Source: Comamonadaceae bacterium (GTDB lineage Bacteria > Pseudomonadota > Gammaproteobacteria > Burkholderiales > Burkholderiaceae_C). From it: 64,000 bases of DNA. Location of the stretch: contig CANBWK010000002.1 of NCBI GenBank assembly GCA_947373105.1, positions 1 to 64,000 of the forward strand, in the 5' to 3' direction. Positions 1-64,000 of this stretch are shown one piece after another. The position numbers were made by a program, and so were the translations under genes. Numbering within the stretch: position 1 is the first letter of the stretch; each line of letters starts with the position of its first letter. The notes below the pieces were generated by a model. The model ran no database searches. It saw only the letters and a program-made list of their open reading frames with translations, and had not been told where the DNA came from.

Positions 1-1040
1 TCATACCCCAGGTCGTTGGTCAGGTTGGTGCCGATGCCAAACGCCAGTTGGCAACGACCATTGAATTGACGAAACAATTCAATGGTGCGAGGCACCGTCA
101 AACCGTCACTGAAGATCAGTGTTTTGGTGCAGGGGTCTACCCGATTGGATTTGTAGTGGTCAATCATCCCCTCGCCCCAGGCAAACGGGTCACCGCTGTC
201 ATGACGGGCGCCATCAAACAACTTGCAAAAATACAAATCGAAATCGCGTAAAAATGCGTTGAACCCATAGACATCGCTAAGCGCTATACCCAGATCACCG
301 CGGTATTCTTTGGCCCATGATTCGAAAGCAAATACCTGGCTGTCACGCAAACGGGGACCTAGCGCCTGAGCCGCTTGCAGGTACTCATGCGCCATGGTCC
401 CCAAGGGCGTAATGCCCAATAAGTAGGCGTAATACACGTTACTGGTTCCTGCAAATCGTCCGTTGGGGCCAGTGCCCAATCGGCCCGCTAAAACACGCAG
501 CACCTCTTCATGCCAGGCACGGGAAAAACGTCTTCGGGTGCCGTAGTCAGCGATCTTCAGTGCTTGGAGGCCTTCGGCCTGCATTTGTTCGATTTTGATG
601 TCAAGTCGTTGGCGGCCACCTTGCAAGTCAGGCACTTTTTGAGTGTTGCGAAAGTAAACCTCATTGACGATGGCCAGCACAGGAATTTCAAACAAAATCG
701 TGTGCAACCAAGGGCCTTGGATGGTGAGCTCCAACTCACCCGACGGCATGGCTTGCAGGTGAATGCACTTTTCATTGAGTCTGAAAAGGCTCAGAAAATC
801 CACAAAATCACTTTTGATGAACCGCAAGGAACGCAGGTAATTCAGTTCTGATTCTTTGAAACTGAGACTGCACAGCGATTTGATTTCGTTGCGAATTTCG
901 TCGACATAAGGCGCTAAGTTGACGCCGGGGTTGCGACATTTGAAACGGTACTCGACTTGCGCACCGGGAAACTGATGCAAGACCACCTGCATCATGGTGA
1001 ACTTGTAGAGGTCGGTGTCCAGCAAACTGGTGATGATCAT
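1..1040 (-). CDS. pncB: Nicotinate phosphoribosyltransferase, 3' end outside the window
   Basis: The ORF track misses this gene because its stop lies beyond the left edge. I read 346 codons from the ATG at 1040. The protein begins [18 protein letters not shown], the usual PncB start, and carries the hallmark [11 protein letters not shown] and the phosphate-binding-loop region TNLTNDLG near the cut. The family has about 400 residues, so roughly 50 are missing. The enzyme joins nicotinate to PRPP, with ATP, to give nicotinate mononucleotide in the NAD salvage pathway, in the cytosol. It is followed upstream by the livF stop 55 bases away on the same strand, so co-transcription is possible but not shown. 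No lesion is visible in the part present. Confidence 0.93.
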
Positions 1041-1095
1041 GGGCTGTAAGAGGCTGTTTGATCGAGTGTAAGGCAAGTCTCCGCTGCCCACGGCC

Positions 1096-1728
1096 TCAGA
1101 TGAGGCGACCACTGACCAGTGTGAGCAATCGGTCAGCGTGCGAGGCCAAAATCTGATTTTGCTCGGCCACCAACATGGGTAAACCCTGAGTTCTCAAACG
1201 AAGCAGTGCATCGCGCATCGCTTCGACCAACACGGGGGCAATGCCTTCGCAAGGTTCATCGAGCAGCAAGAGCTTGGGTCCGGTCATCAACGTTCTGCCC
1301 AAAGCCAACATTTGCTGTTCCCCCCCGCTCATTTGACCGGCAGCACGGTCCAGCATCCCCGCCAATGCAGGAAACAAGGTCAAGACCTCAGCCAAATCAA
1401 GCGATGACTTGGCTGTCGAGCCGTTGGCCACAATCATCAAGTTCTCACGCACCGTCAAACCAGTGAACAAGCGCCGGTCTTCCGGCACATAGCCCACACC
1501 GGCTTGCGCACGCTCATAGGGCGGCCAATGGGTCATGGGGCGTCCTTGCCAATTTACGCTCCCCTGCGTCGGGGGCAGCAGGCCCATGATCGCTTTGAGC
1601 AAGGTGGATTTGCCCGCACCGTTCAGGCCTTGCAACACCACCAACTCCCCGGGTCGGATAGTCAAGGACACATCGAACAAGGCTTCAACCTGTCCATAGG
1701 CTGCGCTCAAAGAGCGGACTTCAAGCAT
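1096..1728 (-). CDS. livF: Branched-chain amino acid-type ABC transporter ATPase, LivF
   Basis: A 210-residue ABC ATPase with Walker [10 protein letters not shown] (residues 34-42), signature MSGGEQQ and Walker [11 protein letters not shown]. The short, single-domain form and the pairing with a LivG-type ATPase place it in the HAAT (LivF/UrtE) family, which drives uptake of branched-chain amino acids, urea or related amides. It is a little shorter than typical LivF (about 230 residues), with an abrupt C-terminus after [10 protein letters not shown]. It overlaps the livG stop by 8 bases, so the two are translationally coupled. The substrate cannot be told from the ATPase. Confidence 0.85.
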
Positions 1729-2527
1729 GTTGAACCCCAGTTGATTTGGGCACTTGAAAATGCTGACCTAAGTAACGTTGCCGCACCAGTACATTTTCGG
1801 CAATCGAGTGCGGCGTACCCTGCGCGGCCAACTCGCCGTCGATCAGCACCAAGACCCGATCGGCCACACCAAATACCGCGTCCATGTTGTGCTCGGTGTA
1901 GAGCACTGTCACTTGCTGCGTTAACGAAGCCATGACAGATCGCACCAGTGCCATCATTGCGCTTCTCTCTTGTGCACCCAAACCTGCAGCGGGTTCGTCA
2001 AGCAACAGCAGGCCAGGTTGATGCGGCGGCAATCCGGCCAAGGCCATCGCCAATTCCAAGCGTTTTTTGGCGCCGTACGGCAATTCACCTGCCAAAAGAT
2101 GCAAGCTGCTTTTAAGCCCTACGCTGTCTGCCAATGTTGTCGCTGACCTTGCTGCCACATGGTCCAAGCGTTTCAGCACCGACCAACCGTTTTGAAGAGC
2201 TGCAGTGTTCGTGCCTCGCCAGACCAGCTGGATGTTTTGCAAAACAGTCAAGGCATCGAAGGTGTGTGCGACCTGAAAAGTTCGGGCCACCCCGCGTTGC
2301 AAGCGCTGCGTGGCCGTTAAACCATCGAGTGACTCACCTTGCCAGCGCACATGCCCTTGGGTGGGCAGCTGTTGCCCGGCCAAGCAGGCAAAGCATGTGG
2401 ATTTACCCGCACCGTTGGGCCCGATCAAGGCCACGCATTCACCAGGTGCCACTTCGAAGCTGAGGCCCTTCAGAGCCTGAACTCCCGCGTAATTTTTAAA
2501 CAAATTGTCGACTTGCAAAGCACTCAT
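1721..2527 (-). CDS. livG: Branched-chain amino acid-type ABC transporter ATPase, LivG
   Basis: A 268-residue ATPase with Walker A GPNGAGKST, a degenerate signature (LPYGAKKRLELAMAL, as is common in LivG) and Walker B LLLLDEPAAGL. The C-terminal extension after the switch histidine (YTEHNMDAVF) contains the LivG-type GTPHSIAEN segment. It would form the ATPase pair with LivF under the fused permease encoded just upstream. The start overlaps the permease stop by 4 bases (ATGA), a strong sign of one operon. Confidence 0.87.
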   Translation of the reverse strand: MSALQVDNLFKNYAGVQALKGLSFEVAPGECVALIGPNGAGKSTCFACLAGQQLPTQGHVRWQGESLDGLTATQRLQRGVARTFQVAHTFDALTVLQNIQLVWRGTNTAALQNGWSVLKRLDHVAARSATTLADSVGLKSSLHLLAGELPYGAKKRLELAMALAGLPPHQPGLLLLDEPAAGLGAQERSAMMALVRSVMASLTQQVTVLYTEHNMDAVFGVADRVLVLIDGELAAQGTPHSIAENVLVRQRYLGQHFQVPKSTGVQHA

Positions 2528-4389
2528 GACTTGACATCCTCAGCCTGCCCTTGATGACTTCGCCAAGTCCACCGCCAACCCAATACACCGTGAGGCGAAA
2601 GAACCATCAACAGCATGATCAACACACCTAAAACGCCATGCCAGTATTCCAACTGGCGTCCCAACTCGGCGCCGACCCATGTGAGTAAAACACTGCCTAC
2701 AGCAGCTCCCCACAAGTGGTGCAGACCGCCCAATAAAATCACCAACAAGGCGTCAACGGATGTCGAAACAGAAGCGACAGATGGAAAAACTGCGCCCTTG
2801 GCTGCAGCCCATAAGCCTCCGGCTAAACCTGCGACACAGGCACTTAGCACAAACACTTGGTAACGCCAGCGCTCCAATGGCAAGCCACTGGCCTGCGCGC
2901 GCTGCGGCGCGTCACGCGCAGCTTGTAAGCCCATGCCCCAAACAGATTGCGACAGGGCTGACAAACAGCTGATCGCCAAAAGGCACAAAATCACCAAGCC
3001 CAAACCCAAAGCTGTACGTTGGTTCGGGGCCACCAGCTGCAATCCAATCAGGCCATTGTCCCCACCCGTCAGCGCCACCCATTGGGTCAATCCAGCCCAC
3101 ACGGTTTGGGCCAGCGCCAAAGACAACATGGCCAAGTAAACCCCTCGACTGCGAATGACCAAAGCACCGAACACCCCTGCCACCGCGCCAGCGCATACAA
3201 CGCCAGCCGCCAGCGCTGGAAACAAGGACCACCCCCAGTTCAAATGCGTCAGTGCAGCGCCATAAGCGCCCAGACCCAAATAGGCCGCATGCCCGAAACT
3301 GACCAAACCGCCCAAGGCCATCATCAGTTGCAGGCTCAAACCAAAAAGCAACAAAATCAGGGCATCTTCAGCCAAGGATTGCCCATAGTCTCCGGCACTT
3401 TGCGCGGCCCACCACAGGGCAAACATCACCAGGCCCATGGCCAGGTAGGCTGTCCGCGAAGTTGGCCAGCGCCTGAAGACCTGAATGGCCTCACGCAAGG
3501 GCGCCGTCGTGCTCTGTCCCCGCAAACCTTCAGGCCGCCAAATCAACACCGCCGCCATGGTCAAGAACACCAACACCAACGTGGCCTGAGGCCATAAGCT
3601 CACGCCAAGGGCATGCACCAAGCCAATCAATACGGCGGCGCCAAATGCACCGCTAACGCTACCCAAACCACCGGTAACCACCACCACAAAAGTCTCTACC
3701 ACCACGTTCATGTCCATTTGCAAATGCGCAGGTTCACGTGGCAATTGCAGAGCGCCCCCCAAACCGGCCAAACCGCAGCCCAGCATCACCACACCGAGCA
3801 TCAAAGGTGCGGGGTTCACTCCCATGGCACCCAAAATTTCGGGGTCTTGTGTGGCAGCACGTACGCGCCGGCCCCACTGGGTTCGCGTCAACAGTCCATG
3901 TAAGAAAAACCAGACCACAGGCCCCAGCACCAAAGTCACGCATTGCCAAAGCGGAAAGAACTCGCCTCCGATTTCAACAGCCCCTTTGAGGCCCGGGAAT
4001 CGGGGCGCAAAAACCTCGCCAGGTCCAAATACAAAACGCATCGCATCGTGCAGAGCCAATGTCAGGCCAAAGGTGGCCACCAATTGGTAAATCTCGGGGG
4101 CACTGCGCATGCGCCGCAGCAGCAGCAACTCCGCCAAAGCCCCAACCAACCCTGCCACGGCCGCGCCCAAGAGCATGGCCAGTGCATACAAACCCGGGCT
4201 TTGCGACCAACCCGGAAACCAGGCAGTGACCCAATGCGCAGCAAACAAGGCACCCAACATGAAAAAACTGCCGTGCGCGAAATTAACCATACGGGTCACG
4301 CCAAAGATCAGCGTGAGTCCTGAGGCCATCAAGAACAAGGTGGTTGCGTAGCTCAGCCCATTCAAAATTTGAATGAAAAACAAACTCAT
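2524..4389 (-). CDS. Fused LivH-LivM-type ABC permease
   Basis: A 621-residue, very hydrophobic protein. Residues 1 to about 295 match LivH (GLTLIFGVTRMVNFAHGSFFMLG, later GLGSVSGAFGAA). After a short polar linker, residues from about 310 match LivM (GLVSFGHAAYLGLGAYG, then GGLHHLWGAAVGSVLL). Most bacteria encode these as two genes of about 300 residues; here they form one reading frame with no internal stop, so the whole transmembrane pore would be one polypeptide. No periplasmic binding protein gene lies nearby, so the substrate is unknown. Fused HAAT permeases occur in Burkholderiales, so the fusion is probably genuine. Confidence 0.85.
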   Translation of the reverse strand: MSLFFIQILNGLSYATTLFLMASGLTLIFGVTRMVNFAHGSFFMLGALFAAHWVTAWFPGWSQSPGLYALAMLLGAAVAGLVGALAELLLLRRMRSAPEIYQLVATFGLTLALHDAMRFVFGPGEVFAPRFPGLKGAVEIGGEFFPLWQCVTLVLGPVVWFFLHGLLTRTQWGRRVRAATQDPEILGAMGVNPAPLMLGVVMLGCGLAGLGGALQLPREPAHLQMDMNVVVETFVVVVTGGLGSVSGAFGAAVLIGLVHALGVSLWPQATLVLVFLTMAAVLIWRPEGLRGQSTTAPLREAIQVFRRWPTSRTAYLAMGLVMFALWWAAQSAGDYGQSLAEDALILLLFGLSLQLMMALGGLVSFGHAAYLGLGAYGAALTHLNWGWSLFPALAAGVVCAGAVAGVFGALVIRSRGVYLAMLSLALAQTVWAGLTQWVALTGGDNGLIGLQLVAPNQRTALGLGLVILCLLAISCLSALSQSVWGMGLQAARDAPQRAQASGLPLERWRYQVFVLSACVAGLAGGLWAAAKGAVFPSVASVSTSVDALLVILLGGLHHLWGAAVGSVLLTWVGAELGRQLEYWHGVLGVLIMLLMVLSPHGVLGWRWTWRSHQGQAEDVKS

Positions 4390-4434
4390 TCGGTTTGTCC
4401 GCAGAACTTTGGAGTCACCACCCGACGACTCGCA

Positions 4435-5160
4435 TCATTCCACCCAATGGGTAAAGGACTTGGCATCCACCCGGGTGGTTTGGTAGGTATTGACCAAAGC
4501 CGATTCGTCTGCATAGCCCAAGGACATGCCGCACACGAGCATTTCGTTTTCAGCTGCACCGATGTGCGGCAAGATGATTTTGCTGAAGTTGTTCCATGCC
4601 GCTTGAGGGCAGGTGTGCAATCCGCGTGCGCGGGCGGCGACCATGATGCTTTGTAAGAACATGCCAAAGTCGAGCAAACTGCCTCGCCCCATGACGCGCT
4701 CGATGGTGAACATCAAACCCACAGGCGCATCAAAAAATTTGAAGTTGCGCTGGTGCTGCTCGTGCATTTTTTCACGCTCACCCTTACCTATACCTAACAC
4801 GCCATACAAACCGAAACCGCATTCGCGGCGTCGATCAATGTACGGGCTGACCCATTGGGTGGGATAGTAGTCATAGGCATCGGCGTAATCTTTGGACATC
4901 GCCGGGTTTGCAGCGATGGCGTCATGCGCTTCGCAAACTTTGCTGACCAGCGCATCACGGGTTGAGCCTTGCAAAATATACACATTCCAAGGTTGAGTGT
5001 TGGTGCCGCTGGGCGCACGGGCAGCAACGCGCAACAGGTCTTCCAGAACTTCACGCTCAACATGACGAGGCTCAAAGGCGCGGGCTGAAAAGCGGCTCTC
5101 TATCGCTGCGTCCACGCTGGAAGGGTCTTGAATGCGGGTGCTGACTTGAGATGTGTTCAT
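4435..5160 (-). CDS. Nitroreductase family FMN oxidoreductase
   Basis: A 241-residue nitroreductase-fold protein. The N-terminal ESRFSARAFEPRHV and ARAPSGTNTQPWNVYI are the usual FMN phosphate and isoalloxazine contacts. The C-terminal half (GLHTCPQAAW, later VCGMSLGYADE) is also typical. Members reduce nitro groups, quinones or flavins with NAD(P)H; the natural substrate here is not evident. The start overlaps the stop of the upstream thioesterase by 4 bases (ATGA) and the fused permease follows after 45 bases, so it sits in the middle of a catabolic-looking operon. Confidence 0.85.
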   Translation of the reverse strand: MNTSQVSTRIQDPSSVDAAIESRFSARAFEPRHVEREVLEDLLRVAARAPSGTNTQPWNVYILQGSTRDALVSKVCEAHDAIAANPAMSKDYADAYDYYPTQWVSPYIDRRRECGFGLYGVLGIGKGEREKMHEQHQRNFKFFDAPVGLMFTIERVMGRGSLLDFGMFLQSIMVAARARGLHTCPQAAWNNFSKIILPHIGAAENEMLVCGMSLGYADESALVNTYQTTRVDAKSFTHWVE

Positions 5161-5594
5161 TTGAGTTTGTCCAAAACAGATTGAAATTCAGGGGCCAAAG
5201 GCATTGGGCGGCGGGTAAGCCGGTCCACATAAACGTGCACAAAGTGGCCTCGGGCCGCGGTCAGGGGCTCGCCTTGCGCAAACAAACCCACCTCATACCG
5301 CACGCTGGAAGTGCCTTGATGGGCCACACGAATGCCAGCCTCTACGGTTTGCGGAAAAGCCAAGGGTGCGAAATAGTTGCACTGGGTTTCGACGACCAAA
5401 CCGATCGAGGCCCCGTTGTGAATGTCCAGCACGCCGTGCTCAATCAAATGGGCGTTCACGGCGGTGTCAAACCAACTGTAGTACACCACGTTGTTCACGT
5501 GACCATAGGCATCGTTGTCCATCCAGCGGGTGGTGATGTTGCGGAAAACGGGGTAAGCCGTCCGGGACAAAGCGTGGGGTTTTATGGCAGTCAT
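5157..5594 (-). CDS. Acyl-CoA thioesterase, hotdog fold (4-hydroxybenzoyl-CoA thioesterase/YbgC type)
   Basis: A hotdog-fold thioesterase of about 145 residues. The segment TRWMDNDAYGHVNNVVYYSWFDT contains the catalytic Asp and the His-Val-Asn-Asn signature of the 4HBT/FadM/YbgC group, which cleaves acyl-CoA thioesters. I chose the second Met of the track ORF (5594): its ATG overlaps the stop of the upstream deacetylase gene as ATGA, while the extra nine residues MGTLAKSHP would lie inside that gene. The next gene also starts by an ATGA overlap. Confidence 0.83.
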   Translation of the reverse strand: MTAIKPHALSRTAYPVFRNITTRWMDNDAYGHVNNVVYYSWFDTAVNAHLIEHGVLDIHNGASIGLVVETQCNYFAPLAFPQTVEAGIRVAHQGTSSVRYEVGLFAQGEPLTAARGHFVHVYVDRLTRRPMPLAPEFQSVLDKLK

Positions 5595-6520
5595 GGGGTG
5601 AGATTTTGCCAGCGTTCCCAATACTCAAATGCAACCGTCAAGGTGTTGACCTGAACTTGCACGGTGGTTTCGATGTCTCGACCGTAGCCACCCGCCATGC
5701 ACATGGCCAAAGGAATGCGCCGCTGGAAAGCCCAATCCATAACAACCCGATCTCGGGCCATCAAGCCGTCATAGCTGAGTTTCAGCCGTCCAAGGCGGTC
5801 ACCCTCATGCGGATCGGCCCCCGCCAGGTAGATCACCAGTTCGCTTTCAAAGCGATGCCCTAGGGTGTCCAGGGCCTGGTGCAGAGCCTCCAAATAAGCG
5901 TCATCGGTGGTGTCATCGGGCAAGTCCACGTCCAGATCGCTCTTAACTTTGCGGAACGGAAAATTCTTTTCACCATGCATCGACAACGTGAATACGCTTG
6001 TGTCATTGGTAAAAATCTCTGCTGTCCCGTTGCCTTGGTGAACATCCAGATCGATCACGGCCACCGGCATCACGCGTTTGGTTCGCCGAAATCGCTCGGC
6101 CTGCATCAAGCGGGCCGTTACGGCCGCATCGTTGAACACACAAAAACCACCTCCTTTGTCACTAGACGCATGGTGGGTCCCTCCCGCCAAGTTCGTGGCA
6201 ATGCCTTGCGTCAGTGCAGCTCGTGCGGCCGCCACAGTCGCCCCAACTGATCGGCGCGAGCGCTCGACCATCGCCTCGCTCCAGGGAAATCCAATTTCGC
6301 GCTGCAATTGCGCCGGTAAAGTCCCTGTACACACAGCATGTATGTAGGCAGGAGAATGCGCCAAGGCCAACTCACCATCTGTCGCAGCCTGGGCTTGCTT
6401 CATTTCAAAACCCGTCAACTCTTGGATTAAACGTTCACGCAAACGGCTGTACTTGCCCATCGGAAAACGATGGCCTTCGGGAAGGGGCAACACGAAGTGG
6501 TCCGCGTAAAAAGCATGCAT
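5591..6520 (-). CDS. Histone deacetylase-family protein (class II/acetylpolyamine or acetoin type)
   Basis: A zinc hydrolase of the arginase/deacetylase superfamily with the landmarks in order: GGTHHASSDKGGGFCVFND (catalytic His pair), VIDLDVHQGNGTAEIF (zinc ligands Asp and His) and YLAGADPHEGDRLG (third ligand Asp). Bacterial members remove acetyl groups from polyamines, lysine or small metabolites; the substrate is not determined here. I start at the internal ATG at 6520 (MHAFYADHFVLPLPEGHRFP), which is where homologues begin; the extra 32 residues of the ORF would run into the phasin promoter. It is the first gene of the minus-strand operon reaching livF. Confidence 0.85.
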   Translation of the reverse strand: MHAFYADHFVLPLPEGHRFPMGKYSRLRERLIQELTGFEMKQAQAATDGELALAHSPAYIHAVCTGTLPAQLQREIGFPWSEAMVERSRRSVGATVAAARAALTQGIATNLAGGTHHASSDKGGGFCVFNDAAVTARLMQAERFRRTKRVMPVAVIDLDVHQGNGTAEIFTNDTSVFTLSMHGEKNFPFRKVKSDLDVDLPDDTTDDAYLEALHQALDTLGHRFESELVIYLAGADPHEGDRLGRLKLSYDGLMARDRVVMDWAFQRRIPLAMCMAGGYGRDIETTVQVQVNTLTVAFEYWERWQNLTP

Positions 6521-6560
6521 AAGCCATTTTGACCGCGATTTTAGAAAGCCAACTCTAAAT

Positions 6561-6575
6561 TGCTGCATTGCAACA
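6561..6575. promoter_or_regulatory. Candidate PhaR operator, copy 1
   Basis: TGCTGCATTGCAACA, in the divergent gap before the phasin gene. It contains a TGCA-centred imperfect dyad and recurs almost exactly 59 bases downstream. PhaR, the repressor of phasin genes, binds TGC/GCA-rich dyads of this look; assignment to PhaR is inferred from context. Confidence 0.5.
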
Positions 6576-6619
6576 GAAAGCCCTTGTTTTCTGTTTTGAA
6601 ATCCGTAAAATTCCAACTA

Positions 6620-6634
6620 TGCTGCACTGCAACA
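6620..6634. promoter_or_regulatory. Candidate PhaR operator, copy 2
   Basis: TGCTGCACTGCAACA differs from copy 1 at one base (T to C) and lies 66 bases before the phasin ATG. The pair fits the twin PhaR sites found before phasin genes; no binding data are available. Confidence 0.5.
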
Positions 6635-6699
6635 TAAGTTATTGGCCAAAGCCAACTTCAGCGCAGATGTTTCAACCTTTTAAATTTTTGGAGATTCTC

Positions 6700-7242
6700 A
6701 TGATGACTGCTGAACAACTGATGGCTTCGCACAAGGCCAACCTAGAGACTTTGTTTGGTTTGACAAGCAAGGCCTTTGAAGGCGTTGAAAAATTGGTCGA
6801 ATTGAACCTGAATGCCACCAAAGCCGCTTTGAGCGAGTCCGCACAAAACACACAAGCCAGCTTCAGCGTGAAAGACGCTCAAGAGTTGATGTCTTTGCAG
6901 GCTTCTTTGTTCCAGCCTTTGGCCGAAAAAACAGCCGCTTACAGCCGTCACCTCTACGACATTTCGACTGGCACGACCAGCGAATTTGCCAAAGCTTTTG
7001 AAGCCCAAACCGTGGGTGCACAAAAGCAATTCGCCAGCTTGATTGACAGCACCTTGGCCAATGCGCCTGCCGGTTCTGAATCCGCTGTGGCTGTGATGAA
7101 AAACGCTGTTTCAGCTGCCAGCACTGCTTTTGAATCCGTTCAAAAAGCCGTCAAGCAAGCCACAGAAATGGCCGAGTCCAACTTCAATGCCATGACCAAC
7201 CAAGCGGCCGCTGCTGTCAAAGCACCCGCCAAAAAGCGTTAA
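6700..7242 (+). CDS. phaP: Phasin (PHA granule-associated protein)
   Basis: A 180-residue, Ala/Gln/Lys-rich, helical protein starting [21 protein letters not shown], the phasin_2 family pattern, and ending in a basic Ala-rich tail ([11 protein letters not shown]). Phasins coat polyhydroxyalkanoate granules and control their size. I start at 6700 because GGAG lies six bases upstream and the preceding 44 codons of the track ORF read through the promoter. Two PhaR-type repeats lie just upstream and a strong terminator follows, so it is a single-gene unit, probably induced when PHA titrates PhaR. Confidence 0.92.
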
Positions 7243-7306
7243 TTGGATTTTCAAGTTGTCTCCTCGGATCTCTTAGACATCATTTGCTGATTCAGGGATC
7301 TCTTCA

Positions 7307-7335
7307 GGGCGGGTCGAAAGACCGGCCCTTTTTTT
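7307..7335 (+). terminator. Rho-independent terminator of the phasin gene
   Basis: GGGCGGGTC-GAAA-GACCGGCCC forms a GC-rich stem with one C/G mismatch-type bulge and a GAAA loop, followed by seven T residues. It lies 64 bases after the phasin stop. Confidence 0.88.
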
Positions 7336-7378
7336 GTAGGCATTTCGCAAAAGTGTTGGCGAAAATGAAAAGGGCTAC

Positions 7379-8317
7379 TCAATGGCCCTGTTCAAATTGC
7401 AACAACAACTCCCGCAAACGCGGTATGAGTTTTTGCATGGCGCTGTAACCCGCTTCTATTGAACGTCGGCGAGAAGTGAAATCTGCACTCTTGACACCTG
7501 ACAGCGAAGGGCGGACGACCAGATTGGCATCCTTCAGACCATAGCTATTGATACTCTTGCCCATGATGGCAAACGTTTGCATCAAAATCTGAAATGTATC
7601 GCCTGAAGGATTACCTTCTGGGTCACTCGAAATATCCACTGCGATCACAAAATTGGCCCCCATCTCACGCGCTTGTTTAACGGGCACAGGTGACACCAAA
7701 CCACCATCCACATACTCACGACCGCCTACTTTGACGGGCTGAAACACGCCAGGTACAGCGCTTGAAGCCCTCACCGCGGTGCCAGTGCTGCCGCGTCTAA
7801 ACAACATGGCCTCACCGCTTTGCAGGTCGGTCGCTACGATACCCAGCGGAATGTTCATGCTCTCGATGGACTGCCCGCCAACTTGCGTATTCACATAACG
7901 GGCTAAAGCCTCGCCGCGTAATGCACCCCGGTTAAAAATCGGAATCATCCAGTCGGTGATTTCGGCCTCCTCCATGCTGTCCGCAACCTTTTTGAGTTGT
8001 GCACTGTTTTTACCGCTGGCATACAAAGCGGCGACCAGGCTTCCTGCCGATGTACCCGCCACAAATTCAGGATGAATGCCTGCCTCCTCCAATGCTTGAA
8101 TCACGCCCACATGTGCAAAGCCACGGGCCGCACCCCCCCCCAGGGCCAAGCCTATATGAAGGATTTTTTTCTCTGCCAAAGCGGGCTGAGCACTTTGGGG
8201 CGGGGCTGAGGTCGTTGGCGCAGTCACACTGGCGCACCCCGCAAGCACAAAGACAGCAGCGCCCACAAAAGGCAGTCGCAGCCGAAGTAAAAAGGCCGTA
8301 AGGCGAGAGTTTTTCAT
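7379..8317 (-). CDS. Patatin-like phospholipase lipoprotein (RssA type)
   Basis: The N-terminus MKNSRLTAFLLRLRLPF, a hydrophobic stretch and the lipobox LAGC predict a lipoprotein. The patatin domain follows: oxyanion loop GGGAARG, nucleophile elbow GTSAGS (catalytic Ser) and the catalytic Asp in VDGGLVSP. Such RssA-like proteins are serine lipases/esterases acting on phospholipid or acyl substrates at the envelope. The ORF has three candidate starts (8347, 8335, 8317); I chose the last because it gives a normal signal peptide, but 8335 is also possible. The gene is downstream of, and codirectional with, the feo genes. Confidence 0.85.
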   Translation of the reverse strand: MKNSRLTAFLLRLRLPFVGAAVFVLAGCASVTAPTTSAPPQSAQPALAEKKILHIGLALGGGAARGFAHVGVIQALEEAGIHPEFVAGTSAGSLVAALYASGKNSAQLKKVADSMEEAEITDWMIPIFNRGALRGEALARYVNTQVGGQSIESMNIPLGIVATDLQSGEAMLFRRGSTGTAVRASSAVPGVFQPVKVGGREYVDGGLVSPVPVKQAREMGANFVIAVDISSDPEGNPSGDTFQILMQTFAIMGKSINSYGLKDANLVVRPSLSGVKSADFTSRRRSIEAGYSAMQKLIPRLRELLLQFEQGH

Positions 8318-8372
8318 GAACACAAAAAGAGACATGCGGCCGATCATAGATCAGACACATAAGCAATATGAA

Positions 8373-8507
8373 TTACTTACCGCAATGGGCGTTATCGCAA
8401 TTCCCGCATTGGCCCGCATCGGCTTTGCATACACGCCAGCGCCGCCACAAGAACGCACAAGCCCAAGACAAAATAACTGCGACAGCAAAAATATCGAGCC
8501 AAGGCAT
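8373..8507 (-). CDS. FeoB-associated Cys-rich membrane microprotein
   Basis: Below the cut-off of the ORF track. Reading the minus strand from the ATG at 8507, which abuts the feoB stop at 8508, gives 44 residues: one N-terminal membrane helix (MPWLDIFAVAVILSWACAFLW), a basic WRRWRVCK stretch, then CGNCDNAHCGK. This layout (helix, short basic linker, cluster of Cys at the C-terminus) matches the FeoB-associated Cys-rich membrane protein group found right after feoB. The four C-terminal-half Cys could bind iron. Its role in Fe(II) uptake is not established. Confidence 0.75.
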   Translation of the reverse strand: MPWLDIFAVAVILSWACAFLWRRWRVCKADAGQCGNCDNAHCGK

Positions 8508-10376
8508 TCAGGGGCTCCAGTACAAAACGGTGCGGTAGGTCAACCACGAAGCGGCATAGGCCATACCAAACAAGTAAAACGCCATCAAGGCCGGTGCTCG
8601 CCAGCCGCCCAACTCGCGCCGCACGGTGGCCAGGGTGGCCATGCATTGAGGGGCAAATACGTACCAAACCAACAGCGACAAACCAGTGGCCAAAGACCAT
8701 TCAGCGGCGATGATCGGGGCCAGGGCGGCACCCACCTCATTCGTGGTGTCGGACAACGCATAGACAGTGCCTAAGGCGCTGACCGCCACTTCACGGGCAG
8801 CCAGTCCTGGAATCAAAGCCACGGCAATTTGCCAGTTGAAACCAATCGGCTCAAACACCACAGCCAAAACTTTACCCATGCGCCCGGCCAAGCTGTATTC
8901 GATAGGGGCGCCCGAAAAGCCAACGGGCGCAGCGGGAAAGCTCGACAGAAACCACAGCACCACCGTCAGCGCCAAAATGATGCCGCCCACGTTGCGTAAA
9001 AAGATGTGCGCTCGTTGCCACAAACCCAGCGCCACATCGGCAGGCCTGGGCCAATGGTAGTCAGGCAACTCCATCATCAATTGGGCTGCGGGGCCCGCTC
9101 CTCGGAAGAGCTTGATGACGGTGGCCACAGCAATAGCCGACACAATGCCCAGCATGTACAACGCAAACAACATCAAACCTTGAAGTTGCAACCCGGGCCC
9201 CACATAAATGGCAGGAATGAATGCGCCGATCAGCAAGGCATACACCGGCAAGCGGGCTGAGCATGTCATGAGCGGCGCGATCATGATGGTGACCCAACGG
9301 TCGCGCCGATTGGCTATGGTGCGCGTGGCCATGATGCCCGGAATGGCACAGGCAAAACTGGACAGCAAGGGAATAAAGGAACGTCCGGACAACCCAATGC
9401 TGCCCATCATGCGGTCAAGCAACAAAGCGGCACGGGGCAAATAGCCTGATTCTTCCAACACCAAAATGAAGAAAAAAAGAATCAAAATTTGCGGTAAAAA
9501 CACCAGCACACTGCCCACGCCAGCCAAAACACCATCAATCAACAGGCTCTTGAGCAGACCCTCTGGCAGGTTCTGCGCCAGTAACCCGGACAACCAAGCC
9601 ACGGCTGCTTTAACCGCATCCATGGGGGCCTGGGCACCCGCAAACACGGCTTGGAAAATCAAGAACAACAAGCTCACCAAAATCAGGCTACCCCAGACAG
9701 GGTGCAGTAAAACGGTATCGAATTTCAGGGACCATTCATCAATGGGCTCGTCCTGCTCCAATCCGGCCGCCAGCATCCAACTGAGGGCTTGCATGTCGTC
9801 GTTGGCACTGACAGTCGGTGATGCAGGGGCAGCCCAAACAAGCGAGTCGTCAAGCAAAGAGCGCAAGGGGTCGGCACCTAGCGCGTTCACTGCGACGGTA
9901 GCCACAAGTGGTAAACCAAGAACCTGTTCCAAGCGCTTCACATCCACTTGCAAACCATTTGCTTTGGCGCTGTCAACTCGATTGAGCACCACCACCAAGG
10001 GCAAACCCAAACCCCGCAATGATGACAACAGGCGCAAGCTTCGGCGCAAACGGGTGGCGTCCAGAACGGCAACGACCAGATCAGGTGCGGGCTCTTGCAA
10101 ACTCTCGCCTCGAATCACTTGACAGGCAACGGCTTCGTCTTCCGCTCCAGGATTCAAGCTGTAGGTTCCCGGCAGGTCCAAGAGGGTGATACTTTTGCCT
10201 TGTGCGGTTTTCATGAGACCGCGTTTGAGTTCCACCGTCACGCCCGCGTAGTTGGCCACCTTCTGTTGGCTGCCCGTCAAACGGTTAAAGAGGGAAGATT
10301 TTCCGCAGTTCGGATTTCCCACCAAAGCCACACGGCGTTGGGCTAAACGTGTCAAATTGATGAGTTGGGTGCTCAT
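8508..10376 (-). CDS. feoB: Ferrous iron transporter FeoB
   Basis: A 622-residue protein. The N-terminal GTPase domain has G1 GNPNCGKSS, the G2 Thr in NYAGVTVE, G3 DLPGTYSL and G4 NRVD; it is followed by the Gate-repeat membrane domain (ESGYLPRAALLLDRMM, SFACAIPGIMATRTI). It imports Fe(II) across the inner membrane. Shorter than E. coli FeoB (773) but usual for betaproteobacteria. I start at the ATG at 10376, which overlaps the feoA stop as ATGA; the longer track ORF runs into feoA. Iron uptake of this kind would suit the low-oxygen, heme- and Fe-S-rich physiology implied by the rest of the window. Confidence 0.95.
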   Translation of the reverse strand: MSTQLINLTRLAQRRVALVGNPNCGKSSLFNRLTGSQQKVANYAGVTVELKRGLMKTAQGKSITLLDLPGTYSLNPGAEDEAVACQVIRGESLQEPAPDLVVAVLDATRLRRSLRLLSSLRGLGLPLVVVLNRVDSAKANGLQVDVKRLEQVLGLPLVATVAVNALGADPLRSLLDDSLVWAAPASPTVSANDDMQALSWMLAAGLEQDEPIDEWSLKFDTVLLHPVWGSLILVSLLFLIFQAVFAGAQAPMDAVKAAVAWLSGLLAQNLPEGLLKSLLIDGVLAGVGSVLVFLPQILILFFFILVLEESGYLPRAALLLDRMMGSIGLSGRSFIPLLSSFACAIPGIMATRTIANRRDRWVTIMIAPLMTCSARLPVYALLIGAFIPAIYVGPGLQLQGLMLFALYMLGIVSAIAVATVIKLFRGAGPAAQLMMELPDYHWPRPADVALGLWQRAHIFLRNVGGIILALTVVLWFLSSFPAAPVGFSGAPIEYSLAGRMGKVLAVVFEPIGFNWQIAVALIPGLAAREVAVSALGTVYALSDTTNEVGAALAPIIAAEWSLATGLSLLVWYVFAPQCMATLATVRRELGGWRAPALMAFYLFGMAYAASWLTYRTVLYWSP

Positions 10377-10627
10377 GCGGCCAGTTCGATGCAGGCGGCT
10401 TCGCTGTCGCGCAATGCAAAAGTGGCATTGCCAACCTGAACCACCAAGGCCCCACCTTTCCACCATGAACGGCGCAACACGCAGACGCGCTCATTGGGCA
10501 CAAAGCCCAAATCAGCCAAACGCTTAGCCAACTCGCCCAAGCCAGCAGCAGCACAACCCTCAGACTTTAAACTGAGAATGCGCCGCCAAACCTTTGGCTG
10601 TGATTCATTCAAGGTGGGGGATGACAC
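10373..10627 (-). CDS. feoA: FeoA, ferrous iron transport accessory protein
   Basis: An 84-residue SH3-like protein with the FeoA pattern LGELAKRLADLGFVPNERVCVLRR and a C-terminal beta-rich FALRDSEAACIEL. FeoA is a cytosolic partner of FeoB. Translation appears to start at GTG (10627), preceded by GGAGG. A Fur-box-like sequence lies 10 bases further upstream. The stop overlaps the feoB ATG. Confidence 0.9.
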   Translation of the reverse strand: MSSPTLNESQPKVWRRILSLKSEGCAAAGLGELAKRLADLGFVPNERVCVLRRSWWKGGALVVQVGNATFALRDSEAACIELAA

Positions 10628-10637
10628 GAGGCCTCCA

Positions 10638-10656
10638 AATGCGAATGGTTCTCATT
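10638..10656 (-). promoter_or_regulatory. Fur box before feoA
   Basis: AATGAGAACCATTCGCATT on the minus strand fits the 7-1-7 Fur core TGATAAT-N-ATTATCA at 10 of 14 positions. It lies directly upstream of the feoA ribosome site, where iron-bound Fur would block transcription. Prediction by eye only. Confidence 0.6.
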
Positions 10657-10692
10657 ATAGGCCATAGACACCTCTCCACGCAGTGCTCCATA

Positions 10693-10716
10693 ATTGACGT
10701 TTACGTTAACGTCAAT
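10693..10716. promoter_or_regulatory. Perfect 9-base inverted repeat before the SDR gene (LiuR-like operator)
   Basis: ATTGACGTT-N6-AACGTCAAT has perfect 9-base arms and ends 14 bases before the SDR start codon. It resembles the ACGT-centred sites of MerR-family LiuR regulators of branched-chain amino acid and fatty acid degradation in Proteobacteria. The dyad is seen directly; the regulator is a guess. Confidence 0.55.
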
Positions 10717-10730
10717 CAAAGGGGTTCTTT

Positions 10731-11489
10731 ATGGATATTCAAGGCAAGGTTTTCATCGTCACCGGCGGTGCGTCGGGTTTAGGTGAAGGCACAGCCCGCA
10801 TGCTGGTCGCTCACGGCGGCCAAGTGGTCATTGCCGACATGCAAGTTGAAAAAGGCGAGGCCATCGCCAAAGAGCTGGGTGGCGCTTTCGTCCAATGCGA
10901 TGTAAGCAACGAGGCTGATGGCCAAGCCGTCGTCGCCAAAGCCGTGTCCATGGGCAAGCTCATGGGATTGGTCAATTGCGCAGGTATTGCCCCCGCCGAA
11001 AAAACAGTCGGCAAGAACGGGGCGCACAACCTGGGCGTTTACACCAAAACCATCATGGTCAACCTTGTAGGCAGCTTCAACATGATCCGCCTGGCTGCTG
11101 ACGCGATGTGCAAGAACGAGCCCGAAGCCACAGGCGAGCGCGGCGTGCTGATCAGCACTGCCAGCGTGGCCGCGTATGACGGTCAAATCGGTCAAGCCGC
11201 TTATGCGGCCTCCAAAGGAGGCGTGGTCGGCATGACACTGCCCATTGCCCGTGATTTGGCGCGCAACGGCATCCGCAACATGACCATTGCACCCGGCATT
11301 TTTGGCACCCCCATGGTGTTCGGCATGCCGCAAGCGGTGCAAGACGCACTGGGTGCCAGTGTGCCCTTCCCCAGCCGTTTGGGCACGCCGCAGGACTACG
11401 CCAAACTGGCCAAGCACATCTTTGAAAACGACATGCTCAACGGTGAAGTCATCCGACTCGATGGTGCGATTCGGCTGGCACCGAAATAA
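10731..11489 (+). CDS. Short-chain dehydrogenase, 3-hydroxyacyl-CoA dehydrogenase type (HSD17B10-like)
   Basis: A 252-residue classical SDR: cofactor loop [14 protein letters not shown], catalytic Ser in [12 protein letters not shown] and YAASKGG (Tyr, Lys). The insertion-rich middle and the C-terminus ([19 protein letters not shown], then [15 protein letters not shown]) match the type 10 hydroxysteroid/3-hydroxy-2-methylbutyryl-CoA dehydrogenases, which act in isoleucine and fatty acid breakdown with NAD. The palindromic operator upstream agrees with that role. The gamma-glutamyltransferase gene follows after 19 bases. Confidence 0.88.
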
Positions 11490-11508
11490 ACTGTGGCATA
11501 ACGCTCGC

Positions 11509-13296
11509 ATGATCAAAATTCTGCGTCTGTTCTGCCTACCCGTGCTGGCCGCTTGCTCACCAGCCTTGCCGACCCGCATACCGGTGCAACCCGAAATGGC
11601 CAGCGAGATCACCGAAAAACCCGGTTGGGCCTATGCACGCCAGGCGGTCGCGGCAGCCAACCCGTTGGCCACACAAGCCGGGCACCAGATTTTGCGAGCA
11701 GGTGGTTCTGCGGTTGATGCGGCCATTGCAGTGCAGATGGTGTTGGGGCTTGTGGAGCCCCAATCGAGTGGCATCGGGGGCGGCGCATTTTTGATGTATT
11801 TTGACGGCCAGAAAGTCACCGCTCACGACGGGCGTGAAACGGCGCCCGCAAGCGCAGACCCTGAGCTGTTCTTGGGCCCCGATGGCAAACCATTGCCTTT
11901 TGAAGATGCCGTGCTCAGCGGCCGATCTGTCGGCGTCCCTGGTGCGGTACGCATGCTCGAAGCTGCACACCGCCAACACGGGGTCTTGCCTTGGGCAAGG
12001 CTCTTTGATCAGGCTATTGACCTGGCCGAAAAGGGGTTTCAAATCAGCCCGCGACTGCAAACCATGCTGCAAGCCGACCCGTACCTGAGAAAAGACCCAC
12101 TGGCTGTGCGCTTTTTCTACGATGCACAAGGACAAGCCTTGCCGGTAGGTCATGTGTTGCGAAATCCGGAATACGCCCATGTGCTTAGACGCATCGCCAC
12201 ACAAGGCAGCCGCGCGCTGCTCGAAGGGCCTGTAGCCCAAGCCATCGTGGCGCGCACAGCCATGCCGCCGCACCCGGGCAATCTGAACTTGCAAGATTTG
12301 AGCAACTACCAAAGCCGTGATCGGCAAGCCATGTGCTTTGACCACACGGCCCTTGCACGAACCTACCAACTTTGCGGCTTTCCACCGCCGTCATCGGGCC
12401 TCATTGCCATCGGCCAGATTCTGGGCTTACTGGGCAACACCGTGGCGCATGGACTCGAATACGCCAATGGCCGGCCCTCCCCCGACTTTGTACACCGTTA
12501 CACACAGGCTTCGCAATTGGCTTTTGCCGATCGGGCGCAGTATGTGGCCGACCCCGATTTTGTAACGGCACCCGCCGGTGACTGGCGCAGCCTGCTGGCA
12601 CCGGCTTATTTGCGTGAGCGCAGTCAGTTGATTGGGGCGCAAGCGATGCGCAAAGCTCAACCCGGTCAACCAGGGGGCGACAAGTCATCCTACGCACCCA
12701 TGCCGACGCAAACCGAATATGGCACCAGCCACATCAGTGTGGTGGATGCCAAAGGTCGGGTCGTGGCCATGACAACCACCATTGAAGCTGCATTTGGCTC
12801 TCGCCGCATGGTCACCACCGATGCCTCTCGCCCTGGCGGTTTCTTGCTCAACAACCAATTAACAGACTTCAGTTTCGTACCTGCTGATGCTCAAGGCCTT
12901 CCGATAGCCAACCGCGTTGAGCCAGGCAAACGACCCCGTTCAGCCATGTCTCCCACCCTGGTCTTTGACAAAGCCACCGGCCAAGTGCTGATGACGGGCG
13001 GTAGCCCTGGCGGCGCCATCATCATCCATTACACCGCCAAGCTGTTGGTGGGTACTTTGCATTGGCAACTCAACACACAACAAGCCATCAATTTGCCAAA
13101 TTTTGGGTCTTTAAATGGCCCCACCCTTCTTGAAACCAAGCGTTTTCCAACGCTCACTTTAGAAGCGCTTAAAGCACGTGGGCACGAGGTTCTGGAAATC
13201 GACATGACCAGCGGTTTGCAGGCGATTCAAAAAACGCCACAAGGCTGGTTTGGCGGCGCAGACCCTCGACGCGAGGGCATCGTGTTGGGCGACTGA
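11509..13296 (+). CDS. ggt: Gamma-glutamyltransferase, probable lipoprotein
   Basis: A 595-residue Ntn hydrolase. Homology covers the N-terminal subunit (GGSAVDAAIAVQMVLGLVEPQSSGIGGGAF) and the small subunit beginning at the nucleophile Thr in GTSHISVVDAKG, followed by PRSAMSPTLVFD and GGSPGGAIII. It should self-cleave before that Thr and hydrolyse or transfer gamma-glutamyl from glutathione in the periplasm. I start at 11509, giving a signal peptide with an LAAC lipobox; the 74 extra codons of the track ORF run out of frame through the SDR gene. Confidence 0.9.
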   Translation: MIKILRLFCLPVLAACSPALPTRIPVQPEMASEITEKPGWAYARQAVAAANPLATQAGHQILRAGGSAVDAAIAVQMVLGLVEPQSSGIGGGAFLMYFDGQKVTAHDGRETAPASADPELFLGPDGKPLPFEDAVLSGRSVGVPGAVRMLEAAHRQHGVLPWARLFDQAIDLAEKGFQISPRLQTMLQADPYLRKDPLAVRFFYDAQGQALPVGHVLRNPEYAHVLRRIATQGSRALLEGPVAQAIVARTAMPPHPGNLNLQDLSNYQSRDRQAMCFDHTALARTYQLCGFPPPSSGLIAIGQILGLLGNTVAHGLEYANGRPSPDFVHRYTQASQLAFADRAQYVADPDFVTAPAGDWRSLLAPAYLRERSQLIGAQAMRKAQPGQPGGDKSSYAPMPTQTEYGTSHISVVDAKGRVVAMTTTIEAAFGSRRMVTTDASRPGGFLLNNQLTDFSFVPADAQGLPIANRVEPGKRPRSAMSPTLVFDKATGQVLMTGGSPGGAIIIHYTAKLLVGTLHWQLNTQQAINLPNFGSLNGPTLLETKRFPTLTLEALKARGHEVLEIDMTSGLQAIQKTPQGWFGGADPRREGIVLGD

Positions 13297-13303
13297 TGGG
13301 TGA

Positions 13304-15262
13304 TCAGTAGGCTTGGCCCAACTGGCTCAAAATATGCGGGTTCTCAAGCGTACTCGTGTCCTGCGTGATTTCCTCACCCTTGGCCAATGAGCGCAACAGG
13401 CGGCGCATGATTTTGCCGGAGCGGGTCTTGGGCAAATTCTCACCAAAGCGGATGTCTTTGGGCTTGGCGATGGGACCAATTTCTTTGGCAATGTGATCGC
13501 GCAACTGTTTGGCAATGGCTTTGCCTTCTTCGTTGTTAGGCAGTGATCGCTTAAGCACCACAAAAGCGCAAATCGCTTCACCGGTGGTGTCATCAGGACG
13601 TCCCACCACAGCAGCCTCTGCGACCAACTCGGTGCAACTGACCAAAGCGGATTCAATTTCCATGGTCCCCATGCGGTGTCCAGAGACATTCAACACATCA
13701 TCGATGCGGCCTGTGATGGTGAAGTAACCCGTTTTTTCGTCGCGAATCGCGCCGTCACCTGCCAAGTAATACTTGCCTTTGAAATCGTCGGGGTAATAGC
13801 TCTTTATAAAGCGCTCGGGGTCGCCCCAAATGTTGCGGATCATCGAAGGCCATGGGCGTTTAACGACCAGAATACCGCCTTGCCCGTTGGGAATGTCTTC
13901 TCCTGTTTCGCTCACAATGGCGGCCTGGATGCCAGGAAACGCAAGGGTGCAAGAGCCCGGCACCATGGGGGTCACACCCGGCAAAGGCGTGATCATGTGG
14001 CCACCGGTTTCGGTTTGCCAGAAGGTGTCCACGATCGGGCAGTTGCCACCGCCCACGTGCTTGTGGTACCACTCCCAAGCCGCAGGATTGATCGGTTCAC
14101 CGACCGATCCGAGCAAACGCAGGCTCGTCAAGTTGTAGCTTTTGGGGTGCACGGCGTCGTTGGCTTCAGCGGCTTTGATGAGCGAGCGGATGGCGGTGGG
14201 GGCCGTGTAGAAGATCGAGACTTTGTGATCCTGAATCATTTTCCAGAAACGGCCAGCGTCGGGGTAAGTGGGCACGCCTTCGAACACGATCTCGGTGCCG
14301 CCCAAAGCCAGAGGGCCATAGGTGATGTAGGTGTGACCTGTGACCCAGCCGATATCGGCCGTGCACCAGAACACGTCGTCTTGCTTCAAGTCAAAGGTCC
14401 ATTGGGTGGTCAAAGCCGCATGCAGCAGATAGCCGCCGGTGCTGTGTTGCACGCCCTTGGGCTTGCCCGTCGAGCCCGAGGTGTAAAGCAAAAACAGGGG
14501 GTGCTCAGCGCCCACCCACTCTGGCTCGCAAATCGTGGCTTGCTTGTCGGCCACGTCTTGCATCCACAGGTCACGCCCAGCCATCATGGCGATGTCAGCG
14601 CCGGAGCGCTTGACGACCAATACGTTACGGATCGACTCGCATCCACCCAAAGCAATGGCCTCGTCCACGATGGACTTCAAAGGCAACAACTTACCGCCAC
14701 GGACCTGGTTGTCTGCGGTGATCACGGCCACAGCGCCGGTGTCTTCAATCCGATCACGCAGGGACTGGGCAGAAAAACCGCCAAACACCACCGAATGGGT
14801 AGCCCCAATGCGAGCGCAGGCTTGCATCGCGGCCACGCCGTCAATTGACATGGAAATATAAATGACGACGCGGTCACCCTTTTGGATGCCCAATGATTTA
14901 AGGGCGTTGGCGAATTGGCAGGTCTTTGCCAGCAGTTGGCTGTAAGTGATCTTGGAGACTTCACCGCCATCGGCTTCGAAAATGATGGCCGTTTTATCGC
15001 CCAAGCCTTTCTCGACGTTGCGGTCTAAGCAGTTGTAAGACGCATTCAAGGTGCCATCTTCGAACCACTTGAAAAATGGCGCGTTCGACTCATCGAGCAC
15101 TTTGGTAAAGGGCGTTTTCCAGGTGATGAACTCTTTAGCAAGCCGAGCCCAGTACCCTTGGTAATCGGTTTCCGCTTCTTTACACAACGCGTCGTAGGCG
15201 GCCATGCCAGAGACATGGGCATTCTGCACAAAGGCGGGACTGGGGTTGTAAATAGCACTCAT
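13304..15262 (-). CDS. acs: Acetyl-coenzyme A synthetase
   Basis: A 652-residue AMP-forming synthetase, the standard Acs length. Visible motifs are the P-loop [12 protein letters not shown], the acetate/CoA site region WWQ-like [11 protein letters not shown], and the C-terminal [14 protein letters not shown] with the Lys that is regulated by acetylation. It activates acetate to acetyl-CoA. AGGAG sits 9 bases before the ATG. It converges on ggt, with 7 bases between the stops, and is divergent from the UPF0114 gene. Confidence 0.97.
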
Positions 15263-15428
15263 TGAATAAGTCTCCTGATAAAGGCTGAAACGAAAAATTT
15301 AAGCTAAATGTCGGGCCTGGCTCTTACAAAGCACTGACTGACAGCATTCTTTCACTCAAAGCAGCTGACAAGCCTCTAAAATCAGCATTCTCCATTTTCA
15401 TCGGCCTGATCCTTTACAAAGCCCATCC

Positions 15429-16040
15429 ATGCCCTCTTCGCCGCAACCCAAAGGAAAGTCAACCGCCTTGCGCCCCTTGCCTAGTCTGATTTTTGCCAGT
15501 CGCTGGTTGCAGTTGCCTTTGTATTTGGGACTCATTGCTGCTCAAGCGGTTTATGTTTATCACTTCTGGGTGGAGTTGGTGCATTTGTTGGAAGCGGCTT
15601 TTGGCAACCAATCCGCTTTGCAAGCCCTGATCGTTGGCATTGGCTACAAAACCGATACCAGCATCACCCAACTGAATGAAACCATCATCATGCTGGTGGT
15701 GCTGGCCCTGATTGACGTTGTCATGATCTCCAACCTGCTCATCATGGTCATTGTGGGAGGCTACGAAACCTTTGTCTCGCGCATGAATCTTGAACATCAC
15801 CCCGATCAGCCAGAATGGCTAGACCACGTGAACGCCTCGGTGCTCAAGGTCAAGCTGGGCACGGCCATCATTGGCATTAGCTCGATCCATTTGCTTAAAA
15901 CCTTTATCAATGCAGCCAATTACGACGAAAAAGTACTGATATGGCAAACCGTCATTCACATTACTTTTTTGCTCAGTGCCATGGCCATTGCCTTCACGGA
16001 CAGGTTAATGTCTCACCACAAACCCGCCAGCGGGCATTGA
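15429..16040 (+). CDS. UPF0114 (YqhA-type) inner-membrane protein
   Basis: A 203-residue protein with four hydrophobic segments, beginning FASRWLQLPLYLGLIAAQAVYVYHFWVEL and including ALIDVVMISNLLIMVIVGGYETFVSR and KLGTAIIGISSIHLLKTFIN, the UPF0114/TIGR00645 signature. Function is unknown in the family. It is probably co-transcribed with the fumarase gene 36 bases downstream. Confidence 0.88.
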   Translation: MPSSPQPKGKSTALRPLPSLIFASRWLQLPLYLGLIAAQAVYVYHFWVELVHLLEAAFGNQSALQALIVGIGYKTDTSITQLNETIIMLVVLALIDVVMISNLLIMVIVGGYETFVSRMNLEHHPDQPEWLDHVNASVLKVKLGTAIIGISSIHLLKTFINAANYDEKVLIWQTVIHITFLLSAMAIAFTDRLMSHHKPASGH

Positions 16041-16076
16041 ATCACCACTTTAAATTCTTTCAAACTTGAGCGACCT

Positions 16077-17630
16077 ATGACCACTCTCATCCAACAAGAA
16101 GACCTGATTGAATCGGTCGCAGCATCGCTGCAGTACATCAGCTACTACCACCCAGCGGACTTTATTTCGCATCTGGCCTCGGCTTATGCGCGTGAGCAAA
16201 GCCCCGCAGCCAAAGACGCGATTGCGCAAATTTTGACCAACAGCAAAATGAGTGCGATTGGGCACCGCCCGATCTGCCAGGACACTGGCATCGTGAACGT
16301 GTTCCTGAAAGTCGGCATGGATGTGCGGCTTGAGGGCTTTTCAGGCAGTCTGGAAGACGCCATCAACGAAGGCGTGCGCCGTGGATACAACTACGCAGAC
16401 AACATGCTGCGTGCCTCCGTGGTCGATGACCCCCAGTTCGCCCGCAAAAACACCAAAGACAACACACCCGCCGTGATCTTCACGCAGATCGTGCCGGGCA
16501 ACAAGCTCGATGTCACCGTTGCAGCCAAAGGCGGTGGCAGTGAAAACAAATCCAAAATGGTCATGCTCAACCCCGGTGACAGCGTGGTCGACTGGGTGCT
16601 CAAAACGGTACCCACCATGGGCGCGGGCTGGTGCCCACCCGGTATGCTCGGCATTGGCATTGGCGGCACGGCAGAAAAGGCCGTGCTCATGGCCAAAGAA
16701 AGCCTGATGGATGACTTGGACATGTACCAATTGCTCGAAAAATCCAGCAAAGGCGACAAGCTCACGCAAGTTGAAGACCTGCGCTTGGAGCTCTACCACA
16801 AGGTCAATGCCTTAGGTATTGGCGCACAGGGCCTGGGCGGCTTGACCACCGTGCTCGACGTCAAAATCAAGATGTACGCCACGCACGCCGCCAGCAAACC
16901 GATTGCCATGATCCCTAACTGTGCGGCCACACGCCACGCTCACTTTGTAATGGACGGTTCAGGCCCCGTTTATCTGGATGTGCCTTCGCTTGATCTGTGG
17001 CCCGATGTCAATTGGACCCCTGACACCCAAAAGAGCAAACGCGTCAATCTGAATGGCCTCACCAAAGACGAAGTGGCAAGCTGGAAACCCGGCCAAACCC
17101 TTTTGCTCAACGGCAAGATGCTGACGGGCCGTGACGCGGCCCATAAGCGCATTCAAGACATGCTGGCCAAAGGAGAGACATTGCCCGTGGACTTCACCAA
17201 CCGTGTGATTTATTACGTTGGCCCTGTGGACCCCGTAGGCGACGAGGCTGTGGGACCTGCAGGCCCGACCACCTCCACCCGCATGGACAGCTTCACCGAG
17301 ATGATGCTGGCAGAAACCGGCTTGATCGCCATGATCGGTAAAGCGGAGCGAGGCCCGACCGCCATCGAAGCCATCCAAAAACACAAGTCGGCCTACCTCA
17401 TGGCCGTGGGCGGCGCGGCTTACTTGGTCTCCAAAGCCATCAAGCACGCCACCGTGGTGGGTTTTGAAGATCTGGGCATGGAAGCCATTTATGAGTTCGA
17501 TGTGGTCGACATGCCCGTGACTGTGGCGGTGGATTCTGGCGGCACCAGTGCCCACATCACGGGTCCCGCTGAATGGCAAAAACGCATTGCCACCGGTGAG
17601 TTCAAAGGCATTGCGGTCACTTCGGCTTGA
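16077..17630 (+). CDS. fumA: Fumarate hydratase class I (iron-sulfur)
   Basis: A 517-residue class I fumarase with alpha and beta regions in one chain. Cys candidates for the oxygen-sensitive [4Fe-4S] cluster appear in HRPICQDTGIVNVF, IPNCAATRHAHF and GWCPPGMLGIGIGGT. The C-terminal half (GPTTSTRMDSF, GKAERGPTAIEA, DSGGTSAH) is the beta domain that binds substrate. It interconverts fumarate and malate in the TCA cycle. murI follows after 24 bases. Confidence 0.94.
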   Translation: MTTLIQQEDLIESVAASLQYISYYHPADFISHLASAYAREQSPAAKDAIAQILTNSKMSAIGHRPICQDTGIVNVFLKVGMDVRLEGFSGSLEDAINEGVRRGYNYADNMLRASVVDDPQFARKNTKDNTPAVIFTQIVPGNKLDVTVAAKGGGSENKSKMVMLNPGDSVVDWVLKTVPTMGAGWCPPGMLGIGIGGTAEKAVLMAKESLMDDLDMYQLLEKSSKGDKLTQVEDLRLELYHKVNALGIGAQGLGGLTTVLDVKIKMYATHAASKPIAMIPNCAATRHAHFVMDGSGPVYLDVPSLDLWPDVNWTPDTQKSKRVNLNGLTKDEVASWKPGQTLLLNGKMLTGRDAAHKRIQDMLAKGETLPVDFTNRVIYYVGPVDPVGDEAVGPAGPTTSTRMDSFTEMMLAETGLIAMIGKAERGPTAIEAIQKHKSAYLMAVGGAAYLVSKAIKHATVVGFEDLGMEAIYEFDVVDMPVTVAVDSGGTSAHITGPAEWQKRIATGEFKGIAVTSA

Positions 17631-17654
17631 TACTTCGACTTATCAAAACCGCAC

Positions 17655-18515
17655 ATGCGTGACTTGGCCGATCAACCCATTGGCGTCTTTGACAGCGGCA
17701 TTGGCGGGCTGAGCGTGTTGCAGGCCTTGATGGCCGAGTTACCGCATGAGCGCTTTGTGTACGTGGCCGACAGCGGCCACGCGCCCTATGGCGAGCGCGG
17801 TGATGCTTTTGTGGCTGAACGCACCCACGCCATTGCCGACTATCTGGTTGCCCATCACCACATCAAAGCCTTGGTGGTCGCATGCAACACAGCCACTGCC
17901 GCCGCCATTCACGAAGCGCGGATGCGCTATCCGCAAATGCCATTGGTTGGCGTAGAACCCGCGCTCAAACCTGCCGTGGCACTCAGTCAAACCGGGCGCA
18001 TCGGGGTCATCGGCACACGTGGCACTTTGTCCAGCGCCAAGTTCGCCAAACTACTGGACGGCCTGAAAGGTCAAGCTGAATTTGTGATCCAACCCTGCAA
18101 GGGTTTGGCCCACGCCATTGAACGGAGCACCGGACACCCCGCCGCGAACGCCGCGCAACAATCCGAAGTTCACCGCCTTTGTCAGGCCTATACCGAAGCC
18201 ATGGGCCCGTTCGGTAAAGGCACGGGGCAAATAGACAGCTTGGTTTTAGGGTGCACACACTATGTCTTTGCCACCGACGAGTTGCGTGCGATATTGGGTC
18301 CGGAAATTCACTTTTTATCCACCGGTGAGCCTGTGTCCAGACAAACCCGGCGTTTGCTTGAAACACAAGGCCTGCTGGCGACAACAGATCAACCCAATGC
18401 GGCTCGCTTGACGCAACTGTTCACCACCGGCGCGTTAATTGATTTGCAAACTGCAGCGCTGCGGTGGTTACATTTACCCGCCCAGCAATGCAGCAAGGCA
18501 GAAGGCTTGCGTTAA
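17655..18515 (+). CDS. murI: Glutamate racemase
   Basis: A 286-residue racemase with both catalytic Cys motifs, VVACNTATAAAIH and LVLGCTHYVF, and the N-terminal GVFDSGIGGLSVL and HAPYGER. It makes D-glutamate for peptidoglycan. It ends 20 bases before the convergent YgjP-like gene. Confidence 0.96.
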   Translation: MRDLADQPIGVFDSGIGGLSVLQALMAELPHERFVYVADSGHAPYGERGDAFVAERTHAIADYLVAHHHIKALVVACNTATAAAIHEARMRYPQMPLVGVEPALKPAVALSQTGRIGVIGTRGTLSSAKFAKLLDGLKGQAEFVIQPCKGLAHAIERSTGHPAANAAQQSEVHRLCQAYTEAMGPFGKGTGQIDSLVLGCTHYVFATDELRAILGPEIHFLSTGEPVSRQTRRLLETQGLLATTDQPNAARLTQLFTTGALIDLQTAALRWLHLPAQQCSKAEGLR

Positions 18516-18535
18516 GACTTGCGATAAAGCTTCTT

Positions 18536-19066
18536 CTAGGATTTTGGGCTTGATGCCCATAAACGTGTACCTGTCAGTTCTAAATGCGTGAGGTAGACAC
18601 GTAAATCGAACTCCAGCTGGTGATACGCTGGCTCCATGTGTTCGCACAACTGGTAGAAAGCGCGATCGTGATCACGGATACGCAGGTGCGCCAATTCATG
18701 TACCGAAATCATGCGCAAAAATTCCAACGGGGCGTCTTTGAAAACTGCCGCTAATTTGATTTCTCGCTTGGATTTGAGCTTGCTGCCCTGCACCCTTGAA
18801 ATGGTCGAATGCAAGCCCAATGCATTTTGAATCACGTGAATCTTGCTGTCAAAGGCCACCTTGCTTACCGCGTCGGCGTTGCGCATGAACTCGTTTTTAA
18901 GTTCGGTCACATAGTTGTAAAGCGCGCCGTCCGTCCGAATGCCATGCGCTTGAGGGTATTTTTTGAGCAACCACTCCGACAAACGATCTTGCGTGATGAG
19001 TGTGTGGACCTGACTTTGCAAAGATTCTGGATAGCCCCGCAGCAAGGGCAAAGCAGTCGCAGACAC
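18536..19066 (-). CDS. YgjP-like metal-dependent hydrolase (DUF45)
   Basis: A 176-residue protein with the zinc motif VHELAHLRIRDHDRAFYQL, where HELAH plus the downstream His match the YgjP/SprT-like M48-related group. Substrate is unknown; some members were proposed to be nucleoside-pyrophosphate or peptide hydrolases. The start is 6 bases after the stop of the upstream MFS gene, so the two are likely co-transcribed. Confidence 0.82.
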   Translation of the reverse strand: MSATALPLLRGYPESLQSQVHTLITQDRLSEWLLKKYPQAHGIRTDGALYNYVTELKNEFMRNADAVSKVAFDSKIHVIQNALGLHSTISRVQGSKLKSKREIKLAAVFKDAPLEFLRMISVHELAHLRIRDHDRAFYQLCEHMEPAYHQLEFDLRVYLTHLELTGTRLWASSPKS

Positions 19067-19072
19067 CTGTAA

Positions 19073-20383
19073 TCAGTTCAACGAAGAGGCAGCCAAAGCG
19101 GCCTGGCGTCCGCGCTGCATATCGACAGGAATCAAGAGCACCAGGCCCAACAAGAACAACAAAGCGGTTGACCCAATCGCTAATCGCTGATTCCCATCGG
19201 TCAGCCAAGTGATCACACCATAAGTGAGAGGCCCCACGATACTCGCCAGGCGAATGGCAAAAGTCCACAGCCCAAAATACTGCCCCAAACGATCAGGGGG
19301 GGCCAACAAGCCCGCCATAGCGCGGCCAGCGGATTGACTCGACCCCATGCAAACGCCCGCAATGGCTGCTGCCCACCAGAATTGCCCCTTGGTCGTGGAC
19401 AAGGCCGCAATCACACAAGTCAGCATCCAGCCCAGCAAAGTGATACCCAAAGCCATCTTGTGACCCATGCGGTCTTGCACGTAGCCAAAAACAAAAGCAC
19501 CGATGAAGGCCGCAATGTTCAGAACAAAAATCAACACCATCGTTTCTTGTTTTTCAAAGCCAATCACCTGCTCCGCGTAAATGGCCGCCAACGTAATGGC
19601 CACCGCCACGCCACCTTGATAAGCCACGGCACAGGCGAGTAACTGGCTGAAGTCCTTGAACTGCCGCGCCTCCTGCAAGGTTTGCCAGAGTTGGCGCAAT
19701 TGGCCCGTCACCCCCGCATGGCGTGGCCTATTCGGTTGAGGTTGTGCATGCTCCTTGAGTAAGGCAAAGGTCACCGAAGCCGCCAAACCATAAATGCTGG
19801 CCGTGATCAGCATCGTCACCGGCACAAATTGGTCGGCAGGGATGTTCTGACTTTGAGCCCAAAGCAGATAACCCAGGCTAATACCCAAAGCCACCATGCC
19901 GCCGATGTAACCCAAAGACCATCCCCAGCCACTCACACGTCCCATGGCTTCGGGCTTGGCCAACTCCGGCAAAAAAGACGCCGTAAGGGACTCACCGTAA
20001 GAGAAAAAAGTATTCGACACAATGATCAACACCACGGCCAAAGCCACCTGATCAGGCCCAGCCCAAGCCAATGCAGCAGTGCTGACAACACAGGCCATGG
20101 TGACCCACGACAACAATTTCTTTTTAGCCGCATGCCGATCAGCCCAGGCCCCCAAGCCAGGCATGGTGAGCATGACAATGGCATACGACACACTCAAAGC
20201 AGATGTCCAAGCCAACGTTGCCCATGCGGCACCCCCCGCAATACCGCCCACAAAATAAGCAGCAAAAACAGCGGTAATGACCACCGTGGTGTAGCCCGAG
20301 TTGGCAAAGTCGTACATAGCCCAGCCAAAGACCTCCCTCTTGCGAACCCCGGGGTTCAGCGCATCAGTAGAGAACAAGGCCAT
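19073..20383 (-). CDS. MFS transporter, UMF1 (Atg22-like) family
   Basis: A 436-residue polytopic protein starting VRKREVFGWAMYDFANSGYTTVVITAVF, the diagnostic UMF1 N-terminus, with about 12 membrane segments. Later markers are PGLGAWADRHAAKKKLL and FVFGYVQDRMGHKMALG. Substrate is unknown; relatives have been linked to amino acid or sugar efflux. Confidence 0.85.
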   Translation of the reverse strand: MALFSTDALNPGVRKREVFGWAMYDFANSGYTTVVITAVFAAYFVGGIAGGAAWATLAWTSALSVSYAIVMLTMPGLGAWADRHAAKKKLLSWVTMACVVSTAALAWAGPDQVALAVVLIIVSNTFFSYGESLTASFLPELAKPEAMGRVSGWGWSLGYIGGMVALGISLGYLLWAQSQNIPADQFVPVTMLITASIYGLAASVTFALLKEHAQPQPNRPRHAGVTGQLRQLWQTLQEARQFKDFSQLLACAVAYQGGVAVAITLAAIYAEQVIGFEKQETMVLIFVLNIAAFIGAFVFGYVQDRMGHKMALGITLLGWMLTCVIAALSTTKGQFWWAAAIAGVCMGSSQSAGRAMAGLLAPPDRLGQYFGLWTFAIRLASIVGPLTYGVITWLTDGNQRLAIGSTALLFLLGLVLLIPVDMQRGRQAALAASSLN

Positions 20384-20406
20384 GCCGAGAAGTGCGTTCT
20401 GATCAG

Positions 20407-21042
20407 TTAATGCAAATGGCGAGGGCGTCGACCACCACCACCGTGGCCCTGAGGGCCGGAGCCGCCCATACCACCCCTTGGGGGCTTGCCCAGCTCCAAA
20501 GAGCTCACCAAGTCTTCAAAGCGTTGACCAAAAAGTTTATCGATTTCACCCACCACGCCGCCCAGTTCTGCGCCATCAAAATGACGCTCCATCAGGCTGA
20601 CCACATCCTGCACCAGCAAATCGCGCTGAGCCTGCATGATGGACGCGGGGTCGGGACCGACGAACAAAATCAAGAAGTCGTCGCGTGACTCGGTGCCGCG
20701 CTCTTCGTCTTCTTCGTCGTATTCGGTGTCGTAAAAAGTGACTTCGATTTGCGCACCCGTAGCTGACACCTCATTGAGGTTCATGCACATGTCGTCCAGC
20801 ACTTGGCGAAAATCTTCGCTGCCACGTACCGTCCAGCACAACTGCAAGCGATGCTCTGAAGGTTCGAAAACGATCCCGGGCTCTTCTTCGTAAAGACTTT
20901 TTGCACCATCCGTCAAAGAACGGGCGCCTGCATACTTCCAAAGCGGCTTGAGCGTCTCTTGCAGCGCAATCAGGTCCACCTCATTGCGGAGCAAGACATC
21001 ACCATGCACATGAATTTCGAAAGGGGTGTTGTATGAGCTCAT
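20407..21042 (-). CDS. Conserved hypothetical protein (possibly DUF6806)
   Basis: A 211-residue soluble protein starting MSSYNTPFEIHVHGDVLLRNEVDLI. It has an acidic patch (DTEYDEEDEERG) and ends in a Gly/His/Arg-rich tail. I recognise it as a protein common in Comamonadaceae, but no function is known to me. The track ORF adds 20 residues that are the translation of a tRNA 3'-end-like sequence, so I use the internal ATG at 21042. Confidence 0.7.
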   Translation of the reverse strand: MSSYNTPFEIHVHGDVLLRNEVDLIALQETLKPLWKYAGARSLTDGAKSLYEEEPGIVFEPSEHRLQLCWTVRGSEDFRQVLDDMCMNLNEVSATGAQIEVTFYDTEYDEEDEERGTESRDDFLILFVGPDPASIMQAQRDLLVQDVVSLMERHFDGAELGGVVGEIDKLFGQRFEDLVSSLELGKPPRGGMGGSGPQGHGGGGRRPRHLH

Positions 21043-21057
21043 GGTGTCTTCAATCGA

Positions 21058-21091
21058 TGGTGCCCGAGCCGGAATCGAACCGGCAAGGAAC
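21058..21091 (-). pseudogene. tRNA 3'-end remnant (T-arm plus CCA)
   Basis: On the minus strand, GCCGG-TTCGATT-CCGGC makes a perfect 5-bp T-stem with a canonical T-loop and is followed by TCGGGCACCA. There is no matching 5' acceptor strand, D-arm or anticodon arm upstream, and the acceptor part is one base too short. It therefore looks like the broken 3' end of a tRNA, as left at an integration site or after a deletion. Confidence 0.55.
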
Positions 21092-21149
21092 AAAAACTTC
21101 ATTCACATTATTACACTAAACACCCTATTCAAACACCCTAAACACCCCA

Positions 21150-22400
21150 TCACGGTGCCTGCTGATTGACAACCAACTTCAAATTGCGCGAACCCACGGC
21201 AACGTTCTCCAGCACACCCATCCAGTCACCTGGGCGTGTCATGGCTTCGCCGGATTTGGAGATGCGCACTTTCAGCATGACCTTGGTTTGCGAAGAGAGT
21301 TTGCTTGCCGGATTCATGGCCGAGCTGTCGTCCAGGACAAAGTCAAAGGGCAAGTTATCAGCCGTCTTGCGCAGAATGGCCAAGGGCATCTTCTGACCAT
21401 CTGTGGGGGTGGCATAAACAAATACCACATCCGTGGGAGTAATTTTTGCGTTGAGACTCGGATCGATTGACACGCGGCCGCTGATCACTGCAGCCGACGC
21501 AGACACGGTCGCGGACGTGGTCGCTTGCAATGCAGCAGGCGATTTTGGAGCCAGAGCAGCTTCTCCCGCTTTTTCACGGGCCGTATTCAAGGCAATATCC
21601 AAGCCCTTCAACTCTTCGTCGTTTTCATTCAATTGGCTGCGCACCTGCTGCCAATATTGAATAGCTTTCTTGTAATCACCTTGCGCATAGGATGCACTAC
21701 CGGCCAATGCCAAGCCATTGAAATGGAGGGCATTCTTGGCCAGCACCTGCCTGATCACAGCCCAGGGTTCGCCACTGAAATCTCCACCACGACGCAGCGC
21801 CAGAACTTCAGCACGCTCCAAGGCAATGTCATCGTCCTCCTTCAACTCCAAAGCTTTTTGGTAGGCGGGAAGTGCTTTGTCATACTGATTCAATGCCCGG
21901 TAGGTGCGGCCCAGCATGACCCAACGCTGGGGATCACCCGAATCGGTTTGCAGTTTTTGCGCCAAACTGTCCGCCATGGCTTGCAGATCAGGTTGTTGTT
22001 GAGCATCCTCAGCAGCAGTCATTTGCGGATCAAGTCCCTGCGGTTGACCCAACCACACATACGTGGTCATGGCAGCCACTGGCAAAAAGACCGCAAGGAC
22101 AATGGCGCTGACCAAGGCCCGAGGTGATTTTGCGTCTACTGCATCTTCGGCTTGCGCCGTGTCCTCCAGCATGCGGCCCAACAACTCGGCACGGGTCAAC
22201 TCGAAAGATGATGGACTTATCGCACCTTGTGCGTGTTCTTTTTCCAGGTCCAGCAGCTGCTGGCGGTACACCTTGGAGTTGGCTTGCGCATGCTTTTGCT
22301 CTGGCGCCAAGCGGCTGCGCAACAAACTCCACATCAACACCACCACCACCACAGCCGTCAGGGCCAAGGCGCTCAATAAGAATACAAAATTAGAATTCAC
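21150..22400 (-). CDS. ccmI: Cytochrome c biogenesis protein CcmI (CycH)
   Basis: A 416-residue protein with a membrane helix at the N-terminus (FVFLLSALALTAVVVVVLMW), a cytoplasmic loop, a second helix (VSAIVLAVFLPVAAMTTYVWL) and a periplasmic TPR region (WVMLGRTYRALNQYDKALPAYQKAL). CcmI holds apocytochrome c for heme ligation by CcmF-CcmH. It is the last gene of the ccm operon and overlaps ccmH by 4 bases. Confidence 0.92.
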   Translation of the reverse strand: MNSNFVFLLSALALTAVVVVVLMWSLLRSRLAPEQKHAQANSKVYRQQLLDLEKEHAQGAISPSSFELTRAELLGRMLEDTAQAEDAVDAKSPRALVSAIVLAVFLPVAAMTTYVWLGQPQGLDPQMTAAEDAQQQPDLQAMADSLAQKLQTDSGDPQRWVMLGRTYRALNQYDKALPAYQKALELKEDDDIALERAEVLALRRGGDFSGEPWAVIRQVLAKNALHFNGLALAGSASYAQGDYKKAIQYWQQVRSQLNENDEELKGLDIALNTAREKAGEAALAPKSPAALQATTSATVSASAAVISGRVSIDPSLNAKITPTDVVFVYATPTDGQKMPLAILRKTADNLPFDFVLDDSSAMNPASKLSSQTKVMLKVRISKSGEAMTRPGDWMGVLENVAVGSRNLKLVVNQQAP

Positions 22401-22888
22401 GCAGACTCTCCGTCTTTCAGCAGTCTTTCTGCTTTTTTCAACTCTTCGTCAGTCCAGCCAGCCTGAGGTGCTTGCCTTTGCCGCTGTCTCAAATACATCA
22501 CCATGGCCGTCAAGGCCACCAGCAATAAAGCAAAAGGGCCAAACCACAAGGCCCATGTCATGGGCTTGACCGTGGGACGGTAGAGCACAAAATCGCCATA
22601 CCGTGTGATTAAAAACGCCTTGATTTCGTCATCTGTTTTGTTTTGTCGAATCAAGCTGCGCACCTCTTCTCGCAGGTCACCCGCCAATTCCGCATGCGAG
22701 GACGCCAGTGATTCGTTTTGGCACACCATGCAACGCAACTCTTCTGAAATATGCACCATCCGGGCCTCGACCACGGGGTCCTGGGCATTGGGTGCGGCCT
22801 CCATCGCCATCAAGGAGCAAGCCAGGCACGTCCAAAACAAGGCCACGAACACCGATGGCCGACAGAACAGATCAAAACATCGCTTCAT
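22397..22888 (-). CDS. ccmH: Cytochrome c biogenesis protein CcmH (CycL)
   Basis: A 163-residue protein: signal peptide, then the redox motif LRCMVCQN, a helical region, a membrane helix (WALWFGPFALLLVALTAMVMYL) and a cytosolic tail. The Cys pair reduces the apocytochrome CXXCH before heme attachment. Confidence 0.95.
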   Translation of the reverse strand: MKRCFDLFCRPSVFVALFWTCLACSLMAMEAAPNAQDPVVEARMVHISEELRCMVCQNESLASSHAELAGDLREEVRSLIRQNKTDDEIKAFLITRYGDFVLYRPTVKPMTWALWFGPFALLLVALTAMVMYLRQRQRQAPQAGWTDEELKKAERLLKDGESA

Positions 22889-22895
22889 AAGAGAC

Positions 22896-23483
22896 TCAGG
22901 TTTTCTGAAGTTCGTTAACCAAGGGCAAGATTTTTTTCGCCAAGACCTCTGGCGTGATGGCCCCCACCAGCTTGTAACGAATCACCCCTTGCTTATCTAT
23001 GACATAAGTTTCAGGTACGCCATACACACCGTAATCAATACCCACGCGACCATCCAGATCGAGGGCCGTGACGACATAGGGGTTACCTCTGGCTCGTAAC
23101 CATTTTTCACTGCGCTGTCTCGCCAAAAAGCGCTTGTCCTCTGGGCTCATCTTGACGCCAAGAGGTTCATCTTGTGCTTGAACCTCTTTGTAGCTCAGGC
23201 CCACAATGGGCAAACTGTGCTGTTTGGAAAATTCAACCAAGAGCGGGTGCTCCTCCCTGCAGGCCACACACCAAGTGGCCCACACATTGAGCATCCACAC
23301 TTGGCCTTGCATGTCTTTGGGCTCAAAGGTTTGATTGTCTGCAGCCAAAGTGAACAGTTTGAATGCAGGGGCCGCTTGACCGACCAGTGGCGAAGGAATT
23401 TCTTTGGGGTCGCGCTGCAACCCCAAAGCCAAGAAAATAACCAAGCCAAAAAACAAGCCCAGTGGAATCAAAAATTTTTTCAT
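22896..23483 (-). CDS. ccmG: Thiol:disulfide interchange protein CcmG (DsbE)
   Basis: A 195-residue membrane-anchored thioredoxin-fold protein. After the N-terminal helix (LIPLGLFFGLVIFLALGL) comes NVWATWCVACREEHPLL with the CVAC active site and the GVPETYVID cis-Pro loop typical of DsbE. It supplies reductant to CcmH in the periplasm. Confidence 0.95.
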   Translation of the reverse strand: MKKFLIPLGLFFGLVIFLALGLQRDPKEIPSPLVGQAAPAFKLFTLAADNQTFEPKDMQGQVWMLNVWATWCVACREEHPLLVEFSKQHSLPIVGLSYKEVQAQDEPLGVKMSPEDKRFLARQRSEKWLRARGNPYVVTALDLDGRVGIDYGVYGVPETYVIDKQGVIRYKLVGAITPEVLAKKILPLVNELQKT

Positions 23484-23492
23484 CGCTTTGCC

Positions 23493-25451
23493 TCAGGCTT
23501 GCACTGCACGGGAATCGGTACGGCGATAGCGTTTGTCCAATGCAGCGATCAATCCACCCAAAACCATCAATAACGCACCGGCCCAGAGCCATGAAATAAA
23601 CGGCTTGTCATAGACATGTAAATTCCACCGAGGTGCGCGTGTTTGAGGGTGGGGCTCCACCGGATCTCCCAGTGAGGCGTAAAGATCACGCATCCATACC
23701 GAATCGATGGCCGCTTCAGTCATAGGCATGGACGTTGAAAAATAACGCCTTTTTTCTGGCGTCAGTTGCGCCACGATGCGTTGGTCTTTTTTCACCTCCA
23801 GCGTGGCACGCAAGGCTTTGTAATTGGGACCATCAACGTCTTCCATGCGCTTCAACTCAAATGTGAAATCTCTGAGCGTGACCGTCTCGCCAATGCCGAT
23901 GCGCACATCTCGTTCGAGTTCATAGCCCTTGACCATGGTGATGCCCACCACCACCACCGCCATACCCAGGTGGGCTGTATGCATCCCCCAATACGACAAG
24001 GCGATACGCCCGGGTTGACCTAAGCGGACAAGAACGTGTTTGACCGATCCAAGAATGATCCATGAGGACAGGAACAACCCGAGTGATGTGCCCCAGAGCC
24101 ACTCGCCCTGGCCAAGCACCTGCAAGAGTGCGGGCACAGCACAAGCCAGCACCAAAGAGCCCAAGGCTACCCAACGCAGACGACTGACCAACTGGCTGAT
24201 ATGGGCTTCTTTCCAGGAGGCCGCGACACCGGGCACCATCAAGAACAACACGGGTGCGAGCAAGGGCACAAAAACAGTATTGAAATACGGGGCTCCCACC
24301 GATAATTTACCCAAGTTCAAGGCATCAATAACCAAAGGGTAAATGGTGCCCAAGAGCACAGCGCCCGTGGCCACAACCAGCAAAACACTGTTGGCCAATA
24401 AAAACGACTCGCGGGAAATCAAGCCCATCCGGCCCCCCACGCTGACCTTGGGCGCGCGCCAGGCAAACAGCGTGAGTGAACTGCCCACCACCACGGCCAA
24501 AAATATCAAGACAAACACACCGCGGCGGGGATCAGTGGCAAAAGCATGCACCGAAGTCAAGACACCAGAACGAACCAAGAATGTGCCGAGCAAAGACAAA
24601 GAAAAGGCGCCAATGGCCAACAAAACAGTCCAGGCTTTGAAGCCGCCGCGCTTTTCTGTCGCCATCAGGGCATGGATCAATGCGGTGCCGAACAACCAGG
24701 GCATGAGAGACGCGTTTTCAACAGGATCCCAGAACCACCACCCCCCCCAACCCAACTCGCTGTAAGCCCACCAAGAGCCCAATCCAATGCCAAAAGTCAT
24801 GAATACCCAAGCCACCAAGGTCCATGGGCGCGACCACCTTGCCCAGGCCGCATCCAAACGCCCAGACAACAAGGCCGCGATGGCAAAAGCAAAAGCCACT
24901 GAAAAACCCACATATCCCATGTACAGCATGGGGGGGTGAATGATCAACCCCACGTCTTGCAACAAAGGGTTCAAATCTCGCCCATCGGCAGCAGCGGGCA
25001 GCAAGCGATCAAAAGGATTGGAGGTGGTCAGTATGAACGCCAGAAAGCCAGTGGATATCAAACCCAAAACGCCCAGTACCCTTGCTGACATGGCCAGCGG
25101 CAACGTGCGCGAAAAAACAGCCACAGCAACCGACCAGAAGGCGAGCAAGAACGCCCACAAGAGCAAGGATCCCTCATGCCCGCCCCACACTGCGGCCATT
25201 CGGTAAACAGTGGGTAGCAGTGAGTTGGAGTGCTGACTGACATACAGCACCGAAAAGTCGTTGATTACAAAGGACCACATCAGGGCCAGGAATGCCAACA
25301 ACACCAACCCAAAGTGCAGTGCAGTCACCGGCTTTGCCATGGATTGCCATGCCAGATGGCCCAAAGCTGCCCCTGCCAGCGGGAGTACCCCCTGCGCCAA
25401 AGCGATCCAAAAAGCCAGGATCAAGGCATAGTGCCCAAGTTCGGGAATCAT
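23493..25451 (-). CDS. ccmF: Heme lyase CcmF
   Basis: A 652-residue polytopic protein of normal CcmF length with the tryptophan-rich heme-handling motif GGWWFWDPVENASLMPW. Conserved His-bearing loops and about 14 hydrophobic segments are visible. With CcmH and CcmI it forms the ligase that attaches heme covalently to apocytochrome c. It lies 9 bases upstream of ccmG. Confidence 0.96.
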   Translation of the reverse strand: MIPELGHYALILAFWIALAQGVLPLAGAALGHLAWQSMAKPVTALHFGLVLLAFLALMWSFVINDFSVLYVSQHSNSLLPTVYRMAAVWGGHEGSLLLWAFLLAFWSVAVAVFSRTLPLAMSARVLGVLGLISTGFLAFILTTSNPFDRLLPAAADGRDLNPLLQDVGLIIHPPMLYMGYVGFSVAFAFAIAALLSGRLDAAWARWSRPWTLVAWVFMTFGIGLGSWWAYSELGWGGWWFWDPVENASLMPWLFGTALIHALMATEKRGGFKAWTVLLAIGAFSLSLLGTFLVRSGVLTSVHAFATDPRRGVFVLIFLAVVVGSSLTLFAWRAPKVSVGGRMGLISRESFLLANSVLLVVATGAVLLGTIYPLVIDALNLGKLSVGAPYFNTVFVPLLAPVLFLMVPGVAASWKEAHISQLVSRLRWVALGSLVLACAVPALLQVLGQGEWLWGTSLGLFLSSWIILGSVKHVLVRLGQPGRIALSYWGMHTAHLGMAVVVVGITMVKGYELERDVRIGIGETVTLRDFTFELKRMEDVDGPNYKALRATLEVKKDQRIVAQLTPEKRRYFSTSMPMTEAAIDSVWMRDLYASLGDPVEPHPQTRAPRWNLHVYDKPFISWLWAGALLMVLGGLIAALDKRYRRTDSRAVQA

Positions 25452-25481
25452 TCAGCGTTCTTTCAATTCAATCAACAGGGT

Positions 25482-25928
25482 TCAAGGCTTGACTGTCTCG
25501 GCCGCCTTGCGCGCAGCCGCCTGGTCCATGGCATGTTTGGCTTGGGGTGGCATGTAGTTTTCGTCATGCTTAGCCAGCACTTCACTGGCAACAAATTCAC
25601 CCTGTTCGTTGAGCTGTCCTTGCGCGACCACGCCCCGCCCTTCTTTGAACAAGTCTGGCAACATGCCACGGTATTTCACAACAACATCTTTTTGGGTGTC
25701 GGTCACCACAAAATAACCTTTTTCTGAATCACGCAAAAGGCTGCCCTCTTTGACCATGCCACCCACACGGAACGCTGTGCCCCGAGGCGCCTCACCAGTG
25801 GCAACCTGTGTGGGCGTGAAAAAGAAAACCAAATTGCTTCGAAAAGCGTTAAGAACCAGTGCGGCCGCTGCAGACAGCAGCAGCAATCCCACCATGATCA
25901 CAATCAAGCGTTTGTGTCGTGTTTTCAT
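25482..25928 (-). CDS. ccmE: Heme chaperone CcmE
   Basis: A 148-residue OB-fold protein with an N-terminal membrane anchor and the heme-binding signature VLAKHDENYMPP, whose His forms the transient covalent bond to heme. I start at 25928 (MKTRHKR), where the ATG overlaps the ccmD stop as ATGA, rather than three codons earlier. Confidence 0.95.
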   Translation of the reverse strand: MKTRHKRLIVIMVGLLLLSAAAALVLNAFRSNLVFFFTPTQVATGEAPRGTAFRVGGMVKEGSLLRDSEKGYFVVTDTQKDVVVKYRGMLPDLFKEGRGVVAQGQLNEQGEFVASEVLAKHDENYMPPQAKHAMDQAAARKAAETVKP

Positions 25929-26128
25929 AGTTGCCAATCTTGTGCCGAGTCCTGCGCAGAGTCTCTTGTCGATGCTTGGATTTGCAAGCTTTCGCGTGTG
26001 TGCTGATGACGCCGCACAGCCAGTATGACTTCAAGACCCATCAACAGGGCTGTGATGCCAAAGCTGCCCCAAACGTAGAGGCCATAGCCTCCCATGGCCC
26101 AAAATTCACTGGCACTGTTCCAAATCAT
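25925..26128 (-). CDS. ccmD: Heme exporter protein CcmD
   Basis: A 67-residue single-helix protein (GGYGLYVWGSFGITALLMGLEVILAVRR) with the basic stretch after the helix seen in CcmD. It helps release holo-CcmE from CcmABC. It overlaps both ccmC (4 bases) and ccmE (4 bases). Confidence 0.92.
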   Translation of the reverse strand: MIWNSASEFWAMGGYGLYVWGSFGITALLMGLEVILAVRRHQHTRESLQIQASTRDSAQDSAQDWQL

Positions 26129-26880
26129 GATGCTCCTTCAGGGCGAAGTTCAGACTCTACCCAATGCGTATGTTTTTCACGTTCAAGGATGAGGGTGCGA
26201 ATACGGTACAAAGCGATGGCGATGGCATAAAGCCAGAATGCCAGCGCCATGAGCAACATGGCCCACAGCATAGTTTGCGCCATGCTGGAGCCCTGCGTCA
26301 CCGAAACCGAAGCGCCTTGGTGCAAGGTGTTCCACCAACGCACCGAAAAATAGATGACCGGTACATTGATGGCGCCGACCAAGGCCAGCAAACCGCCCGC
26401 TTTGTCTGCGCGGCGTGGATCATCAATAGATGCGGTCAAGCCCATGAAACCCAAATACAAGAAAAACAAAATGAGCTCCGAAGTTAACCTGGCATCCCAG
26501 ACCCACCAAGTTCCCCACATGGGCTTGCCCCACAGAGCACCTGTCCACAGAGATAGAAATGCAAACATTGCGCCCGTTGGCGCCAGCGCCCGATTCATCA
26601 TGCCGGACAGGCGGGTGTTGAAGGTCAAACCCAGCAAGGCCCAAAACGCCATGGCCAGGTAAATGATCATGGACATCCAAGATGCAGGCACATGCACAAA
26701 AATAATCCTGTAGGCCTGCCCTTGCTGAAAATCAGCAGGCGCGACAAACATCCCCATCCATAAACCCCAAAAACCTAATACGGTCGCCAAGGCCGCCAAC
26801 CACGGCCACATGCGCCCGGCCAAGCCGTAAAACGCCTGAGGTGCAGCAAATCGAAATAAGACGTTGGAATGCTGGGTCAT
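26125..26880 (-). CDS. ccmC: Heme exporter protein CcmC
   Basis: A 251-residue, six-helix protein with the tryptophan-rich motif MWGTWWVWDARLTSEL and periplasmic His residues (FVHVPASWMS) that place heme on CcmE. I start at MTQHSNVLFRFAAPQAFYGL (26880); the 73 extra codons of the track ORF overlap the end of ccmB. Confidence 0.95.
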   Translation of the reverse strand: MTQHSNVLFRFAAPQAFYGLAGRMWPWLAALATVLGFWGLWMGMFVAPADFQQGQAYRIIFVHVPASWMSMIIYLAMAFWALLGLTFNTRLSGMMNRALAPTGAMFAFLSLWTGALWGKPMWGTWWVWDARLTSELILFFLYLGFMGLTASIDDPRRADKAGGLLALVGAINVPVIYFSVRWWNTLHQGASVSVTQGSSMAQTMLWAMLLMALAFWLYAIAIALYRIRTLILEREKHTHWVESELRPEGAS

Positions 26881-26893
26881 GACAATCAAAAAC

Positions 26894-27559
26894 TTATTCA
26901 AGGGCAATGCGCAAAGCTGACGCACACGCCCAAGGGCTGAAGACTGCGGCAACAAGCAGCATGGCCGCCAAAATGGACAGATGGGCCGAGGCCCCCAAAC
27001 CGGCTGTATGTGCTTGCACTGCGCCAGCACCAAAAACGAGTGCAGGTACGTACAAAGGCAAAACCAAAAGTGACAATAAAACGTCGGCGCCCCGAACACC
27101 CAGCGTCAAAGCAGCCCCTACAGCGCCGATCAATGACAACAAGGGCGTGCCCAAAAGCAAGGTAGCCATGAGCACTTCAATGGCCTGGGCATTCAAGTCA
27201 AATTGCAATGCCAGCACCGGCGAAACCATCACCAGGGGCAAACCAGATAGCAACCAATGGGCCAAAATTTTAGCGCCCACCAAGCCCGGCAGTGAAGCTG
27301 AAGACAACACCATTTGTTCCAGCGTGCCATCCTGGTGATCCCCCGCGAACAAGCGACCCAGCGATAACATGCTGGCCAGCAAAGCGCCAACCCACAGAAC
27401 GCCAGGGGCGATCAGGCGCAATGTGCTCATTTCAGGGCCAATCCCCAAAGGAAACAAAGAAGCCACAACGACAAAGAAAAAGACCGAGGTCATGACCTCG
27501 TTTTTTCGACGCAAAGCAATCGACAAATCTCGGCGAACGACCGCCATGTAGGGGTTCAT
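26894..27559 (-). CDS. ccmB: Heme exporter protein CcmB
   Basis: A 221-residue six-helix ABC permease starting AVVRRDLSIALRRKNEVMTSVFFFV, the CcmB hallmark, with LFAGDHQDGTLEQMVLS following. It pairs with CcmA. It starts by a 4-base overlap with the ccmA stop. Confidence 0.95.
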   Translation of the reverse strand: MNPYMAVVRRDLSIALRRKNEVMTSVFFFVVVASLFPLGIGPEMSTLRLIAPGVLWVGALLASMLSLGRLFAGDHQDGTLEQMVLSSASLPGLVGAKILAHWLLSGLPLVMVSPVLALQFDLNAQAIEVLMATLLLGTPLLSLIGAVGAALTLGVRGADVLLSLLVLPLYVPALVFGAGAVQAHTAGLGASAHLSILAAMLLVAAVFSPWACASALRIALE

Positions 27560-28179
27560 CCCTGCAACCTGTAAGAAGCAATTGAGGTGCCGGGCAGGGG
27601 CAAGGGATGGTGGCTGGTTAACAAGACCATACCGCCCTCGTCCAGATGTGCTTTCAGCAGCAGCCCGACAGCCTCTTGCGCTGGTAAATCGAGTGCCACA
27701 ATCGGCTCATCCAAAATCCATAAAGTGGCTTGACGGGTCAGTAACCTGGCCAATGCGGCTCGGCGTTTTTGACCTTGAGACAGGACCCGCACTGGCAGGT
27801 GCTCCCTACCTCTTAGCCCCAATCGCTTCAAAGCACTGAGTAATTTTTGGGAGTTGACCGAGCAGCCTGCAATGGCTGAATCGAATTGCAGGTTCTCCAT
27901 GGCCGAGAGATCTTCTTTCATGGACAGGTCATGCCCCAAGTAAATACGCTGTGCACGAAAAGATTCGTTGTCTGCAATAGGCTGCCCATACCAAGAAACC
28001 TGGCCCTCGGGCACCGTTGACAAACCACTGACCTGGCGCAGCAAACTGGTTTTACCTACCCCGTTGTCTCCCTGCAGATGCAAGCAAGTTCCCGCTTTCA
28101 ATTGGAAACCAACGCCTGAATAGAGGCGCCGATCACCACGGGTACAGGAAAGATCAGTCACAGACAACATAGGATTCAA
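27556..28179 (-). CDS. ccmA: Heme exporter ATPase CcmA
   Basis: A 207-residue ABC ATPase: Walker A GDNGVGKTS, signature LSQGQKRRAALARLL, Walker B LWILDEPIVALD. ATP hydrolysis with CcmB drives release of heme-loaded CcmE. It is the first gene of the ccm operon; the promoter must lie in the gene-free stretch upstream. Confidence 0.95.
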   Translation of the reverse strand: MNPMLSVTDLSCTRGDRRLYSGVGFQLKAGTCLHLQGDNGVGKTSLLRQVSGLSTVPEGQVSWYGQPIADNESFRAQRIYLGHDLSMKEDLSAMENLQFDSAIAGCSVNSQKLLSALKRLGLRGREHLPVRVLSQGQKRRAALARLLTRQATLWILDEPIVALDLPAQEAVGLLLKAHLDEGGMVLLTSHHPLPLPGTSIASYRLQG

Positions 28180-28736
28180 ATCGTGAACTTTTAAAATGAA
28201 CTTATTGGATAGCTATTTCAGAGATTTGACCATTGTGCATTACCTTAAAACCCAGTAATTAAAAGGATTTTAGGCGCTCTTATGGGTAATGGCCGGTCGC
28301 TTACATGAGTCTGATGGGTCCTGAGTATTCACCGAACATCTGGATTGCAAGACAGGGGGAAAGTGCTGGCCGAAAGTGGAGACTGATCACAGGGTTGATC
28401 TTGGACTGGTTAAGCTCCAAATGTTCGGCAATCTGAACAACGATTTTTTCGGAATTAAAGAGAGGTCTAATATGATATTTTACATCTCCGTAAATAGCTT
28501 GTTTACCTACGCTAAGACACTGTTTCACAGTACTCACCTCAAAATTCAATGCGATCAATAAGCCACAAAACCAAAGGGTCTTGATTCTTGCCGGCCTACT
28601 TTCTAAGCGATGCCGCTAAAAAAAAGAAACAATGACATTTCAGATTCGTTCATTTGTAAAATGCATTGAAAAGTCCAGCAACTCTCATGTCAATACAACT
28701 GATTATTGCCGCCAAACGCGAGAACCGTCTTGATCT
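28180..28736. other. Gene-free stretch between ccmA and the hemE pseudogene
   Basis: This 557-base stretch has lower GC than its neighbours. It must contain the ccmA promoter. The ORFs at 28301-28558 (minus) and 28376-28561 (plus) resemble nothing I know and lack ribosome sites. It contains one copy of the 12-mer TCTGATGGGTCC (28310-28321), whose second copy lies at 30922-30933. It may be the debris of an older junction between the ccm region and the photosynthesis cluster. Confidence 0.5.
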
Positions 28737-29857
28737 ATGTCAAGCCAACCACTTAAAGCAGCTTTTGGAAGCGAATAGGCATTGAGATGTATGCGCCAAG
28801 CCACTGAGCACACGCCCGTTTGGCTGATGCGGCAAGCGGGACGCTACCTGCCTGAATATTGCACGACGCGTGCCAAGGCAGGCAGTTTTATGGGGCTGGC
28901 CACCAATGTTGATTTCGCTACCGAAGTGACTTTGCAGCCTTTAGACCGCTACCCCCTGGATGCAGCCATTTTGTTCAGTGACATTTTGACCGTGCCCGAT
29001 GCCATGGGCTTAGGCTTGAGCTTTGAACAAGGCGAAGGGCCGCGCTTTGCTAAAAAAGTCCGCGATGAAGCCGCTGTCGCTCAATTGGCAGTGCCCGACA
29101 TGAACAAACTGCGTTACGTTTTTGACGCTGTCACTTCGATTCGCAAAGCCTTGAATGGCCGTGTGCCTTTGATCGGCTTTTCGGGTAGCCCGTGGACATT
29201 GGCTTGCTATATGGTCGAAGGCGCGGGCTCAGACGACTACCGCCATGTCAAAAGTCTGATGTACAGCAGACCCGATCTGATGCACCGCATCTTGCAGATC
29301 AATGCGGATGCCGTAGCGCTTTACTTGAACACACAAATCAAGGCCGGTGCGCAAGCGGTGATGGTGTTTGACAGTTGGGGCGGCGTGCTGGCTGATGGCG
29401 CATTTCAAAAATTCAGTATGGCTTATACCCGGCGATTACTCGACCAATTGATTCGCAGCCATGAAGGTCAAACCATTCCCCGCATTGTGTTCACCAAAGG
29501 TGGTGGATTGTGGTTGGAAGAAATGAACACCCTGGACTGCGAAGTCTTAGGTCTGAATTGGACCGTCAATCTTGCAAAGGCACGCCAAGTCTTAGGCGGC
29601 TTGGCAGGTCAACGGGCAAAGCACTGCAAGGTAATTTAGACCCCAATGTGTTGTTTGCCCATGCATCAGCAATTGAGCAAGAAGCACACAAAGTGCTAGA
29701 CAGCTTTGGAACACCCCATACAGACCCCCACACCCTAGGACCCACGCATATTTTTAACTTGGGCCACGGCATTAGCCAATTCACACCACCTGATCATGTG
29801 ACTGTATTGGTAGAGGCAGTGCACAGCTATTCGCGGATCCAAAGAATCAGACACTGA
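28737..29857 (+). pseudogene. hemE: Decayed uroporphyrinogen decarboxylase gene
   Basis: The track shows only 28782-29639, but homology extends both ways. Upstream in the same frame, ATG at 28737 gives [13 protein letters not shown], resembling the family start, then an in-frame TAG at 28776 before [27 protein letters not shown]. The core ([45 protein letters not shown]) is well kept. Near 29608 one base is missing: the frame turns into [13 protein letters not shown] and stops at 29637, while the next frame continues [18 protein letters not shown] to [13 protein letters not shown] and TGA at 29857. HemE makes coproporphyrinogen III from uroporphyrinogen III. A working copy must exist elsewhere if this reading is correct. 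Confidence 0.85.
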
Positions 29858-29920
29858 GTTTGACCCAGATTGATACGTTTTGGCATTGACCTGTCCTCAA
29901 CAATTGAAGCAAAAATCTGT

Positions 29921-30916
29921 ATGCACATCATTCAAAAACCACATGTCATTGTCACAGGAGCCTCCTCAGGCGTAGGGCTTTACGCCACTGAGGCCCTAAT
30001 TCAGCAGGGATGGCATGTTGTGATGGCCTGCCGAGATCTACAAAAAGCAAGACGCGTGGCTGATGAAATGCATTTAGACCCCGCTGGTTTCACCATCATG
30101 AAATTGGACTTAGGCTCTCTTCAAAGTGTTCGCGAGTTTGTGAAAGATTATGAATCCAAGGGCTTTCCGTTGCACGCACTGCTCAACACCGCAGCCAGTT
30201 ACCAGCCGCGCTTAAAAACACCCGCAAGGTCTCCTGAGGGATTTGAACTTAGCGTTGCAACCAACCACTTAGGACATTTTTTACTGAGCCGTTTGTTCAT
30301 GACCTTGCTCATCAAAACACAAACCTTTGAACAATCATCCCAACCCACTTTTCGAGCAAGACTGGTGACCTTAGGCACGGTCACGGCCAATTCTGAAGAA
30401 TTTGGTGGCGAAGTACCGATTACTGCACCCGCTGACCTGGGTGATCTCGCAGGCTTGGAACAGGGCTTCCATGAGCCCATTGCGATGATTGATGGGAAAA
30501 CATTCAAAGCCGGCAAGGCCTACAAAGACAGCAAACTGTGCAACATGATCATCAGCCGAGAAATGCACCGTCGCCTGCACGAAAGCACGGGCATTATCTT
30601 CAGTACGGTTTATCCTGGCTGCGTCGCAGATACGGCACTCTTTCGCGACACACCCAAGGCTTTCCAACGTATCTTTCCTTGGTTCCAAAAAAATATTACC
30701 AAAGGCTATGTCACCCAAGTCATGGCGGGACAGCGCGTTGCTCAAGTCGTGGTTGACAAAGATTTCTCAACATCAGGCGTGCATTGGAGTTGGGGCAACC
30801 GACAAGTCCTCGGTCGTCAGGCGTTTGCGCAGCCTTCGTCTGCAAAGGCGACACAGTTGAAGCTGGGTATTCGCTTATGGGAACTCAGCAACAAGCTGGT
30901 GGACATAGCAGATTAA
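29921..30916 (+). CDS. por: Light-dependent protochlorophyllide oxidoreductase (LPOR)
   Basis: A 331-residue SDR-fold protein. It has the NADPH loop TGASSGVG (residues 12-19) and the LPOR-specific [19 protein letters not shown]. The catalytic motif is YKDSK, with Tyr201 and Lys205, followed by Cys207. YPGC carries Cys234, matching the conserved LPOR Cys of the active-site lid, and ITKGYVTQ and GVHWSWGN follow. Ordinary SDRs lack these last segments, so LPOR is a firm call. It uses light and NADPH to reduce the C17-C18 double bond of protochlorophyllide. The NAA of most LPORs reads NTAA here. I start at 29921, where family homology begins; no strong ribosome site is seen. The same step is also covered by BchLNB in this window. 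Upstream lies the dead hemE. Confidence 0.9.
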
Positions 30917-30936
30917 ATTAATCTGATGGGTCCGAA

Positions 30937-31965
30937 TTAAAAAACAGCATGCTCGCCTCTGTCTGGCGCTTCTTGCCCGTTCACCCAAAGTTGATACGCA
31001 TCAAATAATGTTTGCGTGCCATGCGATGGCGTGAGTTGGGCATCGTAACGATTCGATGCGGCATCCCAAACGAGCATGGACTCTGTCGCGTAATAGCGAC
31101 CGATTCGTGCGAGCTCCGCTTTATCTGCAATGAACGGAATGAATTTGCCAATCCAACTTAAAGTGCCAATGATGAAGTCCAAAAAACCTACGGGAACGCT
31201 TTTGAATTGGGGCTCTTTTCCCAACAGTTGAAACAGGTACTGCCCTTGCTGGCGCGGGGTAATGGCAGGACCAGGGCCACCAATAGGCAAGATTTGGTTA
31301 TGCCGATCCTTTTGATCCAAGCAACCGGTGATGAAATCACCCAGATCACTGTCACTGATCGGCTTACAAGCCGTGAGCTTGCCATCGCCAAAAATTAAAA
31401 AGGGCTTCCCTTTTTTCACCCGATCCAATTGACCTGACAAAGATTTGAAAAAAGCTGTGGGACGTACGATCGAATAGGTCAATCCTGACTCGATCAAAGC
31501 TTTTTCAAAAGCAAGTTTGGCGTGCTGAAAGGCCAGGAATGGTTTTTGCACGCAAATCGCCGAGAGCAATACGAAGTGTTTGACCCCTGCGGCTTGTGCA
31601 GCTTGAAGTGCATAAACATGGGCTTGATGGTCCACACGCCATGCATCTCGAGGGCTGCCGGTTCTTGATGCCATGCATGAAATCACCGCATCAAAAGGTT
31701 CATGTGCGAAACCATCGCGCACCAACGACTCAGGATCAGATGGATCACCATAACGAATTGTTGCGCCCTTTAAAGCCGATGCTTTCAGCTTGTCAGCCAC
31801 ATCTCTCTTTGCACCTTGCCGAGTCCGCACAAAACAAACAACGTCATGCCCACGCTGAATCAGTGCCTTTGCCGTAGCCAAACCGATCGTGCCAGTGGCG
31901 CCCAGCAAGAAAACCCGCAAAGAAAGGCCCGCTGTGCTTGGCGCAGAAAAGTCAGTTTCTCGCAT
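30937..31965 (-). CDS. bciA: Divinyl (proto)chlorophyllide 8-vinyl reductase, BciA type
   Basis: A 342-residue NAD(P)-binding extended-SDR/NmrA-like protein: GATGTIGLATAKALIQRGHDVVCFVR, SCMASRTGSPRDAWRVDHQA, LLSAICVQKPFLAFQHAKLAFE, RPTAFFKSLSGQ, LPIGGPGPAITPRQQG and GRYYATESMLVWD. These are diagnostic for BciA/DVR. It reduces the 8-vinyl group to ethyl with NADPH, giving monovinyl pigments. It converges on LPOR, with 20 bases between the stops. Confidence 0.95.
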   Translation of the reverse strand: MRETDFSAPSTAGLSLRVFLLGATGTIGLATAKALIQRGHDVVCFVRTRQGAKRDVADKLKASALKGATIRYGDPSDPESLVRDGFAHEPFDAVISCMASRTGSPRDAWRVDHQAHVYALQAAQAAGVKHFVLLSAICVQKPFLAFQHAKLAFEKALIESGLTYSIVRPTAFFKSLSGQLDRVKKGKPFLIFGDGKLTACKPISDSDLGDFITGCLDQKDRHNQILPIGGPGPAITPRQQGQYLFQLLGKEPQFKSVPVGFLDFIIGTLSWIGKFIPFIADKAELARIGRYYATESMLVWDAASNRYDAQLTPSHGTQTLFDAYQLWVNGQEAPDRGEHAVF

Positions 31966-32029
31966 CGCGTGGTCTGATCCTATGTTCTATCAAAATTTAT
32001 CCAGCAAACAGCAAGGCTGCCAAATTGGC

Positions 32030-32159
32030 TTACAAAACACCGCGTTCAATTAACTCCGCGTGAGTACCCTGCGCTACCAAGCGCCCTGTGTCCAAAACCA
32101 AATAAAATCTGCTTGCTGAACAGTGGTCAAGCGGTAAGAGATCACCACAGTGTTGCGTT
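32030..32159 (-). pseudogene. C-terminal remnant of an ABC exporter ATPase
   Basis: Read on the minus strand, the bases just after the tspO stop encode NTVVISYRLTTVQQADFI, then after a one-base shift LVLDTGRLVAQGTHAELIERGVL and TAA at 32030. This is the end of an MsbA-type ABC exporter ATPase: the switch-His region (here S-Y-R instead of S-H-R), the D-loop-distal strand and the typical GTHAELIERG tail. Everything upstream, including Walker A, signature and Walker B, is absent because tspO starts there. It is dead and marks a rearrangement point. Confidence 0.8.
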
Positions 32160-32165
32160 AGAAAG

Positions 32166-32651
32166 CTAAGCAAATGGTCCGTTTAGTTCAATCGTCGCAG
32201 CGTTTAAGAAACCCGCTATTGTGACCCACACCAGGTAAGGCAAAAGCAGCGCACTGGCAATTTTGGACATGCGCCACAACCCTATGATGAGAAGCATTAC
32301 GGAGGCCCACAAAAAATACAACTCCGTCATGGCCCAGTCAGGTCGATGTTGGTTGAAGTACAACCAACTCCAAAGAATATTCAACAGGCCATTGAGCGTA
32401 AATAGAAAAATGATGCGGAACTTCTGTGCACTGGTTTTTGAAACTTGCCATGCGCCCCAGCCACTGAAAGCACACATAGTAAAAATAGCTGACCAGATGA
32501 TGCCAAAGGCAAAGTCTGGCGGCTTCCAAGACGGCTGCTTCAGGGCCAAGTACCACGGCCCTATCTCTGTCATTGAGGAACCGACAGATGCAACCAATAA
32601 ACTACATCCAAACGCGATCGTCAGTACGAACAATCGATTTGAGATGGTCAT
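32166..32651 (-). CDS. tspO: TspO/MBR family tryptophan-rich sensory protein
   Basis: A 161-residue protein with five hydrophobic helices and the family signature KQPSWKPPDFAFGIIWSAIF, plus many Trp. TspO (CrtK) binds porphyrins and, in Rhodobacter, modulates photosynthesis gene expression with oxygen. It is the last intact gene of the dxs operon and overlaps bchP by 4 bases. Confidence 0.93.
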   Translation of the reverse strand: MTISNRLFVLTIAFGCSLLVASVGSSMTEIGPWYLALKQPSWKPPDFAFGIIWSAIFTMCAFSGWGAWQVSKTSAQKFRIIFLFTLNGLLNILWSWLYFNQHRPDWAMTELYFLWASVMLLIIGLWRMSKIASALLLPYLVWVTIAGFLNAATIELNGPFA

Positions 32652-33859
32652 GTTCTCACAAAGCCAAATAGGTGCCCCAAATCTTTGAAAAAGATGCGTA
32701 CGTGAGCCATTGGTTTTTTTCTCACCAGTACTTTGTTCATATAAGACTCAAACGTGAGTTGCTGCACATCCTTGTCTTCGCAAATCGTGACAAACTTTTC
32801 ACGTCGCTTGTCGCTCTGGTACCAAAAATATTGCATGATGCCCAGCACCCAAAACACCGTACCATGTTGCCTCATGAATGTTTTTCGTGCTTTCTTGAGA
32901 CAAGAAGCGTTGCCGGTTTTTAGAGCCTCTTCAACTGCATCAGCTGCCATCCGACCGCATGCCATGGCATAGTAAATGCCCTCACCTGAAGCCGGCGCAA
33001 CAACACCTGCAGCATCGCCAGCCAACACAACATCTTTGCCGTTGTCCCAATAGGGTAAAGGTTTCATAGGTATGGGCGCACCCTCGCGACGCAATGTTTC
33101 AGCGTTCTGCAAGCCTGCAGTTTCGCGCAGTCTTGAAACTGCACTTCGCAAAGAAAATCCTTTGTCAGCGCTGCCAGTGCCGATGCTCATGGTGTTGCCA
33201 TGTGGAAATACCCAGCCGTAAAAATCGGGTGACAAAGCACCACGGTAGTAAACATCACATCGGTCAGCATCGTAATCTGCTTGGTGCGTTGGTGCCCGCA
33301 CGATTTCGTGGTAAGCAAAAACATACTTGGTGCGCTCGGCGCCTTTGACAGTTTGTCGAGCCACCTCAGATTTGGCACCGTCTGCGCCGACCACAAAACG
33401 CGCCCGAATACTCTTGGCTTCGGGGGTGGAAGAATGGGCACCAGAGAGAGAAGACGATTGCAATGCGATATGAATGCGTGCGACGCCATCATCGTCGCGG
33501 GTAATTTTTTCAAATGAACCCTTTAAACGATGCGCCCCGTTCGACCGCGCTCTTTCACGCAACCACTCATCAAACTCATCGCGGTTAACCATGCCGACAA
33601 AACCATTCTCAATTGGAATGTCAACTTTGTTGTCTTTGGGCGAAATCATTCTTGCACATCGTGCTTTTGCAACCAGCAAATGATCCGGTATTTCAAAGTC
33701 TTTGATCAAGCGTGGCGGTATTGCACCGCCGCAAGGCTTGGTTCGGCCTTGACGGTCCAATAACAAAACGTTCCATCCACGACCAGCGAGGTCATCTGCC
33801 GCAGTGGCACCAGAGGGTCCACCACCAATCACAACCACATCATATGTTTCAGTACTCAT
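32648..33859 (-). CDS. bchP: Geranylgeranyl reductase BchP
   Basis: A 403-residue flavoprotein beginning YDVVVIGGGPSGATAADDLAGRGW (FAD-binding), with KPCGGAIPP and the DAAGVVAPASGEGIYYAM flavin contact. It reduces the geranylgeranyl tail of bacteriochlorophyll to phytyl with NADPH. It overlaps the upstream pucC-like gene by 11 bases and tspO by 4, so it lies in a tightly coupled operon. Confidence 0.95.
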   Translation of the reverse strand: MSTETYDVVVIGGGPSGATAADDLAGRGWNVLLLDRQGRTKPCGGAIPPRLIKDFEIPDHLLVAKARCARMISPKDNKVDIPIENGFVGMVNRDEFDEWLRERARSNGAHRLKGSFEKITRDDDGVARIHIALQSSSLSGAHSSTPEAKSIRARFVVGADGAKSEVARQTVKGAERTKYVFAYHEIVRAPTHQADYDADRCDVYYRGALSPDFYGWVFPHGNTMSIGTGSADKGFSLRSAVSRLRETAGLQNAETLRREGAPIPMKPLPYWDNGKDVVLAGDAAGVVAPASGEGIYYAMACGRMAADAVEEALKTGNASCLKKARKTFMRQHGTVFWVLGIMQYFWYQSDKRREKFVTICEDKDVQQLTFESYMNKVLVRKKPMAHVRIFFKDLGHLFGFVRT

Positions 33860-35219
33860 GACTCAAATCCTTTCTATGACCAACGACTAAAGGGATATGG
33901 CGTAGTTCTGTACCTTTGCGGTCGTAACGACCCACCCAAATGGCACAGGCTGCCGCTAACACGAACATGGCAGCTTCAAAAGCAAACACGCAAGCATATG
34001 CAGTGCCTTGCTCTCCCAACACGAAACGGGCTAAGTCACTTGCAGCAGTGCCAAGCAGGCCCCCCAAGCCAAAGGCAATGGCTTGTGAGGCTCCCCACAA
34101 TCCCATGCGGGTGCCTGCGTATTGATCACCGCCCGAAGTCGCTAAGCGCATCATGGTGGCGATCGCAGCAATAGAAAAAGCGCCATTGGCAACACCCAGC
34201 AAAAAAACATTTGGCTTCAATGGCCAAGGCGGCCCGAAAGCCGCGGCCGAACACAAGCCCAACATGGCCAGGCCGGAGACCCAGCAACCGCCCACCATCC
34301 AACTTTGAATCGACCCAAGACGCCCCGCCACACGGCCGCTTCCCGCCAGAGCAACAGCCAGCATTCCACACAAAACAGCACTGTGGTGCAGACCTGACAA
34401 CTGCGTGGTTTCCCCTGGTGTGAGGCTAAACAAAGCGCCGGCAAAGGGCTCCAAGATCAAGTCTTGAGAGCTGTAGGCCAACATCGATAGGAAAACAAAC
34501 ACGGTGAAGGCCTTGGCCTGTTGATCAGACCAAACCATCTTCAAGGTTATTTTGAAGTTTTGTTTTGGTGGGGGTGGTACCTCTTGGAGATCTGAAACCA
34601 ATTCACTCGAACTACCCTGCCCTTCCAAATTCCATAAACACACGAACGAGAGGACCACCACAAACAAACTCAGGCAGGCACTGATTTCGAGCAACCTCTC
34701 TGGTGAATACGGGTCTAGCAACTTACCCACAGATATGGCTGTCACAGCGAAGCCGAAAATCATGGTCATCCAAACGGCAGTTGCAGCAGGTGCGCGTCGC
34801 GCCTCAGCCACGCGCTTTGACATCAGGACCAACAATGATGTGCCGCAAGCACTCACGCCAAAGCCAATCAAGGTGAATGCCAAGATCGCTAAGGCGATGC
34901 CGTGGCTCAGTTCCTGACCCATCCACACCGTGGCAAGGCTCGCCAAAAAGCCGCCCAATGCCAAAACAAACATGCCGCCCATCATCCAAGGCGTACACCG
35001 CCTGCCTTGATCAGCGCCAAAGCCCATTCGGGGGCGCACCATTTGAACAAGGTAGTGAAAGCCGACCAAAAAGCCTGGCAGCATGGCAGGTAGCGCCAAC
35101 TCCACCACCATGATGCGGTTGAGTGTGGATGTAGTGACCACCACCACAGCCCCCATACAAGCCTGGACCAGACCCAAGCGTGCGATATGCAGCCAACCGA
35201 ACATGGGCAATGTGCTCAT
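33849..35219 (-). CDS. PucC/LhaA-family transporter-like protein (bch2 type)
   Basis: A 456-residue, 12-helix MFS-fold protein of the PucC/BCH family: TSTLNRIMVVELALPAMLPG, then VRPRMGFGADQGRRCTPWMMGG. Genes of this family sit between bchP and bchG in many phototrophs, and are thought to help hand pigment to light-harvesting or reaction-centre assembly. I start at 35219, where the ATG overlaps the bchG stop as ATGA; the first 79 residues of the track ORF run through bchG. LhaA (50762-52180) is its paralogue here. Confidence 0.92.
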   Translation of the reverse strand: MSTLPMFGWLHIARLGLVQACMGAVVVVTTSTLNRIMVVELALPAMLPGFLVGFHYLVQMVRPRMGFGADQGRRCTPWMMGGMFVLALGGFLASLATVWMGQELSHGIALAILAFTLIGFGVSACGTSLLVLMSKRVAEARRAPAATAVWMTMIFGFAVTAISVGKLLDPYSPERLLEISACLSLFVVVLSFVCLWNLEGQGSSSELVSDLQEVPPPPKQNFKITLKMVWSDQQAKAFTVFVFLSMLAYSSQDLILEPFAGALFSLTPGETTQLSGLHHSAVLCGMLAVALAGSGRVAGRLGSIQSWMVGGCWVSGLAMLGLCSAAAFGPPWPLKPNVFLLGVANGAFSIAAIATMMRLATSGGDQYAGTRMGLWGASQAIAFGLGGLLGTAASDLARFVLGEQGTAYACVFAFEAAMFVLAAACAIWVGRYDRKGTELRHIPLVVGHRKDLSHEY

Positions 35220-36103
35220 AAAGCCACCTCTTGATGCGCTCTTAAGGCCCAGGCACTCACCATCATCCCGCTGACAAACAAAGGCACGCCAAAAGCACTG
35301 ACACTCAGTGCCTTGTCGACAGGACTTCGCACAAAGCGGATCATCAAAGGCAGTTGGCAAAGACTTAACACCAGCACAGCAAAGGCAGACATGGGTGACC
35401 CCCACACCAACAAAAATATGGCCACAGCCCATTGCGCCACCAACATGAATGTGCATGCATAACAGGCCGCTCGTGTCACGCCCAATTGAACAGGTAAAGA
35501 ACGCACGACCATTTGCGCATCGCCCTCCACAGCTTTGAAGTCATTCAAAGTCATGATGCCGTGGGCACCAAAGCTGTAAAGTAAGGCCAGCAAAATGATT
35601 TTGTGAGCGGGCATCTCACCACCCAGCATCACAGCAGCCCCAGTGACCCAAGCCAAACCTTCGTAACTCAGTGCACAGGCCGAGTTGCCCCACCAGCCAT
35701 TGTTTTTCAAACGAATCGGCGGCATGCTGTAGGCCCATGACAACAACAAGCCTAAGCCCGTCGCCGCGAAACCCCAAGGCCCGAGCGGCCAAGCCCAAAG
35801 CAGGGACAGCAAAGTCCACAACACAGCGATATAAAACCCCCAGTGACCTGGCATTCGCCCCGAGGGTATGGGTCGATTGGGCTCATTGATGGCATCGACG
35901 TGCCGGTCAAACCAGTCGTTCACAGCCTGACTGCTGGCACATACCAACGGACCCGCTAACAAAACACCCCAGATGATCAAAATCCAATTGTCAGTCAGTG
36001 ATTTCCCTGAAGAAACCACGCCACATGAAAAAGCCCACATGGGCGGAAACCATGTGATGGGTTTTAAAAGCTCAGCGACAGTTGAAAGTTGAGGGCGTTG
36101 CAT
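35216..36103 (-). CDS. bchG: Bacteriochlorophyll synthase BchG
   Basis: A 295-residue UbiA-type prenyltransferase with the Asp-rich diphosphate motif NDWFDRHVDAINEPNRPIPSG and a second region NDFKAVEGDAQ. It esterifies bacteriochlorophyllide with geranylgeranyl or phytyl diphosphate in the membrane. The ATG at 36103 is preferred to the TTG two codons upstream. hemA ends 36 bases upstream of this start. Confidence 0.95.
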   Translation of the reverse strand: MQRPQLSTVAELLKPITWFPPMWAFSCGVVSSGKSLTDNWILIIWGVLLAGPLVCASSQAVNDWFDRHVDAINEPNRPIPSGRMPGHWGFYIAVLWTLLSLLWAWPLGPWGFAATGLGLLLSWAYSMPPIRLKNNGWWGNSACALSYEGLAWVTGAAVMLGGEMPAHKIILLALLYSFGAHGIMTLNDFKAVEGDAQMVVRSLPVQLGVTRAACYACTFMLVAQWAVAIFLLVWGSPMSAFAVLVLSLCQLPLMIRFVRSPVDKALSVSAFGVPLFVSGMMVSAWALRAHQEVAL

Positions 36104-36139
36104 TTGCAAATTTTTTCACGGCACCTTGAATGTCAGGTG

Positions 36140-37393
36140 CTAGGCCCTCAAAAACATTTGGCGAATGGCAGCGTGCGTTGTATCCGTCTGCCTGCCTCCA
36201 GCATGGTGTAGCTCACGCAGAGGTCCGTTCAACATTTTTTTCATCAACCCCATGGACAACGAATCCAAAACGGCGTTGAGATCGTCGCCCTTTTCAATTT
36301 GTCTTCGTGCTTTGTTGAGTTCAGTTTGTCGCCAAGCTTCAGTTTGCAAATTCAATTCGCGAATTAAGGGCACATGTCTTCTGTGCTCAAGCCAAGACAT
36401 GAATTTTTGAACGCCCTCATCAATGATGACCTCTGCATCAAGGACTGCGGCCTGCCGATGCGCTTGGCCGCTTTGGATGATGTCCTTGAGGTCATCGACG
36501 GTGTACAAATAAACATCATTTAACTTTTTGACTTCTGGCTCAATGTCTCTTGGAACGGCGAGATCGACCATGAACATGGGACGATTTTTTCTGGCACGAA
36601 GTGCACTTTGCACGGCCCCCAAACCAATCAAGGGTAAAGTGCTGGCCGTACAACTGATCACGATGTCAAATTGGTGCAGCTTTTTAGGAAGATCCGCCAA
36701 TGCAATGCATCTTGCGCCATGCAAGGATGCCAAGTCCTCCGCCCGTTGCGCTGATCGATTCGCAATGGTGATAGACAGTGGCGACTTGGCAGCGAAATGC
36801 GCCACGCACAATTCAATCATTTCTCCTGCACCCACAAACAAAATGCGGGTGTCTTTGATATTTTCGAAAATACCACTCGCCAATCGAACGCAAGCCGCCG
36901 CCATGCTGATGGAGTGGGCACCGATTTCAGTGGTGGTTCGAACTTCTTTGGCAACAGCAAAGGAGCGTTGGAAGAGTTGATTGAGCGTGGCGCCTAAAGC
37001 CCCGGTGTCTGTGGCCAACTTCACCGCATCTTTGAGTTGCCCCAATATTTGAGACTCACCCAACACCATAGAGTCAAGGCCACTGGCCACTCTGAACGCA
37101 TGCCGTGCGGAGGCATCTCCTTCAAGTCGATAGGTATGAGAAGCCAAAATATCGACTTGGGTTTTGCCTGTTTCTGCAAGCCATGCCAGTGTTTGGGGAA
37201 TGTGAGACTGATCCCCTGCGCAATAAATTTCGGTTCTGTTGCAGGTCGACAGAATAGTGACTTCTTTATGCGTTTCAAATTTTTGGCGTAAGCCCTGCAA
37301 CGATTGCTCCAATTTTTCTGAAGCGAAAGCAAATCGCTCACGCAAATCAATGGGTGCAGTGCGGTGGTTCAGGCCTAATGTCCAGACAGCCAT
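36140..37393 (-). CDS. hemA: Glutamyl-tRNA reductase
   Basis: A 417-residue C5-pathway enzyme with the catalytic Cys in [12 protein letters not shown], the glutamate-binding region [12 protein letters not shown] and the NADPH domain [16 protein letters not shown]. It reduces Glu-tRNA to glutamate-1-semialdehyde, the first committed step to tetrapyrroles. Its ATG abuts the dxs stop. Being inside the photosynthesis operon it may be a second hemA dedicated to pigment supply; whether another copy exists cannot be seen here. Confidence 0.95.
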
Positions 37394-39271
37394 TTAAACA
37401 ACCCTTCTGAGGTTGGATGTGACCTGCACCACCGGCCAAAGCGCTTCGATGCGTTGTTGTATTCCGCTTGCGGTGAGCCCGTATTGCTTCATCAACAGCC
37501 CAGGATCTCCATGCTCAGTGAACTGGTCTTCAAACCCCATGATCAGCACTTGGGTGGAAATTTCCATATCTTGCAAAGCCTCAAGCACCGCTGAACCCGC
37601 ACCGCCCATTCGCGTCCCATCCTCCAAAGTGACCAATCGGTCGTGCGATTGGGCAATTTCTTGCAAAATTTTCAAATCAAGTGGCTTGGCCCAACGCATG
37701 TTCACCACCGTTGCATTCAATGATTCCGCTACTTTGAGTGCTTCGTAAAGCAAAGGTCCAAAGCACAAAATTGCCAAGCCCTCTCCCTCTCGCACGACCT
37801 TGGCTTCACCCAAGGGCAATGGAGTTAAAGATTTTTCCACCTCGATCCCAGCGCCAGCGCCCCTGGGGTAGCGAACAGTCACGGGGTGCTCTTGCGCGTA
37901 GGCCGTACTCAACAACTGGCGACACTCGTTTTCATCTGCGGGGCAAGCTACGCTCATATTGGGAATACAGCGGGTAAACGCAATGTCAAACATGCCGGCA
38001 TGCGTCGGCCCATCGGCGCCAACCAAGCCAGCCCGGTCAAGTGCAAATACAACCGGTAAATTTTGCAACGCCACATCGTGAATCAATTGGTCATAGGCAC
38101 GCTGTAAAAATGTGGAATAAATGGCCACCACAGGCTTGAGGCCCTCACACGCCAAGCCTGCCGCAAAAGTGACTGCATGTTGCTCAGCAATGCCCACGTC
38201 GTGGTAACGATTTGGAAAGCGCTGACTGAACTCCACCATGCCAGATCCCTCACGCATGGCGGGGGTGATACCTATGACGCGCGGATCTTTTGCGGCCATA
38301 TCGCACAGCCATTGACCAAAGACCTGGGTGAATGTGACTTTGCTGCTGGCAGCACCCACCACCCCTAAAGAAGGATTGAATTTCGGCGGGCCGTGGTAAG
38401 TCACAGGGTCTATTTCGGCCTTTTCATAACCCTTGCCTTTGCGGGTGACCACATGTAAAAACTGAGGTCCTTTTGCCTTGGAAAGTTTCTCAAGCGTATC
38501 GACCAAACCATCTACATCATGACCATCGATGGGGCCTGTGTAGGTAAAACCAAGCTTTTCAAAAATGGTGTTCGATTGAATCAGGTTTTGGGTTTGTTGT
38601 TCTAGATGCCGGGCCAACGCAAACAATGGCGGCGCGTTGCGGAGCACCTGTTCCCCTATTTTTTTAGCTTGCGCATAAAAGCGGCCTGACATCAACTCTG
38701 CCAAATATTGGTTCAAGGCACCGACAGGCGGGCTGATCGACATGTCGTTGTCATTCAAAATCACAAGCACATCACAATTGCTTGCACCTGCATTGTTCAA
38801 GGCCTCATAAGCCATTCCAGCGGTCAAAGCACCATCGCCAATGATCGCAACGGCTTTGCGCTGACTGCCAGTGAGTTGGGCCGCCACGGCCATTCCTAAG
38901 GCTGCAGATATGCTGGTCGAGGAATGCGCGGTCCCGAATGCGTCATAGAGACTTTCTTCGCGGCGTGGAAAGCCACTCAAGCCCCCCTGCTGACGCAGGC
39001 TGCCCATGCGCAAGTTTCGGCCTGTCAATATTTTGTGCGCATAGGTTTGGTGGCCCACATCCCATATGAGTCGATCTTCAGGGGTGTTAAAAACATAGTG
39101 AAGCGCAATAGTTAATTCGACGGTCCCTAAATTCGAACTGAAGTGACCACCGGTTTTCGAAACTGTATCGATCAAACGTTCGCGCAATTCAACAGCCAAT
39201 CCTTGCAAACTTGCACGCGAGAGCTGTCTCAAGTGAGAAGGCGATTGAATCCGTTCTAGTAATGCGTCCAT
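37394..39271 (-). CDS. dxs: 1-Deoxy-D-xylulose-5-phosphate synthase
   Basis: A 625-residue thiamine enzyme: [17 protein letters not shown], the TPP motif [18 protein letters not shown] and the transketolase C-terminal [10 protein letters not shown]. It makes DXP, the entry to isoprenoids needed for carotenoids and the pigment tail. I start at the ATG at 39271; the track start four codons upstream is a TTG. It is the first gene of the dxs-hemA-bchG-bch2-bchP-tspO operon. Confidence 0.95.
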
Positions 39272-39325
39272 GATTGACTTCAAGCAAGTTTTGACTAGGC
39301 TTTAATTTAACGAGATTTAATAAAA

Positions 39326-39343
39326 CGTCAAGTAAAATTGACA
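39326..39343 (-). promoter_or_regulatory. PpsR-like site and -35 region before dxs
   Basis: Minus strand TGTCAATTTTACTTGACG is TGT-N12-ACG, one base off the PpsR/CrtJ palindrome TGT-N12-ACA. Its right half is a TTGACG hexamer that, with a 16- or 17-base spacer, precedes a TAAATT/AAATTA -10-like sequence, placing the site on a likely dxs promoter. Other TGTCAA half-sites lie in the same gap. Confidence 0.5.
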
Positions 39344-39536
39344 CTTTATTTAAACTATTTAATTGACAACTTTTGGAATACCTCGTTTTCCCTAGGTTTA
39401 ATCTTTCCATGTTTGATTTTTCTAATTATAAATACCTATTTATATATTTTCTTCGAAAAAATTCTCGCCATGAAAGCGTGAAACGTTGTTTTGGTGATCC
39501 AGAAAAACCTTGAAAACGCCCTGCTAAACCTCAAAG

Positions 39537-39554
39537 TGTAAATTTAAATTGACA
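39537..39554 (+). promoter_or_regulatory. PpsR (CrtJ) operator before bchI
   Basis: TGTAAATTTAAATTGACA is a perfect TGT-N12-ACA palindrome 62 bases before the bchI ATG. Its right half TTGACA (39549-39554) is also a consensus -35; 17 bases later lies GATGAT, a fair -10. PpsR bound here would cover the promoter. Confidence 0.72.
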
Positions 39555-39615
39555 GCTAATGATGGCTCGTGGATGATGCGTTGCAGCGAACTCAGTAGAT
39601 GAATAGAAATCAGTC

Positions 39616-40656
39616 ATGGCAACTACGTTTCCTTTTGCAGCCATCGTCGGTCAAGACGAAATGACGCTGGCCATTCAAATCGTCGCCATTGATCCCTCCG
39701 TTGGCGGGGTCTTGGTCCTAGGGGACAGGGGCACGGGCAAATCAACCGCCGTCAGAGCTTTAGCCGACTTGCTGCCACCTATTCAGGTGGTCAAGGGGTG
39801 CCCTTACAAATGTGATCCTAAAAAACCCGCTCAAGCCTGCCCTGTTTGTCACACGCAGATGAACTTGCCTTCAGGTCAAACGCGCAAATTAATGACAGAG
39901 CTCAGGCCCGTAAGTGTGGTGGACTTGCCACTGGGCGCAACAGAAGACCGCATTGTGGGTGCGCTCGATTTAGAAAAAGCCCTCTCCCAAGGTATCAAAG
40001 AGTTTTCACCCGGCTTATTGGCTCAGGCACATCGTGGTTTTCTGTACATCGACGAAGTCAATTTACTGGATGACCATTTGGTGGATCTTTTAATTGACGT
40101 TGCCGCTTCTGGAGAAAACTTGGTTGAGCGAGAAGGACTGAGTATTCGACATCCTGCACGTTTTGTACTGGTGGGCAGCGGCAACCCCGAAGAGGGAGAG
40201 CTTCGCCCACAACTGCTGGACCGCTTTGGTTTATCGGTACAAGTCAAAACGCCTCAAGACATTGCTCTGCGTGTGCAAGTCATTAAGCGACGGGACGCAT
40301 TTGACAAAGACCCCTCTGCCTACAAAGCCCAATGGCAAGGCGAGAGTGACAAACTACAAAAGCGCATAGTGAAAGCTCGAAAGTTACTGGAATCAGTGGT
40401 GGTCGACGATGACATGCTCACCCTGTGCGCAACGCTGTGTCAACAACTCGGCACTGATGGCTTGCGCGCAGAGTTAACGCTGTTGAGGGCCATGCGCGCA
40501 CTTGCCGCCATGCTAGGCAGCAAGGCAGTTAAACCCGAGCACCTGACAACCATCGCGCCCCTGGCATTGCGCCATCGCTTGAGACGCAATCCGCTGGACG
40601 ACACCGACTCAGGTCAACGCGTCAACCGGTGTCTTCAAGATATTTTGGCCCGTTGA
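39616..40656 (+). CDS. bchI: Magnesium chelatase ATPase subunit BchI
   Basis: A 346-residue AAA+ protein: Walker A GDRGTGKST, the insert GATEDRIVGALDLEKAL, Walker B LYIDEVNLLDDHLVDLLIDVAASG and sensor GSGNPEEGELRPQLLDRFG. With BchD it forms the ATP-driven motor for Mg insertion into protoporphyrin IX by BchH. bchD follows after 9 bases. Confidence 0.97.
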   Translation: MATTFPFAAIVGQDEMTLAIQIVAIDPSVGGVLVLGDRGTGKSTAVRALADLLPPIQVVKGCPYKCDPKKPAQACPVCHTQMNLPSGQTRKLMTELRPVSVVDLPLGATEDRIVGALDLEKALSQGIKEFSPGLLAQAHRGFLYIDEVNLLDDHLVDLLIDVAASGENLVEREGLSIRHPARFVLVGSGNPEEGELRPQLLDRFGLSVQVKTPQDIALRVQVIKRRDAFDKDPSAYKAQWQGESDKLQKRIVKARKLLESVVVDDDMLTLCATLCQQLGTDGLRAELTLLRAMRALAAMLGSKAVKPEHLTTIAPLALRHRLRRNPLDDTDSGQRVNRCLQDILAR

Positions 40657-40665
40657 GTCTTGTGC

Positions 40666-42543
40666 ATGGCAGATGATTTGAAAGGACTTGAAACTTGGAA
40701 CGATGCCATGACATCGTTGCAGCTGCTGCAAATTGATCCTCACGGGTTTGGTGGCGTTTGGTTGCGTGCGCCATTCGGGCCCGTGCGCGAACAGTGGTTG
40801 CAACATCTATCTCAAGCAGAGTTGAACACGGTCAAATTGCCCGGCAATATCGATATTGAACGCTTATTGGGAGGCATTGATTTGTCGCTCACGCTTCAAT
40901 CCGGCCGTTTGCACATGCAACCGGGTTTGCTTCAGCTAGCAGACCAGGGCTTGGTTTTGATCAGCATGGCTGAACGATTTTCTACGGCTTTGGTGGCGCC
41001 CATGACACAGGCCATGGACACGCAGTCATTGCCGCCATTGAAAATCGCTCCCCAAGAAGAATATCCAATTCGAACGCAATTTGGGGTGGTGGCCTTGGAT
41101 GAATCCATGAAAGACGACCCCCCTCTCAGCCCAGCACTTCAAGAGCGGCTGGGTTTATGGTTTGACCTGGAAGACCTTGCGCCGTCAGACATCATTGGGG
41201 TCTCGATGGACTCGCTCAACCAGTACAACGCCCAAGAGGCTGTCAGTATCCGAATTGCAGCAGATGCTTTGGCCCGTATGAAACAGGCTCGGTCTGAGAT
41301 TGAATGGACCGACGAGCAAGCGCTGGCTGTTTGCATCACCGCACAAGGATTGGGCATTGAGTCCTTACGTATCCCTACCTTGGCGCTGCGCGTGGCCAGC
41401 TGCCATGCCGCTTTGCATTTACGCAAGCACGTGAATGACGACGATTTGGCATTCGCTGCACGACGCGTGTTGGCGCCCCGGGCCACTCAATTGCCTGCAC
41501 CTGCTGAAAATGCTTCAGATACCGAACCTGAAAACAGCGCAAAGCCCGATTCAGAGCCCCCTGCACCGCCAGAACCCAGCAAGGATGAAGAAGAGGCTTC
41601 ATCAACGGATGAATCTGAAGAAGACTCAAGCACGGAAGAAGAGGACTCACCCAGCACGCTTTCTCCTGAAAATCTACAAGAAATGATGATCGCAGCGGCA
41701 TTGGCCAGCTTGCCACCCGACGTGTTGGATGGCTTGCTGACGAAACCCGGTCGCAACCTAGGCAACACCTCGGGAAGATCTGGACAATTCCGGACCGGTA
41801 CGCAGCGCGGGAGACCTTTGCCGCCTAGACCTGGGCGGCCTGACGGAAACGCACGTTTGCACATCTTGGCGACCCTGCGCGCCGCAGCGCCTAAACAACG
41901 CTTGAGGTCTGGCACGCAACCAGGGCGCGTCGCCATTCGAGCCGAGGACTTTCATGTGCAGCGCTACCAGCAGCACAGCTCCAGCTGCCTCATCTTGGCG
42001 CTGGATGCTTCAGGCTCAGCCGCACTTCAACGATTAGCCGAAGCCAAAGGGGCGGTGGAGCTTTTACTTCAACAGTCATACGCTCGGCGTGACAGTGTTT
42101 GCATTGTGGCTTTCAAAGGCGCGCAAGCTCAATTGCTGCTGCCCGCGACGCGTTCATTGGTTCGTGCAAAACGAGCCATGACAGGTCTTCCTGGGGGCGG
42201 TGGAACGCCTTTGGCACTGGCCTTGAAAATGGCTTGCGAACAAGCCTCACAGCTTCAGCGCCAAGGCGTAACGCCCATCTTGGTGGTGCTCAGTGATGGT
42301 CGGGCCAACGTGAACCTCCAAGGATTAGGGGGCCGTCCGCAAGCGCAAGCAGATGCACAACTATGGGCTGCCCAATGGCGACAAACCGGGCATCGCGCTT
42401 TGTGGATTGACACCTCACTTCAGCCCGACGCCCAAGTGCAAAAGATGGCGCACATCATGGGGGGGAGTTATATGCCCATGCCGCAAGTTCAAGCGCAACG
42501 CATGGCTACTGCCATGGACAACGTCAGGCGACTTGCCGCGTGA
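40666..42543 (+). CDS. bchD: Magnesium chelatase subunit BchD
   Basis: A 625-residue protein: a degenerate AAA+ domain (NIDIERLLGGIDLSLTLQSGR), a Pro/Glu/Ser-rich acidic linker around residues 285-335, and a C-terminal von Willebrand A domain with the MIDAS motif LALDASGSAA and VLSDGRANV. It bridges BchI and BchH. I start at the ATG at 40666 rather than the TTG two codons upstream. It ends 11 bases from the convergent SDR gene. Confidence 0.96.
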   Translation: MADDLKGLETWNDAMTSLQLLQIDPHGFGGVWLRAPFGPVREQWLQHLSQAELNTVKLPGNIDIERLLGGIDLSLTLQSGRLHMQPGLLQLADQGLVLISMAERFSTALVAPMTQAMDTQSLPPLKIAPQEEYPIRTQFGVVALDESMKDDPPLSPALQERLGLWFDLEDLAPSDIIGVSMDSLNQYNAQEAVSIRIAADALARMKQARSEIEWTDEQALAVCITAQGLGIESLRIPTLALRVASCHAALHLRKHVNDDDLAFAARRVLAPRATQLPAPAENASDTEPENSAKPDSEPPAPPEPSKDEEEASSTDESEEDSSTEEEDSPSTLSPENLQEMMIAAALASLPPDVLDGLLTKPGRNLGNTSGRSGQFRTGTQRGRPLPPRPGRPDGNARLHILATLRAAAPKQRLRSGTQPGRVAIRAEDFHVQRYQQHSSSCLILALDASGSAALQRLAEAKGAVELLLQQSYARRDSVCIVAFKGAQAQLLLPATRSLVRAKRAMTGLPGGGGTPLALALKMACEQASQLQRQGVTPILVVLSDGRANVNLQGLGGRPQAQADAQLWAAQWRQTGHRALWIDTSLQPDAQVQKMAHIMGGSYMPMPQVQAQRMATAMDNVRRLAA

Positions 42544-42554
42544 TCAATTGAAGA

Positions 42555-43499
42555 TTACAAGACATTGTCCTCATTTTTTTGTCGAGCGCGGGCCAATGTC
42601 CTTTCGCGCTCTCTGGGTCCAAAGCTGGATGCCAAGGCGCCTTCTGATACCAAACCCTCGAGGTAAGACTTCTCAATTTCAGGCGCTGCTTTGACCAGTT
42701 CGCGCTCAGCAAACGGCAAGTGCAGCAAGGCCCTCAGACCAAATAAAATTCGCAACCAACTGGGCAAAAAAATCCTGCGTTTGCGTTGAGTGATTGCCTG
42801 AACAATGGCATGTGCCGTTGCTTGTGCAGAAATTTCCTTGTTCAAAATCGCGGGCATGGTGGCTCGCAATCGAACAAAACCAGGGTGCAGCGCACCCTCT
42901 GTGACAAGGGGTGTGCTGACCCATCCTGCATACATCACACCGACTCCGACACCGTGGGCCGCGAGTTCAATGCGAAGCACATTGCCCATGGCTTCCACTG
43001 CAGACTTGCTGGCTGCATAGGCAGACATCGCGGGAGGGTGGGCAAAAGAGGATACAGAAGAATTAATCAACACATAACCACGCTGATCTATCAAAGCCGG
43101 TAGAGCAGATCGAACCGTGTTGAAAACACCAAAAATATTCACCTCCACGCAGCGTTGCCACGCTTGCGGGTCCACATAGGCCATCGGCCCAAAAGCGGCC
43201 ACGCCCGCATTCGCAAAAACCACATCAATGCGTTGGTAAACAGACAGCGTTTGCGCAACCACGCCATTCATCGCCGTCAGTTGTGTGACGTCCGCAACAA
43301 AATACAAGGTGTCTTGGCCGCAACGCTTAGCCATCACGGCCAGCGGTTGTGCATCGCAATCCACCAGAACAGGGATGCCGCCATGGCTCACAACTTCGAT
43401 GGCTGTCGCGGCGCCAATACCAGAAGCAGCGCCCGTGATCAAAACAACAAGCCCATCAAGCGGCAAGGTGTGTGATTTTCGAGTGGATTCGCCCGTCAT
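42555..43499 (-). CDS. Short-chain dehydrogenase of unknown substrate, at the end of the puh-crt operon
   Basis: A 314-residue classical SDR: ITGAASGIGAATAIEV, FANAGVAAFGP, catalytic Ser in LINSSVSSFAHPP and YAASKSAVEAM. The C-terminal extension (RRIFLPSWLRILFGLRALLHLPF) is hydrophobic and could touch the membrane, as in SDRs acting on lipids or retinoid-like substrates. I start at 43499; the track ORF adds 49 residues that overlap the DUF2269 gene. Its place after crtIB suggests a pigment or lipid-related substrate, but no known bacteriochlorophyll or carotenoid step is assigned to it. Confidence 0.82.
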   Translation of the reverse strand: MTGESTRKSHTLPLDGLVVLITGAASGIGAATAIEVVSHGGIPVLVDCDAQPLAVMAKRCGQDTLYFVADVTQLTAMNGVVAQTLSVYQRIDVVFANAGVAAFGPMAYVDPQAWQRCVEVNIFGVFNTVRSALPALIDQRGYVLINSSVSSFAHPPAMSAYAASKSAVEAMGNVLRIELAAHGVGVGVMYAGWVSTPLVTEGALHPGFVRLRATMPAILNKEISAQATAHAIVQAITQRKRRIFLPSWLRILFGLRALLHLPFAERELVKAAPEIEKSYLEGLVSEGALASSFGPRERERTLARARQKNEDNVL

Positions 43500-43512
43500 C
43501 AAAGGACCTGAT

Positions 43513-43965
43513 TCACAGGGTCTTGGTGACCATGAAATACACAATGGGCAAGGGAAGCACCGTGGCGATTGCGCCCGCAATTTGCCAGATGCGCGACAGC
43601 CGCCAATAGTCCTCGCAGACCGTGTCGGTGTTTTGCAGCAAGGCACGCTGCTTGAACTGAATGGGCACCAAGATGAACAACCAAATCAAACCTGAAAAAC
43701 TGAGCAAAGCATAGGACCATTGAATCCATGGATGCCCATCTGCACCCCCTATGTTCTCAGCCAAGCCATGCCCCGTCCAAACGACCCCAAGTGATCCTAG
43801 CAAGGTAAAAATCCCGTCGGTGATCAGCACCATGCGATTGCTGAATTGAATGATGGCGTGGTTACCCGTACGCTCGGCCAACAATGCCCATATGCCGCTC
43901 ACAATCACATTGCCTAAAAATAAACAAGCACAGACCAAATGAATTATCTTCAGATTAGCCCCCAT
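43513..43965 (-). CDS. DUF2269-like integral membrane protein
   Basis: A 150-residue protein with four hydrophobic segments starting LKIIHLVCACLFLGNVIVSGIWALLAER, the His-containing first helix of the DUF2269 type, and ending IAGAIATVLPLPIVYFMVTKTL. Function unknown to me. It overlaps the small upstream gene by 11 bases and is followed by the SDR gene after 13 bases, so all three belong to the puh-crt operon. Confidence 0.72.
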   Translation of the reverse strand: MGANLKIIHLVCACLFLGNVIVSGIWALLAERTGNHAIIQFSNRMVLITDGIFTLLGSLGVVWTGHGLAENIGGADGHPWIQWSYALLSFSGLIWLFILVPIQFKQRALLQNTDTVCEDYWRLSRIWQIAGAIATVLPLPIVYFMVTKTL

Positions 43966-44146
43966 GCGGTCCTCCCTTCACAAAGGCATCAGAAGGCCCT
44001 ATGCTGCTCTTCATGGATTCAGATTGTTCTGCCTCGCGCTGCCTACGGGTCATCTCACGGGCACGCCTCAGATCGCGAAACTGCCAGCTCACAAAGCAAA
44101 TTCCAGCGACGATCAAAACTACAACCTCGATAATTTTCAACATCAC
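43955..44146 (-). CDS. Small single-helix membrane protein in the photosynthesis operon
   Basis: 63 residues (or 62 from the second Met at 44143): one membrane helix IIEVVVLIVAGICFVSWQF, then a strongly basic stretch RDLRRAREMTRRQRE and a polar Gly-rich tail. It sits 6 bases after the crtB stop and overlaps the next gene by 11 bases, which supports it being real. I recognise no family. A one-helix topology with a basic cytosolic tail recalls small assembly or subunit proteins, but that is speculation. Confidence 0.6.
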   Translation of the reverse strand: MMLKIIEVVVLIVAGICFVSWQFRDLRRAREMTRRQREAEQSESMKSSIGPSDAFVKGGPHGG

Positions 44147-44152
44147 GGATGA

Positions 44153-45232
44153 TTAACGGTTGATTCTTTCGCGTTGCTCCAATCGACCGAATAAATCAAC
44201 CATCCACTCCACACGCTCATCGAAACTTCGCGAAGGAACCGTCCAGGGTTGTTGATAGCCCATGGGGTGTCGCTCACTGCTGACGATATCGACCAAATAA
44301 TGGATAGCAGGCACAGGACTCAAGGGGACTGCAGGTACTGCAGGCGCCTTGACCGCGACTGCGGTAGCCCGGGCAATCAGGGCCAGTTTGCGCGCGGTTG
44401 AAACCACCGTGCGGTGGTTCACAGAATTGAGGCCTTCTCGCTCTAATTGTTTGCCGATTTCGGCATAGACCAAACGTGCAGCTTGAATGGCAGGTCGACA
44501 GTCCCAAGGCAATTCAGCCAAACCAAATTCACCTCTGCGGTACAGGGCGTCTGCACGCAACAACAAGCGTTGCGTGAAACCCGCAATGCGCGAATCAAAC
44601 ACCGGATCGGCCAACCAGGCGTCTGCGTCCATGCCAATTTCACGGAACCAAGCTCGGGGAATGTACAAGCGCCCCATGCGCGCATCATCGCCAATGTCCC
44701 TGGCAATGTTGGTCAGTTGCATGGCCACCCCCAGCTCGCTTGCGCGTGCTATAGCGGTGTCTGTGCTCGCGCCCATGATGATTGACATCATGGCGCCCAC
44801 GGTACCAGCCACTCTGGCACCATAAGCTTCCACATCGGCCAAGGTTTCGTAGCGGCGGCCTTGGGAATCCCACAAGAAACCATCCAGCAAGGCCTCGAGC
44901 AAGCCGCAGGGAATGCCATAGCGATGAACCACAATGGTCAAAGCGCGGTCAGCGTCTTCAGCGCCAGGGCGTCCAGCATAGATCGCAGCTAAGCGCGACT
45001 TCAAATCGGCCATGGCCAAAACCGGGTCATCGCCTTCGTCAATGGCATCGTCGGCCAAGCGGCAAAAAGCATACAGGGCGATTGCAGGCGGACGCAGACG
45101 CGTTGGAAGCAATCTGGAGGCCGCAAAAAAAGATTTTGAGCCCCCTCGCATGAGTTCGGTGCAAGCCTCTAAGTCGTAAGGCAAGGACACTGGGGGAGAA
45201 TTCAAATTTGAATCAGACGAAGGATTTGACAT
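44153..45232 (-). CDS. crtB: Phytoene synthase CrtB
   Basis: A 359-residue squalene/phytoene synthase with both Asp-rich motifs, YAFCRLADDAIDEGDD and MQLTNIARDIGDDARMGRLYIP. It condenses two geranylgeranyl diphosphates to phytoene. I start at the ATG at 45232 (MSNPSSDSN), which overlaps the end of crtI by 20 bases; the track start is six codons earlier. Confidence 0.94.
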   Translation of the reverse strand: MSNPSSDSNLNSPPVSLPYDLEACTELMRGGSKSFFAASRLLPTRLRPPAIALYAFCRLADDAIDEGDDPVLAMADLKSRLAAIYAGRPGAEDADRALTIVVHRYGIPCGLLEALLDGFLWDSQGRRYETLADVEAYGARVAGTVGAMMSIIMGASTDTAIARASELGVAMQLTNIARDIGDDARMGRLYIPRAWFREIGMDADAWLADPVFDSRIAGFTQRLLLRADALYRRGEFGLAELPWDCRPAIQAARLVYAEIGKQLEREGLNSVNHRTVVSTARKLALIARATAVAVKAPAVPAVPLSPVPAIHYLVDIVSSERHPMGYQQPWTVPSRSFDERVEWMVDLFGRLEQRERINR

Positions 45233-46796
45233 CGGGGACCACCTGTTCAAGCATTTTTGCGGACATCAAGACACTGGGCACGCCTGCGCCGGGCTGGCTA
45301 CTGGCACCCACCATGAATAAACCATCCACATCTTGGCATCTGTTGTGCGGACGGAACCATGCACTTTGGACCAAGATGGGCTCCAGACCAAAACCTGCGC
45401 CTTTGTAAGACCACAAGCGGTCTTGGAAATCTTGCGGTGTAGTGACTTTGGAAGACACCACGTGCTGTTTCAAATCAGGCAGCACACTTTCTTGCAGCAC
45501 CGTGGCAATGGCATCGCGGTACTGCTCGGTGATGGCCGGCCAGTCGGTTTCGCTGCTTAAGTTGGGCACCACCGACAGCGCATAAAAACTGTCACAGCCC
45601 TCAGGTGCCAACGAGGGATCGGTGGCGGTTGGGCGGTACAAGTACAAACTGAAATCTTTGGACAATTTGTGATTCTTGAAAATATCTTGCAGCAAGCCTT
45701 TGTAGCGTGGGCCTAACACCATCATGTGGTGCGGCACATCTTCGTACTTCCGATTGGTGCCAAAGTACCAAACGAATAAACCCGAAGAATATTTGCCTTT
45801 GGCAATGCGCTTGTCAGTCCAATGTTTGCGGTGCTGGGGCTCAATGAGATGGCGGTAAGTCCAAGATGCATCGCCGTTGCTCACCACAATGTCGGCAGGC
45901 AAATAGTCGCCATTGGCCAGCTCAACACCCTTGGCACGGCCGTCCTCCACGCGAATGCGTGTGACGGGTGCGTTGTAACGAATGGGCACTTGGCGCTCAT
46001 CGAGCAACTTCACCAGTTCACGCACGATGGCGCCGGTGCCACCCATAGCAGAGTGCACGCCCCAACGGCGCTCCAGGGAATGGATGAGCGAATAAACGCA
46101 AGTGACAGAATAAGGATTGCCACCAATGAGCAAAGGGTGAAAGCTCATGACGATGCGCAACTTGGGGTGCTTAATGTGTTGTGCCACCAAGCTGTATATG
46201 GAGCGCCAAGCTTGCATGCGCGCCAAATTAGGCATGGCTTTGATCACGTCGCCAAGGGTTTCAAAAGGCACCATGCCCAATTCAACAAAACCCAGCTGGA
46301 AACACTTCTCAGACGCTACCATCAGGTTCTTAAAACCTTGTATGTCTTCAGGACTGAATTTGGCAATTTGCTCGAGCATTTGCTCGTCGTTGTTGCTGTA
46401 GTCAAAGTGCGTGCCATCGTCAAACCGAATGCGGTAGAAAGGCGACATCAAGCGCAGGTCGACATGGTCTTTCATCTCTCGACCACACAGTGTGAAAAGC
46501 TCCGCAATGAGATGCGGCAGAGTGATGATGGTGGGGCCCGCGTCGAAGGTGAAACCATCTTGCTTGTGCACATAAGCACGGCCACCGGGGGCATCGAGCT
46601 TTTCCAACACTTGAACGCGATAGCCTTTAACGCTCAAACGAATGGCTGCCGCCAAGCCACCAAATCCTGTACCAATCACAATGGCTGTGGGTGCACGATC
46701 GCCAAGTTCTGAGGCTGAACCCATGCGGTGGTTTTGATTACCACCCCCACCTCCCGAGCCGCCGACGGAGTTAATTGACTTGAAGAGATTTGTCAT
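45213..46796 (-). CDS. crtI: Phytoene desaturase CrtI
   Basis: A flavin-dependent desaturase of 527 residues: IVIGTGFGGLAAAIRLSVKGYRVQVLEK (FAD), GGRAYVHKQDGFTFDAGPTIIT, and the C-terminal FMVGASSQPGAGVPSVLMSAK bacterial carotenoid-dehydrogenase signature. It turns phytoene into neurosporene or lycopene. From the ATG at 46796 there is a roughly 35-residue Gly-rich leader before the FAD motif; an internal ATG at 46724 would remove it. The start overlaps puhE by 26 bases. Confidence 0.94.
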   Translation of the reverse strand: MTNLFKSINSVGGSGGGGGNQNHRMGSASELGDRAPTAIVIGTGFGGLAAAIRLSVKGYRVQVLEKLDAPGGRAYVHKQDGFTFDAGPTIITLPHLIAELFTLCGREMKDHVDLRLMSPFYRIRFDDGTHFDYSNNDEQMLEQIAKFSPEDIQGFKNLMVASEKCFQLGFVELGMVPFETLGDVIKAMPNLARMQAWRSIYSLVAQHIKHPKLRIVMSFHPLLIGGNPYSVTCVYSLIHSLERRWGVHSAMGGTGAIVRELVKLLDERQVPIRYNAPVTRIRVEDGRAKGVELANGDYLPADIVVSNGDASWTYRHLIEPQHRKHWTDKRIAKGKYSSGLFVWYFGTNRKYEDVPHHMMVLGPRYKGLLQDIFKNHKLSKDFSLYLYRPTATDPSLAPEGCDSFYALSVVPNLSSETDWPAITEQYRDAIATVLQESVLPDLKQHVVSSKVTTPQDFQDRLWSYKGAGFGLEPILVQSAWFRPHNRCQDVDGLFMVGASSQPGAGVPSVLMSAKMLEQVVPDVKSFV

Positions 46797-47619
46797 GTGA
46801 ATCCAAGTGAGCAGGTAAAACCGGAGGCACAAGGGGCTCAAAGGCTGCAGGATTTTCTGATTGGCGCTTGCGAATGGCCCATCGCCATAAGGCAGTGGTG
46901 TCTAGCGGGAGGACCAGCATCAGGTGTTCGACTATGGCCAAGGCCAGCATGGTGCCCACCAAAACCACGCCCACTACTTGCGCAGGTGTGGTCATGGGTT
47001 GGCTTGCGAAGTCCACCAAGAACCACAAACAAGCACTGGCTGACGCCACTGCAAATGGGAAAAATGCATTCATACGGCGGCGCTTGAAGAAACTCTCCAA
47101 ATAGGCCAAATGCGCAGGCAAAAATTCTTCACTCAAATTGCGAACGCCAAAGAACAGGTTCAATTTGGCACTGGTCCGCATGATCCACAAGACAAAATAC
47201 GTGCCTGTTCCCACTTGGTTAGGCGCATCCCAAGTGATGGCCGCAATGGCCAAGCCCACCATGAGAATCGCCAACTCGTGCCAAAGCACAGCATTAAAGG
47301 ACGCGATAAATCGCGGGATTCCTGTTGTGCTTTTCAAGATGGCTGTTTTTTGAGGTCCAGTGATCCAGCCTGTGAGAAAACTCAACTCGTTCCAACCCCA
47401 AGCCAGCAAGGCACAAGTGAAAGCACAGTAGGCTCCCGTGACGCCTGTTTGTTGCGCTGTATGGGCCAAACCCGCCAAGGCGCCAAGTCCCAGCGCAGAG
47501 GAGATAACCAAACTCAGGGTCACAGCCGTGCGCGACATGCGATTTAAGAGAATCACTATGCCGGTGCTGAACCACCAGATAAAAATCGCAAATCCCAACG
47601 CAACAAAGGTGTCGGTCAT
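46771..47619 (-). CDS. puhE: Photosynthetic complex assembly protein PuhE
   Basis: A 282-residue protein with about seven hydrophobic helices, matching the PuhE family (IWWFSTGIVILLNR, SFLTGWITGP, FHEL-like WHELAILMVGLAI). PuhE affects reaction-centre and light-harvesting assembly in Rhodobacter. It lies between acsF and crtI as in other purple bacteria. Confidence 0.92.
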   Translation of the reverse strand: MTDTFVALGFAIFIWWFSTGIVILLNRMSRTAVTLSLVISSALGLGALAGLAHTAQQTGVTGAYCAFTCALLAWGWNELSFLTGWITGPQKTAILKSTTGIPRFIASFNAVLWHELAILMVGLAIAAITWDAPNQVGTGTYFVLWIMRTSAKLNLFFGVRNLSEEFLPAHLAYLESFFKRRRMNAFFPFAVASASACLWFLVDFASQPMTTPAQVVGVVLVGTMLALAIVEHLMLVLPLDTTALWRWAIRKRQSENPAAFEPLVPPVLPAHLDSHDKSLQVN

Positions 47620-47650
47620 CCTTGGCTTTCGGTGTCAGTTGGTCGCAAAA

Positions 47651-48727
47651 TTACCAAGCAGGCACCATGCGAACATCGGCTGGCAAATCGTGGCGCTTCA
47701 CCGGTAAAAAGTACAAGCGAAGGAAAGTAAGGCCACCAGATATGGCCCAACGCGCACGCTGCATATGACCCATTAAGCCACCACGTTCTTTGGCCGCAGT
47801 CATTTGGGTTTGCACATGAAACAAGTGCACCAATCCTGCCCTGAAGACGGGGTTGTCAATGTCCAAACTGACAGGGAAAACTTGTTTGGTGATTTCATTG
47901 GTGATACGGAACACCTCGTAGTCGTAAGTGGACGACTCCAAACCCATCTCGTGGTGAAGCATGGGACGCGTGTGGTCACGAACGTACATGGTGGCGTAGA
48001 CCGCCAACAAGAAAAACCGAATCCAAAACACATTGCCGCCGCGCAGTAAATGCGGATTGGCGCGCATGATCAATGCAAACGATTCACCGTGGCGAAACTC
48101 GTCGTTGCACCAGCGCTCAAACCAACGAAAAATAGGATGAAAGCGCTTGTCTGGATTTTTTTCCAATTGACGGTAGATGGTGATGTAACGGGCATAGCCA
48201 ATTTTCTCGGACAAGTAAGTGGCGTAGAAAATGTATTTGGGTTTGAAATAGGTGTAGGCCTTGGTCCGCTTTAAATCGCCCAAGTCAATGCCCAGACCAA
48301 AGTCCTTCAAAGACTGATTGATGAAACTGGCGTGGCGCGATTCATCGCGTGCCATATAACGCATCAATTGCTTGATATCGGGGTTTTCAACGTTTCTGAA
48401 AATTTCGTTGTACAAAATACAACCAGAAAACTCAGAAGTGAGCGAAGAGATTAAAAAATCTAAAAACTCCTGCCGCATTTCAGGACTGACTTGAGAGAAT
48501 CTTTCGGCCACTTCCTTGGTAAATTCTGCATCACGCTGGAAGTGATCGTGGTTGTTGTCACCCTCATATTCCGCCATCATTTTGTCCCATTCGGCACGCA
48601 TGGGGGACATATCAAGCTTGTCCATGGCCGCAAAATCGGTGGTGTAAAAGCGAGGACTGAGCATGGTGCTTTCGACCGCTTTTTGGGATGCTTTTTCAGC
48701 ACTGTCAATGGTTGAGGTAGATTGCAT
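47651..48727 (-). CDS. acsF: Aerobic Mg-protoporphyrin IX monomethyl ester cyclase AcsF
   Basis: A 358-residue di-iron protein with the two metal motifs [15 protein letters not shown] and [12 protein letters not shown]. It builds ring E of protochlorophyllide using oxygen. The oxygen-independent BchE is not in the window, so ring closure here appears to need air, as expected for an aerobic phototroph. Confidence 0.97.
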
Positions 48728-48772
48728 AAAACGTAACTCCGACTCTTCTAAAAGAATACACTCTGCTGTTAT

Positions 48773-49243
48773 TTATTCAGGTCGCATGGCTAAAAACCTT
48801 GCAAATTCAGCCGTATTTGTAGGGCCAAAAGACTCCAAGTCCACACGTTGACCTGTGCTGGGATCAAACAAAGTCACACGGCCATCCACGCGGGCAATCA
48901 AATCAAAAGGTGCTGCAGAACCAATACCTCGTGAGTATCTTTCTCGTGTCAGAGCACGCAGAGACCCTCGAACAAATCCTTGCTCGCCGTGCAATACCGT
49001 CAAGGTTTCACCCGTGAGACCATCTTCTACTCGGACACCGCCATCTTTTTGATCTTGAAAAACAAGTGAGCGTTGCACCGTAGGGGCTGCAGCCCTTTGG
49101 TCTGGACCATTACCTGTGATGCGAATCAGACCTACTGAAATGAGTGAAAAAGCGATGATTCCCCCAGCACAATACAAAACCCACTGAGGAAAGTGATCAG
49201 GTGCAGATTGATTTGGCAAGGAGGAAGAAGTCGATGAGCTCAT
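48773..49243 (-). CDS. puhC: Photosynthetic complex assembly protein PuhC
   Basis: A 156-residue protein with one N-terminal membrane helix (WVLYCAGGIIAFSLISVGLI) and a periplasmic domain (FQDQKDGGVRVEDGLTGETL, YSRGIGSAAPFDLI) matching PuhC. It aids core-complex assembly. It overlaps puhB by 4 bases. Confidence 0.9.
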   Translation of the reverse strand: MSSSTSSSLPNQSAPDHFPQWVLYCAGGIIAFSLISVGLIRITGNGPDQRAAAPTVQRSLVFQDQKDGGVRVEDGLTGETLTVLHGEQGFVRGSLRALTRERYSRGIGSAAPFDLIARVDGRVTLFDPSTGQRVDLESFGPTNTAEFARFLAMRPE

Positions 49244-49911
49244 GTCATACTCACATGTAATTCGCGTTCTTGCTGCTTGTTGCTCTCAACAATCAGAACC
49301 GAATTGGCTGGCAGACCTGTGACCTGAGTCCAAGCATCACGAAATTTCACAGAAAAATTCTGTACATCTGAAATAGCGCGCAAAGTGGGCTCAGGCTTAC
49401 TGATTCTCCAAGATCTCACGCTGGGCCATAAGTGGATCCAAGCAATGCGGTCTGATCCTTTTAATGCCAGTGAGACGTCACCAAAAGAGTCCTCTAAGAT
49501 GCGAACATCTGATGATGCTATTTGCTTCAATGGCAAGTTGAAGGTCACAGTCAGTACGATGCCTAAGCGCATCACCACACGCTTGTTGGTTAAGGTGTAG
49601 ACCGTGGTCCTCGAAGTGAGGTAAGCCAACAACCAAATAAAGACCAGACCGACCAGCGCCAAAGGAGTAATCCATTTCACTGCCTGCAGCACACTCACAA
49701 GACCAGAACCAGACTCCAGCGCTGGCCAAGCGCATGCACCTATGATCAACAAGAAATACACGGCCAACTTTTTGATATGAAACGCTGATGCGGCTAACAT
49801 ATGAATATCTGGTGAGCCTTGCCAAATAATGAATTCATCCCCAGGAAGTCTTTCTGGCAAACCAAACTGGGGTTCAAACTCATACTCATGACCAAGATTT
49901 TCAATAGACAT
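49240..49911 (-). CDS. puhB: Photosynthetic complex assembly protein PuhB
   Basis: A 223-residue protein with the PuhB N-terminus EYEFEPQFGLPERLPGDEFIIWQGSP, two to three membrane helices and a PH-like domain (TLTNKRVVMRLGIVLTVTFNLPLKQI). It acts in reaction-centre assembly. It lies 51 bases after puhA. Confidence 0.94.
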   Translation of the reverse strand: MSIENLGHEYEFEPQFGLPERLPGDEFIIWQGSPDIHMLAASAFHIKKLAVYFLLIIGACAWPALESGSGLVSVLQAVKWITPLALVGLVFIWLLAYLTSRTTVYTLTNKRVVMRLGIVLTVTFNLPLKQIASSDVRILEDSFGDVSLALKGSDRIAWIHLWPSVRSWRISKPEPTLRAISDVQNFSVKFRDAWTQVTGLPANSVLIVESNKQQERELHVSMT

Positions 49912-49962
49912 TTTGATTCCTCAACAAAAAATCATCCTAGTAACATTTGAAAAAATGGACCC

Positions 49963-50724
49963 CTAGATCAGAGGCTCACTGCGTTTGACATCGGCATACA
50001 AAGTACCGCCACCGTAATAAGCACTGATTTTTTCTTCTTCTAATTTCGTGACCTGGTCTGGATTTCTCAAGGCAGGAACAGCAGCGAAATGGCGTGCGTA
50101 GATAGCATGCACTTCAACTTGGTTTCTGCGAATCAGAGAAAACGTGATGGGCAATAACACTGTGCGACCACCTGGAACTTCAACTTCCAGATATCGGAAC
50201 ATCATTTCAGCAGAGTCAATCCAGATGTCTTTGACCGTGCCACCTTGCTTACCGTCGCCAGCCATCACTGGCAGGCCACGGGGGTCGACATCCTGGGGGG
50301 CAACCGCGAAATCACTTGCAACGCGCAAGGGCTGAATCAATGGCACGCCATGGGCCGTCCGCTCGGGAACATCCTCGCGACTTGCGTAAGCGCCGGGACC
50401 GACAGCTGAAGTCATGGCATCGCCTCTGGGCTCAATGGGCGAACCTGAACCAGGGCTAGCTGCAACAGCGTTGTAGGCAGGCTCTTTTCGCGTGAGGTCT
50501 GGTACGGTGACGCTTTTTCCACCCTCTAACAAGAATGTTTTGGGCGCTGGAATCGGAAAACCTTTGACAATAGCGCGTCCACTGCTGCTGGACTCCATCG
50601 GATAGCCTTCGCGATGGTTTTCCATCACGAGATACCAAATGAGTCCGGCAAAAAATAGCCAAAATACATACAGCAGTATTTGTGCTAAATCGATATAACC
50701 AGTGATGTTGCCAACTGTTTGCAT
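49963..50724 (-). CDS. puhA: Photosynthetic reaction centre H subunit
   Basis: A 253-residue protein with one N-terminal helix (IDLAQILLYVFWLFFAGLIWYL) followed by REGYPMESS, typical of PuhA, and a cytoplasmic domain (GTVKDIWIDSAEMMFRYLEV, AIYARHFAAVPALRNPDQVTKLEEEKISAYYGGG). It caps the L-M core on the cytosolic side. I start at 50724, where AAGGAG sits upstream; the 35 extra track residues overlap lhaA. L, M and cytochrome subunits must be elsewhere. Confidence 0.96.
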   Translation of the reverse strand: MQTVGNITGYIDLAQILLYVFWLFFAGLIWYLVMENHREGYPMESSSSGRAIVKGFPIPAPKTFLLEGGKSVTVPDLTRKEPAYNAVAASPGSGSPIEPRGDAMTSAVGPGAYASREDVPERTAHGVPLIQPLRVASDFAVAPQDVDPRGLPVMAGDGKQGGTVKDIWIDSAEMMFRYLEVEVPGGRTVLLPITFSLIRRNQVEVHAIYARHFAAVPALRNPDQVTKLEEEKISAYYGGGTLYADVKRSEPLI

Positions 50725-50761
50725 AGCGACTTCTCCTTTAAAAACTAAATGCGTGATTCGG

Positions 50762-52180
50762 TTAAACCGAGGGTTGGGGGACAGGAATCGGAAAAGAACT
50801 GCTGCGTTTGACCAGTGGCCCCACAGCAATCAGGGTGAGAAATAACAAAAACATTTCGACGTGGTAAACCATGCTGTAAGCTACCGAGGGATCTGTCAAA
50901 CCCGTACCCAACAAGCCTTGTGAGGTAAGGGTGTTCACTGCATCACGCAAGGCCCCACCCAAAAACATGGACAAACCAGCAGCAGCAGCTTGCACAGCAC
51001 CCCAAGCACCCAAGGCCAAGCCTACAAAGGCCGCCTCTAGACGCATGGCCGTGAACAAAGTGCCTACCGCAAACAAGCCGCCGCCAAAGCCAATACCCAA
51101 GGCACCAAATCTGAATAACCAACCTGCATCCAGTGGAGCTGAAAAGATCACGGCCGCAAATGCTGGTAAACCAGCCAATGCACCATAAGCTGCCATGCGC
51201 ATGGGGTCTTTGCCTTTTGCCAGTTGCCGGCCTGCAGCATAAAAACCCAACAAGCCACCCGCTGACAACATGGCTGTCAGTGCGCTGGTGGCGCCCACAC
51301 TCAAACGCAGAATTTCACCGCCATAGGGCTCGAGCACTATGTCTTGCATGTTGAACGCCATGGTGCCCAGAGCCGTGGCCCAGAGAAAACGCTTTGCGTT
51401 GGGTAAAGCGATGAATTCGGCCCAAACCTCTTTGAACGGGCGACGAATTTCGGTTTTCAAGGCCTTCACACGTTCAGGATTACGAGGCTCTTGCTTCCAG
51501 AGCGCAACGCCGTTCAGAAGCAGCACCACCAAAGCCGTGCCTTGGACGACTTGAACCAAAATTTCAGGTGTGAATTTGGCCAGTAAAAGGCTGTAAAACA
51601 AACTTCCAAACACTGCCCCCACCAAAAGCATGGTGTACATCAGGGCCACCACGCGCGGGCGTGTTTCATCATTGGCTTGATCAGTAGCCAAAGCCAGTCC
51701 TGCAGTTTGGGAGGTTTGTAGGCCTGCACCCACCATCAAGAATGCGATGGCAGCAGCACCTTGCCCGACCCAGTCGGGCACAGGAACTTGCCCCCCACCC
51801 GATAGAACCAGTAATGCAAACGGCATGACCGCAAGCCCTAAGAACTGTATCAAGGTGCCCCCCCACATATAGGGAACTCTTCGCCACCCGAACGCAGAGA
51901 TGTGAATATCTGATTGATAGCCCGTGACAGCTCGAAACGGAGCAACCAACAGGGGAAGCGCCAACATCATCGAAACCAACCAGGCTGGCACGAACAATTC
52001 AACAATCATCACGCGGTTAAGGGTACCAATCATCAAAGCGGTCGTGATACCCATGGTGAACTTGAACAAAGACAACCGCAACAGACGGGCCAATGGCAAG
52101 CCGGGGCTGGCGACATCGGCAAACGGCAACCAGCTCACTGGCATTTGTTTTGCAAACTTGGAAAATGTTTTGGCTCTCAT
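50762..52180 (-). CDS. lhaA: Light-harvesting 1 assembly protein LhaA (PucC family)
   Basis: A 472-residue 12-helix protein of the PucC/BCH family: LSLFKFTMGITTALMIGTLNRVMIVELFVP and GYQSDIHISAFGWRRVPYMWGGTLIQF. It lies between bchM and puhA as in other purple bacteria and helps LH1 assembly. I start at 52180, where ATG overlaps the bchM stop as ATGA; the 22 extra residues of the track ORF are inside bchM. Confidence 0.94.
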   Translation of the reverse strand: MRAKTFSKFAKQMPVSWLPFADVASPGLPLARLLRLSLFKFTMGITTALMIGTLNRVMIVELFVPAWLVSMMLALPLLVAPFRAVTGYQSDIHISAFGWRRVPYMWGGTLIQFLGLAVMPFALLVLSGGGQVPVPDWVGQGAAAIAFLMVGAGLQTSQTAGLALATDQANDETRPRVVALMYTMLLVGAVFGSLFYSLLLAKFTPEILVQVVQGTALVVLLLNGVALWKQEPRNPERVKALKTEIRRPFKEVWAEFIALPNAKRFLWATALGTMAFNMQDIVLEPYGGEILRLSVGATSALTAMLSAGGLLGFYAAGRQLAKGKDPMRMAAYGALAGLPAFAAVIFSAPLDAGWLFRFGALGIGFGGGLFAVGTLFTAMRLEAAFVGLALGAWGAVQAAAAGLSMFLGGALRDAVNTLTSQGLLGTGLTDPSVAYSMVYHVEMFLLFLTLIAVGPLVKRSSSFPIPVPQPSV

Positions 52181-52875
52181 GAGCGTACCAACTCCATGGC
52201 TTTGGATTTGTAAAAACCACTGGACACTTTGTGCATGCGAGCGCATTGCCAGTCGTTCAATGATTCGTGTGTCTCCATGAGCTCAGCAATGCGGGTTTCT
52301 GCCATGGGCTCAAGCCACGGCGCACGGTCGCCACGAGGCAACAAACGACCCACTGAAATCATGAGCGCCAAAAGGGGTGTGCGGGGTGCAAAGGTAAACA
52401 CAATGGATTTGCGGGTGCGCTCAGCCAACTGCGCCAGCGAATTGACAGCATCTTCCGTGTCATAGTGAATAATGGAGTCCATGGCCACAACATGGTCAAA
52501 GTGACCTAAGCGTTTGTCGAGCATGTCACCGCTATGGAACTCCACCAAGTGCGCCACATCGGCGGGAATTCTCTCGCGCGCCAATTCCACCAAAGTGGGG
52601 GACAAATCAATGGCCACGACTTGTGCACCTAGACGCGCGGCCTCCACAGCTAAAGCACCTGTCCCACAGCCGGCATCCAAAATGCGTTTGCCTCGGAGGT
52701 CCTCGCCCAACCAAGAAACTAGAGTGGCTCGCATTTGATCGCGGCCAGCACGCACGCTTGCTCGAATGCGGCCAACGGGTGCGTCGGAAGTGAGTTTTTC
52801 CCAAGCTGCGACCGCCGTCCGATCGAAGTAATGTTCGATCTGTCCTCGCCGTTGTTCGTAGGTCATTTCATTCAT
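52177..52875 (-). CDS. bchM: Mg-protoporphyrin IX methyltransferase BchM
   Basis: A 232-residue SAM methyltransferase: ILDAGCGTGALAVEAARLGAQVVAIDLS and the BchM-specific RAGRDQMRATLVSWLGEDLRG and VHRVSSGFYKSKAMELVR-like tail. It methylates the C13 propionate of Mg-protoporphyrin IX. The chosen ATG at 52875 (MNEMTYEQRR) lies 10 bases after the bchL stop. Confidence 0.94.
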   Translation of the reverse strand: MNEMTYEQRRGQIEHYFDRTAVAAWEKLTSDAPVGRIRASVRAGRDQMRATLVSWLGEDLRGKRILDAGCGTGALAVEAARLGAQVVAIDLSPTLVELARERIPADVAHLVEFHSGDMLDKRLGHFDHVVAMDSIIHYDTEDAVNSLAQLAERTRKSIVFTFAPRTPLLALMISVGRLLPRGDRAPWLEPMAETRIAELMETHESLNDWQCARMHKVSSGFYKSKAMELVRS

Positions 52876-52885
52876 GGTCCAGATC

Positions 52886-57588
<4,703 letters not shown>

Positions 57589-59174
57589 ACAGTGTCTCCG
57601 TAGTGATGACCGTAACGCCGCGTTCTAGCGCAAAGCGTTCGGTATTTCGTCGAGCTTTTCCACGAACAAAAAATGGAATTTTTTTCAGTTCTTTTTCTGC
57701 ACCTGCATCCCAAGCTGCTGTTTGGCTATTGGGCGCACTTTGGCTTTTTTCTGGCTGCGGGGATGGCGCATCCAACACGCCAGGTGCGGCTGCAGGCAAA
57801 TTTCTGTCGACCTGCACAGCGGGTTGATGGACGCCACCGCCCAGGTGGGAGGGCGCGGCATTTTCGTGAAACTCGGAGTCCCCTCTGAACATGCCGATCA
57901 GGTGCTCTTCCAAGCCCATCATCAAGGGGTGGACCCAGGTGTCAAACAACACGTTGGCACCCTCAAACCCCATCTGGGGTGAGTAACGGGCGGGAAAGTC
58001 TTGAACATGCACAGGGGCCGAAATAACCGCGCAAGGAACGCCCAAGCGCTTGGCAATGTGACGTTCCATTTGCGTGCCCAAGACCAACTCTGGATTCAAT
58101 TCTGAGATGCGTGCTTCTATTTCCAAATAGTCATCGCTGATCAACGCTTCTACGCCATACAGTTTGGCGGCATCACGCACCTCGCGCGCAAACTCGCGGC
58201 TGTAAGTACCAATGCCCACGACGGTAAAACCCATCTCATCGGCAGCTACTTTGGCCGCAGCCACAGCATGCGTGGCGTCGCCAAACACAAACACGCGCTT
58301 GTTAGTGAGGTAGGTGGAGTCAACGGAGCGTGTGTACCAAGTGGCACGCGAATGGGCTTTGGCCAATGCGGCTTCAGGGTCAAGTCCAGCCAATTGCGCA
58401 ACTTCACGAACAAAGTCACGCGTGGCTTTCGTCCCAATAGGAATGGTTTTGGTAAAAGCTTGGCCAAACTGACGCTGCAACCACTGCGCACTCAGGTTTG
58501 CAATTTCAGGGTAGAGCACCACATTGAACTGCGCATCCGCCAAGCGCGCCAAGTCTGCCGGTGTGGCCGACAAAGGCGCCACTACATTGATCTCAATGCC
58601 CATGTCAGTGAGCAACTTGCGAATTTCAGTCAAGTCATCACGGTGTCTAAAACCCAAAGCAGCGGGTCCTAAGATATTGCAACGTGGTTTGCTACTTTGT
58701 GTCTTCTCAATCTGATCGACTGGCAAAGCCAAGTTGCGAACCAGTTGGTAAAACGTCTCCGATGCGCCCCAATTCTCTTTGCGCTGATACGAAGGCAATT
58801 CCAAGGCCACCACAGGCACCGGTAGGTTGAGCGCTTTGCACAAGCCGCCTGGATCATCTTGTATCAATTCGGCTGTACATGATGCGCCGACCAACATCGC
58901 TTTGGGTTTGAAGCGTTCAAAGGCTTCGCGCGCAGCAGTCTTGAAAAGCTCTGCGGTATCACCGCCTAAATCACGGGCTTGAAACGTGGTGTAAGTGACG
59001 GGTGGGCGCTTTTGCAAACGCTCAATCATGGTGAACAACAAATCGGCGTACGTATCACCCTGGGGGGCATGCAAGACGTAATGCACATCCTCCATGGCCG
59101 TGGCAATTCGCATCGCACCCACATGCGGGGGGCCTTCATAAGTCCAAAGTGTGAGTTGCATGGCGCTGTTTCCT

Positions 59175-60964
<1,790 letters not shown>

Positions 60965-60995
60965 GGCGGGCCTTTATTTCAAATCGACTGAGGCC

Positions 60996-61024
60996 ACTTT
61001 AAAGCTTAAAAAAGAAAGTGTCAA
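60996..61024 (-). promoter_or_regulatory. Predicted sigma-70 promoter of the bchF operon
   Basis: Minus strand TTGACA (61024-61019), a 17-base spacer, then TAAAGT (61001-60996), about 30 bases before the bchF start. The -35 overlaps the PpsR palindrome at 61019-61036. Confidence 0.6.
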
Positions 61025-61036
61025 TGAAAATTGACA
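61019..61036. promoter_or_regulatory. PpsR (CrtJ) operator 1, bchF/aerR gap
   Basis: TGTCAATGAAAATTGACA is a perfect TGT-N12-ACA palindrome with extended dyad TGTCAAT/ATTGACA. It overlaps the -35 of the predicted bchF promoter. Confidence 0.78.
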
Positions 61037-61043
61037 ATATATG

Positions 61044-61061
61044 TGTTAACTAGGGATTACA
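61044..61061. promoter_or_regulatory. PpsR (CrtJ) operator 2, bchF/aerR gap
   Basis: TGTTAACTAGGGATTACA is TGT-N12-ACA, seven bases after operator 1. CrtJ and PpsR are known to bind two such sites about 8 bp apart cooperatively, so the pair fits the established pattern. Confidence 0.7.
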
Positions 61062-61111
61062 CTAATGCGAGTCTTTTGTACTTGTAAGAAACTATCTTTG
61101 TCTCTTCAAAG

Positions 61112-61966
61112 ATGGGGGTCGCTGTGACTCAGTTTAAATTTGAAAAATTGAATACTTCAATAGAAAAACATAGGACTTCGGGGTCACAAGACACCAAGCT
61201 CAATCTCGAGTTTGGCTCTAGCCCTCGCCTGGTCGGTGGCACAAGCTTTGTGAAGCAAGCTGCTCTCGATCAAGTCCAAGTGAAACTGCTTTCTCAAGCG
61301 GCCATCCACAGCATGGACGAGACGCGCAAAATCTTGATGAAGTGGCGTCGACAAGGCCATTGCCTGGCGGATATTTACCTCCAAGGCATTACGGCGGCCT
61401 CAAGACTGATCGGTGAACTCTGGGCGACAGACGAACTGGACTTTGCCAACATCAACATAGCCTTTTCACGCCTGCACCGTGCTTTGCACGAATTCAGCAC
61501 AGAATTCTTAGCCGAAGGGAGAGGCGAATCGAATGGCTTGAGCTTGCTGTTAATGACAGAGCCTGGCTCTCACCACGGGATGGGGGCTTTTATGTTGAGT
61601 GAGTTCTTCCGTCAAGCCGGCTGGCGGGTCATGCTCCTCGCACCCCAAGACATTACAGATTTCAAGAGAATGTTCCTGTCTGATTGGTTTGATGCTGTTT
61701 TGCTGTCGATTTCAACAGACCGCCAAATAGATAGCGTCTCCCAGACCGTGTCTGAATTGCGTGACACAACGGTCAATCCTGATTTGAAAATTTATGTGGG
61801 CGGGCCAATGGCTTGTATATCCCCAAGCCTGCTTAATTGGGCGGGAACCTCATTACTTGATAAAGACGCGGCCCAAACCTTGGAAATTGTGACCCAAGCT
61901 GTACATGCTTCAACCCCTTCTTTTTCAGAAGAATTTCGCCACATAAGATCTCTTCAAAATTGTTGA
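61112..61966 (+). CDS. aerR: AerR/PpaA-type cobalamin-binding antirepressor
   Basis: A 284-residue protein with a helical N-terminal part (MDETRKILMKWRRQGHCLADIYLQGITAASRLIGELWATDELDFANINIAFSRLHRAL) and a Rossmann-like C-terminal half (EPGSHHGMGAFMLSEFFRQAGWRVMLL, YVGGPM). This is the B12-binding (SCHIC) architecture of AerR/PpaA, which relieves repression by PpsR in Rhodobacter. ATG at 61112 follows weak signals; GTG at 61124 behind GGGGG is possible. Its promoter shares the PpsR sites with bchF, and ppsR is the next gene. Confidence 0.88.
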   Translation: MGVAVTQFKFEKLNTSIEKHRTSGSQDTKLNLEFGSSPRLVGGTSFVKQAALDQVQVKLLSQAAIHSMDETRKILMKWRRQGHCLADIYLQGITAASRLIGELWATDELDFANINIAFSRLHRALHEFSTEFLAEGRGESNGLSLLLMTEPGSHHGMGAFMLSEFFRQAGWRVMLLAPQDITDFKRMFLSDWFDAVLLSISTDRQIDSVSQTVSELRDTTVNPDLKIYVGGPMACISPSLLNWAGTSLLDKDAAQTLEIVTQAVHASTPSFSEEFRHIRSLQNC

Positions 61967-61978
61967 TGCAGATCAAAC

Positions 61979-61996
61979 TGTCCATAAAAATTGACG
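61979..61996 (+). promoter_or_regulatory. PpsR-like site before ppsR
   Basis: TGTCCATAAAAATTGACG is TGT-N12-ACG, one base from the operator consensus. It lies 18 bases upstream of an extended -10 TGATATACT (62014-62022), suggesting autoregulation. Confidence 0.45.
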
Positions 61997-62013
61997 TCAT
62001 AATCAGTCAACTA

Positions 62014-62022
62014 TGATATACT
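62014..62022 (+). promoter_or_regulatory. Extended -10 promoter element before ppsR
   Basis: TGATATACT fits the extended -10 form TGnTATAAT with one change and lies 35 bases before the ppsR ATG. It suggests that ppsR has its own promoter besides read-through from aerR. Confidence 0.5.
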
Positions 62023-62056
62023 CATATTAAATATAAATAATTTATATAAAATCAAG

Positions 62057-63457
62057 ATGATGAACTTTGCCGATCTTAATGATATTAACTTTAACAAATT
62101 GTTAGGATTGGTTTCAGACGTTAGTTTGGTCATCAGCGACAAAGGCTTCATCGAGGACGTGTCAACTGGACAAGACACCATGGCGACCTTAGGTTGTCAT
62201 AACTGGCTTGGCAAGCGGTGGATAGACACTGTGACATCCGAAAGCAAAAAGAAAATTCAAGATTTACTGGTCATCCAACCAGAACCTCAAAGCCTAGTTT
62301 GGCGCCACGTCAATCACCCAATGCCCTCTGGCGGTGAAGCCGCTATCCAATACATCACTGTTGCGCTGAAAGGCAACAAACTGCTGGCAATAGGGAGAAA
62401 CCTAGAGCGCCTTGCAGAACTTCAACGCCGCCTAGTTGAAACTCAGCAGTCCATGGAGCGTGATTTTCTGAGGCTCAGGCACATTGAAGCACGTTATCGT
62501 GTCTTGTTCGAAACCTCCCCCGAAGCTGTGCTGGTGGTCGATACGCATTCATATCGCTTGATTGAAACGAATGCAGGCGCTCAATCGCTTTTCAAAGATG
62601 CTGGCAAACGACTGGTGGGTCGGGATTTCCGAGAGTGCTTTAAGCCCGAAAGTCAAGGTGAGGTTCAATCCCTGCTTAAAACCGCCCTCGCGACCGGCAG
62701 AATTGAAATATGTTCGGCCACCATACTGGGGGCGGCCTCACCCATGACCGTATCAGCCAACGTATTTAGGCAAGAAGGTGGGGCGCAATTTTTGGTACGT
62801 CTGACCCAGCGCGAGCCCTCCGCAACCGCTCACCTGAAAATAGACGCTTCCGTGGTTTTGAGTGAAGCGATGGAGCACTTCCCCGACGGATGGCTGTTGA
62901 CAGACCCTTCTGGTATGGTGAGAAGTGTGAATGAGGAAGGCATGGCGCTACTCGGGCTGACGGCAGCATCACAAGTGGTGGGCCAATCACTTGAACGTTG
63001 GTTGATCCGTGGTGCAGTGGATTGGGGGGTGCTCAACACCTCTTTGAAACAACAAAAGCCCGTGAGAAACTTTGCCACAGAAGTGAGAACACTCTCGGGC
63101 ATGACGCTGCCCGTTGAGATCTCTGGCGTCTATTTGGCTAAGCCAGAGCCACTCTTTGTGATGTTCGTGAGAGATTTAAATCGGCGTTCGCAGTCATCTG
63201 CGCAGGCCTCCCCGACCGTGCCTAATCCATTTGCTGAATTGTCACAATTGGTGGGCCGCCGACCGATAAAGGACATCGTGGGCGATACCGTCGATACGAT
63301 TGAACGCATGTGCATCGAAGCGGCCCTCGAGTTAACGCACAACAACCGCGCCTCTGCGGCCGAAATGCTTGGACTTTCGCGTCAAAGTCTTTATGTCAAG
63401 CTCAGAAGATTTGGCGTTTTGTCAGAAAACGATTTCGACTCAGAAGCCAGCGCCTGA
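62057..63457 (+). CDS. ppsR: Transcriptional repressor PpsR/CrtJ
   Basis: A 466-residue protein with PAS-type domains (about residues 10-110, 150-270 and 275-385) and a C-terminal Fis-type helix-turn-helix (ALELTHNNRASAAEMLGLSRQSLYVKLRRFGVL). It represses bch, crt and puc genes under oxygen. A Cys at residue 419 (ERMCIEAALEL), just before the HTH, lies where the redox-sensing Cys of CrtJ/PpsR (about 420-424) is found; this is positional matching only. It sits between two cobalamin-binding-type regulators. Confidence 0.93.
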   Translation: MMNFADLNDINFNKLLGLVSDVSLVISDKGFIEDVSTGQDTMATLGCHNWLGKRWIDTVTSESKKKIQDLLVIQPEPQSLVWRHVNHPMPSGGEAAIQYITVALKGNKLLAIGRNLERLAELQRRLVETQQSMERDFLRLRHIEARYRVLFETSPEAVLVVDTHSYRLIETNAGAQSLFKDAGKRLVGRDFRECFKPESQGEVQSLLKTALATGRIEICSATILGAASPMTVSANVFRQEGGAQFLVRLTQREPSATAHLKIDASVVLSEAMEHFPDGWLLTDPSGMVRSVNEEGMALLGLTAASQVVGQSLERWLIRGAVDWGVLNTSLKQQKPVRNFATEVRTLSGMTLPVEISGVYLAKPEPLFVMFVRDLNRRSQSSAQASPTVPNPFAELSQLVGRRPIKDIVGDTVDTIERMCIEAALELTHNNRASAAEMLGLSRQSLYVKLRRFGVLSENDFDSEASA

Positions 63458-63661
63458 ACAGGTCAACGCCTAAAACCTACCCAGCCTACTTTCGTATTCA
63501 ATATTTTCCTTTCAAACCAAGGGTAATTGATAGTGGCGCTTCTTCTGAAAAGTGTTCAGAATGAATCTCAGTAGCGGATCGGTATGCTATTTTGCTGGAG
63601 AAGAACTACCCCGATCACCCTTCACTCCGTAGGCACGCTAATTTTCCCGTAGGAATTTTGC

Positions 63662-64000
63662 ATGACTAAATTGAATAGCTTGCATAGATTAAGTGTTCAA
63701 GGATCGGCAAATGATGAGTGCAAGGAGTACTTAGAGGATGTGATTGGGAAGCAACTCATTCCCAGGCTTTTAAATTCTCAACATTACAACGAACGATTGG
63801 CCTCGCCAGAGGTTTCAGGGGCCGATGCAGCAACATTCCCTGAATTCAGGGACTTCACTGATGCCTGTCGGTATGGCGATTCTTTGCGCGTAAACCATAT
63901 TGTGGACACTCTGACATCACAAGGTTTTGCACAAGAAAAAATATTTTTAGAATTGATCACCCCAGCAGCCCGACACTTGGGCTCGCTTTGGGACAACGAC
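63662..64000 (+). CDS. Second B12-binding-type regulator (PpaA/AerR-like), 3' part outside the window
   Basis: Absent from the ORF track because it runs off the right edge. From the ATG at 63662, after TAGGAA, 113 codons are open: MTKLNSLHRLSVQGSANDEC, then VSGADAATFPEFRDFTDACRYGDSLRVNHIVDTLTSQGFAQEKIFLELITPAARHLGSLWDND. The segment FLELITPAARHLGSLW and the helical layout match the four-helix B12-binding-1-like domain at the N-terminus of PpaA-type proteins (compare LQGITAASRLIGELWATD in the first regulator). The corrinoid-binding half would lie beyond the window. Confidence 0.75.
   Translation, partial: MTKLNSLHRLSVQGSANDECKEYLEDVIGKQLIPRLLNSQHYNERLASPEVSGADAATFPEFRDFTDACRYGDSLRVNHIVDTLTSQGFAQEKIFLELITPAARHLGSLWDND

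Follow-up and report, generated by a model that had tools for sequence, protein, structure and literature searches.

The smallest of the three genes that follow crtB at the tail of the puh-crt operon, a small open reading frame (smORF), is the most interesting part of this locus: in every sample searched its family is restricted to phototrophs, usually in the slot after crtB. A sequence-only reading of the same DNA had grouped it with its two younger neighbours, a DUF2269 membrane protein and an SDR, as one coupled set. The tight packing is real, but smORF is by far the oldest and most widespread of the three. The other two form a cluster-linked pair in freshwater Comamonadaceae and their relatives, a younger addition in this lineage. 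Although the photosynthesis clusters of purple bacteria are among the best-studied gene clusters, smORF is annotated as 'hypothetical' and no family in Pfam or NCBIfam matched it. From conservation, linkage and form we propose, with slightly less than even confidence, that an old core gene for a photosynthetic-membrane adaptor or assembly subunit has been joined here by a younger add-on, an SDR-DUF2269 pair for isoprenoid redox chemistry.

In the window, i.e. the whole stretch of 64,000 nucleotides analysed, the three genes lie on the same strand behind crtB (Table 1); the packing described before was verified from the coordinates, and the assignments as a DUF2269-like protein and an SDR were upheld by Pfam and NCBIfam. 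crtB and smORF are separated by a 6-base gap, smORF and the DUF2269 gene overlap by 11 bases, a 13-base gap precedes the SDR gene, and this ends 11 bases from the convergent bchD. Judged by their names, the three genes indeed fall outside the textbook set of cluster genes, yet smORF is conserved widely as a gene of such clusters. The opposite end of the bch-puh operon has a B12-binding (CarH/AerR-like) protein (61112-61966, + strand) followed by PpsR/CrtJ (62057-63457, + strand), after which comes a second B12-binding-like ORF (L065:3662-4480).

Table 1. Genes at the tail of the puh-crt operon (positions in the window)
Feature	Position	Strand	Remarks
bchD	40660-42543	+	name from bchI-bchD position and sequence
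SDR gene	42555-43499	-	314 aa
DUF2269 (PF10027) gene	43513-43965	-	150 aa
smORF	43955-44146	-	GTG start, 63 aa; alternative ATG at 44143, 62 aa
crtB, phytoene synthase	44153-45232	-	directly upstream of smORF; stop at 44153
crtI, phytoene desaturase family	45213-46841	-	
puhE	46771-47619	-	
acsF, puhC, puhB, puhA, lhaA, bchM			further upstream of puhE in the operon

Sequence and form of smORF

The family was recognised when the position behind crtB was inspected in 28 further phototrophic genomes, many of which contain short ORFs with the same ungapped and near-constant core, [E/D]-x13-W-[Q/E], followed by a basic arm. In its own frame smORF has a pN/pS of 0.19 for close pairs and 0.41 when pooled over 74 aligned cores, while the other two frames of the same 74 cores give 1.37 and 1.78. 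Because the own-frame values are low in comparison to the other two frames, smORF is, as judged from these alignments, a genuine and translated-looking gene under purifying selection. The first 19 residues are predicted to form a strong membrane helix, and by the positive-inside rule the basic arm should lie in the cytoplasm, i.e. a single-helix protein with its N-terminus outside and its C-terminus inside is predicted. A few members (from L139, L141 and G046) carry Lys in place of the acidic helix residue. The copy of G046 (L189:3422-3580) is one of these, and the change to Lys is seen in lineages whose DUF2269 gene has been relocated to the puf-crt operon tail.

PufQ, PufX and other such proteins of purple bacteria are short, have one membrane helix, are encoded in the photosynthesis cluster and are limited to phototrophs. 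smORF resembles them in all four respects, but shows no sequence match to them and is sited after crtB or bchO, outside the puf operon; the PufQ model was not among the 25 Pfam families listed for 29 smORF members at E<=1. A complementary distribution of smORF and PufQ was considered and dropped, as in gammaproteobacteria and in other alphaproteobacteria smORF coexists with a small helix ORF in front of pufB. Such one-helix ORFs, PufQ-like in position, lie between bchZ and pufB in gammaproteobacteria and some alphaproteobacteria (L201, L206, L207, L246). CcmD (PF04995) is similar in form, being short, with one helix, an outside N-terminus and a basic arm in the cytoplasm, and the false positive that comes closest to the smORF family in profile searches is CcmD-like (E 3e-4), yet just one of the 29 members matches PF04995 (E 0.084). 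TatA/TatB matched a single member of the family at E 0.019. A search of solved structures for small RC-LH1 subunits gave residues 90-111 of the reaction centre (RC) L subunit as the best match (E 0.095); with the same family counted three times, mimicry of the L subunit was treated as chance. A plasmid search with one alphaproteobacterial smORF gave no match.

smORF in phototrophs and non-phototrophs

The family sample comprises 201 genomes, of which pufM marks 34 as phototrophs and leaves 167 as non-phototrophs. At E<=5e-5, a cut-off chosen after the scores were seen, the smORF profile finds 29 of the 34 pufM-positive genomes and none of the 167 others; the first count is partly circular, as 14 of these genomes supplied profile sequences, and the Fisher value of 3e-30 was computed on this circular set. 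With the 14 source genomes left out, smORF is found in 15 of 20 phototrophs. The best match in a non-phototroph (6.7e-4) is confined to 18 residues of a 515-aa frame. Five phototrophs (G042, G093, G104, G172, G196) lack smORF or have a copy that escaped detection; two of these genomes are just 80-83% complete. One genome, G046, has a BLUF blue-light sensor protein between smORF and the SDR (L189:2925-3425, - strand).

Outside the family the class sample of 369 genomes contains 7 with pufM and 362 non-phototrophs. A profile holding no gammaproteobacterial outgroup sequences (A2) finds four of the five phototrophs outside the family at 9.5e-14 to 2.9e-7, all gammaproteobacteria, and the fifth at 0.13. 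After outgroup sequences were added, the profile matches all 7 phototrophs and no other genome below 1.9e-4, the value of the best match among the 362 non-phototrophs, which lies inside a 501-aa frame. The gammaproteobacterial contexts include crtI-crtB-smORF and tspO-FrhB/BciB-like-smORF-crtI. In one gammaproteobacterial phototroph (G306) smORF lies outside the cluster and overlaps the gene of an Epimerase/DUF1731 (TIGR01777-like) oxidoreductase (L193:581-1689, - strand).

In the phylum sample a profile built without alphaproteobacterial sequences (A3) recovers eight of 16 alphaproteobacterial phototrophs at E<=1e-4, seven of them in the cluster and five directly after crtB. One of these phototrophs (G815) apparently has two tandem smORF-like ORFs after crtB (L234:6552-7714, - strand). 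Standalone matches in sphingomonads, whose phototrophy was judged from the neighbouring genes, either follow bchI-bchD-bchO and precede crtC or lie close to pufC; one more sits on a locus (L255) too short to place it. In Novosphingobium capsulatum, with the order bchI-bchD-bchO-'hypothetical protein'-crtC-crtD, smORF is the 'hypothetical protein'. Sphingomonad matches inside long frames, including a CcmD, were rejected as false. No convincing match was found in five Rhodobacteraceae-like genomes, an assignment that, like that of the sphingomonads, was inferred from gene order and a named relative. For Dinoroseobacter, a hypothetical gene after crtB-tspO (Dshi_3511) has been called not cluster-specific (PMC6052148). 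Because smORF is missing or undetected in five of the 34 family phototrophs and in most of the Rhodobacteraceae-like genomes sampled, it is not universally needed for phototrophy.

The DUF2269-SDR pair

The DUF2269 protein matches PF10027 with 85.1 bits (cut-off 28), and its AlphaFold2 model (pLDDT 88.6) has four helices (2-33, 36-71, 79-112, 118-147). Cluster-type and distant members have K6, H9, D50, T54, W80, W95, Q103, Y120, W127 and a few glycines in common. Strong matches (at least 60% identity) occur in four of the 34 phototrophs of the family sample (G000, G093, G125, G046) and in none of the 167 non-phototrophs, while matches with at most 33% identity are found in 34 genomes. All 80 named close relatives, mostly from metagenome-assembled genomes of freshwater Comamonadaceae and from Limnohabitans isolates, lie in photosynthesis clusters beside crtB or crtC; as this set was chosen by similarity, it tells where close relatives are located and not how frequent the gene is. 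Two records among such loci, titled Singulisphaera and Methylobacillus (L078, L118), carry Comamonadaceae-type clusters and are probably misnamed metagenome bins. In the open library we found no paper naming DUF2269 together with photosynthesis gene clusters. The domain is listed in expression data (PMC11267869), and a weak HMM similarity to the membrane domain DUF989 of PuuD has been described (E 0.15; PMC4562309).

The SDR belongs to adh_short (PF00106, 144 bits) and scores 283.5 bits against NCBIfam PRK05872 (cut-off 276). TGxxxGxG, NAG and N121-S148-Y161-K165 are invariant or nearly so in 38 orthologues, and D47, where the second strand ends, points to NAD(H) as cofactor. The hydrophobic C-terminal tail proposed in the sequence-only reading was a mistake: the hydrophobic stretch (about residues 243-262), with a hydrophobic/amphipathic helix at about 246-262, is internal, and the polar C-terminal 40 residues have a mean Kyte-Doolittle value of -0.8. 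With its full catalytic motif and a hydrophobic helix in the C-terminal part, the protein is like PRK05872, HSD17B13 and 11beta-HSD1. The model resembles many SDR structures at about 20-29% identity, including the membrane-associated HSD17B13 and 11beta-HSD1, which is weak evidence for the substrate, as classical SDRs resemble many structures. Light-dependent protochlorophyllide reductase, also an SDR, was not among the best 25 of 207 NCBIfam matches. Orthologues at E<=1e-60 occur in three of the 201 genomes (G000, G046, G125), all phototrophs, and each one seen lies in a photosynthesis cluster.

Most often the genes are ordered crtI-crtB-smORF-DUF2269-SDR, after which comes a convergent gene, either crtC or, in the window for example, bchD. 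In two loci (L139, L141) DUF2269-SDR closes the puf-crt operon, behind crtC, with smORF still after crtB, and in L144 the two genes sit on opposite operon tails. DUF2269 alone is kept, with smORF and SDR missing, in L098, L101 and G093. An apparent order smORF-SDR-DUF2269 in some loci was rejected as an artefact of upstream-extended ORF starts. In L111 the first DUF2269-SDR pair is followed downstream by another (74% and 71% identity), and L083 and L085 have a second crtI-like gene on the far side of the SDR. The three genes had been proposed to be linked to phototrophy, which would predict conservation in other betaproteobacterial clusters and absence from non-phototrophic relatives. Two non-phototrophs of the same genus (G088, G190) have none of the three, and an equal presence in non-phototrophs away from cluster genes was looked for and did not occur.

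Possible functions of the pair and of smORF

A role in pigment, membrane or carotenoid chemistry had been suggested for the three genes. The link to phototrophy stands, while a specifically carotenoid role is unproven. Because the pair, or all three genes, persists in clusters without crtA and crtD, some of which also are without crtI, a late spheroidenone step is unlikely, and a link of the SDR to CrtA is weakened. We suggest that the SDR would be an NAD(H)-dependent enzyme lying on the membrane via its internal helix, that DUF2269 would be its four-helix membrane partner, and that both may oxidise or reduce an isoprenoid dissolved in the membrane, with a carotenoid or a different pigment or quinone intermediate as the likeliest substrate. 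The partner role is supported by the repeated coupling of DUF2269 to SDRs of different types, so that DUF2269 is probably a membrane partner of an SDR. Outside the clusters, an ORF of the SDR-DoxX_3 type ends no more than a few tens of bases upstream of DUF2269 in 17 of 26 loci, most of the others have a separate SDR ORF slightly further upstream, and in rhizobia and Paracoccus the two genes overlap by one base. These non-phototroph proteins are of the same Pfam family as the one studied here (25-33% identity), but differ in arrangement and partner: their adjacent SDR gene precedes that of DUF2269 (in at least 17 of the 26 loci, and in rhizobia and Paracoccus), whereas here it follows, and their SDR belongs to the epimerase/NAD_binding_10 type, with DoxX_3 either fused to it or encoded next, unlike the classical SDR of the window. 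For the large membrane family DUF2269 a testable hypothesis results, namely that its members are membrane partners of SDR oxidoreductases.

It is somewhat unlikely that the pair instead acts on quinones or membrane lipids, its site in the cluster serving light-stress protection and not pigment synthesis. The SDR-DoxX_3-DUF2269 units of non-phototrophs would fit such a function, as would the persistence of the pair where crtA, crtD and crtI are missing, but only phototrophs have the pair in its cluster-type form, and at every locus seen it stands next to crtB or crtC.

For smORF we favour, tentatively and well aware that the odds lie below even, the view that it is a core accessory protein, so far without a name, which serves the photosystem of purple bacteria, has been inherited by alpha-, beta- and gammaproteobacteria alike and is needed for efficient assembly or pigment loading of the photosynthetic membrane. 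Such a small membrane adaptor or assembly subunit, with an acidic residue near one end of its helix, W-Q/E near the cytoplasmic end and the basic arm behind it, would attach to some larger partner in the membrane and deliver pigments or pigment enzymes to the photosystem as it assembles. It may be a missing part of assembly or pigment delivery, which is testable in laboratory phototrophs. The position directly after crtB in most betaproteobacterial and many alpha- and gammaproteobacterial clusters could also point to a protein that anchors CrtB and CrtI to the membrane or stabilises them, and is dedicated to these enzymes instead of the photosystem. This we consider rather unlikely, as the sphingomonad clusters have no crtI or crtB at the smORF site and smORF is nevertheless kept after bchI-bchD-bchO, there only in cluster-bearing genomes, and as four genomes with smORF away from crtB or from the cluster (G006, G141, G002, G115) are still phototrophs.

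It is quite improbable that DUF2269, in place of being an SDR partner, handles haem or porphyrins in the membrane for tetrapyrrole supply, in the manner of HemJ/CopD, which it may resemble. H9, which stands within K-x-x-H of the first helix, is the sole His conserved in all members and is kept even in paralogues of about 30% identity. However, neither solved structures nor profile matches support this function, a Foldseek search of the PDB with the model having returned generic four-helix matches alone and no E below 0.3, and the repeated coupling to SDR genes would be left unexplained.

Hitch-hiking of the three genes without any photosynthetic role is very improbable: compact operons can carry passengers and two of the three genes have been lost in some loci, but smORF appears to be under purifying selection, DUF2269-SDR has kept its linkage when relocated within the cluster, and the same-genus non-phototrophs lack all three.
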